Origin: Microcoleus sp. FACHB-672
Lineage (GTDB): Bacteria; Cyanobacteriota; Cyanobacteriia; Cyanobacteriales; Oscillatoriaceae
Reading direction: 5' to 3'
Assembly: GCF_014695725.1 (NCBI RefSeq)
Contig: NZ_JACJOU010000013.1
Span: forward strand, 124,001 to 188,000
DNA length: 64,000 nucleotides
The stretch's first letter is position 1. Each line of letters opens with the position of its first letter. The position numbers and the translations under genes are program-made. Of the stretch, positions 1-64,000 are shown in pieces. Below the pieces are notes generated by a model. The model ran no database searches. It was not told where the DNA came from and saw only the letters and a list, made by a program, of their open reading frames with translations.

Positions 1-3000
1 CTCTGTAATTTGCCATCTCTGTTTCCAGTCCAGTTAGTTCTTTGCCGCTAAAGTAAGCGCAATAGGAGTACACTATTAGACCAAAAGTAGCCCACTCTAA
101 ATCTCCCGTCTCCATTCCGCTAGCGTAAGCTAACATTAAAGGTTCCAATGTTTCTTTGAGATGTTCTTTCCAATGTCGGGTAAATATATTTACGATCACA
201 ACTGTCTTGGCTTTGATTTCTTTAGCATTTAACCTCGACAATAGACTTAATGCCAATTGACCGAACTGATAACCTGAATTAATATCTCCGACAATGCCAC
301 AAAGAAAAAGACCATAATTGGCATAAGCAACGGCTGACACAGAAGCATTACCATATTGAATGGATAATTGTACTTGTTTGCATACTGTCAAGGGCAGCAG
401 TGTAGGAGCAGCAATGTATGTAGCAGCAAAGATACTTGACATAAGTCTCATGGCTGCTAGTTTATCGGGATCACTCATTAGAGGTAGGTCAATTAAATCC
501 TCAATTCGTGTTCCACTCAAAATTTCCGCAGTTTCCCCTAATGCTTGCCCAATATCTGATGGGTTCGGCTGAGAGGGAAACTCCACTCCTAAAAGCTTTA
601 AAACTTCTAGCGCTGTGTTAACCGCTTCTAGCAGCTTGTTCTGCGACACATAAGCTTGAATCAGGATTTCATAGACTTTCACTTTGCCCAGTAGCGTTTT
701 AGCGCAGTTTTGTACAATTTCAACGAATCTTTGCATTCGCTCAAAATCACCGCTCAAAAAAGCGCTCTCTGCTGCTTCCTCATGCAGGGCTAATGTTAGT
801 TCATATTGATTAGCCCAACTATTAGATGTCAACAGTTCTAAACCGACTTGCAAATATTTGACGGCGGAATCGTGTGCTGTCGCTGCTTTTGCTTTTTGGC
901 CGGCAATCAAATTCAGCTCAGCCAACTCATATTTTTCAGACTCTGAGGTGAGGAATTCAGTCCCGTAATTCAGTTGATTAACTAAGGTAAAAATATTCTC
1001 TTTTCGGTCTTCTGGCGTTGTATTTTGCAGCAACAGTTGACCAATTTTTAAGTGCCTCTGTTTTTTCTCTTGCTCAGGAATCAAAGAATAAGCGGCTTGC
1101 TGCACTCGGTCGTGTAAAAACTTGTAGTCAACTTTAACATCGGTTAAGGTAATCCCGGCAGATTCCTCCTGAGTAAATGCTAAGGGAATTTTGTACTCAT
1201 TACTTAAGGGTAAAATCAACCCCGCCTGAAGTGCCGGCCACAATTGAGCCGCCGTAGCTAAGGAAGACGCCTCATTCACAACACTCAAGACTTCTAAGTT
1301 AAATGTGTTGCCAATACAAGCTGCTAGTTTTAAAACTTTTTGGGTATCTTCGGGCAATTTGCGAATATTTTTAGCAATCAATTCAACAACGTTATAATCG
1401 GTGATGCCAATGGCTTGAATTTGCTCAAGATTCCACTGCCAAATTCCCGAATACACGTCATAAATTAACAAATCTTCTTGAGCCAGTGCTTTGAGCAGTT
1501 GCGTTAAGAAGAAGGGATTGCCTTGTGTTTTATTAAAAAGCAGTTCGGCTAGCTGCTTTGACTGGACATATTCATTTAACGTATCGACGATTAATTGTTC
1601 GACATGAACGAGTTCTAATGGGCCGAGTCCAATATTATTTACTGTCGCACCCATTTGACAAATCTTCTCAATCGTTTGAATTGTTGGATGGGTTGGAAAA
1701 ACTTCGTTATCCCGATACGCACCAATCAGCAATAAATACTGGCTATCGCTATCAGTCATCAGCAGTTCAATTAATTTCAGGGAGGCTGAATCGGCCCACT
1801 GCAAGTCGTCTAAGAAGACAACAAGGGGATGTTCTTGAGCTGTAAATACGCCAATAAATTGTTTGAAGACGCGGCTGAAACGGTTTTGGGATTCACTTGC
1901 CCCCAGTTCGGGTACGGGGGGTTGTTTGCCGGTTATTAGTTCGATTTCGGGGATGACATCGATAATGACTTGCCCGTTCACGCCTAAGGCAAATAAGAGT
2001 TTTTCTTTCCACAGGTGAATTTCTGATTCACTTTCGGTCAGTAATTGTTGAATTAAGGATTGGAATGCTTGAATTAGGGAAGCATAAGGAATATTTCGTT
2101 TGAATTGGTCAAACTTGCCGGCAATAAAATAGCCCCTTTGCCGGACGATGGGTTTGTGAACTTCATTGACTAAAACGGTTTTGCCAATCCCAGAATAACC
2201 GGAAACAAGCATTAATTCGGTTCGGCCACCGGCAACGCGATCAAAGGTTTCTAAAAGCGTTAAAACTTCCGCTTCGCGACCGTAAAGTTTTTGCGGAATA
2301 TTCAATAAACCGGCTCGATCTGCACTGCCCGGAATAAAATTAGAAACGCTGCCGGTTGTTTGCAGTTTCATCACACAAGTTTCTAGATCAAACTTTAACC
2401 ACTCGGCACTTTGATACCGATCTTCAGCCATTTTGGCTAATAACTTCATCACAATCGATGAAATTGCCTCTGGAATTTCTGAATTGAGCTGTTGAGGCGG
2501 CACCGGCATTTTCGCAATGTGGCAGTGAACGAATTCTAAAGGATCAGTTGCAGAAAAAGGCAATTGACCTGTCAGCATTTCATAGAAAGTCACACCCAAA
2601 GAGTAAAAATCAGTCCGATAGTCTAATAACCGATTCATCCTGCCGGTTTGCTCCGGCGACATATAGGCAAGGGTGCCTTCCAACAAGTTGGGATTACTGA
2701 GGGTTTGGTTTTCTCTTTCCAAGCGAGAAGAAATGCTAAAGTCGATAATTTCAACCTGGAATGTTTCGGGGTTAATTAGAATATTGTGAGGCTTGATATC
2801 TTTATGAATAATCTTGTTTTTATGCAAGTCTCCTAAAATTTTAACTAATTGAATCGCAATGATTAAAAAATCATTGTTATTCAATTTATTTTTATCTGTC
2901 AAAAAATCTTTGAGAGACTTGCCGGTAAAATGTTCTAAAATCAGGGCCAAACCATTTTGAGAATTTTCTAAGGCGATGGATTTTACGACTCCTTCAATCT

Positions 3001-3187
3001 CCAGATTCTCCAAAATTTTATATTCATGTCTTAAGCGGGTAATATCGTCTATGGTGGGATACTCAGCTTTAAGAGTTTTAACAATCACTGATGTGTTCGC
3101 TATTTCTCTTATCCCGCTATAAATAATTGTTTTAAATCCTGTATGAAGCGTTTGATTTAGTTGGTAGCCAGGTAGTGTAATAGTCAT
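1..3187 (-). CDS. Multidomain Ser/Thr kinase with AAA ATPase module (N-terminal part, cut by window edge)
   Basis: The frame stays open from the ATG at 3187 to the left edge (about 1062 residues), so the C-terminal half is missing. In order: a eukaryotic-type Ser/Thr kinase domain (roughly residues 8-270, with HKDIKPHN catalytic loop and DFS in place of DFG), a PknK/Orc1-like AAA ATPase with Walker A GYSGIGKT near residue 330 and Walker B-like VVFLDDLQWAD, and a long helical TPR-like region. It is a close paralogue of the complete 2038-residue gene immediately upstream and probably continues into GAF and histidine-kinase domains as that gene does. Such hybrid kinases are abundant in filamentous cyanobacteria; substrate and signal are unknown. 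Family assignment is firm, specific role is not. Confidence 0.9.
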   Translation of the reverse strand, partial: MTITLPGYQLNQTLHTGFKTIIYSGIREIANTSVIVKTLKAEYPTIDDITRLRHEYKILENLEIEGVVKSIALENSQNGLALILEHFTGKSLKDFLTDKNKLNNNDFLIIAIQLVKILGDLHKNKIIHKDIKPHNILINPETFQVEIIDFSISSRLERENQTLSNPNLLEGTLAYMSPEQTGRMNRLLDYRTDFYSLGVTFYEMLTGQLPFSATDPLEFVHCHIAKMPVPPQQLNSEIPEAISSIVMKLLAKMAEDRYQSAEWLKFDLETCVMKLQTTGSVSNFIPGSADRAGLLNIPQKLYGREAEVLTLLETFDRVAGGRTELMLVSGYSGIGKTVLVNEVHKPIVRQRGYFIAGKFDQFKRNIPYASLIQAFQSLIQQLLTESESEIHLWKEKLLFALGVNGQVIIDVIPEIELITGKQPPVPELGASESQNRFSRVFKQFIGVFTAQEHPLVVFLDDLQWADSASLKLIELLMTDSDSQYLLLIGAYRDNEVFPTHPTIQTIEKICQMGATVNNIGLGPLELVHVEQLIVDTLNEYVQSKQLAELLFNKTQGNPFFLTQLLKALAQEDLLIYDVYSGIWQWNLEQIQAIGITDYNVVELIAKNIRKLPEDTQKVLKLAACIGNTFNLEVLSVVNEASSLATAAQLWPALQAGLILPLSNEYKIPLAFTQEESAGITLTDVKVDYKFLHDRVQQAAYSLIPEQEKKQRHLKIGQLLLQNTTPEDRKENIFTLVNQLNYGTEFLTSESEKYELAELNLIAGQKAKAATAHDSAVKYLQVGLELLTSNSWANQYELTLALHEEAAESAFLSGDFERMQRFVEIVQNCAKTLLGKVKVYEILIQAYVSQNKLLEAVNTALEVLKLLGVEFPSQPNPSDIGQALGETAEILSGTRIEDLIDLPLMSDPDKLAAMRLMSSIFAATYIAAPTLLPLTVCKQVQLSIQYGNASVSAVAYANYGLFLCGIVGDINSGYQFGQLALSLLSRLNAKEIKAKTVVIVNIFTRHWKEHLKETLEPLMLAYASGMETGDLEWATFGLIVYSYCAYFSGKELTGLETEMANYR
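2521..2626. repeat. Identical 106-bp block shared by the two giant kinase genes
   Basis: Bases 2521-2626 are identical to 9381-9486, inside the kinase-domain coding sequence of each paralogue, while flanking sequence differs at many third positions. This is direct sequence identity; gene conversion or recent unequal exchange between the tandem copies is the inference. Confidence 0.85.
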
Positions 3188-3930
3188 TTTAGTTAAGTAA
3201 AACTTGGTAAGTTTAATAGATTTCTCTAAGGTGGGAAAAAAGACAGAGTCTTGAAAGTTTAGTTGCTCAACTGGCTCGAATGTAAACTTGCTCTCTCTCC
3301 CAAGCTAGCGTTTCTAGACAACTCTCCTAAATTGTCTCGCAGCATTTAGCTTCCCTTATAGCTCTTTCAAAGGAGGCAACTAGGTTAAACTCCTCCAGGG
3401 AAACGGGTATGATAGCAGCTCACTTACAGAGATCGTATCTTAGCCAACCGTATCCTTGCGCGAAGGCAATTTTTCGAGAGAAAGCCCTCACGGGTATAAG
3501 ATGGGTTTGCCGGCTGAGGTGAGAGTCGAGAAGATAGATTTATAAAATCCTATGAGATGAGCGTATTATTCAGAATGCCCAAATTTATCAAAAAACTCTG
3601 ACACTTCAATAAAATTAAAAATTAGTCCTGGTAAACGTTACATTTCTTAAGTAAATATAAAAAAACGCAACGAATTTGCGATCAACAGCCGGCTTTAGGA
3701 TTTTCCAGTAAAACCAGCCGCCGGAACAGCGAGCAGAGCGGGTATCTTGATGCAAGCAGTCACTTTCTTTTAGTCTGCTCAGATAGCTCCCGCCTAGAGC
3801 AAGAAGCGAGAGAGAAAAATTACTAGACAGCTATTAATAACAGGTCAACATCTATCGCACCCTGAAAAATCCTCAATGGCTGGGGGTGCGGGCAACCATC
3901 AATATAATGCCTTTTTTAGGATTTTTAATG
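3188..3930. other. Intergenic region between tandem kinase genes
   Basis: No convincing ORF. It must hold the promoter of the left-hand kinase gene. A weak 7-bp inverted repeat (CGCACCC at 3856-3862 with GGGTGCG at 3884-3890) lies just past the stop of the right-hand gene and could act as a terminator, but no T-run follows it. Confidence 0.6.
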
Positions 3931-6900
3931 CTAATTTGTCTCTGTATTTCCCTGTATTTTGTTTAAAAACTCTCGAATTTCTTTGAGCTTAAAACCTTTT
4001 GTTAACTGCTTCAATTCTGTGACAAAGGGTATGTATTGAGTATCCAACTCTTCCAGTTGGGTTGCTTGATCTTGAATACCTCTGAGATCACCCATCATCA
4101 CTAAATCCCACAGAATGGCAATTTCTTTTGCCGGCGGAATCACCATTGAGCCTTCATTTTTGACTCCTAAATCCTGTACGTTTTCTGCTTTTTTGGGTTT
4201 TTCATCTTGGTTTTCTTCATAAACCCATTCCAGCTTTAAGTGTCGTTTTAGTTTTTCTAAAAGCTCCTCGTATCGCACCGGCTTGAGGAGAAAATCATCA
4301 CAGCCGGCATCCCAACTTTTCTGTTGCTCAAAATCAAAAACACTGGCTGAGGTAGCAATTACTACTATCTTGGCTAATTCGGGAGACTTGCGAATGCGCC
4401 TGGTTGCTTCAAAGCCGTCCATCACCGGCATCACTAAGTCTGTCAAAATCAAATCGGGTTGAAATTGCATAGTTTTCTCCAGACATTCATGCCCGTTCGT
4501 TGCTTCAGCAATTTCAAATCCTAAAGGCTGAAGCAAGCCAGCGAGAATCGAGCGATTTTCCCACTTGTCATCAACCACCAATAGCTTCCGTTTCTCTCCT
4601 TTGAACCCAATAATTGTTCGCTCATAAAACTTTAAGTAATTCTCCATTTTCGAGACTTTCTGCAAATCCAAATCAAAGAAGAAAATACTGCCTTTTCCAA
4701 GGCAACTTTCTACTTTAATTTCACCGCCCATCATTTCGACTAATTGTCGGCTAATTGCTAATCCTAATCCCGTTCCTTCTCCCTTGCGATTGTGTTCGCC
4801 CACTTGGTAGAATGGCAAAAATATCTCTCCTAACTGTTCGGGCGACATTCCAACGCCGGTGTCTTCGACTTGGAAGCGAATTTTAACAGTTGGAAATTCT
4901 GGATTAGAATTTGAGGGATTTGTTGAGTCTTCTCCTGCCGGCATTACGCCTACTTTAAAGGTGACTCCACCCACTTCGGTAAACTTGACAGCGTTGCCTA
5001 ATAAGTTAATCAAAACTTGCCGTAACCGTTTCTCATCGCCCCGGATGCCGGTGGGCAGTTGAGTCAACGGTTCATAACTCAGCGAAATTCCTTTTTGTTC
5101 TGCCCGCAGTCGGCAAATTTCGACAATTCCTTCTAGAAATTCAGGAAACCGAAACTCTTTAGAGCTGATTTCCATTTTTCGCGCTTCAATTTTGGAAAGA
5201 TCTAAGATATCATTAATTACATTTAATAAATGATCGCCACATTGATAAATAATATTCACCGAATGCTTATAGGATTCACTTAATTGTTGGTCTCGTTTAA
5301 GAATTTGAGCATATCCCAAAATTCCATTGAGGGGAGTTCGCAGTTCATGGCTCATGTTTGCTAGGAACTCGCTTTTCGCACGGCTCGCAGATTTAGCAGT
5401 TTTTTCGGCTTTTTGCAGATGAATATTTTTTTGTTCTAACTCTTGGGTTCGCTCTTGTACTTTTGCTTCTAAATTAGCATTGACTACTTCTAAATTGGCT
5501 TTGGCTGATTCTAAATCCGAATAGAGGCGAGCGTTTTCAATTGAAATAGCTGCTTGAGCCGATAAGAGTTTTAATACTTCCAATCGCTCGCGGGTAAAGG
5601 CTCCTGTTGTTAAATTGTTTTCCAAATAAAGAATGGCACTCAATTTGCCTTGATGGATGAGGGGTGTACATAATATAGATTTTGACTGATGTTTGATAAT
5701 ATAGACGTCTTGTATAAATGTGCCTTCACGACTTGCATCGTTGAGGACAACATTTTCTCGGGTTCGGGCTACATAGTTAATGATAGAAATGGGAACCGTT
5801 TTGCTGCTTAATGCCGGCAGTCCTTGCAGTACCGTTATATCTTCACTGTCCAAGGTTTCTTGCGCTTCAATGACCAACGTGCCGGCTTTCTCTAAAATCA
5901 AGCAGCCGATTTGTGCGCCGGCATTTTCGATTAAAATTTTCATCAACTTCTCGAGCAAATTGCATAGTACAATTTCCTCAGCAATAGCCTGCGATGCTTT
6001 CATCACCGCTCCTAAGTCCAGCATTTTTGAAATAGCTGAGCCGGTGGAAGTGATCCTTCCCTGGCTCGTCTGTCTCATAGTCTCATCGGCTTTTTGATTG
6101 ATTTTTTGCTGCAAGACCGCACTTAATAATTCTGGGTAGCGTTTTTCTAAATGTTCAACTTTAGCGATTCCTCCCCAGCGCACGTAGGCGTAATAAGCAT
6201 CCGTCATGTAAGTTTTCGCAATCGTTTCTTTCCCCCATGACACATAGAATTTGGCAGCCAGTTCGTGAGCGAGTGCTTCTTCGTTGATGTACTCGTTTTC
6301 TTTAGCAAGGGCAATCGCCTTGTCGTACATTTCCATTGCCTCAACCTTTTCACCAAGAACTCGATGCCGCTCTGCCTCCACTAGATAAAATTTATGCAGA
6401 AAGTTCATCGGAGCATGATGCGCCCATTTCTGCATCTTTTCTTGATTACTGTGTACCCGCTCAAGAATCTCCTGTTGTTGCGACTTCGTCGCCGCTTCGC
6501 TAACAGACTGTGAACGCTCAGGACACACACCTAGCCGTACTAGAGAATCATAAAAATAGAAAATAACAACCGTTAGCTGCCCAGCAGATGCGCCGAAAGA
6601 ACTTTCTATTTGAGGGATATTTTTTAAGGCTTCTAGGTAATCCTCAAACAGATAACAAAGCACAAGTTTGTTCAAATATAAGTAATGAAGTGCAAGTTGG
6701 TTGTTGGTTTGCTGATGTAGCGGCAGCATTTTCTCTTCGTCGTAGGCTTCTCCTTTTAATTGGGATGGGTTTTGGTTTCTTCCCATCATGTTTAAGACGG
6801 CTTGCCAACATATCTTTGTATTATTAAGAGCTGTTTCTTGGCTGATTTTATGAAGGGCGTCTGTGTAAGTTGCGATGTCTTGTTCGAGCTGCATTAGTTG

Positions 6901-9900
6901 CTTGCCGGCAAAAAATGAGTAATGGCTCCACACCATGATGGCATAGCCGGCATATTCTAAATCTCCGGTTTCCAGCCCGCTAGAGAAAACCGACAGGAAA
7001 GGTTCTAAAGCATTCTTGACGTGTTCTTTCCAATGTTGAACGGCAGCATATACCAAGTGGCACGTCTTAGCTTCGATTTCTTTGGCATTTAACTTTGAGA
7101 CGAGACGTAAAGCTAATTGACCGAACTCATAGCCCCGTTCAATATCTCCTATGACTCCACAAAGAAGAAGACTATATACGGCATATCCAAAGGGAGATAC
7201 AGAAGCATTGCCATATTGAACGGATAAATCGACCTGTTTGCACACGGTTAAAGGCACCAGTGAGGGCCTCCCAGAATAGCAAGGAGAAAATATACTTGAC
7301 AGAATTCTGATAGCAGCTAGTTGATGAGGATCGCTCATCTCAGGAAGATCGATTAAGTCCTCAATTCGCGTTCCGCTCAAAATTGCCGCAGTTTCCCCCA
7401 GCGCCTGCCCAATATCAGATGGGTTTGGCTCAGTGGGAAAGTCTACCCCCAACTGCTTTAAGACTTGCAGCCCCGTATTCAGCGCTTCAAGTAACTTTTG
7501 CTGCGCCATATATGCTTGCATCTGGACTTCGTACACCTTCACTTTGTCCAGGAGGGATGTAGATTGTTGCAACACTACATTCGTCAATCTTTGCATTCCC
7601 TCAAAATCGCCATTCAGATAGGCCGCTTCTGCTGCTTCTTGATGCAGCGCTAATGTTAGTTCATACTGGCTGCTCCAGCTATGTTCTGCTAACAGTCCTA
7701 AACCGACTTGCAAATATTTGACGGCAGACTCATGGGCTGTCGCTGCTTTGGCTCTTTGACCGGCAATTAAATTAAGTTCTGCCAATTCATATTTTTCCGA
7801 TTCGGAGGTGAGTAAATCCGTCCCATAATTCAGTTGATTAACTAGAGCAAAAATATTGTCTTTTCGATCTTGTGGCGTTGTTTTTTGCAGCAGCAATTGA
7901 CCAATTTTTAAGTGTGCCTGTTTTTTGTGTTCATTGGGAATTAGAGAATAACACGCCTGCTGCACTCGGTCGTGTAAAAACTTGTAGTCAACTTTGACAT
8001 CTGTTAAAGTAAACCCACTCGATTCTTCCTGAGTAAATACCAGCGGAATTTTGTATTCATTACCTTGAGGCAAAATCAAACCGGCCTGAAGTGCCGGCCA
8101 AAATTGAGCGGCTGTGATTACGGAAGATGCTTCATTCACAACACTCAAAACTTCTAAGTTAAAGCTGTTGCCCACACAAGCTGCTAATTTTAAAACTTTC
8201 TGTGTCTCTTCTGGCAGTTTGCGAATATTTCGGGCAATCAGTTCAACAACGTTATAATCAGTAATTCCAATCGCTTGAATGTGTTCAAGGTTCCACTGCC
8301 ATTCCCTCGAATATAAGTCATAAATTAACAAGTCTTCCTGGTAAAGCGTTTTCAGCAGTTGGCTGAGGAAGAAAGGATTACCCCCAGTTTTGTTAAAAAG
8401 TAGTTCAGAAAGCGCTTTAGATCGAACAGATTCGTTTAAAGTTTCGCTGATTAATTCTTTAACATGAATCTCTTGTAAGGGTTTGAGTACAATATTATGA
8501 ACGGTTGCGCCGGCAGCTTGAATCTTTTCAATGGTTTGAATTGTCGGATGCACTGGAGAAACTTCGTTATCCCGGTAAGCACCGATCAATAATAAATACT
8601 GACTCTCTGTATCCGTGATCAGAAATTCAAGCAATTTTAATGAGGCTAAATCTGCCCACTGCAAGTCATCCAAGAAAACAACCAGGGGATGTTCTTGGGT
8701 TGTAAATACGCCAATGAATTGTTTGAAAACTCGACTAAAACGGTTTTGCGACTCAGTCGCTCCCAGTTCAGAGACGGAAGGTTGTTTTCCAACAATTAAT
8801 TCTAGTTCCGGGATGACATCGATAATGACTTGCCCGTTTATCCCTAAAGCCGATAACAGTTTTTCTTTCCAAGTTTGGATTTGCGCTTCGCTTTCGGTCA
8901 GTAATTGGCGAATTAATGATTGGAATGCTTGAATCAGGGAAGCATAAGGAATATTTCGTTTAAATTGGTCAAACTTGCCGGCAATAAAATAACCCCGCTG
9001 CCGGACAATGGGTTTGTGAACTTCATTGACTAAAACTGTTTTGCCAATCCCGGAATAACCGGAAACAAGCATTAACTCGCTTGTGCCACCGGCTACCCGA
9101 TCAAAGGTTTCCAAAAGTCTGGAAACTTCTGCTTCTCTTCCGTAGAGTTTTTGAGGAATTAGCAATTGGCCGGCTTTATCTGCGCTGCCGGCAATAAAAT
9201 CAGAAATCGTGCCGGTCATTTGCAGTTTCATCAAGCAAATTTCCAGATCAAATTTTAGACCTTCTGCACTTTGATACCGCTCTTCAGCCATTTTGGCTAA
9301 TAACTTCATCACAATCGCTGAAACTGCCTCTGGAATTTCTGGATTGAGCTGTTGTGGCGGCACCGGCTTTTTCGCAATATGGCAGTGAACGAATTCTAAA
9401 GGATCAGTTGCAGAAAAAGGCAATTGACCTGTCAGCATTTCATAGAAAGTCACACCCAAAGAGTAAAAATCAGTCCGATAGTCTAAGGAGCGATTCATTC
9501 TGCCGGTTTGCTCCGGCGACATATAGGCGAGAGTGCCTTCCAACAAGTTGGGATTACTAATCGCTTGGTTTTCTCGCTCCAGACGAGAAGCAATGCTAAA
9601 GTCTATGATTCTGACTTCTGCTGTTTTTGTATTAATTAAAATATTGTGAGGTTTAATGTCCTTATGAATTATATTATTTTTATGTAAATTTCCTAAAATT
9701 TCAACTAACTGACAAGCAATTGTGAGAAATTTGATAATTTTAAATTGCTTTTGATTGCTTAATACATCACTTAAAGATTGGCTAATAAAATGTTCAGAAA
9801 TTAAAGCTAACCCATTTTTAAAGGTTTCCAATCCTAAAGGTTTGACAATTCCCTGGACTTGTAAATTTTCTAAAATCTTATACTCATGTCTTAAGCGAGT

Positions 9901-10047
9901 AATCTCTTCTATTGTTGGATACTCACTTTTGAGAGTTTTCACAACCACCGCCGTGGCTTCTGCTTCTTTTATTCCGCTATAGATAACAGTTTTGTGGCTT
10001 TCATAGATAGCTTGGTTTAGTTTGTAGCCAGAGAGAGTAATGCTCAT
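3931..10047 (-). CDS. Hybrid Ser/Thr kinase - AAA ATPase - GAF - histidine kinase - receiver protein
   Basis: Complete 2038-residue signalling protein. Visible order: Ser/Thr kinase (residues ~8-270, HKDIKPHN loop), AAA/Orc1-type ATPase (Walker A GYSGIGKT near 330, then FLDDLQWADLASLKLLEF), a ~700-residue helical TPR-like region, GAF (~1345-1500), a short coiled coil, HisKA with phospho-accepting His in SHELRTPLNG (~1566), HATPase_c (DTGVGMSP, GTGLGLAISR), and a receiver domain (VVDDKWENR, acceptor Asp in LTDLVMPVMDG near 1870, Lys in LLKPVR), ending in a ~110-residue tail. No signal peptide or membrane segment, so probably cytoplasmic. It lies upstream of, and in the same direction as, a paralogue. 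Kinase-type hybrids of this architecture are known in heterocystous and other filamentous cyanobacteria; the input is unknown. Confidence 0.95.
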   Translation of the reverse strand: MSITLSGYKLNQAIYESHKTVIYSGIKEAEATAVVVKTLKSEYPTIEEITRLRHEYKILENLQVQGIVKPLGLETFKNGLALISEHFISQSLSDVLSNQKQFKIIKFLTIACQLVEILGNLHKNNIIHKDIKPHNILINTKTAEVRIIDFSIASRLERENQAISNPNLLEGTLAYMSPEQTGRMNRSLDYRTDFYSLGVTFYEMLTGQLPFSATDPLEFVHCHIAKKPVPPQQLNPEIPEAVSAIVMKLLAKMAEERYQSAEGLKFDLEICLMKLQMTGTISDFIAGSADKAGQLLIPQKLYGREAEVSRLLETFDRVAGGTSELMLVSGYSGIGKTVLVNEVHKPIVRQRGYFIAGKFDQFKRNIPYASLIQAFQSLIRQLLTESEAQIQTWKEKLLSALGINGQVIIDVIPELELIVGKQPSVSELGATESQNRFSRVFKQFIGVFTTQEHPLVVFLDDLQWADLASLKLLEFLITDTESQYLLLIGAYRDNEVSPVHPTIQTIEKIQAAGATVHNIVLKPLQEIHVKELISETLNESVRSKALSELLFNKTGGNPFFLSQLLKTLYQEDLLIYDLYSREWQWNLEHIQAIGITDYNVVELIARNIRKLPEETQKVLKLAACVGNSFNLEVLSVVNEASSVITAAQFWPALQAGLILPQGNEYKIPLVFTQEESSGFTLTDVKVDYKFLHDRVQQACYSLIPNEHKKQAHLKIGQLLLQKTTPQDRKDNIFALVNQLNYGTDLLTSESEKYELAELNLIAGQRAKAATAHESAVKYLQVGLGLLAEHSWSSQYELTLALHQEAAEAAYLNGDFEGMQRLTNVVLQQSTSLLDKVKVYEVQMQAYMAQQKLLEALNTGLQVLKQLGVDFPTEPNPSDIGQALGETAAILSGTRIEDLIDLPEMSDPHQLAAIRILSSIFSPCYSGRPSLVPLTVCKQVDLSVQYGNASVSPFGYAVYSLLLCGVIGDIERGYEFGQLALRLVSKLNAKEIEAKTCHLVYAAVQHWKEHVKNALEPFLSVFSSGLETGDLEYAGYAIMVWSHYSFFAGKQLMQLEQDIATYTDALHKISQETALNNTKICWQAVLNMMGRNQNPSQLKGEAYDEEKMLPLHQQTNNQLALHYLYLNKLVLCYLFEDYLEALKNIPQIESSFGASAGQLTVVIFYFYDSLVRLGVCPERSQSVSEAATKSQQQEILERVHSNQEKMQKWAHHAPMNFLHKFYLVEAERHRVLGEKVEAMEMYDKAIALAKENEYINEEALAHELAAKFYVSWGKETIAKTYMTDAYYAYVRWGGIAKVEHLEKRYPELLSAVLQQKINQKADETMRQTSQGRITSTGSAISKMLDLGAVMKASQAIAEEIVLCNLLEKLMKILIENAGAQIGCLILEKAGTLVIEAQETLDSEDITVLQGLPALSSKTVPISIINYVARTRENVVLNDASREGTFIQDVYIIKHQSKSILCTPLIHQGKLSAILYLENNLTTGAFTRERLEVLKLLSAQAAISIENARLYSDLESAKANLEVVNANLEAKVQERTQELEQKNIHLQKAEKTAKSASRAKSEFLANMSHELRTPLNGILGYAQILKRDQQLSESYKHSVNIIYQCGDHLLNVINDILDLSKIEARKMEISSKEFRFPEFLEGIVEICRLRAEQKGISLSYEPLTQLPTGIRGDEKRLRQVLINLLGNAVKFTEVGGVTFKVGVMPAGEDSTNPSNSNPEFPTVKIRFQVEDTGVGMSPEQLGEIFLPFYQVGEHNRKGEGTGLGLAISRQLVEMMGGEIKVESCLGKGSIFFFDLDLQKVSKMENYLKFYERTIIGFKGEKRKLLVVDDKWENRSILAGLLQPLGFEIAEATNGHECLEKTMQFQPDLILTDLVMPVMDGFEATRRIRKSPELAKIVVIATSASVFDFEQQKSWDAGCDDFLLKPVRYEELLEKLKRHLKLEWVYEENQDEKPKKAENVQDLGVKNEGSMVIPPAKEIAILWDLVMMGDLRGIQDQATQLEELDTQYIPFVTELKQLTKGFKLKEIREFLNKIQGNTETN

Positions 10048-10551
10048 TTTAATTAAGGAGTGTTTTATGAGTTATAAGTGTTAATTTCTTGAAAGCAATC
10101 GCAAATACGAAACGCTTAAGGCTTCAGTAGAAACATTAGCTCGGATGTAAGTGTGAAGCTGCTCCAACTGTAAAACATAATCGGATGTGATATTAGTTGC
10201 AATACTTGTATGTCTTTAAAATATTTAAAAATCTTATATTTTAATATAAATTAAAAATTAGAGAGTGTAAAAATCATTTTATTAAATAAGGATAAAACAT
10301 GCAATGCAGCGAACTCTTCAACAAATGGGGTAAGCTTCTTAAGCGTGATAGCAAAGCATAAAAGGTCAAAATCTGGTAGCCTTGTTTGCGGTTCTTGCTT
10401 CAATTCTGGACAGGCGTGCAGCCGGCACTATAAGAACTGAGCGAATCTCCTAGACTAAAGATAGAACAACCACAGAAGATGCTGAGGACTCAAAAAATTC
10501 CCTCATGGCGCTGTTGGTGTCTTGGCGGTTCATCTAAAAAGGAGTTCAACC
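10048..10551. other. Divergent promoter region, kinase gene / pepF
   Basis: AT-rich spacer with no supported ORF. It separates the minus-strand kinase gene from the plus-strand peptidase gene and should hold both promoters. A ribosome-binding site AAAAAGGAG at 10536-10544 decides the start of the peptidase gene. Confidence 0.6.
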
Positions 10552-12360
10552 TTGGTTCAACTATCCGCTACCACCCAGGTGGAAAGTCCCCAAGAATGGG
10601 ACTTATCAGACCTTTATCAAGGCTTTGACGATCCCCAACTGGCGCAAGATTTGCAAGCATTGCAGCAGAGTGCGGCACAGTTCCGGGAACACTATCGCGG
10701 CAAAGTTGCCGAACTTAAACCGGAGGCTGTGGCAAGCTGTCTGCAACAGCTGGAAACCATCGCAGAAAAATCCGGTTATGTGTACGCCTTCCCCTCCCTC
10801 GTCTTCTCTGCGGATACCCGCAACACTGAGGCAAAGCAATTTCTCGACAAAGTGATGGAAGCGCTGACGATTGTCGAGAACCAGCTGTTATTTTTTGATT
10901 TGGAACTGCAAAAGCTCGATGCTGAGAAGTTTGCCGAATTGCAAGCCTCACCGGCACTGCAAACATACAGCCACTACCTAGATCGTATCGCCGAATTGCG
11001 CCCTCACAAGCTGTCTGAGGAAGTTGAGCAAACTCGCAACCAAGATAGCCTCACAGGACGGCAAGCGTTTGTCCAGTTGCGTTCCGTACACTTGGGTGAA
11101 CGAGAATACGAGCCGGTGACAACACCAGAAGGTAAAACTGTCACGGAAGAAGCCGAACTTAGTGCGCTGCTGTTTCACCCAGATGCCGACGTGCGCTATG
11201 ACGCTTACCTGTCAGTGCGGGACGTGATGCACGAGCACAACTCGCTGTATGGCTTCATTCTCAACACCATCGCTCAAGATCACCGGATTGAAAGCCAGAT
11301 GCGGGGATACACCGGCACGTTGCACAAGCAATTGTTAGCCGATGAAGTTTCTGAGCCGGTTTTCCGCGCCATTATGGAAGGCACCGGCAGCCGGTTTGAC
11401 TTATTCCAGCGTTACTATCAGCTCAAAAGCAAAGCCTTGGGGCAAAAAATTCGCATCTGCGATATTTACGCGCCTTGGACATCAGGCGATGAGCTAACGC
11501 CGCCGGTGAACTATAAAGCCGGTGTAGAAACTCTACTCACCGCTTTAGAAAAATTTGATGTAAACTACGCCCGTCGTGCGGAAGAATTTTTCATCAAAAA
11601 CTGGGTAGATGCGAAAGTGCGTCCAGGCAAACGCGGTGGTGCGTTTTGTTCCTACACCCACGGTAAGCACAGTTATCTGATGCTTTCCTACACAGATGAC
11701 TACAACTCCCTGTTTACTTTAGCCCACGAAATGGGGCACGGATTGCACTTTGCCTGGATAGGAGATCGGCAATCTTATTTCAACAGTAACCCACCAATGG
11801 TGCTGGCAGAAATTGCTTCCACTTTTAATGAACTGCTGCTGCTCGATCACCTGCTTAAAACTGCAGCAAATGACAAAGTTCTCACCAAGTCTTTGATCAC
11901 GCGGCAGTTGGAAGATCAGTTAAATCTGCTATTCCGCCAAAGCACCATCAGCCGGCTGGAATTAGCCATTCACGAACGAGCTGCCGAGGGCAGTTTTGAT
12001 CGTAAATGGGTTAACGCACAGTGGATGGAACTGTATCGCACACTCTGCGGCGATGCCGTCGAATTGCTGCCAGAACATCAATATGATTGGGCGCGGATCG
12101 GTCACATTTTCTTTAAACCGTTCTACTGCTACCAATACACGGCCTCTAATATTGTCAGCTTAGCCTGCTATCAAAAATACCTACAAACCGGCAAAGATTT
12201 TATCCCCGGTTACATGGAATTACTCGCTGCCGGTGGCAGTATGAATCAGGTAGAAGCCTTGCGCCGGTATGTAGACGTAGACATAGAAGATCCAGCGACG
12301 ATTCGGGGCGCTTTAGGTTATGTAGAAAGTCTTTTAGACCAACTACAAGCAACCCTTTAA
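10552..12360 (+). CDS. pepF: Oligoendopeptidase F-like M3 metallopeptidase
   Basis: Zinc metallopeptidase of family M3 that cleaves short peptides in the cytoplasm. The zinc signature HEMGH is in TLAHEMGHGLHF near residue 394, with the third ligand Glu expected in the following PMVLAEIASTFNE segment. Length (602 residues) fits the M3B family. The open frame begins at a TTG at 10522, but a strong Shine-Dalgarno AAGGAG lies 7 bases before another in-frame TTG at 10552, which I choose. No signal peptide. It is followed by a stem-loop at 12372-12404, so it is probably monocistronic. Confidence 0.92.
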   Translation: MVQLSATTQVESPQEWDLSDLYQGFDDPQLAQDLQALQQSAAQFREHYRGKVAELKPEAVASCLQQLETIAEKSGYVYAFPSLVFSADTRNTEAKQFLDKVMEALTIVENQLLFFDLELQKLDAEKFAELQASPALQTYSHYLDRIAELRPHKLSEEVEQTRNQDSLTGRQAFVQLRSVHLGEREYEPVTTPEGKTVTEEAELSALLFHPDADVRYDAYLSVRDVMHEHNSLYGFILNTIAQDHRIESQMRGYTGTLHKQLLADEVSEPVFRAIMEGTGSRFDLFQRYYQLKSKALGQKIRICDIYAPWTSGDELTPPVNYKAGVETLLTALEKFDVNYARRAEEFFIKNWVDAKVRPGKRGGAFCSYTHGKHSYLMLSYTDDYNSLFTLAHEMGHGLHFAWIGDRQSYFNSNPPMVLAEIASTFNELLLLDHLLKTAANDKVLTKSLITRQLEDQLNLLFRQSTISRLELAIHERAAEGSFDRKWVNAQWMELYRTLCGDAVELLPEHQYDWARIGHIFFKPFYCYQYTASNIVSLACYQKYLQTGKDFIPGYMELLAAGGSMNQVEALRRYVDVDIEDPATIRGALGYVESLLDQLQATL

Positions 12361-12371
12361 AACCCGTAAAC

Positions 12372-12404
12372 TTTTAAGGGCAACCCCAAGGTTGTCCTTA
12401 AAAA
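12372..12404 (+). terminator. Stem-loop after pepF
   Basis: AAGGGCAACC and GGTTGTCCTT pair around a short loop with flanking TTTT/AAAA extending the stem (one G-T pair). It lies 12 bases past the pepF stop. No long T-run on the plus side, so terminator function is inferred from position. Confidence 0.55.
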
Positions 12405-12600
12405 CTTAACAAAAAAATACACTTAAAAAACCCATCATCTGCTTTCATCTGTGCTGATCGGTGTGTATCAGCGGTTAAAAAAAATTCCCTCTATGCCGGC
12501 AACTAAGGGATATTGGCAAAAACCGGCTACAGCCAATCTATCGCGCCGGCTCAAGACACTGCGTTAAAATTCTCAAGCCAAAGTAACGCAGTCATTTTCT

Positions 12601-13434
12601 ATGCAAATCAACTGGCAAACCGCCAAAACTTACGAAGACATTCTCTACCACAAAACCGACGGCATCGCTAAAATTACCATCAACCGTCCCCACAAACGCA
12701 ATGCCTTCCGCCCTAAAACAGTCTTTGAACTCTACGATGCCTTTTGCGATGCGCGTGAGGACACCGGCATTGGCGTCGTACTCTTCACTGGCGCGGGACC
12801 TCACACCGATGGCAAATACGCATTTTGCTCTGGCGGCGATCAAAGTGTTCGCGGGACAGCCGGCTACGTCGATGATGCCGGCATCCCCCGCCTGAATGTG
12901 CTGGACTTACAGCGCCTAATTCGTTCCATGCCCAAAGTGATCATTGCCCTCGTTGCCGGCTACGCCATCGGTGGGGGTCACGTCTTGCACCTGATCTGTG
13001 ACTTGACAATTGCCGCAGATAACGCCGTGTTTGGACAAACCGGCCCAAAAGTCGGCAGCTTTGACGGGGGTTTTGGGGCTAGCTATTTGGCTAGAGTTGT
13101 GGGCCAAAAAAAGGCACGAGAAATCTGGTTTCTCTGCCGGCAGTACAGCGCACAGCAAGCATTGGAAATGGGCTTAGTCAATTGTGTCGTGCCGGTGGAA
13201 GAGTTGGAAGCAGAAGGCATAAAATGGGCCAATGAAATCTTAGAGAAAAGCCCCATTGCAATTCGCTGCCTCAAAGCCGCCTTTAACGCCGACTGCGACG
13301 GGCAAGCCGGTCTCCAAGAACTTGCCGGTAACGCCACCTTACTTTATTACATGACCGAAGAAGGTGCGGAGGGCAAACAAGCATTTCTCGAAAAACGCCC
13401 TCCCGATTTTCGCCAATACCCCTGGCTGCCATAA
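12601..13434 (+). CDS. menB: 1,4-dihydroxy-2-naphthoyl-CoA synthase
   Basis: Crotonase-fold enzyme closing the second ring of the naphthoquinone: o-succinylbenzoyl-CoA to 1,4-dihydroxy-2-naphthoyl-CoA, in the phylloquinone pathway needed for photosystem I. The MenB-type oxyanion-hole segment CSGGDQ, the [10 protein letters not shown] helix, and the C-terminal [16 protein letters not shown] tail are all visible. 277 residues is the normal length. The start ATG has no obvious Shine-Dalgarno. The gene stands alone between two hairpins, not in a men operon. Confidence 0.95.
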
Positions 13435-13470
13435 TTCTAGAGTGCCAAAAATTAAGGTTTTTTCATAAAA

Positions 13471-13520
13471 AATCGCACCGGGTTTAAGTGCCGGTGCGAT
13501 TGAAATGAGAATTTTTACTC
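13471..13520 (+). terminator. Rho-independent-like terminator after menB
   Basis: Perfect 11-bp inverted repeat AATCGCACCGG (13471-13481) and CCGGTGCGATT (13491-13501) with a 9-base loop, followed shortly by a TTTTT stretch. It sits 37 bases beyond the menB stop. Confidence 0.75.
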
Positions 13521-13695
13521 AATTTTTCTTTAGACTCGAATTTTGCCTTGCTTTGAAGTAAGTCCAACCCTTACAAAACCTGCAATCTTAGGTCAAAATT
13601 TTCTATATCGAGTAATTCGGTAGATGCATCTCCAACGTCTTGACTTGTTTTTGGCCACTACCGGCCAGCAAGCTTCATTAATAAAATATTTTCAG

Positions 13696-14007
13696 TTACA
13701 CTAAAAGCGCCGAGGTCAACCTTGACGGGGTCACGTTGTTTTCCTGAGTGCAAGCATCTGCCTGAGAACAAGCTAATGAACCCTCTAAAGAAAGCGGTTC
13801 CTGACAGCTCAGCATTTCCTGATGCCAAAGTCTGAGTTCTTCCAGTGCTTCCCAAGAGGGAGCAAAGGGAGGAAGCGCCAACGAGCAAGCTGTCCAGCCG
13901 CCTCGCACCGGCACATCCAACTGTTGGCAATGACCACCGCGTCTTCCCACTGGCTGGTAAAAGCGGCAGTGGCGGCAGGCGGAAGCAGAGCAATTAAGGG
14001 TTTTCAT
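13696..14007 (-). CDS. Small conserved cyanobacterial protein with N-terminal Cys motif
   Basis: A 103-residue protein starting MKTLNCSASACRHCRFYQP, followed by GRRGGHCQQLDVPVRGGW and LPPFAPSWE. I recognise this pattern as a conserved cyanobacterial family of unknown function. The cysteines (C-x4-C-x2-C, a later C before QQL, and one in TACSLA) suggest a small metal-binding or redox fold, but that is inference. The second half (Gln/Glu-rich, with CSQADACTQ) looks variable. Overlapping frames on both strands are less convincing because they lack this motif. Confidence 0.75.
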   Translation of the reverse strand: MKTLNCSASACRHCRFYQPVGRRGGHCQQLDVPVRGGWTACSLALPPFAPSWEALEELRLWHQEMLSCQEPLSLEGSLACSQADACTQENNVTPSRLTSALLV

Positions 14008-14454
14008 AAAGTTCTCGTTGGAGATGCGAATGATCGTCTTCTTTTATTTGTAATCGATCGCTCTCAACGTTATTTAGCCTGCAACCACCGATCCTGTATA
14101 GATTTAAGCGATCCCCGAGGTGTTTCTCCTCTTAATCTTTATTTTAGATTTACTTTAAAAACCGATACATATAACTTTAAAAATAGAAGCGGTCTATAGG
14201 CTGCAATAGACAAATTTAGGACAAAACTAAACGGGGATCAAGTAAAACGTTAAACATCTGACAAGAGGAATACACTAAAATCATTAACTAACAAGGTCTA
14301 AGAGGAAGAATTATACTCTGAATTTGCCATTCGTAAGGAGTAAATAATTACATTTTTTAAATCTTGCGAAAGGCCACAACCAAAAACCCTTTAAAAGAAT
14401 GGCTCCGGTCGGTTGCAAGCCGGCAAGCTGGCCCTGGCAAACCCTGGCTTCACC
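14008..14454. other. Intergenic region, no gene seen
   Basis: The left part is GC-poor; a plus-strand frame across 13822-14199 is only the complement of the small Cys-motif gene running on. No tRNA-like fold or strong inverted repeat was found. It should carry the promoter of the minus-strand small gene. Confidence 0.5.
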
Positions 14455-15012
14455 TCACCAGCCCCTCGTCGCACACAAGGCACAAACTCCCCAGCGCTGA
14501 AGCTCTCCCGGTGGCGCAGGACACTGACACTGCTCGCAAAGCGGTAAAGATTGCGTTCGCGCCTGTATGCCCTCAGCCCATTGCTGAAAAGCTTCCTTTG
14601 GCTCCTTAACAGCCGGCTTCGGTTCAATTTTATCGCCGGTTGGCGTATCAACTACCCGACTCGGATGCTCTCGCCACAAGACTGTTTGCTCTTGGGTTGC
14701 CGGCCCATCATTGAGTGGGTTGTGCCACTGAGCCGTCGAAAAGCGAATATCTACCAGAGATGCCGGCAAACGCAAATTTAACTTGGCCAAAATCTGCCGA
14801 CGCTGGAACATGAGCTGTTGTGCCCAAACCGCACTCGATGTCGCTACCTTTAGCACCCCGCGATCAATAGCAAGCGGTCGAGTTTGAGCCATCACCGCTG
14901 CACCGACCACTTCGGGCCAACAGCGCAGCAAACTTTGAAATTCCTGTGATTGCTGCAACCCCGCGTGATTTTCTAGAGAGCCTATCACCTGATTGAGAGC
15001 TTTAAAAGCCAT
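14455..15012 (-). CDS. DciA/DUF721-family protein with C-terminal zinc ribbon
   Basis: Residues ~1-100 match the DUF721/DciA family: SLLRCWPEVVGAAVMAQTRP, then VLKVATSSAVWAQQL and a helix QRRQILAKLN. In other bacteria DciA loads or assists the replicative helicase. A variable linker leads to a C-terminal CEQCQCPAPPG...CALC motif that can bind zinc, an arrangement common in cyanobacterial members. An upstream ATG at 15054 is in frame, but a purine-rich GAGAGGGG just before the ATG at 15012 favours the shorter 185-residue form. Helicase loading here is inferred from the family. Confidence 0.8.
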   Translation of the reverse strand: MAFKALNQVIGSLENHAGLQQSQEFQSLLRCWPEVVGAAVMAQTRPLAIDRGVLKVATSSAVWAQQLMFQRRQILAKLNLRLPASLVDIRFSTAQWHNPLNDGPATQEQTVLWREHPSRVVDTPTGDKIEPKPAVKEPKEAFQQWAEGIQARTQSLPLCEQCQCPAPPGELQRWGVCALCATRGW

Positions 15013-15508
15013 CGCGCCCCTCTCAAATTTTTGCAAACGCCCGGTTATCAGCAAAGCTCATCAGCGATGCCTCCCTTTATATTCTGATGGCTCTGTGACT
15101 TATCTAGGTAGAGGTTTTGGCAACAAGAAAGCCGGCTGCAGTTAAACGCATTAAAAAAGCCTCAAAAATGATAGAACCCCTCGCCGGTAAAAATCTTGAA
15201 GGGAGACTTAAAATAAAGCATCGATGAATCGGCACAGATCACTGTTCAGCAATGGCTAAACATCTGCACCAAAAGACCCAACCCGCGCAAACAGCAACCG
15301 CCATCAAAAATATTTCACCTCAGCCATTGGCTTTAACCCTTGTCAGTGGGAACAATGGGCGAGCAAAAACCGGCTCTGGTGTAAGATATCAAGTTAAGCT
15401 TTTAAATCGGTACAAACAGAACTGCCCAAAACAGGTCGCCCGCACCTGAGGGATAAACCACTTCACTACATGATGCGCGATCGAAACAGCCGGTAGGAGC
15501 CGCACGCA
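15013..15508. other. Divergent intergenic region dciA-like / SPOR gene
   Basis: Contains a 65-codon frame at 15252-15449 with no Shine-Dalgarno and no recognisable motif, which I do not call as a gene. It presumably holds promoters for both flanking genes. Confidence 0.5.
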
Positions 15509-16912
15509 ATGAGCAAAAGTCCCGACCTTGTCTCAGCCACACCCGCCTCGCCAACCCATTCATTGAAGCCGGCCTTAAAAGCGGCTCTCGGCAGTTTGGA
15601 TGTGCAGCTAGAGGAAGAATTAACCCGATACCGACGCCAGCGACGCCGGGAACAAACGCCCACGTCTAACCGAGGAATTGGCCAAAACCAAAGCCGAGAC
15701 CCCTTAGATTTAATTTATGTGACAGCCACCGGCGGCAGAACCCAGCCGAATGCAGGCTCACTGGCGGAAATGCCGCCACCGTCGGTGTCCATTGACCCGC
15801 CGGCTCCAACCTGGCAAAAAGAGGAGCTATCACTGCCCCAGATATCGATCCCACCCTCAGCGGCAGAGCTAGCTGGCTCCAACGCGCTAGAAGCCTCTCA
15901 AACAGCCAACGGCGAACCTAGCCCCACCACCGAAATTGCTGCCGGTGAAAGTTTAGCCCATCCCAACAAAAGCGAAGCTCCAAACGGCTATTTGGAGTCC
16001 TCAGAAGAACTGCTCAAAAGTCTTGGTGACCCACGAGCAACCAAAGCAAGACAAAGGGAACGGAACACCGCAGACAACCTGCTCAGCCCCCTGGGCATCG
16101 GGTCAATGTTGCTGTTTTTAATGGCTAGCGCGATCTTCGGGTACGTGGCCACCAATCCGTCCGGTCTGAAACACCTCTCACCGAGCCGGCTTTTTAACCA
16201 GCAAACGCCCAACACCGCCCAAAATTCAAACAATACAACCGTCACCACCGGCGGTGCGGCGGAAGCCAGCCTGCCAACCTCCCCAAATTTAGCCTCCGAA
16301 GAATTTGTGGAACTTGATTTGGGCACACTCAGTACAGTGAATCCCTCGCCCACGCCACTACTGGCCCCAGTCCTACAATCTTCTGTTCCACCGCAAGCCG
16401 CCAGCGCTACCCCGATTCCCCAGGTCACTGTCAAATCAGGCCCAGTGCCCACTCCCAGCCCAGCCGCCAAATCCAGAGGTTTGGGAAGCTTGACAGCGGC
16501 TTTATTGCCTCCATCAAACAAACCGCAAGGGTCGAACAAGCCGCCGGCAAAAGGACAGCCCCTGGCTCCCCCAGCCGCGCCGAAAGCACCGGCACCGACA
16601 GTAACGGTTGTAACACCTAGCCCAGCAGTAACCATAACCACGGCACCAGCAGCCACGCCCACCGCCACGCCAACAGCCGCCGCAACAGCGAACGCCGAAT
16701 CTGCTACAGACGATTACTTCTATGTTGTCTTGAATTATGACGGCGAAGCTAGTCTGGAAAAAGCACGGCAAGTCGTCGCAGATGCCTACGCACGCGACTT
16801 CCCAGCCGGCTCTCAAATCCAGTTAGGGGCTTTTAATGATGCGGCTACTGCCCAAATTTTGGTGCAGGAACTGCAACGACAAGGACTGGCAGCCAAGGTT
16901 TACCGGCCTTAA
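15509..16912 (+). CDS. Membrane protein with Pro/Thr-rich linker and C-terminal SPOR-like domain
   Basis: 467 residues. A basic, Arg-rich cytoplasmic N-terminus (YRRQRRREQ) and acidic linker precede one membrane helix near residues 195-215 (GSMLLFLMASAIFGYVA). A long Pro/Ala/Thr-rich stretch follows, and the last ~70 residues resemble a SPOR domain (YFYVVLNYDGE, then IQLGAFNDAATAQILVQEL, LAAKVYRP). SPOR domains bind denuded peptidoglycan at division sites, so an envelope or septal role is likely but inferred. The low-complexity linker explains the long shadow frames on the other strand. Confidence 0.8.
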   Translation: MSKSPDLVSATPASPTHSLKPALKAALGSLDVQLEEELTRYRRQRRREQTPTSNRGIGQNQSRDPLDLIYVTATGGRTQPNAGSLAEMPPPSVSIDPPAPTWQKEELSLPQISIPPSAAELAGSNALEASQTANGEPSPTTEIAAGESLAHPNKSEAPNGYLESSEELLKSLGDPRATKARQRERNTADNLLSPLGIGSMLLFLMASAIFGYVATNPSGLKHLSPSRLFNQQTPNTAQNSNNTTVTTGGAAEASLPTSPNLASEEFVELDLGTLSTVNPSPTPLLAPVLQSSVPPQAASATPIPQVTVKSGPVPTPSPAAKSRGLGSLTAALLPPSNKPQGSNKPPAKGQPLAPPAAPKAPAPTVTVVTPSPAVTITTAPAATPTATPTAAATANAESATDDYFYVVLNYDGEASLEKARQVVADAYARDFPAGSQIQLGAFNDAATAQILVQELQRQGLAAKVYRP

Positions 16913-17296
16913 GTGGGCCAATGAGAGCGGGCAAGATCCCGTAAAACTGCAAATCGGTTTTTCGCGTCTTGCCGGCATCAAAACAAAGGCCGGTTTTTCA
17001 GCAAGTCTGCCGGCAGCGGCAAAGTCACAGGCTACAAAGCTTGAAATACGCTCATAGCAGTTTTTTGGTAAGATTAACCTGTTGGTGAATTCGCCATCAC
17101 CATGCAATAAGCACCTTTTGTGAAAATGCAAACACCTCAGCGGTTTGCATAATCGTGCGAGTAATACCCGCAATTCATCCTAGGCAGTAAGACTGATAAG
17201 GTCTCAAAAGAAGACATTCATTCAAAAAGCTAGGAAGAATGCGGTCAGTGCTGTTCCTTCAACTGCCTGGAAATCCGGTACAAGGAAGAATCCGTT
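16913..17296. other. Intergenic region upstream of pspA-like gene
   Basis: No supported ORF. Contains several TGCCGGCA palindromes (for example 17008-17015) and an AAGGAAGAA ribosome-binding site immediately before the next start. Confidence 0.5.
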
Positions 17297-18001
17297 ATGG
17301 GATTATTTGACCGTGTCATGCGGGTGATTCGCGCCAATATCAACAGTCTGGTTGGCAGCGCGGAAGATCCAGAAAAAATTCTGGAACAAACTGTGATTGA
17401 TATGCAGGAGGATCTGATCCAACTGCGGCAAGCGGTCGCCCAGGCAATTGCCACCCAGAAACGCACAGAGCGCCAGTGCAGCCAAGCTCAATCCACAGCA
17501 GATGAATGGTATCGCCGCGCCCAGCTAGCACTGCAAAAAGGGGATGAGAATTTGGCCCGCGAAGCCCTGATGCGGCGGAAAACCTACCACGAAACAGCAC
17601 AGGCAATGAAGGCGCAGATTGAACAACAAAGTGGTGTTGTTAACCAGCTCAAGCAAAATATGCGGAGCTTGGAGAGCAAAATTGCCGAGGCTAAAACGAA
17701 AAAAGATTTGTACATTGCCCGCGCCCGCTCTGCCAAAGCTTCTGAAAAGTTGAACGAGATGATGGGACAGTTCAACACCGGCAGCGCCATGAATGCCTTC
17801 GAGCGCATGGAAGAGAAAGTTATGCAGCTCGAAGCCCGATCAGAAGCAATCGCACATCTGGGACACGATGATTTAGAAAACAAATTTGCCGCTTTGGAAG
17901 GGGGAGGCGGTGTTGATGCTGAACTAGCGGCGATGAAATCTCAAATCATTAGGGGTAGCGATCCAGCCAAATTGCCTCCCGGTGAGTCATCGAATCCGTA
18001 A
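17297..18001 (+). CDS. pspA: PspA/IM30 family protein lacking the VIPP1 C-terminal helix
   Basis: A 234-residue ESCRT-III-like coiled-coil protein (MGLFDRVMRVIRANINSLV, AEDPEKILEQ, DMQEDLIQLRQAVA, QKGDENLAREAL). The family binds anionic membranes through the amphipathic N-terminal helix and forms rings or rods for membrane repair. It ends about 20 residues after ELAAMKSQI without the conserved C-terminal helix of VIPP1, which is why I call it PspA-like. A paralogue with that helix follows 375 bases downstream on the same strand, so tandem duplication is evident. AAGGAAGAA precedes the ATG. Confidence 0.88.
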   Translation: MGLFDRVMRVIRANINSLVGSAEDPEKILEQTVIDMQEDLIQLRQAVAQAIATQKRTERQCSQAQSTADEWYRRAQLALQKGDENLAREALMRRKTYHETAQAMKAQIEQQSGVVNQLKQNMRSLESKIAEAKTKKDLYIARARSAKASEKLNEMMGQFNTGSAMNAFERMEEKVMQLEARSEAIAHLGHDDLENKFAALEGGGGVDAELAAMKSQIIRGSDPAKLPPGESSNP

Positions 18002-18376
18002 ACGATTTTTAATAAATGTGAAAGAGAAAACAGCTTCTCAAACGCAGCAATCGCTTGCCGGCACCCGAAACTTGGCAGACTAACTCTTGAAGCCAGTTCT
18101 TTCACAACGGAAAGCAGATGCCGGCTAAATACAAAGAAATTCCCTTGCCTCTACCGATTAAAGCCTGAAGTTTTTACACTGAAGTAAGAGAGTCCTCTGT
18201 GGAATCTCCACCAAGGCTGTGTGCCTCCCTGAAAATACCAACTTAAACTAGATATTAAGTTGAGGGCAGCCGTCTCAGACTGAACCGATTGAGACGCTGG
18301 CCACCTAAATTAAACCCAACGGGCTGACACCAGAAGCCTGACATACCTCGTAAACCCTAAAAGGAAAGACGAAATC
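18002..18376. other. Spacer between pspA-like and vipp1 with two inverted repeats
   Basis: Two perfect 7-bp inverted repeats lie in tandem: AACTTAA/TTAAGTT (18240-18261) and CGTCTCA/TGAGACG (18271-18296). No T-run follows. They could be regulatory sites or a leader structure for the downstream vipp1. No ORF seen. Confidence 0.5.
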
Positions 18377-19147
18377 ATGGGATTGTTTGATCGCATTAGC
18401 CGCGTCGTCCGGGCCAATATGAACGACATGGTCAGCAAGGCAGAAGATCCTGAAAAGGTCTTAGACCAGGCCATCATAGATATGCAGGAAGACCTGGTGC
18501 AGTTGCGTCAGGCCGTTGCCAGTTCGATTGCCACACAAAAACGCACCGAGCAACAGTACAATCAGGCTCAATCTCAAGCTAACACCTGGCAACAACGCGC
18601 CCAGCTAGCTTTGCAAAAAGGGGATGAAAATCTAGCCCGCGAAGCACTGGTTCGGAAAAAAAGCCACGCTGAAACAGCAGGAACGCTGAAAGCCCAGCTG
18701 GATACGCAAGTGACTCAGGTGGATACGCTCAAGCGCAACCTGATTGCTTTGGAAAGTAAGATTTCTGAAGCCAAAACCAAAAAGAATATGCTCAAAGCGC
18801 GGGCGCAAGCTGCTAAGGCGAACGAACAGCTGCAAAATACGATTGGCAATTTGGGCACTAGCAGCGCAATGGGCGCTTTCGAGCGCATGGAAGAGAAGGT
18901 TTTGCAAATGGAAGCCCGATCTCAAGCGGCTGCTGAGCTGGGTGGTAGCGATTTAGAAAGTCAATTTGCCTTGCTTGAATCTGGCAGCAATGTTGACGAT
19001 GAACTCGCAGCAATGAAAGCTTCCCTTAGCGGTGCTCCTCCCACCCAAGAAGCTCTACCCGCTTCTGGCCAAACGAGTGCCCCCAAAAACAATCAAGCCG
19101 TTGACGCTGAATTGGAAGAACTGCGTTCGCAACTCAACGATATGTAG
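18377..19147 (+). CDS. vipp1: VIPP1/IM30 thylakoid membrane-remodelling protein
   Basis: 256 residues, with the PspA core (MGLFDRISRVVRANMND, AEDPEKVLDQ, KTKKNMLKARAQAAKANEQL, GTSSAMGAFERMEEKV) plus a linker and the extra C-terminal helix VDAELEELRSQLNDM that separates VIPP1 from PspA. VIPP1 is required for thylakoid maintenance and membrane-stress protection. AAAAGGAAAG precedes the ATG at good spacing. High similarity to the gene upstream indicates tandem duplication and divergence, the usual PspA/VIPP1 relation in cyanobacteria. Confidence 0.92.
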   Translation: MGLFDRISRVVRANMNDMVSKAEDPEKVLDQAIIDMQEDLVQLRQAVASSIATQKRTEQQYNQAQSQANTWQQRAQLALQKGDENLAREALVRKKSHAETAGTLKAQLDTQVTQVDTLKRNLIALESKISEAKTKKNMLKARAQAAKANEQLQNTIGNLGTSSAMGAFERMEEKVLQMEARSQAAAELGGSDLESQFALLESGSNVDDELAAMKASLSGAPPTQEALPASGQTSAPKNNQAVDAELEELRSQLNDM

Positions 19148-19466
19148 GTCTCACCGGCTCTTGATCGTTTCTCCAGCAACCCAGGTCTCGATAAACCGCT
19201 GTGCGTCCACTCTCTCACCTGTTCCATTTCGAGCGAACACAGAGGGGATGGATGACTTCAGGGAGTCTATCGGGACCTGTTTGCTAAGTGCTGGCCGATA
19301 AAATCTGGATAAGATGCGGACAAGCGAGGAATAATCAAACGGATACGAGAATGTGGGTCAACCGGCTCGGTTTATTGTTGCGCTCACAGATTTGCCTTGA
19401 GGTGACAAAAAGCTTCACAATAATGAAACTGTAAAATTCTGTGGCAGATTGAGTAACGGGAGTGCT
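19148..19466. other. Intergenic region upstream of thioredoxin gene
   Basis: No gene seen. GGGAG lies 4 bases before the ATG at 19467. Confidence 0.5.
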
Positions 19467-19790
19467 ATGAGCAGCCTCATTTCCATTAGCGATGCCGAGT
19501 TTGAAACCGAAGTCCTGCAATCCACAACGCCTGTTTTAGTTTACTTTTGGGCGTCTTGGTGTGGCCCGTGCCGGCTCGTGTCACCCTCCGTGGACTGGGC
19601 CGCAAACAACTACAGCGATCGCCTCAAGGTCGTGAAAATGGAAGTTGATCCCAATCCCGCCACCGTCAAGCAATATAAAGTGGAAGGAATTCCGGCTTTG
19701 AGATTGTTTAATGGGACTGAAGTGATTGAGTCCTATGAAGGGGCGATCAGCCAGCAAAAACTAGCCGGTCTGCTAGACGCCCATTTGTAA
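19467..19790 (+). CDS. Thioredoxin-family protein
   Basis: A 107-residue single thioredoxin fold with the canonical active site WASWCGPCRLV and the cis-Pro loop EGIPALRLF. It should be a soluble dithiol-disulfide reductase. An in-frame TTG at 19449 would add six residues, but ACGGGAG directly before the ATG at 19467 favours the shorter form. It precedes an aminotransferase gene by 88 bases; a strong inverted repeat lies between them, so co-transcription is uncertain. Confidence 0.9.
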   Translation: MSSLISISDAEFETEVLQSTTPVLVYFWASWCGPCRLVSPSVDWAANNYSDRLKVVKMEVDPNPATVKQYKVEGIPALRLFNGTEVIESYEGAISQQKLAGLLDAHL

Positions 19791-19803
19791 AGATAGAGTT
19801 ATC

Positions 19804-19852
19804 GTCTTTTGTCATTTGTCCGGCGAAGGGTGCAGGCTCAATGACAAAAGAC
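19804..19852. repeat. 13-bp perfect inverted repeat between thioredoxin and aminotransferase genes
   Basis: GTCTTTTGTCATT (19804-19816) pairs exactly with AATGACAAAAGAC (19840-19852) across a 23-base loop. The arms contain the TTTGTCA heptamer-like unit that recurs in short tandem repeats of filamentous cyanobacteria (family recognition from memory). Could be a terminator or a mobile palindrome. Confidence 0.75.
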
Positions 19853-19878
19853 AAATAACACAAAACATCTGACACTAT

Positions 19879-21048
19879 ATGCAATTTGCAAAACGTTTAG
19901 ATCCCCTCCGTGCTAATGTCTTTGCCGATATGGATCGGGCCAAGGCAAAGGCGAGGGCAGCCGGCCAAGATTTGATTGATTTATCTCTGGGATCATCTGA
20001 CTTACCTGCCGAAGATCGCATTCTCGACACGATCGCCCAATCTTTGAAAGATCCCAGCACCCATCAGTATTTGCTGTTTCACGGCACTCAAAAATTTCGC
20101 CACGCAGCCGCCAAATGGTACACACAGAAGTTTGGCGTGCCGGTTGATCCGGAAACGGAGGTACTCTCTCTCATTGGATCTCAGGAAGGAACGGCGCATT
20201 TGCCTTTAGCGATTTTAAATCCGGGAGATTTTGCCCTGCTGCTCGATCCGGGCTATCCGTCTCATGTCGGCGGTGTTTACTTAGCGAGCGGGCAGATTTA
20301 CCCGATGCAACTGCGGCCAGAAAATGGATTTTTGCCGGTGTTTGAGGACGTGCCGGGGCCGGTTTTAGCTCAGGCGCGGATGATGGTGCTCAGCTACCCC
20401 CACAACCCAACCGCCGCGATCGCTCCACTCTCGTTTTTTCAAGAAGCTGTCGCGTTTTGCCGGCAGCACAACCTTGTCTTGGTTCACGACTTCCCCTATG
20501 TAGACTTGGTGTTTGAAGGCTCAGCCCCACCCTCTATTTTGCAAGCTGACCCAGATAAAACGGTTTCTATAGAATTCTTCACCCTTTCTAAGTCATACAA
20601 TTTAGGCGGTTTTCGCATCGGTTATGCCATCGGCAACCCCCAGCTTATTCAAGCATTGCGACAGGTGAAAGCGGCGGTTGACTTTAACCAATACCTAGGA
20701 ATTCTCAATGGTGCGAGCGCTGCTTTAAGCGGCCCTCAAGACATTGTTAAGCAAACGGTAGAAACTTTCCGCCAGCGTCGGGATGCTTTCGTCACGGCAC
20801 TAAACCGCATTGGCTGGTTGGTAGAGACCCCACCGGCAACCATGTATGTTTGGGCAAAACTGCCGGCACCTTGGGAAAATAATTCGATGGAATTTTGCGC
20901 CCAACTGGTCGAAACAACTGGCGTTGCAGCCTCTCCCGGTGCCGGTTTTGGGAAAGCCGGCGAAGGGTATGTTCGCTTTGCCTTAGTCCATGAACCGCCG
21001 GTGCTGGAAGCAGCAGTCGAAAGAATCGCTAAGTTTGTCCGCTCGTAA
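19879..21048 (+). CDS. Class I/II PLP aminotransferase (LL-diaminopimelate/aspartate aminotransferase-like)
   Basis: 389 residues of fold-type I aminotransferase. Visible are SLGSSDLPAED, the substrate-proximal YPSHVGG, the SYPHNPTAA segment, VHDFPYVDLVF with the cofactor Asp, and the PLP lysine in FTLSKSYNLGGFRIGYA. Cyanobacterial homologues are usually labelled LL-diaminopimelate or succinyldiaminopimelate aminotransferase, in lysine and cell-wall synthesis. Substrate cannot be settled by reading. The gene begins 26 bases after a large inverted repeat and has no clear Shine-Dalgarno. Confidence 0.85.
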   Translation: MQFAKRLDPLRANVFADMDRAKAKARAAGQDLIDLSLGSSDLPAEDRILDTIAQSLKDPSTHQYLLFHGTQKFRHAAAKWYTQKFGVPVDPETEVLSLIGSQEGTAHLPLAILNPGDFALLLDPGYPSHVGGVYLASGQIYPMQLRPENGFLPVFEDVPGPVLAQARMMVLSYPHNPTAAIAPLSFFQEAVAFCRQHNLVLVHDFPYVDLVFEGSAPPSILQADPDKTVSIEFFTLSKSYNLGGFRIGYAIGNPQLIQALRQVKAAVDFNQYLGILNGASAALSGPQDIVKQTVETFRQRRDAFVTALNRIGWLVETPPATMYVWAKLPAPWENNSMEFCAQLVETTGVAASPGAGFGKAGEGYVRFALVHEPPVLEAAVERIAKFVRS

Positions 21049-21442
21049 TAATTCTTAACTAAAAAGAGAGAAGCGTTGCGAATTTGCTAACAAACCTTGT
21101 GTTTATGTATTTTTACGCAAAGTTTGATGAATGAAACACGCATTTAATTAGCGGTGACCGTGAAAGGACTTATGATATCTACAGAGGGTGAGAGAAATAG
21201 CTCCCGCTAAACGCGCTACAAACATCAGGGATTGCAGACCCGAATCAGGGATAGTTCTGAATATAAAGTTTGGATCGAGCCTTTTCCCGCGCAATACGCG
21301 GGATCACAATTTTATGTGAGTGCAATCACACCTCAACTTAAACATTAAAGGCTCAAATGGAATAAAGCAGATATCCTATCTCTCACCAGCTAGGATGAAC
21401 CGGCCTGACTATAGCCCAGAGAAATTTGAGGAGGCACCCAAG
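21049..21442. other. Leader region of PEP-CTERM gene
   Basis: Contains a perfect 7-bp hairpin TCCCGCG-CAATA-CGCGGGA at 21285-21303. An in-frame GTG at 21320 could extend the downstream ORF by 41 codons, but the GAGGAGG at 21428-21434 and the signal peptide both argue for the ATG at 21443. Confidence 0.6.
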
Positions 21443-22312
21443 ATGGCAGGAACTGTCAAAAAATTTGTGTTCAGCACTTCGTTGGCTGCCGGCATGATTA
21501 CGATCTCCGGCACCTCAGTGCTCGCCGCCAGCCTCACAAATGCAACCGTTGCCGATAGTGATTACTCGCTCTATGATTCTAACGGCACAAGTACATTTGT
21601 ACAACCATCTGCGAAATTGTCAACTATCTTAGGTGGCAATAGCAATTCTCCAGGGGGAAATATCGAGTTATTTTCCAGTAGTGAAAGACTCAGTGGTGGA
21701 GAATTCACACAATATGCCGGTGTTACAAGCCTCGCCGGCACAATAGGGGGAAAAGACATTACCTTAAGCAGCCTCACCGCTTCTGACTGGGATAGCAAAG
21801 TTGGGGGCGTGACGCTGGCGAAGAGATGGTTCAATGAGGCGTTGAGTGCCAACGGCTTGGGGAGTTTGATAGGAACACGGGAAGGCGGCACACTTTATAA
21901 CTCTTTTGTAGCGAATGGAGGCCGGCAACGGTTCAGTGACCCTAATATCTCTTATGTTAACCAAGATGACATCACCGGCGAAATTAAAATTGGGCTGGCC
22001 GGTCATTATGATGCCAAATCTTTACTATTAGGTGTGATTCCTGCTTCACTAGAGTCTTTGATTTCAGACACAACGGTGCAGGCTAGTGAAATTGTTAAAG
22101 TTACTTATAATGGCGAGACTCATTATTTGTATAACTTTAAGGCCACCAACTCAGGGCTATTTGCCCTAAACGATGGTTTCTCGCACAACGGTAACTATGA
22201 ATTACTGTTGGCGGGGATGCCTCCAGCCAGAGTGCCAGAACCTTGTGCAATATTGAGTCTAATTGGTTTGGGGGGCTTGCTGGCTACCAAACGCACAATG
22301 AAAAACGTTTGA
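21443..22312 (+). CDS. PEP-CTERM sorting-signal exported protein
   Basis: 289 residues with an N-terminal signal peptide (MAGTVKKFVFSTSLAAGM, cleavage near VLAAS) and a C-terminal PEP-CTERM tripartite signal: VPEP, a hydrophobic helix ILSLIGLGGLLA, and basic KRTMK. Such proteins are processed by a membrane exosortase and linked to exopolysaccharide production or surface display. The Ser/Gly/Thr-rich middle has no catalytic motif I recognise. Start chosen by GAGGAGG 8 bases upstream. No exosortase gene is in the window. Confidence 0.88.
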   Translation: MAGTVKKFVFSTSLAAGMITISGTSVLAASLTNATVADSDYSLYDSNGTSTFVQPSAKLSTILGGNSNSPGGNIELFSSSERLSGGEFTQYAGVTSLAGTIGGKDITLSSLTASDWDSKVGGVTLAKRWFNEALSANGLGSLIGTREGGTLYNSFVANGGRQRFSDPNISYVNQDDITGEIKIGLAGHYDAKSLLLGVIPASLESLISDTTVQASEIVKVTYNGETHYLYNFKATNSGLFALNDGFSHNGNYELLLAGMPPARVPEPCAILSLIGLGGLLATKRTMKNV

Positions 22313-23092
22313 ATTAGATTTGGATTTGAAGTTGTAACGATTTGCCAGAAGCCGGGACTCGAAAATTTTGCTTGTCTTATGCCGCTGATGCTCCTTTGCT
22401 CGTTTTTTGGGGTAGAAGCCGGCAGGGTTTGGCATCTTCCTGCGCTATATAGGGAATTCAAGCTTAGAGGCAGCTCTTCATTGCGCCTTAAAAGATGTAT
22501 CTGACCGAATTGAGAATTTCTATAGATAAAACTCTATTGTTTTAATTGTCTCAACTAGGGGGATTTAAAGGGATTTTTTTGCCCAAAACAGCAACACAGT
22601 TTTGTATAGATAAATTCTTATGGTTTCAATAAGGCTGATAGGGTAGATTCAGGAAAATCCTTAAGACTAATTACTTATCGGGGATTTTAAATGGTTTCAA
22701 TAGGTTGATCCCGGTAGATTAAAAAGCTTATTTTATAAGGGTTTGAGAGATCTATTAATTTACTTATGGATACAATTTAATATTTATTTTAGTTTTGCAG
22801 CTCCTAAGTCTATGCAGTACGCGTTAAAGGCAGTAAGCTTACTTTTAATCGATGTTTCGCACGACGCGAACGCACCCCACCAAGGTGCTTAAAAGCGATT
22901 GACCGGCATTTAGCCAATAGTCAAGTGCGAAATATCAAACAATGACTTGCGCTGAATTCAGCGAATTCGCCTGGTGAAGCGCCTGAAGTTTCTTACAAAC
23001 GGTCGCTTAAACTCTGAAAGTTTGGCTTAAGTTTAATTTACTTAAGCAAGACTGACAGAAGTACCTAAGCAACCCATCATCAAACCCGTGAA
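22313..23092. other. Long noncoding region upstream of nrtABCD
   Basis: About 780 bases without a supported gene. Apart from the degenerate direct repeats at 22521-22720 it has a small palindrome GTAAGCTTAC near 22831 and an otherwise AT-rich composition. Confidence 0.5.
22521..22720. repeat. Three degenerate interspersed direct repeats upstream of nrtA
   Basis: Related ~40-base units start at 22521, 22605 and about 22683. Shared pieces include TATAGATAAA (22521 and 22605) and ATGGTTTCAATA (22620 and 22691) followed by a TGAT-x-GGTAGATT segment. Offsets are 84 and 71 bases, so the units are separated by unrelated 30-45-base spacers. The pattern recalls a decayed CRISPR-like array or an array of regulatory sites; no cas gene is nearby. 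Confidence 0.5.
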
Positions 23093-23135
23093 GTACGCTT
23101 TGTTAACTCACACAAAGTGACGATTTTCTTAACCT
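23093..23135 (+). promoter_or_regulatory. Candidate NtcA-activated promoter of nrtA
   Basis: GTA at 23093-23095, eight bases, then TAA at 23104-23106: one mismatch to the NtcA box GTAN8TAC. A TAN3T-type -10 (TAACCT, 23130-23135) follows after 23 bases, the expected NtcA class II spacing, and the nrtA ATG is 37 bases further on. NtcA control of nrt operons is established in cyanobacteria; binding here is inferred. Confidence 0.5.
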
Positions 23136-23171
23136 AAATTTAGGAAAAGAAAGTCGCCGCAAGGAGATTCT

Positions 23172-24521
23172 ATGACCAATTTTTCTGCTCAATATTCCCG
23201 ACGGAAATTTCTGATAACTGCTGGAGCATCTGCTGTTGGATCTGTGTTTCTCAAGGGTTGCTTGGGAAATCCTCCTGAATCTATCTCTGAAGCCACTCGA
23301 ACCCAAAAAGTAGAAGCACTTACTCTGCCAGCAGAACAAGTACCGGAAACAAAATCAGCAAATATCGGCTTTATTGGTCAAACTGATGCTGCGCCACTGA
23401 TTATTGCTCAAGAGTTGGGCTTTTTTGCCAAGTATGGGGTGCCGGATATTAAGTTACAAAAGCAACCCTCTTGGGCGGTGGTTCGAGATAAGTTGGAACT
23501 CGATCCAGCCGGCGGTGGAATTGAGGCGGGTATGGTTCTCACGCCGATGCCTTACTTAATGGCATTAGGTGTTGTCACCAAAGGAAATAAAAAGATTCCT
23601 ATGTACTTACCGTTGCGCCTGAACGTTGGCGGGCAAGGCATTACGGTGGCTGATAGCCTTAAGGGTACAGGTGTTAAACTCGATACTTCTGTATTGAAGC
23701 AGAGAGCGCAGGAAGCAAAAGCTGCCGGCAAACCGCTGCGCTTTGCCCACACCTTTAAAGGTGGCACCAGTGATATTATGCTGCGCTATTGGTTAGCTGC
23801 CGGTGGCATCGATCCAGAAAACGATGTTGTGATTCAAATTGTACCCGGCGCTCAACTTGTTTCTAATCTGCAAACAGGTGACATTCAGGGCTTCTGTGTT
23901 GGAGAACCTTGGCACCTACGAGCAATTAATCAAAAAGTTGGTTATACCGCTTTAATTACCGGCGAATTCTGGAAAGATCATCCAGAAAAAGCGCTCGCAT
24001 TCCGCGCCGACTGGGTAGACAAACATCCCAAAACAACTAAAGCAATTCTTAAAGCGGTAATGGAAGCTCAGCAGTGGTGCGACAAAATGGAAAACCGCGA
24101 AGAAATGGCTCAGCTTCTATCAAGAGATGAGTATGCAAAAGTACCCGTAAAAGATATTATCGACCGGCTGAAAGGCAAGATTGATTACGGCGACGGTCGC
24201 CCAGTTGCGGAAAATAGCCCTCACGTTATGCGTTACTGGGAAAAGGGAACAGCTTCTTACCCTTACCAAAGTCACGATCAGTGGTTTTTAACAGAAAATA
24301 TGCGCTGGGGAATGCTGCCGGTGAATACCGATACAAAGGCGATTATTAAGCAGGTAAACCGCGAGGATTTGTGGCGGGAAGCGGCAAAGGAGATGGGCAT
24401 TGCTGCTGCTGAAATTCCTAAGAATCCATCGAAAGGCGTGGAGAAGTTCTTTGATGGTGTTGCCTTTAACCCCGCCGATCCAGTGGCTTATTTGAAGAAT
24501 GTGAAGATTAAGAAGATTTAG
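23172..24521 (+). CDS. nrtA: Nitrate/nitrite ABC transporter substrate-binding lipoprotein NrtA
   Basis: 449 residues. The N-terminus carries a twin-arginine motif SRRKFLITAG and a lipobox-like LKGC with Cys30, so the mature protein should be a membrane-anchored periplasmic lipoprotein. The body matches the CmpA/NrtA family (IGFIGQTDAAPLIIAQELGFF, AHTFKGGTSDIMLRYWLAAGG, DIQGFCVGEPWHLRAI). NrtA and the bicarbonate binder CmpA are close relatives; the NrtB/C/D context and the NtcA-like promoter favour nitrate. AAGGAG precedes the ATG. First gene of an nrtABCD cluster. Confidence 0.92.
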   Translation: MTNFSAQYSRRKFLITAGASAVGSVFLKGCLGNPPESISEATRTQKVEALTLPAEQVPETKSANIGFIGQTDAAPLIIAQELGFFAKYGVPDIKLQKQPSWAVVRDKLELDPAGGGIEAGMVLTPMPYLMALGVVTKGNKKIPMYLPLRLNVGGQGITVADSLKGTGVKLDTSVLKQRAQEAKAAGKPLRFAHTFKGGTSDIMLRYWLAAGGIDPENDVVIQIVPGAQLVSNLQTGDIQGFCVGEPWHLRAINQKVGYTALITGEFWKDHPEKALAFRADWVDKHPKTTKAILKAVMEAQQWCDKMENREEMAQLLSRDEYAKVPVKDIIDRLKGKIDYGDGRPVAENSPHVMRYWEKGTASYPYQSHDQWFLTENMRWGMLPVNTDTKAIIKQVNREDLWREAAKEMGIAAAEIPKNPSKGVEKFFDGVAFNPADPVAYLKNVKIKKI

Positions 24522-24644
24522 AAGTGTTAAAGCTTAAGAATTAAGTTAATTTTTAAGTTCTAACTTCTGTAGTGAGTTTCTTGCATTCTCGGTTCCGTAG
24601 TTTTCAGTTAAGTCAAGTATTTCAACCAATCAGAGGAAAAGCAA

Positions 24645-25493
24645 ATGGTAGTCAACTCCAGACGTAATAAAGCTAATCAGGCAAATCCGCTTGACAGTGC
24701 AGTTTCTTATTTAAAAAAGCAATCTCCTAATTTGGTGCCGCCCCTTTTAGCGCTCGCAACGTTTCTAATTATCTGGCAGTTATTTACGCTCAGTCCAGAG
24801 TCTACTTTGCCGGGTCCAATTAAAGTGTTTCAAGAAAGCTGGACAAAAATATTTTGGCCCTTTGCCTATCCTGACCGAGAAGGCACTGCGAAAGGCTTGT
24901 TTTGGCAAATCTGGGCTAGCCTACAACGGGTGGCAGTCGGCTACTCTTTGGCGGGGATTGTGGGAATAACAGTTGGCATTATCGTCGGAGTTAATGCCCT
25001 TCTCTTCAAAGCTCTAGACCCACTTTTCCAGATCCTTCGTACCATTCCCCCGCTTGCTTGGTTACCGATTGCCTTAGCAGCTATCAAACAATCAGAACCA
25101 TCAGCGATTTTCGTAATTTTCATCACCTCACTCTGGCCAATTTTAATTAATACCGTTGTGGGTGTGCAGCAAATTCCGCAAGATTATAAAAACGTTGCAA
25201 GAGTCTTGCGGTTACCTCAGAAAAAATATTTCTTCAAAATTGTTCTACCGGCTGCGGTTCCTTACATCTTCACAGGCTTACGAATTGGCATTGGTTTAGC
25301 TTGGCTGGCAATTGTAGCAGCAGAAATGATTACCGGCGGTGTAGGAATTGGCTACTTCATGTTTGACGCCTATAACGTTGGCCGCACCAGTGACATTATC
25401 GTGGCGCTTGTTTATGTCGGAATTGTTGGTTTAATTCTTGACAAAGCAATGGCTTTCGTCGCCAGCAAAGTTGTTCCAGAAGAACGTAAATAA
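24645..25493 (+). CDS. nrtB: Nitrate ABC transporter permease NrtB
   Basis: 282-residue inner-membrane permease with about six hydrophobic segments (for example LLALATFLIIWQLF and VAVGYSLAGIVGITVGIIVG) and the cytoplasmic EAA-type loop near VARVLRLPQKKYFFKIVLPAA that contacts the ATPases. It forms the channel used with NrtC and NrtD. GAGGAAAAGC precedes the ATG. 123 bases separate it from nrtA and 90 from nrtC, consistent with one transcript. Confidence 0.93.
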   Translation: MVVNSRRNKANQANPLDSAVSYLKKQSPNLVPPLLALATFLIIWQLFTLSPESTLPGPIKVFQESWTKIFWPFAYPDREGTAKGLFWQIWASLQRVAVGYSLAGIVGITVGIIVGVNALLFKALDPLFQILRTIPPLAWLPIALAAIKQSEPSAIFVIFITSLWPILINTVVGVQQIPQDYKNVARVLRLPQKKYFFKIVLPAAVPYIFTGLRIGIGLAWLAIVAAEMITGGVGIGYFMFDAYNVGRTSDIIVALVYVGIVGLILDKAMAFVASKVVPEERK

Positions 25494-25523
25494 CTGAAAA
25501 GGGAAAAGTGAAAATTATAAGTT

Positions 25524-25574
25524 CACCCATTCCCCATGCCCAATGCCCGATGCCCTATTCCCCATTCCCAATCC
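25524..25574. repeat. Short heptamer-type tandem repeat (CCCATTC/CCCAATG class)
   Basis: Degenerate 7-base units of the CCCAATGCCC/CCCATTCCC type fill the nrtB-nrtC spacer and read into the open frame upstream of the true nrtC start. This class of short tandemly repeated repetitive sequence is characteristic of filamentous cyanobacteria. Confidence 0.8.
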
Positions 25575-25583
25575 TTAAATACT

Positions 25584-27584
25584 ATGTCTGTCTTTGTTGC
25601 TGTTGACCAACTTGAGAAAGTCTTTGACTTAGCCGGCGGGGGCAAATACATCGCCCTGAAAGGAATCGACCTTCAAATTAAAAAAGGAGAATTTATCTCC
25701 TTAATTGGACACTCCGGTTGTGGCAAATCGACGCTTTTGAACACAATTGCCGGCCTGGATTTACCCACAGATGGGTTAGTGACTCTAGAATCCCAAAAAA
25801 TCACCGGCCCTGGCCCAGATCGCATGGTGGTCTTTCAAAATTATTCACTGCTGCCTTGGTTAAATGTGCGCGAAAACATTGCCTTAGCCGTTGATGAAGT
25901 CCTTAACCATCTTCCCAAAGCCGAGAAGCGCAGCATCGTTGAGCAACATATCGATATGGTGGGGCTGCGACCTCATGCTGAAAAACAGCCGGCTATGCTA
26001 TCGGGAGGTCAGAAACAGCGTGTGAGTATCGCTCGTGCCCTGGCAATTCGTCCGAAAGTGCTGCTGCTAGATGAACCTTTCGGCGCTTTAGATGCACTCA
26101 CACGCGGCAATTTGCAAGAGAAATTAATGCAAATTTGTGAGGAAAACCAAGTCACTGCGGTGATGGTAACTCACGATGTCGATGAAGCCGTGCTATTGTC
26201 TGACAGAATTGTGATGCTGACGAATGGCCCGGAATCAAAAATTGGTCAAATTCTAGAGGTAGATATTCCCCGTCCTCGCAAGCGCATGGAAGTTGTAGAA
26301 CATCCCAGCTATTACAGCTTGCGGAGTGAAATGATCTACTTCCTCAATCAACAGAAACGTATTAAGAAACTTCGCGCTAGAAAAACGGCGGCAATCGCCC
26401 GTCATGGCTTGGAAAAAGTTAATTTGGAAATTGGCTTTGTTCCCCTAACTGCTTGCGCGCCCCTGGCAGTTGCCAAAGAAAAAGGGTTCTTTACCAAACA
26501 CGGTTTAGATGAAGTGACCTTGGTGCGAGAAACCAGTTGGCGGGGGATTACCGATGGCATCACCGGCGGTTATTTAGATGCGGCTCAAATGCCTTCAGGA
26601 ATGCCACTGTGGCTAACTTTGGGAGGCCATGAAAACCGGCCCGTTCCCACCGTCAGTTCCCTCACCATGACGCGCAACGGGAATGCCATAACCTTGTGCA
26701 AGCGCTTCTATGACCAAGGAATTTACACCTTGGGAGATTTTAAAAAGATGCTGCAAGCGTCGCCGGCGCAACAGCACAGAATGGGCATCGTGCATCCCTC
26801 TTCCATGCACAATTTGCTATTGCGTTACTGGTTGGCCTCCGGTGGCATTGACCCTGATCGCGATGTCTCTCTACAAAACCTGCCGCCGGCTCAAATGGTG
26901 GTGGATCTGCAAGCCGGCAGTATTGACGGCTTCTGTGTGGGGGAACCTTGGAACCTGCGCGCCGCAATGGAAGGGGTTGGCTTTACCGTCGCCACAGATT
27001 TAGAAATTTGGCCCGGACATCCCGGCAAAGTGCTGGGCGTTCGGGAAGATTGGGCCAATGCCTATCCCAACACCCACATCGCTTTAGTGAAAGCGCTGCT
27101 GGAAGCTTGCAAATTCTGTGCTGATGAAACGAACGCCGAAGAAGTTCGCCAGATTGTCGCTGGACGCGATTATGTTAGTACGGATGTGGGTTATATCCAA
27201 ATGGGTGACCCCAACGCCGCAACCTGTAGCTTAGATCAGCCAATGCGGGAATACGCCCATCACCTGTTTTTTGGGGATGGTGTAAACCGCCCCAGTCGTA
27301 CAGAACATTTGTGGCACATGGTGCAAATGGCACGGTGGGGTGACGTTCCTTTCCCCCGGAACTGGTTGGAAATTCTAGAACGCGTATGCCGAGTGAGTGT
27401 ATTTAGCACCGCAGCGCGAGAAATAGGGGTGCTGGATGTGAAATACAATCGCGGATCGATCCAGCTATTTGATGGCACCACATTTAATACAGATGACCCG
27501 ATTGGTTACCTCAACAGTCTAGAAATTAAACGCGATTTCAGCGTAGCCGAAGTGATTCTAGACTCACGCTCTACAGCCGCTTAA
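25584..27584 (+). CDS. nrtC: Nitrate transporter ATPase-regulatory fusion NrtC
   Basis: 666 residues. Residues ~5-240 are an ABC ATPase (Walker A GHSGCGKST, signature LSGGQKQRVSIARAL, Walker B VLLLDEPFGALD, H-loop VTHDVDEAV). Residues ~285-660 form a second NrtA-like domain (LEIGFVPLTACAPLAVAKE, then GSIDGFCVGEPWNL). In characterised cyanobacteria this C-terminal domain mediates ammonium/nitrogen-status inhibition of transport, so the same is expected here. An open frame extends 16 codons upstream, but that stretch is heptamer repeat DNA, so I start at the ATG at 25584. Confidence 0.93.
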   Translation: MSVFVAVDQLEKVFDLAGGGKYIALKGIDLQIKKGEFISLIGHSGCGKSTLLNTIAGLDLPTDGLVTLESQKITGPGPDRMVVFQNYSLLPWLNVRENIALAVDEVLNHLPKAEKRSIVEQHIDMVGLRPHAEKQPAMLSGGQKQRVSIARALAIRPKVLLLDEPFGALDALTRGNLQEKLMQICEENQVTAVMVTHDVDEAVLLSDRIVMLTNGPESKIGQILEVDIPRPRKRMEVVEHPSYYSLRSEMIYFLNQQKRIKKLRARKTAAIARHGLEKVNLEIGFVPLTACAPLAVAKEKGFFTKHGLDEVTLVRETSWRGITDGITGGYLDAAQMPSGMPLWLTLGGHENRPVPTVSSLTMTRNGNAITLCKRFYDQGIYTLGDFKKMLQASPAQQHRMGIVHPSSMHNLLLRYWLASGGIDPDRDVSLQNLPPAQMVVDLQAGSIDGFCVGEPWNLRAAMEGVGFTVATDLEIWPGHPGKVLGVREDWANAYPNTHIALVKALLEACKFCADETNAEEVRQIVAGRDYVSTDVGYIQMGDPNAATCSLDQPMREYAHHLFFGDGVNRPSRTEHLWHMVQMARWGDVPFPRNWLEILERVCRVSVFSTAAREIGVLDVKYNRGSIQLFDGTTFNTDDPIGYLNSLEIKRDFSVAEVILDSRSTAA

Positions 27585-27589
27585 TTAGG

Positions 27590-27700
27590 TGAGGTATAGG
27601 GGCGACTACTAGCGCTGACGCGCTGAAAGTTTCTGCTCAAACCAATAGGCTATTTACGCAAATGCTAGCGCTGACGCGCCGCTACGCTATCGCCCCTCAT
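27590..27700. repeat. Repeat-rich hairpin in the nrtC-nrtD spacer
   Basis: CTAGCGCTGACGCGC occurs twice (27609-27623 and 27665-27679), and the block is bounded by AGGGGCGA and TCGCCCCT, which can pair to form a long hairpin. This looks like a small mobile palindromic element inside the operon; processing or attenuation between nrtC and nrtD is possible. Confidence 0.65.
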
Positions 27701-27738
27701 GTAAACAAAAAACACAAGATTAAGGACGAACAAAAACT

Positions 27739-28602
27739 ATGGCATCTTTAAATCGCAATTTCACCTACACCGGCACCCTCACCCAGCCGGCTGTTAATTC
27801 AAAAACTGCTAAGGAAACATTCCTCGTCATTGAAGATGTTTCTAAAGTTTATAAAACCCCCAAAGGACCTTACACGGTGCTTGATGGCGTTAATCTCACC
27901 GTTAAGGAAGGGGAGTTTATTTGTGTCATCGGTCACTCTGGCTGTGGCAAATCAACTTTGCTGAACATGGTATCCGGTTTCGCCACACCCACTGCCGGCA
28001 AGGTGGAACTGCAAGGTTCACGCATCACTGAACCGGGTCCAGATCGCATGGTCGTCTTTCAAAATTACGCTTTGTTGCCTTGGCTTACAGCCTTTGAAAA
28101 CGTTTACTTAGCCATTGACTCGGTTTACCCCAACAAATCTGGCGCAGAAAAAGCGGCGATCACACGGGAACACTTGGCAATGGTAGGCTTAACAGAGGCG
28201 GCGGATAAAAAGCCCAGCCAAATCTCTGGGGGGATGAAGCAACGGGTTTCGATTGCGCGTGCTTTGGCAATGCGTCCGAAAGTCTTGATTTTAGATGAGC
28301 CTTTTGGGGCGCTGGATGCAATTACCAAAGAAGAGTTGCAGGAGGAATTACTTAAAATTTGGAATGATCACCGCGCAACGGTGCTAATGATTACTCACGA
28401 TATTGATGAGGCGCTATTCCTGGCAGACCGATTGGTGATGATGACGAATGGGCCGGCTGCTAAAATTGGGGAGATTTTAGAGATTCCTTTCCCGCGTCCC
28501 CGCGATCGCGCCCGCATTATGGAAGATCCAGAATACTACAAACTCCGCAATCACGCCCTCGATTTCCTCTATCACCGCTTCGCTCATGATGAGGATGAGT
28601 GA
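27739..28602 (+). CDS. nrtD: Nitrate ABC transporter ATPase NrtD
   Basis: 287-residue single-domain ABC ATPase: Walker A GHSGCGKST, Q-loop VVFQNYALLPW, signature ISGGMKQRVSIARAL, Walker B VLILDEPFGALD, and H-loop ITHDIDEAL. It pairs with the ATPase half of NrtC to power nitrate uptake. Length is usual for NrtD. It closes the nrt cluster; no narB nitrate reductase follows, unlike many cyanobacterial clusters. A mobile-looking repeat separates it from nrtC. Confidence 0.93.
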   Translation: MASLNRNFTYTGTLTQPAVNSKTAKETFLVIEDVSKVYKTPKGPYTVLDGVNLTVKEGEFICVIGHSGCGKSTLLNMVSGFATPTAGKVELQGSRITEPGPDRMVVFQNYALLPWLTAFENVYLAIDSVYPNKSGAEKAAITREHLAMVGLTEAADKKPSQISGGMKQRVSIARALAMRPKVLILDEPFGALDAITKEELQEELLKIWNDHRATVLMITHDIDEALFLADRLVMMTNGPAAKIGEILEIPFPRPRDRARIMEDPEYYKLRNHALDFLYHRFAHDEDE

Positions 28603-28823
28603 ATTTTTAAGGCAAACACTAAAATCCAAGTTATGCCGACGGAAGGCTTTCGTGAACAGCCCAAATATGCAAATATGAAGGGGACGAAAATGAGAAGCCT
28701 ACTCTCCTAGAGTTTATCTGCTTCTCTATTTCTATAATCTCTGCCGGCATAACTCTGCGCTTTTGCTTTTTTTGACTAATTATCTCATAGCTAATAAGTT
28801 TGTTGAGACTGGGTGCAAGCTCA

Positions 28824-29354
28824 ATGAAACGACAGCTTTCTCAAAGGAACCTTACAACGGTTTTGCTATCAGCAAACCTGATAACAATGTGGGTATTTAA
28901 TAACTTATACAAAAAATTTAGACGAGCCAGCAAAGATGAAAACTTCCTGCATGGGCTAGAAAACCTGGAGGGACTGGTCTCCAAAATTCTTTCTTTGGGA
29001 ATGATCATTGTTATCTTAGCCTCCCTTTGGAATTTGGGACTCTTTCTTTTTCTAGAGCTACTCACAACAGAGCCAGACGATTTTGGTAAGGATTTGTTCA
29101 AAGTTTTTGGTTTATTTTTAAATGTTTTGATTGCCCTTGAAATTCTAGAAAATATTACGGCTTACCTCAAAAAGCACGTAATTCAGGTAGAGTTAGTCAT
29201 TGTGACTTCTATCATTGCAGTCGCTCGTAAGATTATTATCTTGGATCTAGAAAAAATAGAAGGTATTCAAATTATTGGATTAGCTGTTGCAATTTTTTGC
29301 CTTTCAATTAGTTACTGGATCGTTCGTAGCCAAAACGCCAAAAAGTATGACTGA
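28824..29354 (+). CDS. PsiE-like small integral membrane protein
   Basis: About 176 residues with four hydrophobic segments (ILSLGMIIVILASLWNLGLF, FGLFLNVLIALEILENI, ELVIVTSIIAVARKIIIL, IQIIGLAVAIFCLSISYWIV). The ALEILENITAYLKKHV-IQVELVIVT pattern is typical of the phosphate-starvation-inducible PsiE family, whose function is not known. The start is uncertain: a TTG at 28800, ATG at 28824 or ATG at 28890 are all in frame and none has a strong Shine-Dalgarno; the last gives the length most like the family. Its stop overlaps the next gene by 8 bases, indicating translational coupling. Confidence 0.75.
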   Translation: MKRQLSQRNLTTVLLSANLITMWVFNNLYKKFRRASKDENFLHGLENLEGLVSKILSLGMIIVILASLWNLGLFLFLELLTTEPDDFGKDLFKVFGLFLNVLIALEILENITAYLKKHVIQVELVIVTSIIAVARKIIILDLEKIEGIQIIGLAVAIFCLSISYWIVRSQNAKKYD

Positions 29355-30237
29355 TAACTCCCAATCTGGTAGACGTCGCGCACTGCTGTTAGTCAATCGT
29401 GGCGCTAGAAAGGGAGATGAAAGTATCTCTAAAGCAGTTGAACAGTTGCAATACTTAGGGGTTGAGATCCTAGAGGAATCGACAGAGCATCCTCTACAAA
29501 TCCCCGATCTAATTCGGCGCTACCGGCATCAAGTGGATTTGGTGATTATTGGAGGCGGTGATGGCACTATGAATGCAGCCGCAGAGGGATTGATAGACTC
29601 TCAGTTACCTTTGGGGATTTTGCCTTTGGGAACGGCAAATGACCTCGCTCGGACTTTAGAAATTCCCACTTCTATACCCGATGCCTGCCAAATTATTGCT
29701 GCCGGCAAAATTCGGCGCATTGACTTGGGTTGCGTGAATGGCAAATACTTTTTTAATGTGGCAAGTTTAGGGCTGAGCGTGCAAATTACCCAACAGTTGA
29801 GCAAGGAGGCAAAGCGCCGGTGGGGAGTTTTTGCCTATGCTTTGACTGCTCTTAAGGTGCTTTGGAAATCTCGACCTTTTAGAGCAGAGATACGCCTAAA
29901 GGGAAAATCAATAAAAGTGAAAACGGTTCAAATTGCCATCGGTAACGGGCGTTATTATGGGGGTGGGATGACTGTTGCTGAGGATGCGACCATTGACGAC
30001 CGGCGGCTGGATCTCTACAGTCTGGAAATTAAATCCTGGTGGCAAATGATTCTCTTGCTGCCGGCAATGCGGCAAGGAAATCATGCTGATTTGCGTGGTG
30101 TTCGCGCCCTCAACGGCACTGAATTTGAGGTGTTTACTCGCAAACCTCGCCCCATCAATACCGATGGCGAAATTACTACCCACACGCCGGCTCAATTCCG
30201 CGTCATTCCTCAAGCTTTAGCTGTTTTGGTTCCTTAA
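29347..30237 (+). CDS. Diacylglycerol/lipid kinase family protein (YegS/DgkB-like)
   Basis: 296 residues with the DAGK catalytic-domain motifs: nucleotide-binding GGGDGTMNAAAEGL, PLGTANDLARTL, and YGGGMTVAEDATIDDRRLDLY. Members phosphorylate diacylglycerol or related lipids at the membrane. The frame opens at 29287, but the ATG at 29347 overlaps the end of the PsiE-like gene (ATGACTGA), a typical coupled arrangement, so I use it. Substrate is not determined by sequence. Confidence 0.88.
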   Translation: MTDNSQSGRRRALLLVNRGARKGDESISKAVEQLQYLGVEILEESTEHPLQIPDLIRRYRHQVDLVIIGGGDGTMNAAAEGLIDSQLPLGILPLGTANDLARTLEIPTSIPDACQIIAAGKIRRIDLGCVNGKYFFNVASLGLSVQITQQLSKEAKRRWGVFAYALTALKVLWKSRPFRAEIRLKGKSIKVKTVQIAIGNGRYYGGGMTVAEDATIDDRRLDLYSLEIKSWWQMILLLPAMRQGNHADLRGVRALNGTEFEVFTRKPRPINTDGEITTHTPAQFRVIPQALAVLVP

Positions 30238-31046
30238 GCAGTTCCCTCTCAAACTCATTTATGCTTTTAAGTCCAAAAGTCAGAGAAGTCTGGGTTTATT
30301 AAACTGTCTAAAATTTAATAAATTTTGCATTGACTGATTGGAAAAAATCTGAATTTTGCTGAGTGAATTTAAAGATTATTAAGAGCGAAGACAGAACTTA
30401 AGATGTTGGTAAAAAAAATCTTACCATTTAAAAATTATTGATGTACTAGAAGTTTAGCTATCTTTTCAAAAATAGGCATTTACAAATCTTAACAAAATAT
30501 TTTATTAACTTGGAAAAATTTATGTGGGAAGCGTGAGCGTTTTAAAGTTCAATGGATATTGCTATCGGTGCGGCTTTAAGGGTTTGGGTGCTTGAGGATG
30601 AACCGTGTCCATTTAAACTTAAAAGGTTGAAGAAGAAGAGGAAGACTGACTTCCCAAGGGTGCAATGATGCCATAAGCTAACTGGACGCCTTCAAGACGG
30701 CAAAGTGAATCAATGGCCAGCACCTAATGTTAAGTGCCGGTGCCGGCATGGCTGCTGGGTCAATCCGAACCGGGACAGATGCCTTGCATCTACAAGCCTG
30801 AGCCGGGGATAGTGATAGCACTGCATGGCATCGGCAGCAATAAGCTGAGAATCTGCAAGCGTCTTGTAACACCTTCAAACTCTCTGTTGCCGGTGCCACT
30901 GCACTAGCAATCGAGGCCAAGCACAATCTGTTTCAGATAAACCCGATTAAGCGATCGAATGTCAGAACATATCTTAGTCTTCATCTCTTCCCAAATGGAG
31001 GGATGGGACATGATAATTTTGAGGCTAAGTGAGATTAGGAGTTCTA
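30238..31046. other. Long noncoding region upstream of the ParM/ParR-like pair
   Basis: About 800 bases. The first 300 are very AT-rich and include a small hairpin GGTAA/TTACC near 30421; the last part is richer in CCGG. A minus-strand frame at 30678-30926 shows no motif and is not called. If the actin-like pair is a segregation system, a centromere would be expected here, but I see no clear iterons. Confidence 0.5.
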
Positions 31047-32204
31047 ATGAATAGCCAACAAAACGCTGCTACCCCGATGAATGCCCCGAAGTCAACGACG
31101 ACTTCGTTGAATAATGCCAAACCAACCTCTAATTTGATCAACAAATCGATTCTGAGCGTCGATCTGGGCCGAACGTCTACAAAAACCTGCGTAAGTCGAG
31201 AGCCTGATAGTGTCATTTTCATCCCGGCTAATATCGTCGAGAAGCCGGTGCAAGAGCTGCGCGGGGGCATCTTTGAAGCTCGCACCACCGATCCTTTACT
31301 GGATTTGTGGGTAGAGTACCAGGGGAGTGGGTACGCCCTTGGGCAACTAGCAGCCGACTTTGGGGCGAATCTTTACTCTAGCGCCAACCAAGAAAAGCAA
31401 TCTAAGACTGAAGACGCCCTGCCAAAAGTCTTAACTTGTATCGGTTACTTTAGCGACAAGCTCAAGGATAAGGACGATCTGTCCGTTGTGATCAGCCTGC
31501 CTTACTACGCCCAAGAAGAGTTTGAGCGTGAGAAAGAAAAGCTTGTTAACTTGCTAACCGGCCCTCACACGATGAGCTTCCGGGGCGAGCAGATGTCAAT
31601 TAACATTACCAAGGTGTGGGTGATGCCCGAAGGGTATGGCAGCCTCATCTGGTGTGAAGGCGAATCGAAAAAGCCGGCAACGACAGACCTGTCAAAAGTG
31701 CCGGTGGCCATTATAGACATTGGACATCAAACGACTGATTGTTTAATGGTCGATAGTTTCCGGTTCGCACGGGCTGCATCCAAGAGCGAACCCTTCGCCA
31801 TGACTGAGTTTTACAAACAAGTCGCCGCTCAGATTGAAGGGTCAGATCCCCAGTCTCTGTCTCTGATCGAGGCAGTCAACCGAGCCAAAGGTGATCGGTT
31901 CTACCGGCCAAGGGGGGCAACGAAACCGACCAACCTTGATGATATTTTGCCGAACCTGAAAGAAAGTTTTTCTCGTGAAATGTGCGCTCGTGTGCTGGCA
32001 TGGCTGCCAGAGCGCGTTAAAGCGGTGATTCTGACTGGTGGGGGAGGAGAATTCTTCTGGGAAGATATGCAACTCTTGCTCAAAGATGCCCGGATCGAAG
32101 CACATTTAGCCTCGCCGTCTCGACAAGCGAATGCCTTGGGACAGTATATTTATGGAGAAGCACAGTTAGCAACATTCCCTGCTCGCGCCAATAATAAGGC
32201 TTGA
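31047..32204 (+). CDS. Actin-like ParM/StbA-family ATPase
   Basis: 385 residues. The actin-superfamily nucleotide motifs are visible: phosphate-1 SVDLGRTSTKTCV, phosphate-2 VAIIDIGHQTTDCLMV, and adenosine motif KAVILTGGGGEFFWED. Plasmid ParM/StbA filaments push DNA apart; here the protein has an Asn/Thr-rich ~35-residue N-terminal extension. An in-frame GTG lies 18 bases earlier, but AGGAG before the ATG at 31047 decides the start. The next gene begins 6 bases past this stop and has a ParR-like look, so the two probably form one module. A role in chromosome, plasmid or protein positioning is inferred. Confidence 0.85.
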   Translation: MNSQQNAATPMNAPKSTTTSLNNAKPTSNLINKSILSVDLGRTSTKTCVSREPDSVIFIPANIVEKPVQELRGGIFEARTTDPLLDLWVEYQGSGYALGQLAADFGANLYSSANQEKQSKTEDALPKVLTCIGYFSDKLKDKDDLSVVISLPYYAQEEFEREKEKLVNLLTGPHTMSFRGEQMSINITKVWVMPEGYGSLIWCEGESKKPATTDLSKVPVAIIDIGHQTTDCLMVDSFRFARAASKSEPFAMTEFYKQVAAQIEGSDPQSLSLIEAVNRAKGDRFYRPRGATKPTNLDDILPNLKESFSREMCARVLAWLPERVKAVILTGGGGEFFWEDMQLLLKDARIEAHLASPSRQANALGQYIYGEAQLATFPARANNKA

Positions 32205-32209
32205 ACCTG

Positions 32210-32809
32210 ATGTTCCAGAGGTCAAATAAGACAAATAAATCGGTCACGTTCAACCAAGAGGTTGCTGACCAAACCTTGTTGACGGTGATTGAAACCGAGT
32301 TGGCCAAACAACCGCACAAGACCTTCAGCGACCTCTGTAAAGAAGCTCTGTGGCAATTTTTGTGCGTCCCTGAATCTTTACGGCCCAGCCCAAAAATTGG
32401 GGAAATGGAACAGCAAATCGCTGACCTCCAGCGTCAATTTGCTGAGTTTGAGAAACAGGGAGCGGCTAAATCATCTGTCGGCGCGGTGTCGGTATTTGAA
32501 CCTCAGCAGCCTAAGCCGGGGGCAAGCCAGACGGAACAACAAGTGGCTGAGGTGCAACGCCAACTTGCCGCGCTGGAGCAACAGGTAATGGCGAAGGAAT
32601 CGGGCCGGCTGGAAACCCTGGAACGCCAACTGCATCAACTCAGCCAGCAGATGATGCAGTTGGCTCTGCAAGTCAGTCAGGGTTCCCCTATTAACAGCAC
32701 TCCGCTGCCAGAACCCCCGCCACAACCAGTGACTCCTGAACCTGAACCTCTTATAGAAGAAATCGATCCTGAGATCGCTCGTCTTAGAGGGTTACTAGAG
32801 GAGTTCTGA
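32210..32809 (+). CDS. ParR-like ribbon-helix-helix/coiled-coil partner of the actin-like protein
   Basis: About 199 residues. Residues ~10-50 (SVTFNQEVADQTLLTVIE, then KTFSDLCKEALWQFL) look like a ribbon-helix-helix DNA-binding fold. They are followed by a long Gln/Glu-rich coiled coil with a repeated QQ(I/V)A(D/E)(L/V)QRQ(F/L)A unit and a Pro-rich tail. ParR adaptor proteins bind a centromere with an RHH domain and couple it to ParM, so the order ParM-ParR fits. The start codon (ATG 32210, or TTG 32201 overlapping the previous stop) is not certain. Confidence 0.7.
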   Translation: MFQRSNKTNKSVTFNQEVADQTLLTVIETELAKQPHKTFSDLCKEALWQFLCVPESLRPSPKIGEMEQQIADLQRQFAEFEKQGAAKSSVGAVSVFEPQQPKPGASQTEQQVAEVQRQLAALEQQVMAKESGRLETLERQLHQLSQQMMQLALQVSQGSPINSTPLPEPPPQPVTPEPEPLIEEIDPEIARLRGLLEEF

Positions 32810-33092
32810 GGCTACTTTACGGCGTTGACCGGCATCTACCTGAGATTCTATTCGCGCTAGAAGGGTGAAGCGTGGCACTGCCCTGCCTGTACAGGTGTGA
32901 AGGGTGAAGGCTAAAATTTCACACTTGTATGGGCACAGAGCGCAAAGGCTTAACTTCGCTATTCAGTTCTATTCATTGGATCGCTGAAAGCGAAGAAGGC
33001 ATTTGCATCTGCTCAAGCTCATCTGAGTCGCTGAAGAATGGAACCTCACGGCAGGGTTGAGGAAATCTCCGTCATTCAAGGCGAGAAGGATG

Positions 33093-33623
33093 TCAATTGA
33101 CCTCTGTGGTAATTTTTATGACGTAGGGGTGATATTTATTTGGCTCGTAGGAACCGATCCAAACTTGGTAAGTTCCTGCGAGCCATTGGCCGGCAATCCC
33201 TGGATTTTTACTTCTGCCGGGTGAGTCATCATTGCACCAACTCCCCCCAGGGCCACGGATCAAAAGCGTTGTGTCTGCACTGCTTTCAACTTGAATGCTG
33301 AGATAGTTAAAAAAAGCAGTCAGCGTCAGGACGTGGTCAGGTTCTTTGTCTACAAAACCAACGCAAGAGCCATTGGCTGTTTCTTTGCGACCGGCAATCC
33401 CTTCTGCGGCGATTGATCCGCCACTGATGCCGCTAATCGCTTTCGGGTCAGGTTTAAACTTAGGGCTGAGGGTAATCGTTTCAAATAAAGGCACCGAAGC
33501 CGGCTGCGCTTGCAAATCCGAGTGGTTCCAGAATCCAATCGCCACAACCGAAACAGCCACGGCAAATGTCCAGCCGCACACCTTCAACCATTTCGAGCGT
33601 TTATATAGCCCTCTGTCGTGCAT
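33093..33623 (-). CDS. Secreted protein with pre-peptidase-like beta domain
   Basis: 176 residues. A basic N-terminus and hydrophobic helix (FAVAVSVVAIGF, then SDLQAQPA) look like a signal peptide or anchor. The remainder has the look of a PPC-like beta-sandwich: VLTLTAFFNYLSIQVES, TTLLIRGPGGSWCNDD, and GTYQVWIGSYE. Two cysteines (in GSCVGF and WCNDD) could form a disulfide. I recognise the pattern from cyanobacterial hypothetical exported proteins; function unknown. Confidence 0.75.
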   Translation of the reverse strand: MHDRGLYKRSKWLKVCGWTFAVAVSVVAIGFWNHSDLQAQPASVPLFETITLSPKFKPDPKAISGISGGSIAAEGIAGRKETANGSCVGFVDKEPDHVLTLTAFFNYLSIQVESSADTTLLIRGPGGSWCNDDSPGRSKNPGIAGQWLAGTYQVWIGSYEPNKYHPYVIKITTEVN

Positions 33624-33915
33624 TGCGATTGTCTATTGCGCTTTGGAAATCAGAGATTTTAGCATTTGAGGTTTAGATTTTAGATGAGAACTAAACCGCC
33701 GGCACCTTAAAAAAATTAAACTATTTTGAGTTAGGAACTTTGACCTATTCCCGGCAACTTTAACACAAAATGCACGAAATTCGTTAAAAGTTCCCCTAGG
33801 GAGTTCCTGCCGGCGGCAACTGAACTCAAGTTCCCTCTCTCGCCGTCTCCCGATTTCCCCCTCTATCTTCATTAGCAGGGCCAGCAGTGCCGGCCCAACG
33901 TTTAAGCTTCAAGGG

Positions 33916-35853
33916 TTATTGATTGGCGGAATGTTTACCGGCAATTTGTTCTCTGATCGATTGAATTTGTTGGGTGAGTTCTTGGCGGTGAGAGGCTTGC
34001 AACAAATAGCGGTAAATAAACCAACCGGAGTATCCCATGCCAACCACTTCAAAAATTCCACCTAGGAGCGGGATACTGTTGAACACATCCAACAGTGCCT
34101 GAAGCACTCTCAAGCCGAGCAACACACCGATGATCAGACCGAAGGAGTTGATCAGCTTTTTATTCTGTGCGAAAAACTCAGTCACGGAAGTCGGCAAATC
34201 GGACAAAGTTGAGAGAACTTGCTCCTTGATCTGCTGAAACTGGTCTTCAGTTGGGACAGGTGCCGGTGTTTCCTCTCCAACCCAGGCGTCAGGAGGCGGG
34301 GGTTCCGTCACCATACCGGAAACTGCTGGATCTGGCAAAGACGTTGCAGACGGCGTCTCATCGACTGGTTGCTCTGGAGTTGGTAGTTCGGTCATGGCAC
34401 CCTCCTGTGGGTTATTCACACCTAAGACACTTTGCAAGCGGGTTTTATCCCAAGAGCGCTGATGAAGCAGTAGCCAAGATTGTATCAAATCTGGCCCGTG
34501 TACTTCGCCGGTGAGTGCCGCCCGCAGGGAGCGCATCAGCATCCCCTTTTTTACATTTTGCTCTTTTGTCACCTTTTTGATCGCTTCTTGGGCGTCAGAC
34601 TCGGTGAGGGGCTGCTGGCTGTCTAATATAGCCAGAATCGCTTCTAAAACTTTGGGGGCGTCTGGTTGCTGGAGTTGGTCGGCTGCTTCCTCATGGAATT
34701 CTATCCCTTGGACAAAGAATACTCGGCTCATAGGCACTGCTTCATCAAGCCGGTTGAAGCTTGGGCCAATGAGGGCGGTGAGCTGTTCTAGCCAAGCGCG
34801 TTCACCGACTGGATCGAATTGATAACCAGCTTCTTGCCAGTAGGGAATGAGCAAGTCAGTTAGCTGGGGCACCGGCATCGCTTGGATGTAGTGCCGGTTG
34901 AGAGAGTTAAGTTTGTCCCAGTCAAACTTAGCACCGGCTTTATTCACGCGGTCAAAGCTGAACTTTTCTGCTGCCGGTGCTAGGGTGAATATCTCTTCAT
35001 TATCGGGGGATGACCAGCCCAGCAAGGTCATGTAATTGACCAGTGCTTCAGCGGTATAACCCATCTGCTTAAAGTCAGAAATTGAGGTGACGCCGTCGCG
35101 TTTCGATAGCTTTTGGCCAGATTGATTGAGAATCAGCGGCGTGTGGGCAAATTCTGGAATTTTTGCCTCAAACGCTTCGTAGAGCAAAATTTGTTTTGGC
35201 GTGTTTCCGATGTGATCTTCGCCTCGGATGACGTGGGTGATTCGCATATCAATGTCATCCACGACGACTGCCAGGTTGTACAGGGGTTGGCCGATGTCGT
35301 CTTTGGTGGAGGCGCGGGCAACCACCATGTCTCCGCCAAGATCGCTGCCTCGCCAACTAACTTCGCCCCGTACTAAGTCATTCCAGATGATTTGCCGGTC
35401 ATCGTCGATTTTAAAGCGAATGACTGAGGTGCGTCCTTCGGCTTCAAAGGCGTCCCGTTCTTCCTGTGTCAGGTTCCGGTGCCGGTTGTCATAGCGGGGG
35501 GCTTCTTTTTTGGCCTTTTGCTCCTCCCGCATTTGAGTCAGTTCTTCTTCTGTGCAGTAGCAGCGATAGGCTAGCCCTTTATCCAGAAGGGTCTGAATCA
35601 TCTGCCGGTAGTAGTCAAGGCGCTGCGATTGAAAAAATGGCCCCGCATCCCAGTTCAGCCCCAGCCAGGTGAGACCCTCTAGGATATTCTCGGTATATTC
35701 GGGGCGTGAGCGTTCGAGATCGGTATCTTCTACGCGCAAGATGAACTGGCCGCCGTTATGACGGGCGTAGAGCCAGTTAAAGACAGCCGTTCTGGCTGTT
35801 CCGATATGTAAGTTGCCGGTTGGGCTTGGGGCAAGACGAACTCTAACAGTCAC
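33916..35853 (-). CDS. gltX: Glutamyl-tRNA synthetase with C-terminal membrane CAAD domain
   Basis: 645 residues, against about 480 for a standard GluRS. The catalytic part has the HIGH-type motif [12 protein letters not shown] and KMSKS-type motif KLSKRDG, and charges tRNA-Glu for translation and tetrapyrrole synthesis. After about residue 485 a Pro/Glu-rich linker leads to a segment with two hydrophobic stretches ([18 protein letters not shown] and [16 protein letters not shown]) and a charged tail. This matches the cyanobacterial CAAD domain known to anchor some aminoacyl-tRNA synthetases in thylakoid membranes. It lies next to a tRNA-Asp gene on the same strand. Confidence 0.93.
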
Positions 35854-35976
35854 AGCAATCTCTCTTAAAGGCTAGATGCAAGTAGGCCGGCCAAAGTTAA
35901 GTATAAAATGGCCTTTCTACTTCTCTCTAAATTCAAGACACTATTGTTAAGCGTCTTAATACCAAGCTTACCAGAA

Positions 35977-36050
35977 CGGGACTGACGGGGCTCGAACCCG
36001 CAACTTCCGCCGTGACAGGGCGGTGCTCTAACCAATTGAACTACAGTCCC
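35977..36050 (-). tRNA. tRNA-Asp (GUC)
   Basis: Read on the minus strand: 7-bp acceptor GGGACTG/CAGTCCC, D arm GTTC/GAGC, anticodon stem CCGCC/GGCGG with loop CTGTCAC (anticodon GTC), a 5-base variable loop, T arm with TTCGAGC, and discriminator G. CCA is not encoded. It lies upstream of gltX. Confidence 0.95.
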
Positions 36051-36116
36051 TTTTTTTCGCCAAGATTCATTATGCACACATTTCTGAGCTTTGTCAAACA
36101 CTTTTTTGAAAATGGC

Positions 36117-36160
36117 TGAGTGGGGCATGGGGCATGGAGCATTGGGCATTGGGCATTGGA
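36117..36160. repeat. Heptamer-type tandem repeat (GGGCATT/GGGCATG)
   Basis: Runs of GGGCATG, then GGGCATT, same class as those at 25524, 54524 and 57858. Confidence 0.85.
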
Positions 36161-36648
36161 AGAGGCGGTGGGGGACGCCGGCAGGCTTAAAAGCGGGTGA
36201 ACCAGCAAGATATTTACTTGCCGTAGCAGTTATTCAAAATTTGGATAAGGATGCCAAAAATATTAGTAGTGCATCTTGCTCCCATAGATGACAGCCGGCA
36301 GGCAAGATGCCGGCACTACAAAAAATTGACAAAAATTGGGACGTACCCACCAGCTTTGCGTGCGATTGCATCTCCTTCTCAGCTGTGATGAGAACTTTAA
36401 ATTATAAATTGGAACACCTTAAAGTGATTTGAGGTCTGGTCTAAATGATGCCTCATTAGATATGATATGAACCATTTAGGTTAAGGGAAGGCCGGCAGCA
36501 AACCTACTGAAAGACAAATAACCTGATATCGCTTATAACCTGATCTAACATCTTTGTGGCTTATTTTGAGTCAATTTGCTGCAAAGGCTTTATTATAAGA
36601 TTCGTTAACTTTCTATTGAACGCCTGCCACCCGTGAGGAGCCGTAAAC
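36161..36648. other. Intergenic region with dispersed palindromic element
   Basis: No gene seen. A MITE-like inverted repeat occupies 36265-36320; the rest is AT-rich and precedes the exported-protein gene, whose ATG is preceded by GAGGAG. Confidence 0.5.
36265..36320. repeat. Imperfect terminal inverted repeat, MITE-like
   Basis: AGTAGTGCATCTTGC on the left pairs with GCAAGATGCCGGCACTAC on the right except for a CCGG insertion. No coding capacity. It resembles the small dispersed palindromes of cyanobacterial genomes. Confidence 0.6.
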
Positions 36649-37200
36649 ATGAAAACTATTCAAAGTTTGTTTATTTTCCCAGTCACGTTTCTTTCTCTAC
36701 TTTCAGCTTTAAAACTTCAAGCGCAAACCAATTCAACTTATTTGTTTAATATGGAGTGCCAGAGCCGAACTCCTGAAATTCAGCAACCTTTAAAACCTGT
36801 TGAGCAGGCAACGAAGGTGAAATTCGGAAAGAATTCTTTCCCAGAAATTGCTTATCTCTATAATAGATATGTGTTGAAGGAGTCGGGAGATATTATAAAT
36901 AACAGTGCGGCGGCATCTGAAGTGGTTTGTGGAGTGCCTTCTGGATTTTCTCAACTAAATTTGGAGTTCGGTTTAGACAGGAATAGCAAAGTAACTGACA
37001 AAGAAGATATTATCCTATTAGAAGTTTATAGCAATCGGCAGCTGGTGGGTCAAAGATATATCACGCGGGCCGAAGAAAAGCAAATCTGGTCGATTGATCT
37101 CCAAAACGCTCAAAGTGTCACGCTGAGAGCGGATTGCATTCACCCCGACTGGTGGAACAATTGCCCTCGTTTATCCTTTACGGATATTAGCTTAAATTGA
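36649..37200 (+). CDS. Exported protein of unknown function (possible NPCBM-like beta domain)
   Basis: 183 residues with a clear signal peptide (MKTIQSLFIFPVTFLSLLSA, cleavage after KLQAQ). The mature part alternates short polar and hydrophobic strands and ends AQSVTLRADCIHPDWWNNCPRL, which recalls NPCBM/carbohydrate-binding beta-sandwich domains, though I would not rely on that. Cysteines in MECQS, VVCG, DCI and NCP suggest disulfides outside the cytoplasm. GAGGAG precedes the start. It is convergent with the nuclease gene that follows. Confidence 0.7.
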   Translation: MKTIQSLFIFPVTFLSLLSALKLQAQTNSTYLFNMECQSRTPEIQQPLKPVEQATKVKFGKNSFPEIAYLYNRYVLKESGDIINNSAAASEVVCGVPSGFSQLNLEFGLDRNSKVTDKEDIILLEVYSNRQLVGQRYITRAEEKQIWSIDLQNAQSVTLRADCIHPDWWNNCPRLSFTDISLN

Positions 37201-37258
37201 GGCAAATTTGATTTGCCTAAGCAAGCTTTAAAATTTTAAAAGTGCCTCATTTTATTGG

Positions 37259-38725
37259 TTAGGAAAGGGTTACAAGGGTGCGATCAGCATTTTGTAAAAA
37301 GTTCACTAACCAATCTTTAACCACGTAAGTGGCGCGGCAGTCATCTTCGTTATAGCGTCGAATTGCGTCAAGAAAAGTGCGATCGCCGGTTTCTAACCAA
37401 CGATCATACCAGAAGATACATTGAGCGCCATTTGCCTGCCGGTCGCGCCATTCAAAACCGACCCAACGGGCAATCGCTTTGAGGGCATAACTTTCCACCG
37501 GCAATATGGCTGCGCGTGTCACTCGTTCGTGTACATCCACAAACCGACTCAGCACGGGACGCCACAAATGGGAAGGAGTATTATAACGCTTGGCAAACTG
37601 TTTAAAAGTTTGAACTTCGTAATCACAAAAATGAAAAATTGGCGCATCGGGATATGTCCAAATCAAGTTTAAAAGTTGCTCCCAGATTGCGCCTTCCTCT
37701 GCCGGCTGTTCTGCCAAAAGTGGATAAAATGTTTCGGTTTTAGCTTGCCGATCAACCACTAAAACTCCGTGTAAAAATGCCAGATCCAATTCCGGCTGCG
37801 CTTCGATATCAAAATAAAGTTCAACCAGCGCAGTGGGTAACTCTGAGGGAGAAAGGGACAAACCTGCCGGTGTGGCAATTGCCTGATTTTGCAGAACTGA
37901 TTGCGCTTGCAACACCAACTGCCCCGCCACTTCATCGGGAAACTCGGTTAAATGAGCAAGCTGCCCCGGATCTATGCCGGCGAGGGCTTCCACTGTTGTT
38001 AAATTCAGCGCTTGCAACTGGGTATAACGAACCGGCGTCACTCCCGGCAACAGGGACAGGTGTTTTGTTTCTGTGGCGATCGCGTAGCAACTGCCATACC
38101 AATGGCAATGGCTACAGGGATGACGGGCGATGAAAACTTCAGGTTCTTGCCGGTGGTGCAGCATCTCAATACATTCTGTTAGCATCTGCTGCATTTGAGG
38201 CATTCGCTGCCCCAAGTTCACCCGATAAGCGCCTTTCTCTCGCAATAGCAGCCCAGCCGTCTCTGGGCTAACTCCCTGCACAGATGCCAGCACATAGGCG
38301 TGAAAAGCCACAATAATTTGATAGTCTAGCTTCGGACGCTTGCCCAGTTTGATATCTGTGGGAACGTAAAGCCAGTTGCCAAAAGAAGACTCTCCGGGCT
38401 GTTTGATCAGTAAATCGGGGCTGCTTGCCAGTGTAAACCCTGCCGGCCCTTCGGCTCGCAGTATTCCCTGGTAAATGAGATCAACACCTTGGCGCATCAA
38501 TTCTAGCGTTGCCTCAGCACCGGCAATGAAATCTCGCCGTGGGTACTGGGGTTGATGGTACGTCATGTCAGCAACAATTGCTTGCCGGTGTGCCCAGCTG
38601 TTTTGTTGCAGTTTCAACAGAAAGTCACTCTCGCACCCTTGCTGTTGGGCGTCTCCATAGGTATCTAGAAAAGACCGACGCCGGCACCGTTGGTAATTAA
38701 ATAAAAGTTCAGCAGTCAAAAGCAT
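37259..38725 (-). CDS. TM0106-family RecB-like nuclease with RNase H-like domain
   Basis: 488 residues. The N-terminal half has the Cas4/RecB-type nuclease pattern (LLFNYQRCRRRSFLD, then VPTDIKLGKRPKLDYQI with catalytic Asp/Lys, and CSHCHWYGSC supplying cluster-like cysteines). The C-terminal half is an RNase H-fold domain (ELYFDIEAQPE, FHFCDYEVQTF, NEDDCRATYVVKDWL) as in the family called TM0106 RecB-like. It should act on DNA, perhaps in repair. No CRISPR locus adjoins it, so a Cas4 role is unlikely. Confidence 0.85.
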   Translation of the reverse strand: MLLTAELLFNYQRCRRRSFLDTYGDAQQQGCESDFLLKLQQNSWAHRQAIVADMTYHQPQYPRRDFIAGAEATLELMRQGVDLIYQGILRAEGPAGFTLASSPDLLIKQPGESSFGNWLYVPTDIKLGKRPKLDYQIIVAFHAYVLASVQGVSPETAGLLLREKGAYRVNLGQRMPQMQQMLTECIEMLHHRQEPEVFIARHPCSHCHWYGSCYAIATETKHLSLLPGVTPVRYTQLQALNLTTVEALAGIDPGQLAHLTEFPDEVAGQLVLQAQSVLQNQAIATPAGLSLSPSELPTALVELYFDIEAQPELDLAFLHGVLVVDRQAKTETFYPLLAEQPAEEGAIWEQLLNLIWTYPDAPIFHFCDYEVQTFKQFAKRYNTPSHLWRPVLSRFVDVHERVTRAAILPVESYALKAIARWVGFEWRDRQANGAQCIFWYDRWLETGDRTFLDAIRRYNEDDCRATYVVKDWLVNFLQNADRTLVTLS

Positions 38726-39306
38726 ACTTTTAGGCTAGCAAAAAACTGAGCCGACCGCATTGTTTCAGTGCTATTCAATAAAAATTTTCTGCCGGCTAGC
38801 ATTTCTTCTTGACTCCTTACTTAGCGAATTTACTGAATTTTGGATGAAATTTTATAACTTATGCTGATAGATTGTTGTTTTTATAACTTTTTTGTATTGC
38901 TTTTCTTAAAGCATTGTCAAGGTTAATTATATTTTATGATAGTTGATTGATTTATATAAAAATTTCAATCTAACTTAATTGGATAGATTGAATAAAAAGT
39001 AAATTTTTCGTTTGTCATGGTGAAAAGACATTACGTTGAATCTCACCCTTACCTTTGTAAATATCATAAATAGTCGGTAAGGCCAGTTAAAACAGTAAAA
39101 TTTACCTTAAGTCTGGGCTGGTGAATACGAAGGTACTTAGGTAAAACCCGGCAACTTGAAATCAGCCGATGTTATTTGTCAGGTTATTTCAATTTTTGAA
39201 AGAAATTCAAGGTAAATTTCACCGGCTGGCTCTTACAATGTCTAGAGCGCAATCCTAGCATTCTGGGCACCGGCAAGCGCGAAATGATATAACCTCCTTT
39301 GAACTG
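38726..39306. other. AT-rich divergent intergenic region
   Basis: About 580 bases, strongly AT-rich between 38860 and 39010. No supported ORF. Holds the promoters of the nuclease and lyase genes. Confidence 0.5.
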
Positions 39307-40524
39307 ATGACTATGACGGGATCTACCCCACAACAAACTTCCCTAGAACGTCACCGGCAGCACTTCCCAGCCTTGGTGAATAAAGCCTATTTTAACTACG
39401 GGGGACAAGGTCCACTGCCTCAAGCCGCATTGGAGGCGATCAGGCAATCTTATGAAGAAGTGGAACGTGTTGGGCCATTTTCAGGAGAGGCGAATACTTG
39501 GATTAATCGAGAAGCCAGCCAAACGCGGCAAGCGATCGCCACAGAACTGGGTGTGCCGGCAGAAACGATTACCCTCACTGAAGATGTCACCGTTGGCTGC
39601 AACATTGCCTTGTGGGGTTTTGACTGGCAACCTGGGGATCACCTGCTGCTAACTGACTGTGAACATCAAGGCATTGTGGCAGCGGTGGGGGAACTACAGC
39701 GCCGGTTTGATATCGAAGTTTCCACCTGTCCCCTGATGGCGACGCTAAATGATGGCGATCCAGTAGCAGCCATTGATCAATATTTGCGATCTAATACTCG
39801 ACTCGTGGTTTTAAGTCACATCCTGTGGAACACCGGCCAAGTTTTGCCCCTGGCTGAAATTGTCCAGCTGTGCCATAACCATTCAACTTGGGGACAGCCG
39901 ATTCGAGTTTTAGTGGATGCCGCGCAGTCTGTCGGCGTCTTACCGCTGAATTTAACTGAAATTGCAGCAGACTTTTATGCCTTCACCGGCCACAAATGGT
40001 GGTGCGGGCCAGCCGGCGTTGGGGGACTGTATGTGCAGCCAGACGCCTTGGAAAGCCTGCATCCCACGTTTATCGGCTGGCGCGGGATTATTACGGATGG
40101 GAGTGGTCAGCCGGCAGGTTGGCAGCCGACTGGGAAGCGATTTGAAATTGCCACTTCAGCAGTGCCACTGTATGCCGGTTTGCGGAGTGCGATTGCACTT
40201 CATCACCAGTGGGGAAGTGCTGAGGAACGTTACCAGCAGATACAGAAAGTTAGTAAATATCTTTGGGAACAGTTACAAAATTTAGCCGGGATTAACTGCC
40301 TGCGAACATCACCCCCAGAAGCCGGGTTAGTTTCCTTCCAGCTAGACCCAACCCCACAGGATGCCGGTGCCACACATCAGCAACTCGTGCAATTCTTAGA
40401 ATCACAAAAAATCATGGTGCGGACACTTCTTAATCCCCACTGCATCCGCGCCTGCGTTCACTACTTCACCTTAGAATCTGAAATAGACCAGCTAGTTGCA
40501 GGGATTTCAGATTTTAAATTTTAA
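39307..40524 (+). CDS. Class V PLP enzyme, L-cysteine/cystine lyase C-DES-like
   Basis: 405 residues of fold-type I class V (NifS-like) enzyme: YFNYGGQGPLPQAAL, VLVDAAQSVGVLPLNL, and the PLP lysine in FTGHKWWCGPAGVGGLYV. The GGQGPLPQAALEAI start and GHKWWCGPAG segment fit the cyanobacterial C-DES group, which cleaves cystine to supply sulfur for iron-sulfur cluster assembly. I do not see the Cys-bearing flexible loop of true desulfurases, consistent with a lyase. Two ATG codons six bases apart can serve as start. Confidence 0.8.
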   Translation: MTMTGSTPQQTSLERHRQHFPALVNKAYFNYGGQGPLPQAALEAIRQSYEEVERVGPFSGEANTWINREASQTRQAIATELGVPAETITLTEDVTVGCNIALWGFDWQPGDHLLLTDCEHQGIVAAVGELQRRFDIEVSTCPLMATLNDGDPVAAIDQYLRSNTRLVVLSHILWNTGQVLPLAEIVQLCHNHSTWGQPIRVLVDAAQSVGVLPLNLTEIAADFYAFTGHKWWCGPAGVGGLYVQPDALESLHPTFIGWRGIITDGSGQPAGWQPTGKRFEIATSAVPLYAGLRSAIALHHQWGSAEERYQQIQKVSKYLWEQLQNLAGINCLRTSPPEAGLVSFQLDPTPQDAGATHQQLVQFLESQKIMVRTLLNPHCIRACVHYFTLESEIDQLVAGISDFKF

Positions 40525-40609
40525 GAGGTTTTGAACCTTAGCCAATCGCTAAAGTTAAATTAATTACATTGAACTGTTTTTTTATTCGGATAAACCAGAC
40601 TTCAACTAT

Positions 40610-40647
40610 TAGCCCGCAAATAAATTTTTGAGCGAGTTCGCGGGCTA
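40610..40647. repeat. Inverted repeat TAGCCCGC/GCGGGCTA
   Basis: Eight-base perfect arms at 40610-40617 and 40640-40647 with a 22-base loop, in the spacer between two plus-strand genes. Terminator for the upstream gene or a dispersed palindrome. Confidence 0.6.
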
Positions 40648-40704
40648 GTGCAAAATGTGTGCTAACAAAAATCAACCTTCCCCCTAATACTTGAGAAACT
40701 AGAA

Positions 40705-41841
40705 ATGTCACGACCTGTTTTATATATCGCAATTACCAATCATGGATTCGGTCATGCAGTGCGTGCTGCGTCTGTTGCCGCTGCAATTCAACAGATGAAT
40801 CCAGAAATTCTCCTCGTGTTGGTCACAACCGCACCCCACTGGTTATTAGAATCTTATATTTCTGGGGATTTTATCGTGCGCCCTCGTGCCTTTGATGTGG
40901 GCGTTGTGCAAAGCGACAGCCTGACGATGGATAAAAATACCACGCTGAAAGAATTAAAACAAATCCGTGAGAGGCAGCGTTCAATTATCGCTACAGAAGT
41001 TAGTTTCATTCATTTAAATAAGGTGAAATTAATTTTAGCTGATATTCCTCCCTTAGCAGCACCTATTGCCAAAGCTGCCGGCATTCCTTGTTGGATGATG
41101 AGTAACTTTGGGTGGGATTTTATCTATCGGCCTTGGGGAGGAGATTTTATAGAAATGGCTGATTGGATTGGAGAGTGTTTCAGCCAGTGTGATCGCTTAT
41201 TTCGTTTGCCTTTTCACGAAACGATGAGCGCTTTTCCTAATATAACTGATGTGGGATTAACGGGAGGTTCTCCTCGTTATAGCGAGGATGAAATCAGAGG
41301 CATTTGGGGCTTAACTGCGCCGCAGGAGAAAATAGTTTTACTCACTTTTGGTGGATTAGGTTTGGCTCAAATTCCTTATAGCAACCTGCAAAAATTTTCT
41401 GACTGGCAATTTCTCACCTTTGATCAGCAAGCACCAGATTTTCCTAATTTAATCAAAGTCTCTGGACAGCCTTCAAAAACTCCTCCATTTTCCCAGCTTC
41501 CCCTCTCTGCCTCTCAGAGTCTTTCCATCCGTCCCGTAGACTTCATGCCGCTGTGCGGACGAGTCATTTCTAAGCCTGGATATAGCACATTTGCCGAAGC
41601 TTTAAGGGTGGGTGTTCCGATTGTTTCTGTAACGCGAGAGGAATTTGCCGAATCTCCTTTATTGTTAGAAGGAATTGCTGATCGCGCTTACCATCAAATT
41701 ATCTCACCGGCAGACTTTTTTGAAGGCAGTTGGGAATTTTTACGGCAACCGTTGCAACCGCCTCGCCTTAACACGTCCATTCCTAAAGATGGAACGGAAG
41801 CCATCGCTAGTGCTGTTGTTGATTATTTACAAAATTGTTAA
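40705..41841 (+). CDS. GT-B glycosyltransferase-like protein (arabinokinase N-domain type)
   Basis: 378 residues with a GT-B look: N-terminal YIAITNHGFGHAVRAASVAA, and a C-terminal donor-site region MPLCGRVISKPGYSTFAEALRVGVPIV. This resembles the glycosyltransferase-like domain found at the N-terminus of plant L-arabinokinases and in stand-alone bacterial proteins. No membrane helix. Donor and acceptor unknown. Confidence 0.75.
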   Translation: MSRPVLYIAITNHGFGHAVRAASVAAAIQQMNPEILLVLVTTAPHWLLESYISGDFIVRPRAFDVGVVQSDSLTMDKNTTLKELKQIRERQRSIIATEVSFIHLNKVKLILADIPPLAAPIAKAAGIPCWMMSNFGWDFIYRPWGGDFIEMADWIGECFSQCDRLFRLPFHETMSAFPNITDVGLTGGSPRYSEDEIRGIWGLTAPQEKIVLLTFGGLGLAQIPYSNLQKFSDWQFLTFDQQAPDFPNLIKVSGQPSKTPPFSQLPLSASQSLSIRPVDFMPLCGRVISKPGYSTFAEALRVGVPIVSVTREEFAESPLLLEGIADRAYHQIISPADFFEGSWEFLRQPLQPPRLNTSIPKDGTEAIASAVVDYLQNC

Positions 41842-41974
41842 AGGTTTGGAAATTATCAGAAAATGTGAGAGTCCGGCTTTCAAATTGTATAGCTGGGGAG
41901 TGTGTGGGTTTCACCGGCATATTCCCCAAGAGTTGAGAAACTGCTTAATTTTTTTCATGTTTAAGCTTGGGAAA

Positions 41975-43033
41975 TCAGCAATCAATCGGCTTATAAATGC
42001 TGCCGGTAGAATGATCGGCATTAATTTCAACCACCAAATCCACCCAATCAGCACGGTTAACTAAAGGCTTGATAAATAACTCTGGGTGCAATGCTTTCCA
42101 GAAATAATAGACAAATTGCTCAATTTCTACATCGCTCATCCCCGCTTTACCGGCAGCCTTCATTTGATGTTCTGCCTGCTGTCGCCACTGTACAGAAAGC
42201 CGATAATCCACCGGATACAGCACCATTAAGCGATCTAAGCGCTGCCACAGGGGTAAATAATCGTGCAGCTTGGCATTCATATCACCGGCAAAACAGCGGT
42301 CAGCCGACGTGATAATTGGTGCCGGTGCCGTGTCAAAAATAGCCGGATCAATCGGTCGCGCCCCGACAAACCAACCTTCAAACAAGACAATATCAACGCC
42401 GGCAACTGTCTGGGAGTCCGTTCTATCACCGGCACCTCCCCAAGCAGATTTATCAAAGCGCGGAACCTGAACAGAAGGACGATCCAGCCGGCGCAACTGA
42501 TCTAAAATCTCAATCCCTAGCTCAATATCGTGGGTTCCCGGTGGCCCACGCCAGATCAAACGCGGGTCTTGCTCTTTGAGCTGCTGCCGCTCACGATAAG
42601 TCTTATAGAGATCATCCAGGGACAGGCTGACAGTGCAGTAGCCTAAATGGCCAAGAATCATCGTTAGGCCGGCAGCTAAAGTTGTCTTGCCGGTGCCTTG
42701 TCCCCCCAATATCCCTTGAACTACAGGACGCCCCAAACTTTGCCGGTGTCCCGCCAACTGCACCGCCAAAGGCAGCCAAAGATGCCATAAGGTCTTTAAT
42801 AAAGAAGGATTTTCCGCAACGGCTGGACGGAAACTGGGATAGACAGACTGAAAAAGCAGCCCTCGCTTTTGAACAATTTCACTAACATTCTCAGGCGTAA
42901 TGCCAAATGCTTTGGCCCGCCGTTGATCTGAGCGTTCCCATGCTTCTAGCTGTTGCCAAACCTCTGCCGGGAGTTCGCCCTGATCCGCCCACTGTGTAAG
43001 AATTTGATTCAGCGATAAACTCGGTTGCTCCAT
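41975..43033 (-). CDS. glyK: D-glycerate 3-kinase (photorespiration)
   Basis: 352-residue P-loop kinase: Walker A LGGQGTGKTTLA at ~109-120, SLSLDDLYKTYRERQ, the substrate-site segment RGPPGTHDIELG, KSAWGGAGDR, and VLFEGWFVGARP. This is the GLYK family that turns glycerate into 3-phosphoglycerate, the last step of photorespiratory 2-phosphoglycolate salvage in plants and cyanobacteria. It lies 4 bases downstream of ycf20, indicating co-transcription. Confidence 0.92.
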   Translation of the reverse strand: MEQPSLSLNQILTQWADQGELPAEVWQQLEAWERSDQRRAKAFGITPENVSEIVQKRGLLFQSVYPSFRPAVAENPSLLKTLWHLWLPLAVQLAGHRQSLGRPVVQGILGGQGTGKTTLAAGLTMILGHLGYCTVSLSLDDLYKTYRERQQLKEQDPRLIWRGPPGTHDIELGIEILDQLRRLDRPSVQVPRFDKSAWGGAGDRTDSQTVAGVDIVLFEGWFVGARPIDPAIFDTAPAPIITSADRCFAGDMNAKLHDYLPLWQRLDRLMVLYPVDYRLSVQWRQQAEHQMKAAGKAGMSDVEIEQFVYYFWKALHPELFIKPLVNRADWVDLVVEINADHSTGSIYKPIDC

Positions 43034-43037
43034 GCCA

Positions 43038-43370
43038 TCAGGAACCTAGCTTAAAGGCTTCTACAAACAGGCTGTAAGTCAAACCAATTTTAAGCGAATT
43101 TAATATTTGTACCAGCAGCGAGTTGGCTATGCGCCGGTTTGCGGCGTAAACAACCCAGCTGATCGCTTCCGTTAGCACGACCAAAATTGCAGCCACACTA
43201 ATATCTAAGTTAGCTCTTTGTCCAGCGATGGTAGAAATAGCGCTTCCCAAGAAGACGCCAAACAACACACTGATTACCAGCAGCGAGATTCGCCGCCAAG
43301 GATTGCTTAACCATTGCCCAAACCGCCCAGAGGCGACATCAACCAGGCTGTTGAGACGGGTATTCTGCAT
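43038..43370 (-). CDS. ycf20: Ycf20-like membrane protein (DUF565)
   Basis: 110 residues with two or three membrane helices (ISLLVISVLFGVFLGSAIS and ISVAAILVVLTEAISWVVYA) and the conserved end LNSLKIGLTYSLFVEAFKLGS, typical of Ycf20 of plastids and cyanobacteria. In algae and plants the family is linked to non-photochemical quenching; the role in cyanobacteria is unclear. The frame is open to 43436, but the family begins near MQNTRLNSL, so the ATG at 43370 is chosen. Confidence 0.85.
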   Translation of the reverse strand: MQNTRLNSLVDVASGRFGQWLSNPWRRISLLVISVLFGVFLGSAISTIAGQRANLDISVAAILVVLTEAISWVVYAANRRIANSLLVQILNSLKIGLTYSLFVEAFKLGS

Positions 43371-44106
43371 ACACAGGGCTGAGTGAGGAAAACATTCTTT
43401 TGCTAGGATATCCTGCTTTGTCGCAGCCGGTTTCAATCCGGCTTAACGGCTGCTGAATAGTAAATACCTAGCAGGTTCATAAAGACAAACTTATTTGCGT
43501 AACAGCTTGCCGGTAAGCCTAATCAAAAACTGGCCCCTGTCATCAAAGACACAACAGAGGACAGATCCAAAAAAAATTACACCGGCGGTTGCAACCGCCG
43601 ATGGAAAATTTATGCAAGGCGTAGCGCCCTACACCATACTAAAAAATGAATGTTAATTTCAGTCAACACTCAGCACGAACCTTGGCTGAGGGGTGCCGAT
43701 ATTGATAATTGCGTATTCGATATTGGCTATTTACAGCCGGCACAAAGCGAAATGAAAGAATTTCGGGCGCTTAGCTAGAGTTTTTCTCCACCCGATCTCC
43801 TTATTTTGCCGTGCGATTTACTCGATTTTCTTCCCAACACATACTTAAGCAGTTTTATTAGGCACACCCCTGGAGAGGCCAACCTCTCGATAAACTCTGG
43901 CTTACAGCCCGTCGCCGGCAGCACCCTAATTAAAAGTAAGGCTCGACAGCAAGTCGTTGACTGCCAGACTAATCGAGACAACTTGAATATCCCGTCACAC
44001 AATCAGGTATTCTAGTTAGACTTAAGCTCACTTATCTCTAAGCAAGCTTGAGCGTTTTTAACTCGCTTCCCCCGTGGGGTGTGTTTTCAAGGCGCGGTCT
44101 TTGATT
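43371..44106. other. Noncoding region between ycf20 and a hypothetical gene
   Basis: Holds AGCCGG/CCGGCT (43425-43443) and an 18-base perfect palindrome CGGCGGTTGCAACCGCCG (43583-43600), with GTAGCGCCCTAC soon after. Two overlapping short frames near 43775-44015 show no motif. Looks like remains of small palindromic elements. Confidence 0.5.
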
Positions 44107-44583
44107 TCAACGGACACTGAGTGCTAAGCTCGGATTCGTGCCCGGACTGCCCTCCAGCACTTTTAAGCTAGGGAACAGGAAATGATTTTCTTCAACGTAT
44201 TGCGCCCCAAATAGACCCTTTTCTGCCCAGAAATATCGGTCAGTGGTGTGTTCGTTCCTTTTAACTAACAGCAAGGCAGGTGGAAGGATACCCTCGGTAT
44301 GGATAAACTTGCGAGCAGCTGTGACTGGTTTATCTTCGCCACTTTCGATACTATACTGAGGCACGTGCTCAAGAATTCGACGCCCTTCTTGCCGACGACG
44401 GCTCTTACGTTTACGTCTCCTGGCCAACCTCTTTACCTCCTCTTTCAGCCGACGGGTGTAGTGATAGTTACAAAAACCGTCGCAAGTATATCTGTTCCCG
44501 TACAAAATATCAATCTCTCTTAACCTTTGTACATAATTTTCCTGAACCCAGTGTAGATATGGCTTCTGGCGATTCAGAAGCAA
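44107..44583 (-). CDS. Conserved-looking cyanobacterial hypothetical protein
   Basis: Up to 158 residues. The N-terminal half is basic with DILYGNRYTCDGFCNYHYT followed by RRLKEEVKRLARRRKRKSRRR; the second half is RKFIHTEGILPPALLLVKRN and YVEENHFLFPSL. The C-x3-C pattern next to an Arg/Lys-rich helix suggests nucleic-acid or metal binding, but this is only a guess. The only in-frame start upstream is TTG at 44583 (a stop lies 21 bases further up), with no good Shine-Dalgarno. Confidence 0.6.
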   Translation of the reverse strand: MLLNRQKPYLHWVQENYVQRLREIDILYGNRYTCDGFCNYHYTRRLKEEVKRLARRRKRKSRRRQEGRRILEHVPQYSIESGEDKPVTAARKFIHTEGILPPALLLVKRNEHTTDRYFWAEKGLFGAQYVEENHFLFPSLKVLEGSPGTNPSLALSVR

Positions 44584-44891
44584 GAGAGGCCGGAAAAAAA
44601 GCTACACTATCTTTAACAAAAAAAAATATTCTTTAATAAAAGTTAAAAATCAAGCCTTGGGAGAAGTCAAATCCCGGATGGGAATCGACAGAGAATCGAC
44701 CTGTGGCCTGAAAAGTGGGTGAATAAGGGCGGCTGCCTGTCCATCCCAATTGACCGGCAACGGAATTTTCCTATTACATTTGCCTCGCTTAGCCGCAAAC
44801 CTATCACAATCATAATAGAGGACAAGTCTACTTTGCTTGAGACAAAACCCCTTAATTTGATCGCCGTTGTTAAAAAACCCACAGTCACTTC
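44584..44891. other. Divergent intergenic region
   Basis: 308 bases, AT-rich on the left with an A-run near 44620. No gene seen; should contain promoters for the hypothetical gene and the sensor kinase. Confidence 0.5.
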
Positions 44892-46349
44892 ATGTTGATG
44901 CCTGCGAGTTCAGAATTTGTTGCGCTTTGCCGAGCGCAGTTAGCCCTGTTAACTCAAGGGCTGAGAGCGTCCTTAAGTGTGGTGTACTTGACCGAAGAAC
45001 TGGTAGAGGGGGCAGAAGCCAAATTAATTCCGATTGCGGCTTACCCAGAAACGGCTGTGGTGTGGGAAGAAAACGCTCCCTTAAGGCTTTTACCCGAACG
45101 AGCCGGCGCGGCGTTCCCTCGCTTACTCTCTGCCGCACCGGGTATTATCCCATCGGTAGATGCATTAATTGATTCGCAAACACCTTTTTTTGACCAGAAG
45201 GCAGATCGGGGGCAGGCGGGGGAGGGCGATGAAGAAGATTCCTGGCAGCAACAGCGCCAAATTATCCTGCCTCTCATGCATGAGGGGGTGGTGATGGGAT
45301 TGTTAGTCACCAGTCGAGAAGATCGGCCTTGGAATAAACGAGAGCGCTCTCAAATCGAGCGAATTGCTCACACCCTTGCACTGGCTTGTATTTTAGACCA
45401 GCGCTCTGAGTGGTCAGATCATAACTATCGCCAGCAGCAGCTGATTCACGCTCAGCAACACGACATCCTGGATAATTTGCTGCACCAGCTTCGCAGTCCA
45501 CTTACAGCCTTAAAAACATTCGGCAAACTGTTGCTAAGACGCCTACTGCCAGGAGATGGCAACCGCGATATTGCCAGTAGCATTGTCCGGGAAAGCGATC
45601 GCTTACAAGAGTTGCTGCAACAGATGGATCGAACCATAGACCAAGACCGGCTGGAAATCGAGCCGGCTCCTTTAGCGGTTAATTGGGAAGCAGTGCGAAC
45701 CTCAGAAGGCGCTTCCCGACAAACCGGCGAACCGACACCCAATTCCCAAATATTACCCCTGCTGCCGGCATCCCCCCTAGAGTTGTGTTCCGTTGCCCAA
45801 GTGCTGGAACCCTTGTTAATATCAGCCAGAGCAATTGCCGGTGAGCGCCTACTGAGTATCATCACCGGCATTGTGTCCGATTTACCGCCAGTTCCGGCTA
45901 ATCCCAAGGCATTGCGCGAAGTATTGAGCAATTTAATAGACAATGCCTTGAAATATACACCTGCCGGTGGGCAGATTTATATTCAGGTTGAGAAGCGAGC
46001 CGGCGGGGGAGAGAATCCAGAACAATTGCGCCCTTTATCCCATCACCCCATCATTCCCTCAAATTCCGCTTCTGAGTGGATCGTATTCAGCATCTCAGAT
46101 ACCGGCCCTGGCATTCCGCCACAGGATTTGGAGCGGCTCTTTGAGCGGCATTTCCGAGGCGTTCAGGCAGAAAGGGAGATTCCCGGCACAGGTTTGGGCT
46201 TAGCGATTGCTAAAGATTTGGTAGAACAAATGCAGGGTGAAATTCAAGTTTTTAGCCCTGCGAAGTTGGAGAAATGGAAGGCAGATATTCCGAATGCGGG
46301 GCCAGGAACGATGTTTGTTTTGTGGCTGCCGGTGGGAGGAGAATGCTGA
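44892..46349 (+). CDS. GAF-domain sensor histidine kinase, Hik2/CSK-like
   Basis: 485 residues. An N-terminal GAF-like domain (~residues 1-165, with LPLMHEGVVMGLLVTSRED) leads to a histidine kinase core: the H-box LLHQLRSPLTALKTFGKLL, N-box LSNLIDNALKYTPAGG, G1 DTGPGIPPQDL, and G2 GTGLGLAIAKDL. The H-box and GAF arrangement resemble cyanobacterial Hik2 and plant chloroplast sensor kinase CSK, which respond to redox and ionic state; the match is from memory. No membrane helix, so soluble. No response regulator is adjacent. Convergent with the SLH gene across a bidirectional terminator. Confidence 0.8.
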   Translation: MLMPASSEFVALCRAQLALLTQGLRASLSVVYLTEELVEGAEAKLIPIAAYPETAVVWEENAPLRLLPERAGAAFPRLLSAAPGIIPSVDALIDSQTPFFDQKADRGQAGEGDEEDSWQQQRQIILPLMHEGVVMGLLVTSREDRPWNKRERSQIERIAHTLALACILDQRSEWSDHNYRQQQLIHAQQHDILDNLLHQLRSPLTALKTFGKLLLRRLLPGDGNRDIASSIVRESDRLQELLQQMDRTIDQDRLEIEPAPLAVNWEAVRTSEGASRQTGEPTPNSQILPLLPASPLELCSVAQVLEPLLISARAIAGERLLSIITGIVSDLPPVPANPKALREVLSNLIDNALKYTPAGGQIYIQVEKRAGGGENPEQLRPLSHHPIIPSNSASEWIVFSISDTGPGIPPQDLERLFERHFRGVQAEREIPGTGLGLAIAKDLVEQMQGEIQVFSPAKLEKWKADIPNAGPGTMFVLWLPVGGEC

Positions 46350-46466
46350 GCTTTTGAGTGGGGAGCGGAGAAAAAAGAGTTTAATCTGTGGTGTGTAGTT
46401 TATTTTTTATTGTTGCAAAAATAGGCAAAATTGAAATATATAAATGCGAACGATATCTCAAAATAA

Positions 46467-46500
46467 AAGCGTTCGCAACCCGTTAAGATTGCGAACGCTT
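46467..46500. terminator. Bidirectional terminator between convergent genes
   Basis: Perfect 12-bp inverted repeat AAGCGTTCGCAA (46467-46478) and TTGCGAACGCTT (46489-46500) with a 10-base loop. An A-rich stretch on its left supplies a T-run for the minus-strand gene ending at 46522. Confidence 0.8.
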
Positions 46501-46521
46501 AATTAAGTGACTTTACAGAAG

Positions 46522-47781
46522 TTAAGAAGCGCGGCGGAAGACTAAATCTGAGCGTAAGGTAAGATTTAGATCTTTGTTGGGGTCAACTGAAATCAGATCG
46601 ACTTTGTTGCGACCTTGGAAGACGCCAATTAGGGTGAGCACGCTGCTCAAACCGGCACCTAACAACACTTCTTCAGTGGCGATGGCTTTATCGCCGGTAA
46701 CCGCCGAGATTGCCGCTGCTGCTGCTGCACCTAAGGCTGCATTTCTCAGCACTTTGGCGATATTAATCCCCTTGGTAATTTCTTCTGTTCGGGTAACGAC
46801 AGCAGAATTAGCACTGATCGCGCTGCGTGTGCCATTTGGTAGCACCAGTTCTTTGGCGACAAACTGAGCGCCGCCTTGAACTAATTGCAGTTCACCGACG
46901 ATCTGGCTTCCGGTAGGAATTACCACCGTGTTTTGAACCGAGACATTTTGAGCCACTGTCAAGGTTACAGGTACGGGTTTGGGTTCGTTAGTAGCGAGGA
47001 GAATTTTCTCTGCTTTTGAGTAGTTGACTGGGATAGTTGTCCCTGTCTTAACAATGACGCGATCATCTACGGGCGGGGTTGGGGTTGTTGCCCCAGCCAC
47101 GATGTAAGGTGAGGTGAGGGCGGTTGCTTGACCGGCACTCACTAAGGCTTGGTAGATGAAGGCTGCCACTTCAGCGCGTGTGGCGACTTGGTTGGGATTT
47201 AAGTATTTAACATCGGGATAGTTGACGACAATGCGTTTTTCTGTGGCTGCGGCAACACTGCCACGGGCGTAGTCTGGGATAGCCGTGGCGTCAGTGTAAC
47301 CTTGCAAGACGGTGCCGGTAGCGGCAGTGCTGGTGTAGTTCAGCCCGTTTGCCAGCGACACCAAGGCTTGTGCGCGAGGAATATTTTGTTCGGGGTTGAA
47401 GACATTGCCAGGATAGCCGGTGAGAAATCCCATCTCATAGGTATCTTGAATCGCAGTGTAAGCCCAGTAGTTGGACGAGACATCGACAAAGTTGATGCCG
47501 GTGCGAACATCGGCTTTATTAAATGCTTTACGAACCATTGCGGCAAACTGTGCCCGTGTCACCGGCTCATTCGGTCGGAAGCTGCCATCGGGAAAGCCTT
47601 TAATAATATCTCGCGATGCTAGCGCTTGTATAAAATCTCTAGCCCAATAGTTGGTACTGACATCAGAAAAGCTGGTTTGAGCAAATGCTGGGGCCGTAAC
47701 CACGATGGGTGCGGCAGCACCTGCAATCATACCAAAAGCGATTAAGGCAGCGGTTCCTGATTGCAAACGATTCATGGTCAT
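46522..47781 (-). CDS. Exported SLH-domain protein with C-terminal TrbI-like domain
   Basis: About 419 residues. A signal peptide (cleavage near APAFAQ) is followed by three SLH-type units (FSDVSTNYWARDFIQAL, FVDVSSNYWAYTAIQD, and a third ending TRAEVAAFIYQAL), which bind cell-wall polymers. The C-terminal ~190 residues (TTIPVNYSKAEKILL, IPTGSQIVGELQ, GAQFVAKELVLPNG) are shared with the next gene and loosely recall VirB10/TrbI beta-barrel segments. A GlyAla-rich stretch AALGAAAAAAISAVTGD sits between. ATG at 47781 follows a GGAGAAC site; the frame extends two codons further without a standard start codon. Confidence 0.8.
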   Translation of the reverse strand: MTMNRLQSGTAALIAFGMIAGAAAPIVVTAPAFAQTSFSDVSTNYWARDFIQALASRDIIKGFPDGSFRPNEPVTRAQFAAMVRKAFNKADVRTGINFVDVSSNYWAYTAIQDTYEMGFLTGYPGNVFNPEQNIPRAQALVSLANGLNYTSTAATGTVLQGYTDATAIPDYARGSVAAATEKRIVVNYPDVKYLNPNQVATRAEVAAFIYQALVSAGQATALTSPYIVAGATTPTPPVDDRVIVKTGTTIPVNYSKAEKILLATNEPKPVPVTLTVAQNVSVQNTVVIPTGSQIVGELQLVQGGAQFVAKELVLPNGTRSAISANSAVVTRTEEITKGINIAKVLRNAALGAAAAAAISAVTGDKAIATEEVLLGAGLSSVLTLIGVFQGRNKVDLISVDPNKDLNLTLRSDLVFRRAS

Positions 47782-48469
47782 AATCAATGTTCTCCAGAAT
47801 ACATGAGAGTGAGTAGAGGCACGGCCTGCTGTGTTCTTGCCTAGCTAATTAAATAGACATAAGGATGCAACACTTGTTCCTAGGCTGAGTTTGGCAGATA
47901 AATGAAGTTAATTTAGCAAAATAACGGGGTTAATTCGTGATTTTGCAGGGTTTTTCTTTAACTTTCCTAATTGTTACAGACGCATTGCTGTTAAATTTGT
48001 TGCACTCAGTTGCTAGTTCACCGATAGCCGGCCCATGCTTAGCAGTGATGTAAGAAAATGTGGGAATTGGGTTGATAAGATTTTATTTAAATTGAATATT
48101 TATCAATCGCATCCCTCATAACCAATACCTACGGCTAGGTACGGGGGTGATCAGTCAGGTTTTGGTAAGAATTGCTACCCCAGTTTCACTCAGCTTACCG
48201 AAAAACTTGAGAGCACCTACTAGAGGTGCTCCTGGCTTGGTGTGATGATGAACAAGCGTATCTATAGCGGTTCTCAATCGGATGAAAAGCTTGGAAAAGT
48301 CAGAAAGGCATTGGGGGGGGAACCCCCAAACCCCCCATTGGGTGACGGGTGCGTCCCCCAAACCCCCTCCACAAGGGGTGAGCGGCTGAGCCTCATATAA
48401 GTGAGCAGTGCTATATTTCAGTGCTGACGCACCTGATACAGAGGGTGGCCGGCTTTATTTTGCCGTGGG
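47782..48469. other. Noncoding region with G-rich palindromic repeat
   Basis: Contains GAGCACCT/AGGTGCTC (48211-48231) and a G/C-run block at 48310-48380 where GGGGGGGG is followed by CCCCCAAACCCCCC. A 68-codon frame here is just the repeat read through. Also carries the promoter of the SLH gene. Confidence 0.55.
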
Positions 48470-49195
48470 TTAGCGCAGCGCTAACTCAGAACGTAAGGTC
48501 AAATCCAGATCGGTATTGGGATTGATCACGACGACGGTATCTTTTTTGCGCCCTAGCAGCAGTCCACCGAGGGCACCGACACCGGCACCTCCGAGGACTT
48601 CTTCGGTGGCAATGGCACGATCGCCGGTGATTGCTGAGATGGCGGTTGCTGCCGCTGCACCGATGGCTGCACCTTTTAAGATGTTGCCGGTACTGACACC
48701 TTTATCGATCTTTTCGGTTTTTGTAACGACCTCAGAACGGGCATTCAGGGGGATGGGCCGGCTATTACGCCCCATTAGCAGTTCTTTGGCGACAAATTGA
48801 GATCCGCCGTTTGCCGGTCGCAGTTCCCCAATAATTTGACTGCCGACAGGAATTAAAATCGTGCCGGTGGATGATTTGATGTTTTGAGCAACTTTTAGGG
48901 TCAGAGGTGCGGTTTCATCCGGCAAAACGAGGATTTTCTCGGCATCGTCGTACCTGACTCGAATCTCTGTGCCGTATGGAAGGCTGGCATTCGAGCTATT
49001 TGGCGGCGCATTCCACCGTCCGTTCGTTGGGCGCGATGGGGACGGGTTCTGTTGTCCGTTTTTCGGACGTGTTGGCGGCGCGTTCCACTGTGCGTTAGCC
49101 GATTGCATTTGCACAAGCGGTGCGCCGGCAGCAAGGCTGATTGCTAATGCCATTAGCGCAGCCGTTTTAGATTGCCATTTTTTAGTTTTAAACAT
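48470..49195 (-). CDS. Exported paralogue of the SLH protein C-terminal domain
   Basis: 241 residues: signal peptide (MALAISLAAGAPLVQMQSANAQ), a Pro/Asn/Gly-rich linker with three repeats of the type RPTNG-RWNAPP, then a domain equivalent to the last ~190 residues of the neighbouring SLH protein (VRYDDAEKILVLPDE, IPVGSQIIGELRPANGG, TEEVLGGAGVGALGGLLLG). It lacks SLH repeats. GAGGGAG precedes the ATG. The pair probably arose by duplication and domain loss or gain. Confidence 0.8.
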   Translation of the reverse strand: MFKTKKWQSKTAALMALAISLAAGAPLVQMQSANAQWNAPPTRPKNGQQNPSPSRPTNGRWNAPPNSSNASLPYGTEIRVRYDDAEKILVLPDETAPLTLKVAQNIKSSTGTILIPVGSQIIGELRPANGGSQFVAKELLMGRNSRPIPLNARSEVVTKTEKIDKGVSTGNILKGAAIGAAAATAISAITGDRAIATEEVLGGAGVGALGGLLLGRKKDTVVVINPNTDLDLTLRSELALR

Positions 49196-49560
49196 AGATA
49201 GCTCCCTCAGGAGACGCCAGTATTGGTAGGAACAAGTGATGTGTTGCTCCTATTTAGGGTAGACCTGAAGTTTACTCCAGTGTTCCTGAGTTTTTTAGAT
49301 TTTAAATTTAGTTATTATCTAATTCATTTTATTGAGAATTAATACTTAGATTTCTTACAAAACTCGATAATATTGCTAATAGCTTAGGTGCGTTTTTTTA
49401 CTTTGGTTTCTGAAATTGAAACGGTTGTTTAAGTCAAAAATGCTCCGCCCCCGGCAGTCGTCATTAGCCCTGGCAGCTGGCAACGCAGGCTTTTTGATTG
49501 AAAAAAAGCCGGTATGTGGGTGGGCATGAATAAATGCCACACCTGAATGGTTAGAAGCTG
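49196..49560. other. Intergenic region
   Basis: 365 bases, no gene seen; AT-rich around 49300-49430. Holds the promoter of the exported-protein gene. Confidence 0.5.
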
Positions 49561-50160
49561 TTAGGAATTTTTGAGACGTTCAAGGAGTTGATCGAATCTG
49601 GCTGTCGCGAGTGCCATGTCATGAGGCGGCAGTGCTGCTAAGTCGTCGTCTTGCTGGTGACTCATGCGTAAGTCTTTATCATCACTGAACCAGTTAACGG
49701 CACCGCGCAGTCGGGTGGAGAGAAATTTGGTGATAGCTCGATAAAAACGTAAAGCGAAAAGTACGTCTAACTGTAATTTTTCAGTTAAGGGTTGTCGCGG
49801 AATCGACAAAACAACGGAGTCTTCGATGGCTTTGACGGTGGCAGCCGGCGGGCGATCGTCTACGAAAGACATTTCTCCCAAGACTTCGCCGCAACCGATG
49901 GTGCTGATTTCTCTGTTGCCTAAAGCCGCCATCGAAACGGTTAGGGTGCCCTCAAGTACGATGTAGAGTGCGTCTGTGGGTTTTCCTTCTTCGATGAGTA
50001 CGGTGCCGGCAGCGATTTCTTGCCGGCTGCCAATTGTCAGCATCCAATCGAGATCCCGATCGTTTAACTCGCCGAGGATGAATAAAACTTTTCTCATAGA
50101 TGGCTCATTGGCAACAGCTTGTTTGCCGTTATCTCTCAGATGCGGATAGGGTCTATACAT
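49561..50160 (-). CDS. Cyclic nucleotide-binding domain protein
   Basis: 199 residues with one cNMP-binding domain (EIAAGTVLIEEGKPTDALYIV, GCGEVLGEMSFVDDRPPAATVKA) and a helical tail (FYRAITKFLSTRL). The GEMSF...RPPAATV phosphate-binding cassette is present, so ligand binding is plausible. No DNA-binding HTH is visible, unlike CRP-type regulators. An ATG at 50097 would start the folded domain directly, but GAGGGAGA before the ATG at 50160 supports the longer form. Confidence 0.8.
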   Translation of the reverse strand: MYRPYPHLRDNGKQAVANEPSMRKVLFILGELNDRDLDWMLTIGSRQEIAAGTVLIEEGKPTDALYIVLEGTLTVSMAALGNREISTIGCGEVLGEMSFVDDRPPAATVKAIEDSVVLSIPRQPLTEKLQLDVLFALRFYRAITKFLSTRLRGAVNWFSDDKDLRMSHQQDDDLAALPPHDMALATARFDQLLERLKNS

Positions 50161-50343
50161 ATTCTCCCTCGATTCTCACATAGACAACAGCTGCGCCAAT
50201 GCTTTCTTAGGCGGACGAGCGGGGTGCCAGCCGCACAGCCCCGCGCTTTCAGTAGTTTTACAGTTGACAGAAATCTTTTGTTTGCAGCATAGCGTGCCGG
50301 TGATTTGTCACCTAGAGGGGTCAGACCCCCCATTTGCGTGGGA

Positions 50344-52941
50344 TTATGCGGGGTGCCGGTGTTTTTCAATTTCTGCAATGGGTAACAACAAGGTATTTTC
50401 TATTTCCTGCCGCACCTCACGGGACAGATAACAATCGCTATCCAAGCAATTGACTAGCAACAAGTTGGCATTGTAATACTGCTGAAGCAATTCCTTTTGG
50501 TCTTGGCTGAACTGCCAATCGTGCCCAATATTGCGATACTTAATCATTACGGCTCTTAATTGCTTAGTCCAAGCCCGACCATTATCTTTCCACCATTCTT
50601 TAAATATTTTTTCCTCAGCATTTAGAGTCGGTAATTGTTCTTTAAGTTCTTGCAGTGTTTTCTTGAGGTCGAGGGAGAGGGAGTGGTCGAGGTAGAGGGA
50701 GAGGGAGTGGTCGAGGTCGAGGTAGAAGGAGCGGTCGAGGTCGAGGGAGCGGTCGAGGTAAAGGGAGCGGTTGAGGGAGTGGTCGAGGGAGCGGTTGAGG
50801 GAGCGGTCGAGGTCGAGGGAGCGGTTGAGGGAGTGGTCGAGGGAGCGGTTGAGGGAGTGGTCGAGGGAGCGGTTGAGGTCGAGGGAGCGGTCGAGGGAGC
50901 AGTCGAAGTAAAAAGCCCGAACTGCTGCTGGTTTGTATGAACCCTCAACTGAATCAGATTTCTCCCTTAGCCATATCAAGAACTCCTGCAATTTCTGATC
51001 ATCTTCTACAAGCGAATCAGCTTGCTTTTTCATGAGCAGCAATAGCCGATCTGCACTTGGCGACATCCCAGCCGCGAGTAAAAAGACTTCCCGCCAGCGT
51101 GTTTCGGTGATGTGGCTGAGCAGATTTTGCAATGCTTCCTCTGATGATTGTTTGCCGACAATAATCTCTCTAGCTGTGAAATACTCATGAAATGTCAGGT
51201 GGGAAAATGAGTAAATTCCCTTAGCCCTTTCTACTAATAGCCCGTGTTGAGCTTCAATGGATTGTAATACTTTCTCACTGTCCAGTTGCAATGCTTTCAG
51301 GCTAGTCTTAGCATGGGGTAAATTGCGGATGTAATCTGTGATGTAGAGTTCTGCTGCTTTTTGCTTGAAGAAATAGTCTCCTTGTTCAAAGGTAGTCAAG
51401 GCTATTTTGCTGAGTAAATCTTCCTTACCTTGAACGGATAGCTTTTTGTAAATCTGATAGCGCTCAATTCCGCGCTTAGCATCCCATTTCTTCAGCAGTG
51501 CATCCAGTCCTTCTTTGTACAGTTCAGACCGATTTGCCGGAAAATCTCCGGATTCTTCAAAGACCAAACATAAGAGCGTCAGCAACAGCGGATTTGTGGC
51601 CAGCTCTCTGATTCGTTGATTGCCTTTAATACGTTTAAGAAAAGTTTCCGATTTGACGACTTTACCCTTAAACCAGTTGGTTGCAAACGTAGCAATTTGA
51701 TTATCATCAAAATCAGAAATTTCCACCTCTGTAAATTTATCAAAGGTATATTCCCGCGCTGCAATCCGGCAAGTCATCACAAAGTGACTGTCATGATACT
51801 GCTCAGAGAAATCACGAATTTCTTTTAAAACACGTTCGCTGTCATCTTCTCTAACTTCATCCAAGCCATCAAACAAAACCAACGCTCTACCGTGGGTAAT
51901 TGCCTCTTTGACAGATATGCAAAAATGCGTTTCTGCGCCAACCTTAGAAAATTGCTGATAGATGTATTCCAGTGATCCGGGTTTATTTGTAGCCTTAGAA
52001 AATTGCTGACAGATGTATTTCAGTAATCCGGGTTTATTTGCAGCTTCTGCAAAGTCCTTGAGGGTGACAAAAACCGGCACTCGCTCTGCCTGAAATTTTC
52101 CCGCAATACACTGCATCGCTACATACTTCAAAAATGTGGTTTTTCCCGCTCCCGGTTTTCCCAAGATCATCAGCTTGGGATTTTTCTCGACGGCATCCAG
52201 TCCTGGCACTCGTTTTTCAATGATTCTACCAAGTCCAAAACGCTCAAAATCCTCTGAGTTACATTCTTGCAATAGTTCAGCAATGTCTTTGCGTCGGCGT
52301 CCTGTAATTTTCTCCAGAATATTCACGTTGGTGTAGATATCATTCAACCCGATAGGCTGAGTCATATCCAGCACGCGCATTGTGCCGCAACGTTCTTGAA
52401 TAATGGGTTGTACCTTTTCCCGTACCTCTTGCACAAGCGCGTCAATCTCAATTTTGCGGGTTGGATTTGGCTCAGGTGCTGCCCGTTCTTGTTCTTTGGG
52501 TAGATCGTTGGCAATCTCCTCCCAATCCAGACCTAACTTTCTGCAAAGACGGTCGAAAATGATGTGGTCAACTGGTTTGCCAGTGAAAAATTTGGTGGGT
52601 TTTACCTTTTCCCTCACCTGGCGTACCAAGCTATCAATATCAATCACCTCGCGTACCAAGCTATCAATCTCAATTTTGGGGGTTGGATTTGGCTCAGGTG
52701 CTGCCCGTTCTTGTTCTTTGGGTAGATCGTCGGCAATCTCCTCCCAATCCAGACCTAACTTTCTACAAAGACGGTCGAAAATGATGTGGTCAACTGGTTT
52801 GCCAGTGAAAAATTTGGAAATCGTAGAGCGACTCAAACCAGTGTCACGCCTTAAACTCGTCTGATTCCACGTATTTTTGTTTAGAGCTATGTTTGCCAAC
52901 CGGATGCCGTCTGAAGATGCCTTGAGCGTACGTCTTCCCAT
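50344..52941 (-). CDS. NACHT-domain NTPase with N-terminal HTH, internal duplications and SLDRSL repeat tract (NLR-like)
   Basis: 865 residues. Residues ~20-65 form an XRE-type HTH ([18 protein letters not shown]). The segment [20 protein letters not shown] and following residues is repeated (~42-92 and ~116-166). The NACHT module has Walker [13 protein letters not shown] (~260), Walker [11 protein letters not shown] (~355), sensor TCRIAAREY, and the winged-helix region ending [14 protein letters not shown]. Residues ~677-759 are Asp/Ser/Arg/Leu repeats ([16 protein letters not shown]). The C-terminal segment [28 protein letters not shown] is a conserved cyanobacterial NACHT tail. Bacterial NACHT proteins include anti-phage NLR-like systems; immune function here is inferred. 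An antitoxin-like pseudogene lies nearby. Confidence 0.88.
50665..50910. repeat. Hexamer-based tandem repeat inside the NACHT gene
   Basis: On the plus strand the tract is built from GAGGGAGCGGTC/GAGGTCGAG units of 6 bases combined into 12-24-base higher units. It encodes SLDRSL/SLNHSL-type repeats on the minus strand. Because the unit is a multiple of three, copy-number change would keep the frame. Confidence 0.85.
51942..52043. repeat. 51-bp tandem duplication in the NACHT core
   Basis: Bases 51942-51992 and 51993-52043 are near-identical direct copies, giving the doubled 17-residue segment ([16 protein letters not shown] and [16 protein letters not shown]). It falls between Walker A and Walker B. 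Confidence 0.85.
52442..52817. repeat. 222-bp-offset direct duplication at the NACHT N-terminus
   Basis: 52442-52595 and 52664-52817 (154 bases each) differ at only about four positions and are offset by 222 bases, an exact multiple of three. A second smaller duplication, GCGTACCAAGCTATCAAT at 52621 and 52651, lies between them. The duplication repeats the recognition-helix end of the HTH and its linker. Confidence 0.9.
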
Positions 52942-53379
52942 AAGTTAACTACAAAAGTTTCATTTATTTTACTCGCGGCAATAGGTCTTTATTTTCCAAC
53001 TCATGCAACTTATGCAAGTTGTACATGAACTCAGACATAACGCATACAGGGTGGGTGTCATCCTGAAAGAGTCGTGATTCAACATCGATTTATGACCACT
53101 GCTGCACTCATCTTTATACTCCAAATTTTAGCCGCCTTGCTAGTTGAAGAGTCAGCAAAAGCCGGCTACCGAAAGCTCAAGAAGAGTAAGATTGTGAGAC
53201 GGAAAATTTGGGTAATGTGTTCTTGCCTTATCATCCTTTGGAAATCGCACAAGCGTAAGTAAAAATTGGACAAATAAAAGTCACGGAGATTAGGCGCACA
53301 CAGAATAAACCTGCCTTGATAGGTTTAATTGTTTTAAAATAATCCTGTAGCGTGAGCGCCTAACCACCGAGGCTAACCC
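52942..53379. other. Intergenic region upstream of the NACHT gene
   Basis: Contains the possible small ORF at 53092-53262 and an inverted pair TTAGGCGC (53290-53297) / GCGCCTAA (53356-53363) with partly complementary flanks, which may bound a small mobile sequence. Confidence 0.45.
53092..53262 (+). CDS. Possible small membrane protein
   Basis: 56 residues from the ATG at 53092 (a GTG at 53074 is also in frame). A hydrophobic N-terminal helix TAALIFILQILAALLVEE is followed by a Lys/Arg-rich stretch YRKLKKSKIVRRK and a second hydrophobic run. No clear Shine-Dalgarno and no family recognised; may be chance. Confidence 0.3.
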   Translation: MTTAALIFILQILAALLVEESAKAGYRKLKKSKIVRRKIWVMCSCLIILWKSHKRK

Positions 53380-53622
53380 ATGACAAAAACAGAAATCTTG
53401 GAAGCATAACAGATGAGTGCAGAAGAGCGCTTGGAAATTATCGAATCTATCTCGCGGATGATGCGCGAAGATATAGAAGAAAAGGCTAGACTCAAAGCTG
53501 AAAAATAGCAGAAGTTAGCAGTAGCAGCAAAAGCCGCACTTCCAGACTATATGCCCGGAAATTTGCTGCATGATTGATGGTTATCTGACAGTGAAGATGA
53601 TGACCAATTTACTAAGAAGTAA
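53380..53622 (+). pseudogene. Antitoxin-like pseudogene with three in-frame stops
   Basis: An 81-codon frame reads MTKTEILEA, stop, MSAEERLEIIESISRMM and EEKARLKAEK, stop, QKLAVAAKAALPDYMPGN and LLHD, stop, WLSDSEDDDQF, then the final TAA. The frame never shifts; the internal stops are one each of TAA, TAG and TGA. The pattern of EILEA-x-L/MSAEERLEIIE plus acidic C-terminus is that of small cyanobacterial antitoxins usually followed by a PemK/MazF-type toxin. No toxin gene follows, so I call a decayed antitoxin left by a lost module. Confidence 0.6.
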
Positions 53623-53635
53623 ATTTAACGCGTGG

Positions 53636-54490
53636 CTACCCTTGCTCTAATTTTTCAATCAACTCCGCCGCTTCAATTAAAGAAACAACCGGCCTTTCAC
53701 CGAGATAAACTTTATCTAATAATTCTATGGCTTGCCGGCTGAGAATCCAATTACCGGCATCCTCTGGATCGGGTTGCAATTGCGCTTCGCCTCCCGCCGC
53801 ACACACCAGATCGAACATCCAATCAATATTTTCCTCAGTTTCTCCCTTCTCCATCATTTGAAACAGTTTGCCCAACCGCTTGTTTCCTTGCAGACGAGAC
53901 GACACCAAATCCACCACTGAGATGCCGGTTTGCGCTTCTACTCCCTCAAAAATGTTATATAAATAAGTGCAAGCTTCACTATCGGTTAAATCGGGCAGCC
54001 GGCGCTCAATTCGTTGCAGCAAATTCTCTACAAACGGCACGCCCAATTGTGCCTCTAATACATCAATTGGCGATTCATCTTGAATGACGATCACACCTGA
54101 TGTCAACATATCGTCAAAATTCGCTTGAAAGTCTGCCGGCAATTCTTTTAATAGCGTCTCACTCGCTTGCCGGCTCATTGTTAATCCCTGCTCACTCGTG
54201 CTGAAATCTCTGCCGGCTTCAAATCCATGTTCTATTAAAAGTTTATAGAGAAGCGTTACCGCCTCTTGATACATTTCTTGCAAAGCTTCCTGCGGCAGTA
54301 GATTGCTATATGCCCAAATTTTATCTTCAGCCGGCAGCGTTTCTATTACCTCAAACAAAAGAGACGCCATCTGTTTCGCAGAAATGCGCTGCTCGAATTC
54401 AGAAATTTGCTTATCCACTACCGCGACATCGTGAGTCTTGATCGCCTTGGCAATTAAACTCTTTTCACGGCTATAGCCAAATCCTTTCAT
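53636..54490 (-). CDS. Unrecognised conserved-looking cytoplasmic protein
   Basis: 284 residues, mostly helical and acidic, with KQMASLLFEVIETLPAEDKI, SEACTYLYNIFEGVEAQTGI and a final SLIEAAELIEKLEQG. No catalytic motif, signal peptide or membrane helix is seen, and I do not recognise the family. A good AAAGGAAAA site precedes the ATG at 54490; the longer open frame upstream is repeat DNA. It is divergent from sbcC with 284 bases between them. Confidence 0.65.
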   Translation of the reverse strand: MKGFGYSREKSLIAKAIKTHDVAVVDKQISEFEQRISAKQMASLLFEVIETLPAEDKIWAYSNLLPQEALQEMYQEAVTLLYKLLIEHGFEAGRDFSTSEQGLTMSRQASETLLKELPADFQANFDDMLTSGVIVIQDESPIDVLEAQLGVPFVENLLQRIERRLPDLTDSEACTYLYNIFEGVEAQTGISVVDLVSSRLQGNKRLGKLFQMMEKGETEENIDWMFDLVCAAGGEAQLQPDPEDAGNWILSRQAIELLDKVYLGERPVVSLIEAAELIEKLEQG

Positions 54491-54523
54491 ACAATCGTTT
54501 TCCTTTAAGCCGGTATATCTGTT

Positions 54524-54557
54524 AGGGGAGAGGGCATCGGGCATCGGGCATGGGGAG
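54524..54557. repeat. Heptamer-type tandem repeat (GGGCATC)
   Basis: Three tandem GGGCATC/GGGCATG units in the divergent spacer, same class as the other three arrays in the window. Confidence 0.85.
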
Positions 54558-54774
54558 ATTTGATAGAATCTTATGGGTTGCCGGCAAAAATGTAAACAAT
54601 TGTAAAATTAATTGATAAATAGCTGTAATCCTTAGTCTGACTGGCACACAATAGTTATTTGGAATGCTCAACAGTCAGACAACATGGAAAGCAACAACAG
54701 CCGGTTAGGAAAAACTGAAAACGGAAAAGACAAAAGATTGCTGCTCGTTTTAAATTTATAACCTTGACTTTATT

Positions 54775-57700
54775 ATGATTCCGCATCAACTGATCCTAAA
54801 AAACTTTCTAAGTTACTCGGACGCAACCCTAGAGTTTGCCGGCTTGCACACCGCTTGCATTTGTGGGCCGAATGGTGCCGGTAAATCTTCCCTACTCGAA
54901 GCGATCGCCTGGTCAATTTGGGGTCAAAGCCGCGCCGCCTCGGAAGACGATATCATCCACATGGGAGCCAAAGAAGCCCGTGTCGATTTTACCTTCCAGA
55001 ATAACGATCAAATCTATCGCATCATTCGCAGCCGGCAGCGAGGACACGCATCTGGCTTGGAATTTCAAATAGCCACCGGCGATGGTTTTCGGGCGTTAAC
55101 CGAACGCGGCGTTCGGGCGACGCAAGAGAAAATTATTCAACATTTGAAACTCGACTACGACACGTTTATTAACTCTGCTTACTTGCGCCAAGGTCGAGCT
55201 GATGAATTCATGCTCAAGCGCCCCACTGAACGCAAAGAAATTTTAGCGGAGTTGCTCAAACTCAACCATTATGACGAATTAGCAGAACAAGCAAAAGACC
55301 GCTCACGCCAATTTAAAGGTCAGATAGAAGTATTAGAGCAGAGTTTGCAATCAATTCAAGCTCAATTGCAAGTCAAGCCGGCAATTGCCGAAGAACTCGC
55401 GCAACTTGAAGAAATTATCGCTCAGTTGCATCGTGAACAAGACAGCGATCGGCAACAATTGCAACAACTGCAAGCTCAACAGCATCAACGACAAACTTGG
55501 CAACAACAGCAAGTGTGGCACCGGCAGCAATACGATCAGCTCAGCAGTGAATGCGATCGCTTGCAACAAGAACTTGCCACTACGCGCCGGCGACAGCAAG
55601 AATTAGAAGCACTTTTGCAACAGCAACAAGCAATTGATGCCGGTTACGCCCAATTCTTGCAACTGCAAGCCCAAGAAGAAATTCAAGTTTCCAAGTGGCA
55701 AACCCACCAAGATATTCAAGAACGCCGGCAGCAGGTGCAACAACAGCTTACGCAACATCTGTCTTACCTTGGCGGCCAAATTTCTTCAGCCAAAGCCCAG
55801 TTAGACGCCTTATTGCAACAGGAAGAAGAAATTCAGCAAACCCTGAAACAAGCGCCAGAAATAGAAGCCGGCATGGCTCAATTGCAACAAGCGCGGGATA
55901 GACTGGCCGGCCTGGATCAGTTGCAAACTCAAGTCGCCCCCCTAATTCAGCGCCGCAACAGCCTGCAAACCGAACTGGAACGCGCCCATGCTCGGATGAG
56001 TGCTCGTCTGGAAGAACTTTATAACCAAGCTTACCAACTGCAAACGCAGCAACAACATCAGCCGCAACTGCAAAAAGCGATCATGGAAGTGGCCGGCCAG
56101 TTGGAAGATTTAGAGAAAAAGCGCGTTTACCAGCAGCGAGTGCGGGAAAAAGGACTGGAACGGCGCAGCTTTATGGAACGCCTGCAAGCGCATCAGCGGG
56201 ATTATGAGATGAAGCTCTCAGAAATGGAGCAAAAAATGCTGATGTTGCAAAAGGGAGCCGTTGAGCAGGAAAGTCGGGGAAATTCTGCGATTTCACTGAT
56301 GAACTCACAATTTCCGCCCTGTCCCTTGTGCGATCGCCCGCTAGATGAACATCACTGGGACTTGGTGATGGAAAAACATCAAGCGGAACAGCAAGAAATT
56401 CTCAATCAGTTGTGGGTGGTGCGAGAGCAACTGGCCACATCCGAGCGGGAGATTCAAGTTCTACGAACGGAATATCAGCAGCTAAGCCACGAACTGGCCG
56501 GTTATGACGCCCTACGAGAGCGTCGCGGCAGCTTGCAGGCGCAATTAGATGCGACAACATCCGACCGGCACCGGCTGCAACAATTGGCAGAGGAAAAAGA
56601 AAAGCTAGAGCGAGCGCTCTCCACCGGCACCTATGCCACTGAGGTGTATGCAGAACTGCAACAGCTTGACGGGAAATTGCAACAGCTCAACTACGACGAG
56701 AAAGATCACGCCCTGACTCGCGGACAGGTGGATCGCTGGCGCTGGGCGGAAATTAAGCAGGCAGAAATTAAAACCGCAACGCGCCGGCAAGCCCAAATTG
56801 ACGCCCGCAAGCCAGAATTACAAGCGCAAATCGCCCAACTCACCCAGGATCTCGAACAGCAGCAAACGTCTTCGGAATTTTCCCAACAAATTGCCGGTCT
56901 TGAGCAGCAGTTGGCTGAACTCGGTTACGATCGGCAAGCCCATAAAGCAGTCAGTGAAGCCAGAGGCAAGGCGCAAACTTGGCTAGCGCGTTACCAAGAA
57001 TTGCTATCCGCCCGTGAACAGTACCCGCAACTGTCTATCAGGGCAGAGGATCTAACCAGCCGGCTGCAAGTGCGAAATCAAGACCGGCAAGCGATCGCTA
57101 ACCAAATTGAAAGCATTAACCGGCAGCTATTGGAAACCCCGGATGCCGGTAGTAAGATTCAATCCTTAGAACAGCAAATCTCAGCGCGACGCACTCAGTT
57201 AGATAGCCGGCTGGCGAGTTTAGGGCGTTTGCAACAACAACAGCAGCATCTTGAAAACCTCCAGATGCAACTAAGCGAACAGCAGCAACAATTGCAAACC
57301 GGACTCAGGCAGCAGCGCGTTTATCAGGAACTCGCCGCAGCCTTTGGCAAAAATGGTATCCAAGCGCTGATGATTGAGAATGTGCTGCCCCAATTGGAAG
57401 CGGAAACCAATCAAATTTTATCGAGGTTAAGTGCAAATCAGTTGCACATCCAGTTTGTGACGCAACGAGCCGGTAAAAGCAAAAAAGCATCCTCTAAGAG
57501 TGCCGGTAAACTCATAGACACCTTAGATATTTTGATTGCCGATGCCCGGGGCACGCGCCCTTACGAAACTTACTCTGGCGGGGAAGCCTTCCGCATTAAC
57601 TTTGCCATTCGTCTCGCCCTCGCTCGTTTGCTGGCACACCGTTCTGGCACAGCCTTGCAAATGCTAATTGTGGATGAAGGGTTCGGGACACAAGATGCAG

Positions 57701-57858
57701 AAGGATGCGATCGCTTAATTTCTGCGATCAATGCCATCGCCCCTGAGTTTGCTTGCATTCTCACCGTCACTCATATGCCGCAATTCAAAGAGGCTTTCCA
57801 AGCTCGAATTGAGGTGGTTAAAACGCCCAATGGGTCTAAAATCAGTCTTTCTGTTTGA
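54775..57858 (+). CDS. sbcC: DNA double-strand-break repair ATPase SbcC (Rad50-like)
   Basis: 1027 residues, normal for SbcC. Walker A GPNGAGKSS at 31-39, Gln-rich antiparallel coiled coils on both sides, the zinc hook CPLCDRP near residue 513, signature TYSGGEAFRINFAIRLAL (~930), Walker B LQMLIVDEGFG (~962) and a final His in TVTHMPQF. With SbcD it forms a nuclease that opens hairpins and processes breaks and inverted repeats. SbcD is not next to it in this window, so the partner must lie elsewhere. Confidence 0.95.
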   Translation: MIPHQLILKNFLSYSDATLEFAGLHTACICGPNGAGKSSLLEAIAWSIWGQSRAASEDDIIHMGAKEARVDFTFQNNDQIYRIIRSRQRGHASGLEFQIATGDGFRALTERGVRATQEKIIQHLKLDYDTFINSAYLRQGRADEFMLKRPTERKEILAELLKLNHYDELAEQAKDRSRQFKGQIEVLEQSLQSIQAQLQVKPAIAEELAQLEEIIAQLHREQDSDRQQLQQLQAQQHQRQTWQQQQVWHRQQYDQLSSECDRLQQELATTRRRQQELEALLQQQQAIDAGYAQFLQLQAQEEIQVSKWQTHQDIQERRQQVQQQLTQHLSYLGGQISSAKAQLDALLQQEEEIQQTLKQAPEIEAGMAQLQQARDRLAGLDQLQTQVAPLIQRRNSLQTELERAHARMSARLEELYNQAYQLQTQQQHQPQLQKAIMEVAGQLEDLEKKRVYQQRVREKGLERRSFMERLQAHQRDYEMKLSEMEQKMLMLQKGAVEQESRGNSAISLMNSQFPPCPLCDRPLDEHHWDLVMEKHQAEQQEILNQLWVVREQLATSEREIQVLRTEYQQLSHELAGYDALRERRGSLQAQLDATTSDRHRLQQLAEEKEKLERALSTGTYATEVYAELQQLDGKLQQLNYDEKDHALTRGQVDRWRWAEIKQAEIKTATRRQAQIDARKPELQAQIAQLTQDLEQQQTSSEFSQQIAGLEQQLAELGYDRQAHKAVSEARGKAQTWLARYQELLSAREQYPQLSIRAEDLTSRLQVRNQDRQAIANQIESINRQLLETPDAGSKIQSLEQQISARRTQLDSRLASLGRLQQQQQHLENLQMQLSEQQQQLQTGLRQQRVYQELAAAFGKNGIQALMIENVLPQLEAETNQILSRLSANQLHIQFVTQRAGKSKKASSKSAGKLIDTLDILIADARGTRPYETYSGGEAFRINFAIRLALARLLAHRSGTALQMLIVDEGFGTQDAEGCDRLISAINAIAPEFACILTVTHMPQFKEAFQARIEVVKTPNGSKISLSV

Positions 57859-57928
57859 TGGGGATTGGGCAGGGGGCATGGGGAATTGGGTAACTGTTTC
57901 TCTATTCCCTATATTCCCTATGTCCTAT
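57858..57928. repeat. Heptamer-type repeats after sbcC
   Basis: GGGATTGGGCAGGGGGCATGGGGAA-like units (57858-57890) and reversed-type TATTCCC units (57902-57928) directly after the sbcC stop. Confidence 0.75.
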
Positions 57929-58099
57929 TGATTTTAAGTAAGCATTAAGCTTCGGTAATAGTTCATCAGTGATTGGTTTGAGCCGACCTACCTGTTCACT
58001 GCTCAAGAGTTGTCTTGCAGAGGCTAATCTTAACCAGTTTATAGTTTCGTATAAAGAGCCTCTGGCAATCTTTACAAAAAGGCGATTATCTTGGTCATT
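57902..58099 (-). pseudogene. Probable fragment of a four-helix-bundle (IVP/S23-like) protein
   Basis: Minus-strand translation gives NDQDNRLFVKIARGSLYETI, WLRLASARQLLSSEQVGRL, and KPITDELLPKLNAYLKSIG, ending in repeat DNA (HREYRE, stop). The FVKIARGSLYET-NWLRLA pattern matches the C-terminal half of small four-helix-bundle proteins related to 23S rRNA intervening-sequence proteins. The frame continues upstream as an AT-rich stretch without the N-terminal half or a start, so it appears truncated. Family call is from memory. Confidence 0.4.
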
Positions 58100-58220
58100 A
58101 TAAAGAATTAATATTACTGAGTAGGTGATACCACTTATCCTTACAAATAGGCTTTTTAAATTTGATAATAAGCTAACAAAAAATTAAAATTGCCACGCAG
58201 AATCTACTAGGAATAGAAAA

Positions 58221-58333
58221 GGCTGCCTTAAATAAAAAAACAGTAATCTTACTGAGGTTAGTCTCTAGTGTGGCTGCCTTAAATAAAAAAACAGTAATCT
58301 TACTGAAGTTGTCCCCTACTATAGCTGCCTTAC
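58221..58333. repeat. 51-bp tandem repeats (2 full, 1 partial) upstream of the secreted repeat protein
   Basis: 39-base units at 58221-58259 and 58272-58310 differ at one base; a third partial GCTGCCTTA at 58324 keeps the 51-base period. Each full unit holds CAGTAATCTTACTG, an inverted repeat with 6-bp arms. The last unit ends about 50 bases before the ATG, where operator or phase-variable promoter sites would lie. Confidence 0.8.
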
Positions 58334-58380
58334 AATATTGACGAACAGTCTCTCAGTAGGACGAAAAGGAGCGAATCTTT

Positions 58381-59319
58381 ATGTTTAAAAATTTGAAAAA
58401 AATTGTTAGTACCTTGTTAATTGTGATTACGATCACAGTTAACATGAGTCTTGCTTTTCCTCGTTCTGTATCAGCTAGTCCATTTCCGAACTTGAGTGAG
58501 GTAGAGCAACAGGTTAAAGGCTCGCTTCCTAATATTGATTGGCAACAAGTCAAACTCTCGGTTCCTAATTCGCTTCCCAATATTGATTGGGAGCAGGTTA
58601 AAGGCTCGGTTCCTAATATCGACTGGGAACAGGTTAAAGGCTCGGTTGCTAGCATTGATTGGGAACAGATTAAAGGATCCGTTCCTAATATTAATTGGGA
58701 CCAAATTAAAGAATCAGTCTTTAAGATTAACTTCCAAGAACTTCAACAAGCTTTTTCTGGTAATGTTCAACAGGTTATTTCTAAAGTTGATATACAACAA
58801 CTTAGAGAAGGACTTACTGATAGTGCCCTCTCACAAAAAGTTGGGGGTGTGATCGCAGGCACCAGCTCAACAGTAGTTAATCAGGCACAAAAATATCTTG
58901 ATACTACACCTGACCAGTTATGTAGTATCTATCGTGATCATTTACAAGGAATTGACAATTCTCAATGGGATGCTTTACAAACAGGTGCGGCATCAACTTT
59001 TACAGTTTTGCAAGCTGTTAATTCCGCATCAGCAGCAGGGGCAGGGGCATTATCAAGTTATGCTGGAATAGCATCAGCCGTTTCACAACTAGGCTTAGGG
59101 GGTGTAACAGCAACTGCGGCAGGACTCTTGGGAAGTAGTGCGACAGGTGCAGCCGCAACTGCGGTAGTTACATCTTTCGTTGGTGGTCCATTAGTGATGG
59201 GTGCATTATTAGCCGGCGGTACAGGTCTAGCCGCTTGGGGAAGTTATAAAACAATAGAGTTCACTGCTCAACAGTTTGATGGTTTGACGAAAGAATTTTG
59301 TACTCAGCAAACCCCTTGA
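58381..59319 (+). CDS. Secreted protein with PNIDWEQVKGS repeats and hydrophobic Ala/Gly-rich C-terminus
   Basis: 312 residues. A signal peptide (VSTLLIVITITVNMSLAF, cleavage near SVSASP) leads to five or six copies of an 11-12-residue unit of the type SVPNIDWEQVKG (residues ~38-125; 33-36-base DNA repeats), then a helical segment with two cysteines in DQLCSIYRDHL and KEFCTQQTP. Residues ~205-290 are very rich in Ala, Gly, Ser and Thr with hydrophobic stretches (VSQLGLGGVTATAAGLLG, VVTSFVGGPLVMGALLAGG) that could insert in membranes. I do not recognise the family. An AAAAGGAG site lies 10 bases upstream. TGCCGGCA palindromes, common in neighbours, are absent, hinting at transfer. Confidence 0.75.
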   Translation: MFKNLKKIVSTLLIVITITVNMSLAFPRSVSASPFPNLSEVEQQVKGSLPNIDWQQVKLSVPNSLPNIDWEQVKGSVPNIDWEQVKGSVASIDWEQIKGSVPNINWDQIKESVFKINFQELQQAFSGNVQQVISKVDIQQLREGLTDSALSQKVGGVIAGTSSTVVNQAQKYLDTTPDQLCSIYRDHLQGIDNSQWDALQTGAASTFTVLQAVNSASAAGAGALSSYAGIASAVSQLGLGGVTATAAGLLGSSATGAAATAVVTSFVGGPLVMGALLAGGTGLAAWGSYKTIEFTAQQFDGLTKEFCTQQTP

Positions 59320-59370
59320 TGATTTAGGGCTTTGACATACCATAATCAAAAGCCCAATCTCCCATCCCTG

Positions 59371-59393
59371 GCCTGTGGTGATTCACCACAGGC
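59371..59393. terminator. Long perfect palindrome after the secreted repeat protein
   Basis: GCCTGTGGTGA and TCACCACAGGC (11-bp arms) with a single central base at 59382. A hairpin would form with the inner bases unpaired; no T-run follows closely. Position 52 bases past the stop suggests termination. Confidence 0.6.
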
Positions 59394-59536
59394 TTGCCTT
59401 ATACCTACAACCGAACCTTCAGGGACGGCAACCACGCTAGTGGAAAACTGAATGTGCTGTTTACGCTTCGTTACAATGAGAACAAGCGAGAGGCAAAATC
59501 AAGCTTCTCCAAATGTGTACTAAAAAGGAGCCGAGA

Positions 59537-60637
59537 ATGAACGGCAACATCCGCGTAGGCAACTTATTTGGGATTCCATTTTTTGTGAATCTCTCCTGGT
59601 TTTTAGTTTTGGGCTTAGTGACGTTTAGCTATGGTGGTGGACTCGCAGCTCAATTTCCGGCAATGGGCGGCGCGATGCCCTGGCTGTTGGGATTTGTTGC
59701 GGCGCTGTTGCTGTTCGCTTCTGTCTTAGCACACGAGTTGGGGCATAGTTTTGTTGCTATGCAGCAGGGAATTGAAGTGAAATCGATTACTCTGTTTCTG
59801 TTTGGTGGTTTAGCGAGTCTGGAAAGAGAGTCAAAAACACCGGCAGAGGCGTTCTGGGTGGCAATTGCAGGGCCGGCAGTTAGCTTTTTACTCTTTGGTC
59901 TATTCACAGCCATTGGCACCGGCATCGGTCTGACAGGGCCGGTTGCGGCAATTGTGGGACTCCTCGCTTCGATTAATTTAGTCCTGGCTGCGTTTAACCT
60001 GATTCCTGGTTTACCCCTTGATGGCGGTAATATCCTCAAAGCCGCAGTCTGGAAGTTCACCGGCAATCCTTATAAAGGTGTTGTGTTTGCCAGTCGTGTC
60101 GGTCAAATTATTGGCTGGATTGCAATCGCTACTGGGGTGTTCGGCAACTTCTGGAATCTGTTAATCGGTTTCTTCTTACTGCAAAATGCCGGTCGCTCTG
60201 CTCAGTTTGCCACAGTGCAAGATAAATTAGCCGGCTTGACGGCTGAAGATGCGGTGAATCCGAATAGTCCGATTGTGCCGGCAGAGTTGACCCTGAGAGA
60301 ATTGGCAAACGAATACATCATTGGCAAAGCAACTTGGCGTAAGTTTTTTGTCACCGATACTGAAGGGCAAGTGTTGGGCGCGATCTCGGTTGACGATTTG
60401 AAAGCAATTCCAACCGATCAGTGGCCTCAAACTCAAGTGAAAGACTTGATGAAACCCGTCGAATTAGCCACGGCAGTTAAACCAGAACAATCGTTACTAG
60501 AAGTTGTAACGTTACTGGAAACAAAACAGTTAACTGAGCTGCCGGTGATTCGTGAAAATGGTGCGATTGTCGGACTTGTCGAAAAAGCTGCGATTATCAG
60601 TTTACTTGAGAAAAGAGCGCAAGCCAATCCTGCTTAA
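59537..60637 (+). CDS. Site-2 protease-type M50 metalloprotease with CBS domains
   Basis: 366 residues with about six membrane segments. The zinc motif HELGH is in VLAHELGHSFVAM, and the second metal site is NLIPGLPLDGGNILKA; after residue ~215 come two CBS domains (AEDAVNPNSPIV, then VKDLMKPVELATAV and LTELPVIRENGAIVGLVEK). The M50B/CBS group performs intramembrane cleavage, with CBS domains sensing nucleotides. AAGGAG 7 bases before the ATG at 59537 selects that start over the open frame beginning at 59513. Substrate unknown. Confidence 0.9.
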   Translation: MNGNIRVGNLFGIPFFVNLSWFLVLGLVTFSYGGGLAAQFPAMGGAMPWLLGFVAALLLFASVLAHELGHSFVAMQQGIEVKSITLFLFGGLASLERESKTPAEAFWVAIAGPAVSFLLFGLFTAIGTGIGLTGPVAAIVGLLASINLVLAAFNLIPGLPLDGGNILKAAVWKFTGNPYKGVVFASRVGQIIGWIAIATGVFGNFWNLLIGFFLLQNAGRSAQFATVQDKLAGLTAEDAVNPNSPIVPAELTLRELANEYIIGKATWRKFFVTDTEGQVLGAISVDDLKAIPTDQWPQTQVKDLMKPVELATAVKPEQSLLEVVTLLETKQLTELPVIRENGAIVGLVEKAAIISLLEKRAQANPA

Positions 60638-60667
60638 TTAGCTTTCTTTAATTCGTAAAGTGCTATT

Positions 60668-60699
60668 TCCTCCGGACAGTTTCAATACTGTTCGGAGGA
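60668..60699 (+). terminator. Terminator-like hairpin after the M50 gene
   Basis: TCCTCCGGACAGT (60668-60680) pairs with ACTGTTCGGAGGA (60687-60699), one G-T pair, six-base loop, followed by a T-rich stretch. Confidence 0.75.
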
Positions 60700-60720
60700 T
60701 TTGCTTTTGTATTCATTTAA

Positions 60721-61291
60721 TCTTCTCAGGTCACTCAAGTTCAAAAACAGTATCCGGACGCCGTCGTAGAAGTCTGGACAATGGACGAACATAGGATTGG
60801 ACTTAAACCCGTTATCAGAAGGATTTGGGTTGATGAATGGAGTGTACCTATAGCCTCAGTCACTTGGCGTTTTAAATGGTTAGGGTTATATGGTTTTGTT
60901 CACCCCCAATCGGGAGAAACATATGGGTGGGTGTTGCCGTTCGTTAACACTGAAATTTTCAATCAAGTTTTAGCAGATGGGTGCCCAACATTTTGGTGTG
61001 GGAGAAAATAAACAAGTGATATTGGCCCTGGAGCAAGCCGGATGGCATACCAGCTCAAAACTTCGGGTTCCACCCGGCATTCATCTGATAGAAATGCCGT
61101 CTCATTCTCCAGAATTGCAACCTGCGGAAAGACTATGGCCACTGACCAACGAACCGTTAGCCAACGGAACATTTGAAAACCTAGATGAATTAGGGGCGGT
61201 GGTTTTTGAGCAGTGTCAACAATTGCTTAAACAAAAAGATTTAGTCAGGGGATTGACAAATTTCCATTGGTGGCCACAAGTCGAAACATAA
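60721..61291 (+). pseudogene. IS630-family transposase, 5'-truncated and frameshifted
   Basis: The first frame (open from 60721, right after a TAA at 60718) gives VEVWTMDEHRIGLKP with the first catalytic Asp and LYGFVHPQSGETYGWVLPF. A one-base shift near 60975 moves to the second frame, AQHFGVGENKQVILALEQAG and EMPSHSPELQPAERLWPLTN with the final Glu. The expected middle Asp before x-AGWH is Glu here. The N-terminal HTH part is missing. Homology to IS630 is clear; the gene cannot be functional as read. Confidence 0.85.
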
Positions 61292-61313
61292 TCATGGGTA
61301 TGCTACCGGACAT

Positions 61314-61619
61314 GATATCAGTGGTAATAACTATGGGCGAAGAACTTGGATTGAATATGGCTTCAAACAAGCCAAGGATGAATTAGGCTGGGCAGATTAC
61401 AGAGTTACTGATTATCAAACTATCGAGAAGTGGTGGGAGATTGTTTGTAGCACCTATTTGATGGTTTCTCTCCAGTCTAAAATTTTCAAGGGGACGGACG
61501 AACCTAAGCAAGTTACTAGCACTCGCGACAAGCCTGAGGCTAAGTTTCGCAGCCATCAATGGTGGGATGAAGGTCGGGGGCGGAAGGATATTCTCAACAA
61601 TTTACGCTTGATTATTTAG
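61314..61619 (+). pseudogene. IS4/IS701-type transposase C-terminal fragment
   Basis: A 102-codon open stretch with no start contains GRRTWIEYGFKQAKDELGW, fitting the Y-x2-R-x3-E-x6-K signature of the IS4 group, and ends RGRKDILNNLRLII, stop. Only the C-terminal part of the transposase remains. It abuts the IS630 remnant, so insertions into one another or serial deletions are likely. Confidence 0.8.
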
Positions 61620-61898
61620 CCAGTCATCTTTTTTCATTTAATCACTCCTTAGTTAAAGGTTTTCCAGATTCCGATGCTAAAACAAGGTCTTTTTTACTTA
61701 ATAAACATTATGAATCAGTTCAGCGCTTATGTTCCGGACGGATAGAATCACAGGAGCGAAAATATTTTACTCTGACCAGAGTGACAAAAGAGGGTTATTG
61801 AGTCCAAACAAACTCAGCCGAGGCGATCGCATCAGCTGAGTCAGGATAGAAACTTCGCTTAGTTTTGCAGGGCGACAGATCTAACGGTTCTGTATCCG
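61620..61898. other. Spacer between IS remnants and glnN, with hairpin
   Basis: ACTCAGC/GCTGAGT (61812-61841) flank a HIP1-like GGCGATCGC and may terminate glnN transcription. No gene seen. Confidence 0.5.
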
Positions 61899-64000
61899 TT
61901 ACTTGACAAACAGCATTTCTTGATAGGTTGGTAAAGGCCAGAAATCATCGGCTACTTCTCCTTCAAGCGCATCGGCATATTCTCGCACTTTGTCCATTAA
62001 CGGACGAATTGTTTGGGCAAGATATTGCATATGGTCTTCCAGTGAGGCAAAATCATGTTTGCCCATCGCCGCACTAAGTTTGTTGACGTTATCCATCATC
62101 AATTGAATCAGCGATGCTACCTTTTCGGCACTTTCCTTGTCCAATTCGATACCGATCGCCTTGGAGTTGGCGATCGCCGTGGACAGTTCAGATAGATACC
62201 GAACCGCAGCGGGGTAGATGATGGTTTTTGCCATACTCACCACTAGCTTGGCTTCGACTTCAATCGCCAGCGTATACTGTTCGGCATAAACCTCAAACCG
62301 GCTTTCTAGCTCAATGGGCGTGAGGACACCAAGTCGGTCGAATAGTTCTTCGATATAATCGGCTTTTAAGACAGGTAACGCATCGGCTGTCGTCCGCAGG
62401 TCAGCTAAACCCCGTTCTTCAACCGCCATTTTGTGCCATTCTTCCGAATAGCCGTTGCCACCAAACACCACGGCGCTGTGCTTGTCCATTACCTCTTTGA
62501 GAACGGTTTTGGCAGCAGCATTGAGGTCAGCTCCCTTTGCCATCTCGCTCTCTAAGGCATCGGCAATCCAAGCCAAGGAATCTGCCATGATCGTGTTCAT
62601 TGCCACGAGTGGACCCGAAACGGACTGACCCGAACCGACTGCCCGGAACTCAAATCGGTTGCCCGTAAAGGCAAAGGGCGAAGTGCGGTTGCGATCGCCA
62701 GGATCTTTGGGGAACACTGGCAACGTGTCTACGCCGAGTTCCATTACCCCAGCGTGGGCAGAACTGGTTGGCTGTCCCTGGCTAATTTGCTCAAACACCT
62801 GCTCTAGTTGCGTTCCCAGATAAATCGAGATGATTGCAGGCGGAGCCTCATTCGCACCCAAGCGATGATCATTACTAGCTGTGGCAACAACTGCCCGCAT
62901 CAGTGGGCCATACTTATGCAGCCCTCGAATCACCGCCCCACAGAACAGCAAAAATTGCATATTCGCATCGGGAGTATCGCCTGGATCAAGCAAATTGCCC
63001 TGAGTGGCATTGCCAACCGACCAGTTGACGTGTTTCCCGGAACCATTAATTCCAGCAAACGGCTTCTCGTGCAAGAGGCAGACAAAGCCATGTTTCTTAG
63101 CCGTACTCTTGAGGATGGTCATTGTCAACTGCTGGTGATCGCTGGCAACATTGGCGGCTTCAAAAAATGGCGCAATCTCGAACTGACCCGGAGCCACTTC
63201 GTTGTGGCGAGTTTTGGCCGGAATGCCTAGCCGATACATTTTCTCTTCTACGTCCTGCATGAACACTTGGACGCGATCGGGAATGGCACCAAAGTAGTGA
63301 TCATCAAATTGCTGACCTTTGGCAGGGGGTTTGCCAAATAGGGTTCTACCTGTTAGCAGCAAATCGGGACGACTATGGGCAAAATGAGCATCCACCAAAA
63401 AGTATTCTTGCTCTGGACCACAACTGGAGTTGACTGGCGCAACTTCCGTGTGTCCCAACAGCTTTAGCAGGCGGGTTGCGGCTTTGTTCATCGCTGCATT
63501 CGAGCGCAACAAGGGCGTTTTCTTATCTAGGGCGACCCCTGTCCAGGAGATGAACACGGTGGGAATGCACAAGGTGACGCCATTGTCGGTTTCCATCACA
63601 TAGGCAGGACTGGTGACATCCCACGCCGTGTAGCCGCGAGCTTCAAAGGTAGAACGCAGTCCACCATTCGGAAAGGACGAGCCATCCGGTTCACCCTGCA
63701 CTAGAACTTTCCCGGTAAATTCAGTAATGACGCTGCCATCCCCTTGCACCGAAATGAAACCGTCATGCTTTTCAGCCGTCGCATTCGTCATTGGGTAAAA
63801 GACGTGCGCGTAATACAATGCCCCTTTAGACGTTGCCCAATCTTTCATCGCCGCCGCCACGGTACCCGCGATTGATACATCCAGTTTTCCGCCTGTTTGG
63901 ATCGTATTCTTAACAGATTTATAGACATCTTTGGGCAAGCTTGCCTGCATTTTGCTCAGTGTAAACACATCCGTTGCCCACAGCGCTTCTAGTCGCTGCG
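61899..64000 (-). CDS. glnN: Type III glutamine synthetase GlnN (5' end beyond window)
   Basis: The frame runs from the stop at 61899 to the right edge without a stop. The residues beyond the GTG at 63968 ([17 protein letters not shown]) match the GSIII N-terminus, so the real start lies outside. About 700 residues are visible of a family of about 720. GSIII motifs include [38 protein letters not shown], and [15 protein letters not shown]. It ligates ammonium to glutamate; in cyanobacteria glnN is often nitrogen-starvation-induced under NtcA, but the promoter is not in view. Confidence 0.95.

Follow-up and report, generated by a model that had tools for sequence, protein, structure and literature searches.

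A fixed-site hexanucleotide array of mostly C-ending codons in a cyanobacterial NACHT–NCH2 gene family

Domain organization of the NACHT gene and its surroundings

Analysis of a 64,000-nucleotide stretch of the Microcoleus sp. FACHB-672 genome (contig NZ_JACJOU010000013.1, positions 124,001 to 188,000; hereafter, the window) located a STAND NTPase gene whose features are collected in Table 1. The HTH_26, NACHT, and NCH2 domains all scored above the Pfam cut-offs: NACHT reached 52.2 bits against a gathering score of 26.7, and NCH2 (PF22727) reached 138.4 bits against a cut-off of 27, with profile positions 1–96 of 96 covered. NCH2 was also over the cut-off in 9/9 relatives scanned. The NACHT match, together with the Walker A and B motifs, identifies the protein as a NACHT STAND NTPase; the invariance of the Walker residues was judged in alignments of 24 and 76 sequences.

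Table 1. Features of the STAND NTPase gene (window positions).
Feature	Residues	Positions	Strand	Remarks
HTH-NACHT-tract-NCH2 STAND NTPase gene		50344..52941	minus	865 aa, uninterrupted ORF
N-terminal Cro/C1-type HTH (HTH_26)	20-71	52729..52884	minus	Pfam; pLDDT about 95-97
154-bp HTH-half/linker segment, first copy		52664..52817	minus	offset 222 bp, 98% identity
Linker 30-bp tandem duplication, two copies		52614..52673	minus	93%
154-bp segment, second copy		52442..52595	minus	partial HTH without first helices; low model confidence
NACHT domain	258-425	51667..52170	minus	Pfam; model resembles NLRC4/NOD2/NLRP3
Walker A	261-269	52135..52161	minus	G261, K262, G264, G266, K267 invariant
51-bp tandem duplication between Walker A and B		51942..52043	minus	one helix-sized 17-aa unit; 92%
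Walker B	354-363	51853..51882	minus	D358, D361, E362 invariant
Helical region from NACHT to tract, AVRAFY at end	about 430-678	50908..51654	minus	model helices; conserved alignment columns
Dipeptide/hexanucleotide array, 79 codons	679-757	50671..50907	minus	78/79 codons end in C; 23/23 Leu in one parity
NCH2 (NACHT C-terminal helical domain 2)	759-854	50380..50667	minus	Pfam, E = 8.7e-41

An AlphaFold2 model of the protein was obtained from 76 sequences (mean pLDDT 83, pTM 0.75). Its best Foldseek matches among PDB structures were NLRC4, NOD2, and NLRP3, the matches listed having identities of 12–17% and TM-scores of about 0.2–0.4 over the whole query. The Pfam and Foldseek results agree with the preliminary description of this DNA, in which the gene product had been read as a NACHT protein related to NLRs. 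A sequence search of solved structures returned two weak matches (E 0.004), both to an unrelated kinase. No LRR family was detected at E ≤ 1 in the Pfam scan of the protein, which therefore is not an NLR in the strict sense, and no nuclease effector was found by Pfam. The array is Leu-rich, yet helical in the model.

By its domain family, the gene is a candidate for a role in defense. The PADLOC match to PDC-S60 was partial (40.7 bits). Among five neighboring window ORFs scanned by Pfam, no clear defense gene was found; three had matches (SLH, cNMP-binding, and SbcC-like). A Drt8-like defense reverse transcriptase lies on the same contig as the window (L141 1060–2673; G000:C13:360638). The window also holds a second gene with coding tandem repeats (58381–59319), whose product of 312 aa contains units of 12 residues such as SVPNIDWEQVKG; TRF rows at 58522–58730 cover these repeats, and a 51-bp tandem repeat at 58221–58337 lies upstream of the gene and near them. 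An antisense ORF (50635–50940) and an out-of-frame ORF (50622–50948) were taken as by-products of the stop-poor repeat of the NACHT gene.

Three short duplications lie in the N-terminal and NACHT portions of the gene. The 51-bp tandem and the 30-bp linker duplication are present as previously described, whereas the reported duplication of the HTH end at a 222-bp offset exists over 154 bp and is not a clean tandem, the linker beside the copies (49 bp) being 71% alike at an offset of 192. All repeats are in frame, as had been claimed: 222, 51, and 30 nt, like the 12- and 18-nt steps of the array, are multiples of 3, and the ORF is intact. Orthologs occupy the same locus in two genomes of the same genus (L011 and L012), with conserved flanks on both sides and 86–96% DNA identity to the window locus across the gene and both flanks; both lack all three duplications. 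The alignment columns for residues 81–140, which hold the 30-bp and HTH-half duplications, were filled in 0/75 aligned relatives; for columns 321–340, where the 51-bp insert lies, the counts were 4/75 and 8/75. The duplications are thus lineage-specific, in accordance with the recent origin previously proposed for them. Their suggested part in a diversification scheme did not hold, the extra HTH copy being partial and modeled with low confidence (pLDDT about 40–70); this half is probably a by-product. The three duplications look private to the lineage, incidental, and outside the diversification mechanism discussed below.

The sister-species gene L012 carries a different N-terminal module (L012 1216 to about 1510). 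Its similarity to the window DNA ends at 52446 and restarts at 53285, and the edge of the duplicated segment is at 52442. Because this break adjoins the edge, the linker may serve as a junction for the swapping of N-terminal modules.

Place, grammar, and codon signature of the array

To bound the tract throughout the family, HMMs built from a 24-sequence alignment were used to mark the conserved AVRAFY motif upstream and NCH2 downstream. Both anchors, which served as the selection criterion, were found in 130 ORFs; removal of duplicates and incompletely anchored rows left 102 distinct tracts, including that of the window and some taken from gene fragments. Their length ranged from 9 to 145 codons, and the length variability that had been anticipated from the window alone is thus real between species. 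Twelve plasmid genes were fetched in addition, three of which had C-rich tracts of 117, 137, and 155 codons. One plasmid gene, L161, has an array largely of 4-residue (T/D)SAL units and adjoins a type I restriction gene.

In the window gene, the hexamer tract previously put at about 245 bases is present and spans about 240 bp (about 50667–50906), with repeat steps of 12 and 18 nt; its unit is rather a hexanucleotide coding for a dipeptide, hence the 4- and 6-residue steps. The 12-mer redundancy was 0.73 in this tract and reached 0.15 or more in 0/99 equal-length family segments taken just upstream of the tract.

At the protein level, the unit consists of a small or polar residue followed mostly by Leu or Arg. 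Leu fell in a single parity in the window gene (23/23), L085 (43/43), and L074 (35/35), and every Leu was in one parity in 26 of the 84 tracts having at least 12 Leu. A Leu period of 2 was significant at p < 0.05 in 70/102 tracts and at p < 0.001 in 46, with p ≥ 0.05 in the other 32. The 46 most periodic tracts shared one phase relative to the upstream anchor in 39 cases and to the downstream anchor in 37. Among tracts with strong periodicity (p ≤ 0.005), the phase that holds Leu was occupied by L (47%), R (14%), F (6%), I (5%), and H (4%), and the other phase by D (23%), A (18%), S (14%), N (8%), and T (6%). A beta-solenoid formed by the alternating Leu was considered and rejected, since the models give helices, with low confidence for the long array of L085. 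The structural modeling proposed in the preliminary description gave a helical tract in the window gene and little definition in L085 (pLDDT 28–52).

In the window tract, 78/79 codons end in C, compared with 20% in the remainder of the gene. CTC accounts for 22/23 Leu codons in the tract and 9/89 outside; in L016, the corresponding values are 24/25 and 0/83. After conditioning on the amino acids and on the codon use of each gene, an excess of wobble C was found at z > 5 in 38/102 tracts and at z > 3 in 44, and z fell below −3 in none. A T-ending excess (z > 3) occurred in 24 other tracts, and 40/102 belonged to neither the C nor the T class. The entropies of positions 1–6 of the window hexamer were 1.40, 0.99, 0.00, 0.38, 1.30, and 0.17 bits; positions 3 and 6, the wobble sites, are nearly invariant. 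Diversity in this gene family thus sits in the tract, at a fixed place and with a dipeptide and C-ending-codon grammar, features that the preliminary description had overlooked.

Repetitiveness, defined as a 12-mer redundancy of at least 0.15 and assessed in the 100 tracts of at least 30 codons, was confined to the C-ending class: 21/38 C-type tracts were repetitive, as against 0/24 T-type tracts, 0/38 others, and 0/99 upstream control segments. At least one of GACCTC, GCCCTC, TCCCTC, and GACCGC was among the three commonest hexamers in 20/21 repetitive arrays. The commonest exceptions to C-ending codons in the 21 arrays were CGA and CTA, above all in L048 and L066; these two arrays are repetitive with many A-ending units, which counts against the reading that we favor below.

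Repeats are prone to misassembly, and an assembly or sequencing artifact could in principle produce such a tract. The same C-ending excess in 38/102 tracts from many genomes, and likewise in L150 and L151, both from Nostoc strains, and L161, which are plasmid records labeled complete sequence, refutes this as a general account, and we give it practically no weight.

The variable repeats of diversity-generating retroelements (DGRs) have NNC-like codons with a constant last base, and the array could accordingly stem from adenine-directed mutagenesis of an AAC-type template. Other NACHT genes are diversified by DGRs, according to the excerpted part of PMC10907252. However, the only RVT_1 match in the same genome was the Drt8-like defense enzyme, which does not qualify as a DGR reverse transcriptase; moreover, array length differs between relatives, and a hexamer template of over 200 bp would be required. 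A DGR origin is therefore judged highly improbable.

When the L011 tract DNA was searched by blastn against 40 genomes, including that of the window, eight places were matched, all of them NACHT genes, although such a search can miss arrays of other composition. Seven of the eight lay in family genes. The remaining match fell in L149, a NACHT gene of more distant relationship whose NCH2 match is weak; in it, an (Ala-Asn)n array stands in place of (Asp-Leu)n and the codons still end in C, an indication that the grammar of the DNA can persist when that of the amino acids is lost. The (AN)n array of L149 starts at GCGATCGC, the octamer known in cyanobacteria as HIP1. In 1.14 Mb of fetched loci, centered on family genes, a scan for stretches of 40 codons of which 75% or more end in C gave four rows initially unmarked as NACHT: L149, a doubtful ORF of L121 (116 aa), and L038 and L085, neither of which showed any 12-mer repetition. 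The idea that the tract is a module spread genome-wide was dismissed, since the own-genome search of the window tract returned itself and a 23-nt match (E 0.12), which is located in a paralog just before the paralog's tract.

Divergence of the array among relatives and competing explanations

Array length was observed to change between species. The near relatives L124 and L115 have tracts of 99 and 15 codons, the tract of L100 is reduced to 9 codons, and an array of this sort is missing from L002, a paralog in the window genome with 69% identity. The C label required 18 changes on a tree built from 95 sequences spanning NACHT to AVRAFY, at least 12 of them forced by the starred branches; the label is clustered relative to shuffles, which averaged 28.5 changes, with 0/500 as low as 18.

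Between orthologs, the first two codon positions of the tract changed faster than those of the surrounding gene, and the wobble sites changed more slowly. For the same-locus orthologs, third-position identity inside and outside the tract was 0.97 and 0.80 for L011 and 0.91 and 0.75 for L012, and the difference at positions 1 and 2 was 0.28 and 0.10 for L011 and 0.37 and 0.14 for L012. In 8/8 C-type pairs, which are drawn from five genes with L011 and L012 among the partners and are thus non-independent, third positions agreed more in the tract (0.88–0.97 vs. 0.60–0.80), and positions 1 and 2 differed more (0.23–0.37 vs. 0.10–0.21). This combination was lacking in 7/7 pairs with non-C tracts, where third-position identity in the tract was from 0.16 lower to 0.06 higher than outside. 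Alignment within repeats is uncertain; the constancy of the wobble base is independent of it.

Several other genes of the family deserve mention. The Tolypothrix plasmid genes L152–L154 are identical and L155 has diverged, and the Leptolyngbya boryana plasmid genes L156 and L157 are identical; the tracts of both groups have no C excess, and this within-species comparison is therefore uninformative for C-type arrays. In the window genome, the paralogs L003/L006 (G000:C20) and L004/L005 (G000:C33) have broken reading frames, and the third paralog, L002, has an open frame and lies directly downstream of a CHAT-domain gene. L093 lies on a contig labeled as a Tatlockia (Legionellaceae) MAG, and the protein of its NACHT gene shares about 94% identity with that of a Chlorogloea gene; the contig is probably a cyanobacterial one in a Legionellaceae bin.

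Selection on the residues was addressed with pairs of hexamers from one array that differ by one base, the expectation counting transitions twice and the pairs being non-independent. Synonymous pairs made up 56/339 in the 21 repetitive arrays (27.8% expected), 120/449 (26.7%) in non-repetitive C-type arrays (26.6% expected), 106/562 in T-type tracts (26.5% expected), and 109/351 in other tracts (27.2% expected). A first form of the test, covering all 38 C-type arrays, had given 176/788 against an expected 25.4%. The window array alone comprises nine distinct hexamers, with a single departure at a wobble site, and these are too few to decide. Since T-type tracts, which are non-repetitive, also show a synonymous deficit, such a deficit does not by itself single out arrays that turn over. 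We read these results as rapid turnover, with selection on the residues possible, though unproven.

These data bear on whether the array is a neutral low-complexity spacer, that is, a tolerant helical linker between domains in which slippage is free and the residues are unselected. The neutral-looking substitutions of non-repetitive C-type arrays are what such a spacer predicts, as are the near-loss tolerated in L100 and L115 and the low model confidence of the long array in L085. On the other hand, the repetitive arrays show the synonymous deficit, a free linker need not be confined to the NACHT–NCH2 family, and Leu alternation is kept in tracts with ordinary codons, such as L024 and L132, which indicates that a pattern is maintained at the protein level. 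We regard a neutral spacer as possible, if on balance doubtful.

A different account places selection on the DNA or RNA, with C-ending hexamers favored through instability promoted by a strand-asymmetric, G-rich template strand or through an effect on mRNA or translation, and with protein diversity as a by-product. Wobble C is indeed the most constant feature of the arrays. At 4-fold sites, C-rich tracts had C 1164, A 168, T 162, and G 22; the C:G ratio of 1164:22 argues against plain GC-biased conversion, which is unlikely as a sole cause. The G4Hunter score of the template strand was 1.05 in the window tract, compared with −0.08 for the upstream portion of the gene, and G-rich quadruplex-forming heptamer repeats are known in Nostoc, as stated in the excerpted part of PMC4692102. 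Nevertheless, a G4Hunter score of about 1 is borderline, and a G-run is seldom lengthened by the second codon's wobble C, because few of the following units (6%) start with C. In addition, Leu alternation outlives the decay of the codons. Selection at the DNA or RNA level is thus considered an unlikely explanation of the array as a whole, and a G-rich template strand is a possible cause of the multiplication of C-ending units.

Proposed mechanism and comparison with known systems

Taken together, these results led us to favor, at a probability of about one half, the reading that the product of the window gene is a STAND sensor of the NLR-like type and that its variable part changes through in-frame turnover of hexamers. 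The order in cyanobacterial NACHT–NCH2 proteins of this kind is an N-terminal HTH or other module, a NACHT switch, a helical region, the variable array, and NCH2, the array being a hexanucleotide run that codes for (D/A/S/N)-(L/R/F/I/H) dipeptides. This array may be repeatedly rebuilt, as six-base units are gained, lost, and exchanged in frame, probably through slippage or unequal recombination; its length and residues would then shift with the frame kept, and NACHT and NCH2 would stay conserved. The units that multiply would be mostly C-ending, with CGA and CTA as the main exceptions. Arrays that no longer turn over are presumed to age, first toward T-ending and then toward ordinary codons, often with Leu alternation kept. 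In NNC codons, no change at the first two positions yields a stop.

In eukaryotic NLRs, the signal is bound by a C-terminal repeat region after the STAND domain, according to the excerpted parts of PMC7159879 and PMC8195603. The array and NCH2 would occupy the place of this region. By analogy with the repeat arrays of fungal NLRs, the array would most likely be a variable surface that contacts a ligand or partner and switches the NACHT domain. More broadly, we tentatively suggest that cyanobacterial NLR-like genes keep a DNA-encoded diversification device: a fixed-site, mostly NNC-NNC hexamer array that is prone to in-frame expansion and exchange, is reborn in separate lineages, and could supply new sensor surfaces without a retroelement.

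If the array is a sensing surface, bacteria would vary an NLR-like receptor without a template, in a manner akin to the repeat shuffling of fungal NLRs but with units of six bases. Coding sequences ordinarily evolve the other way round from these arrays, in which the third base is nearly frozen and the first two change; the cause must be sought at the DNA level. The C-ending codon signature also offers a simple means of finding such arrays, and in cultured strains PCR or long reads would give their copy number, which makes the evolution of bacterial NLR relatives against fast-changing targets directly testable.

NACHT–NCH2 proteins have been described before, as have hypervariable repeats in NLRs, and none of the matches listed from open-access PMC text described a fixed-site dipeptide/hexanucleotide array of mostly C-ending codons in a bacterial NACHT family. 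Mammalian NLRC4, NOD2, and NLRP3 are the best structural matches of the model, with the difference that their LRR sensor is replaced by the array and NCH2 in the window protein. The antiphage protein EruA (NCBIfam NF058535) has a NACHT module in common with it; the match of 57 bits is far under the cut-off of 1000, which leaves the window protein outside EruA. The PRDM9 zinc-finger minisatellite has a unit of 84 bp. Like the window array, it is a coding repeat with mostly non-synonymous unit diversity and changing copy number; unlike it, the minisatellite encodes a DNA-binding fold and belongs to eukaryotic meiosis (excerpted part of PMC3890296).

Among bacterial proteins, anti-phage bNACHT25 combines NACHT with NCH1, as far as described in the excerpt of PMC12169576; a NACHT module with a NACHT C-terminal helical domain is common to both, that of the window protein being NCH2 instead of NCH1. 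The DGR-diversified NACHT and VMAP sensors of multicellular bacteria are likewise STAND proteins of which one portion varies, but their target is a C-type lectin, served by a template and a reverse transcriptase (excerpted part of PMC10907252), and no DGR reverse transcriptase was found in the window genome. By analogy, the closest evolutionary parallel of the array appears to be the repeat domain of fungal NLRs. The HET-D/HET-R/HNWD family of Podospora comprises NLRs with internally conserved repeats, and in the excerpted part of PMC4986451 the likeness extends to a STAND protein with an array of near-identical units, changes in repeat number, shuffling within and between family members, and diversity at some unit positions. 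The fungal units are WD, ANK, or TPR repeats of some 33–43 residues, whereas the unit here is a dipeptide/hexanucleotide of mostly C-ending codons placed before NCH2; for the fungal genes, the same excerpt reports polymorphism among alleles and positive selection, and the cyanobacterial arrays show differences in length between species.
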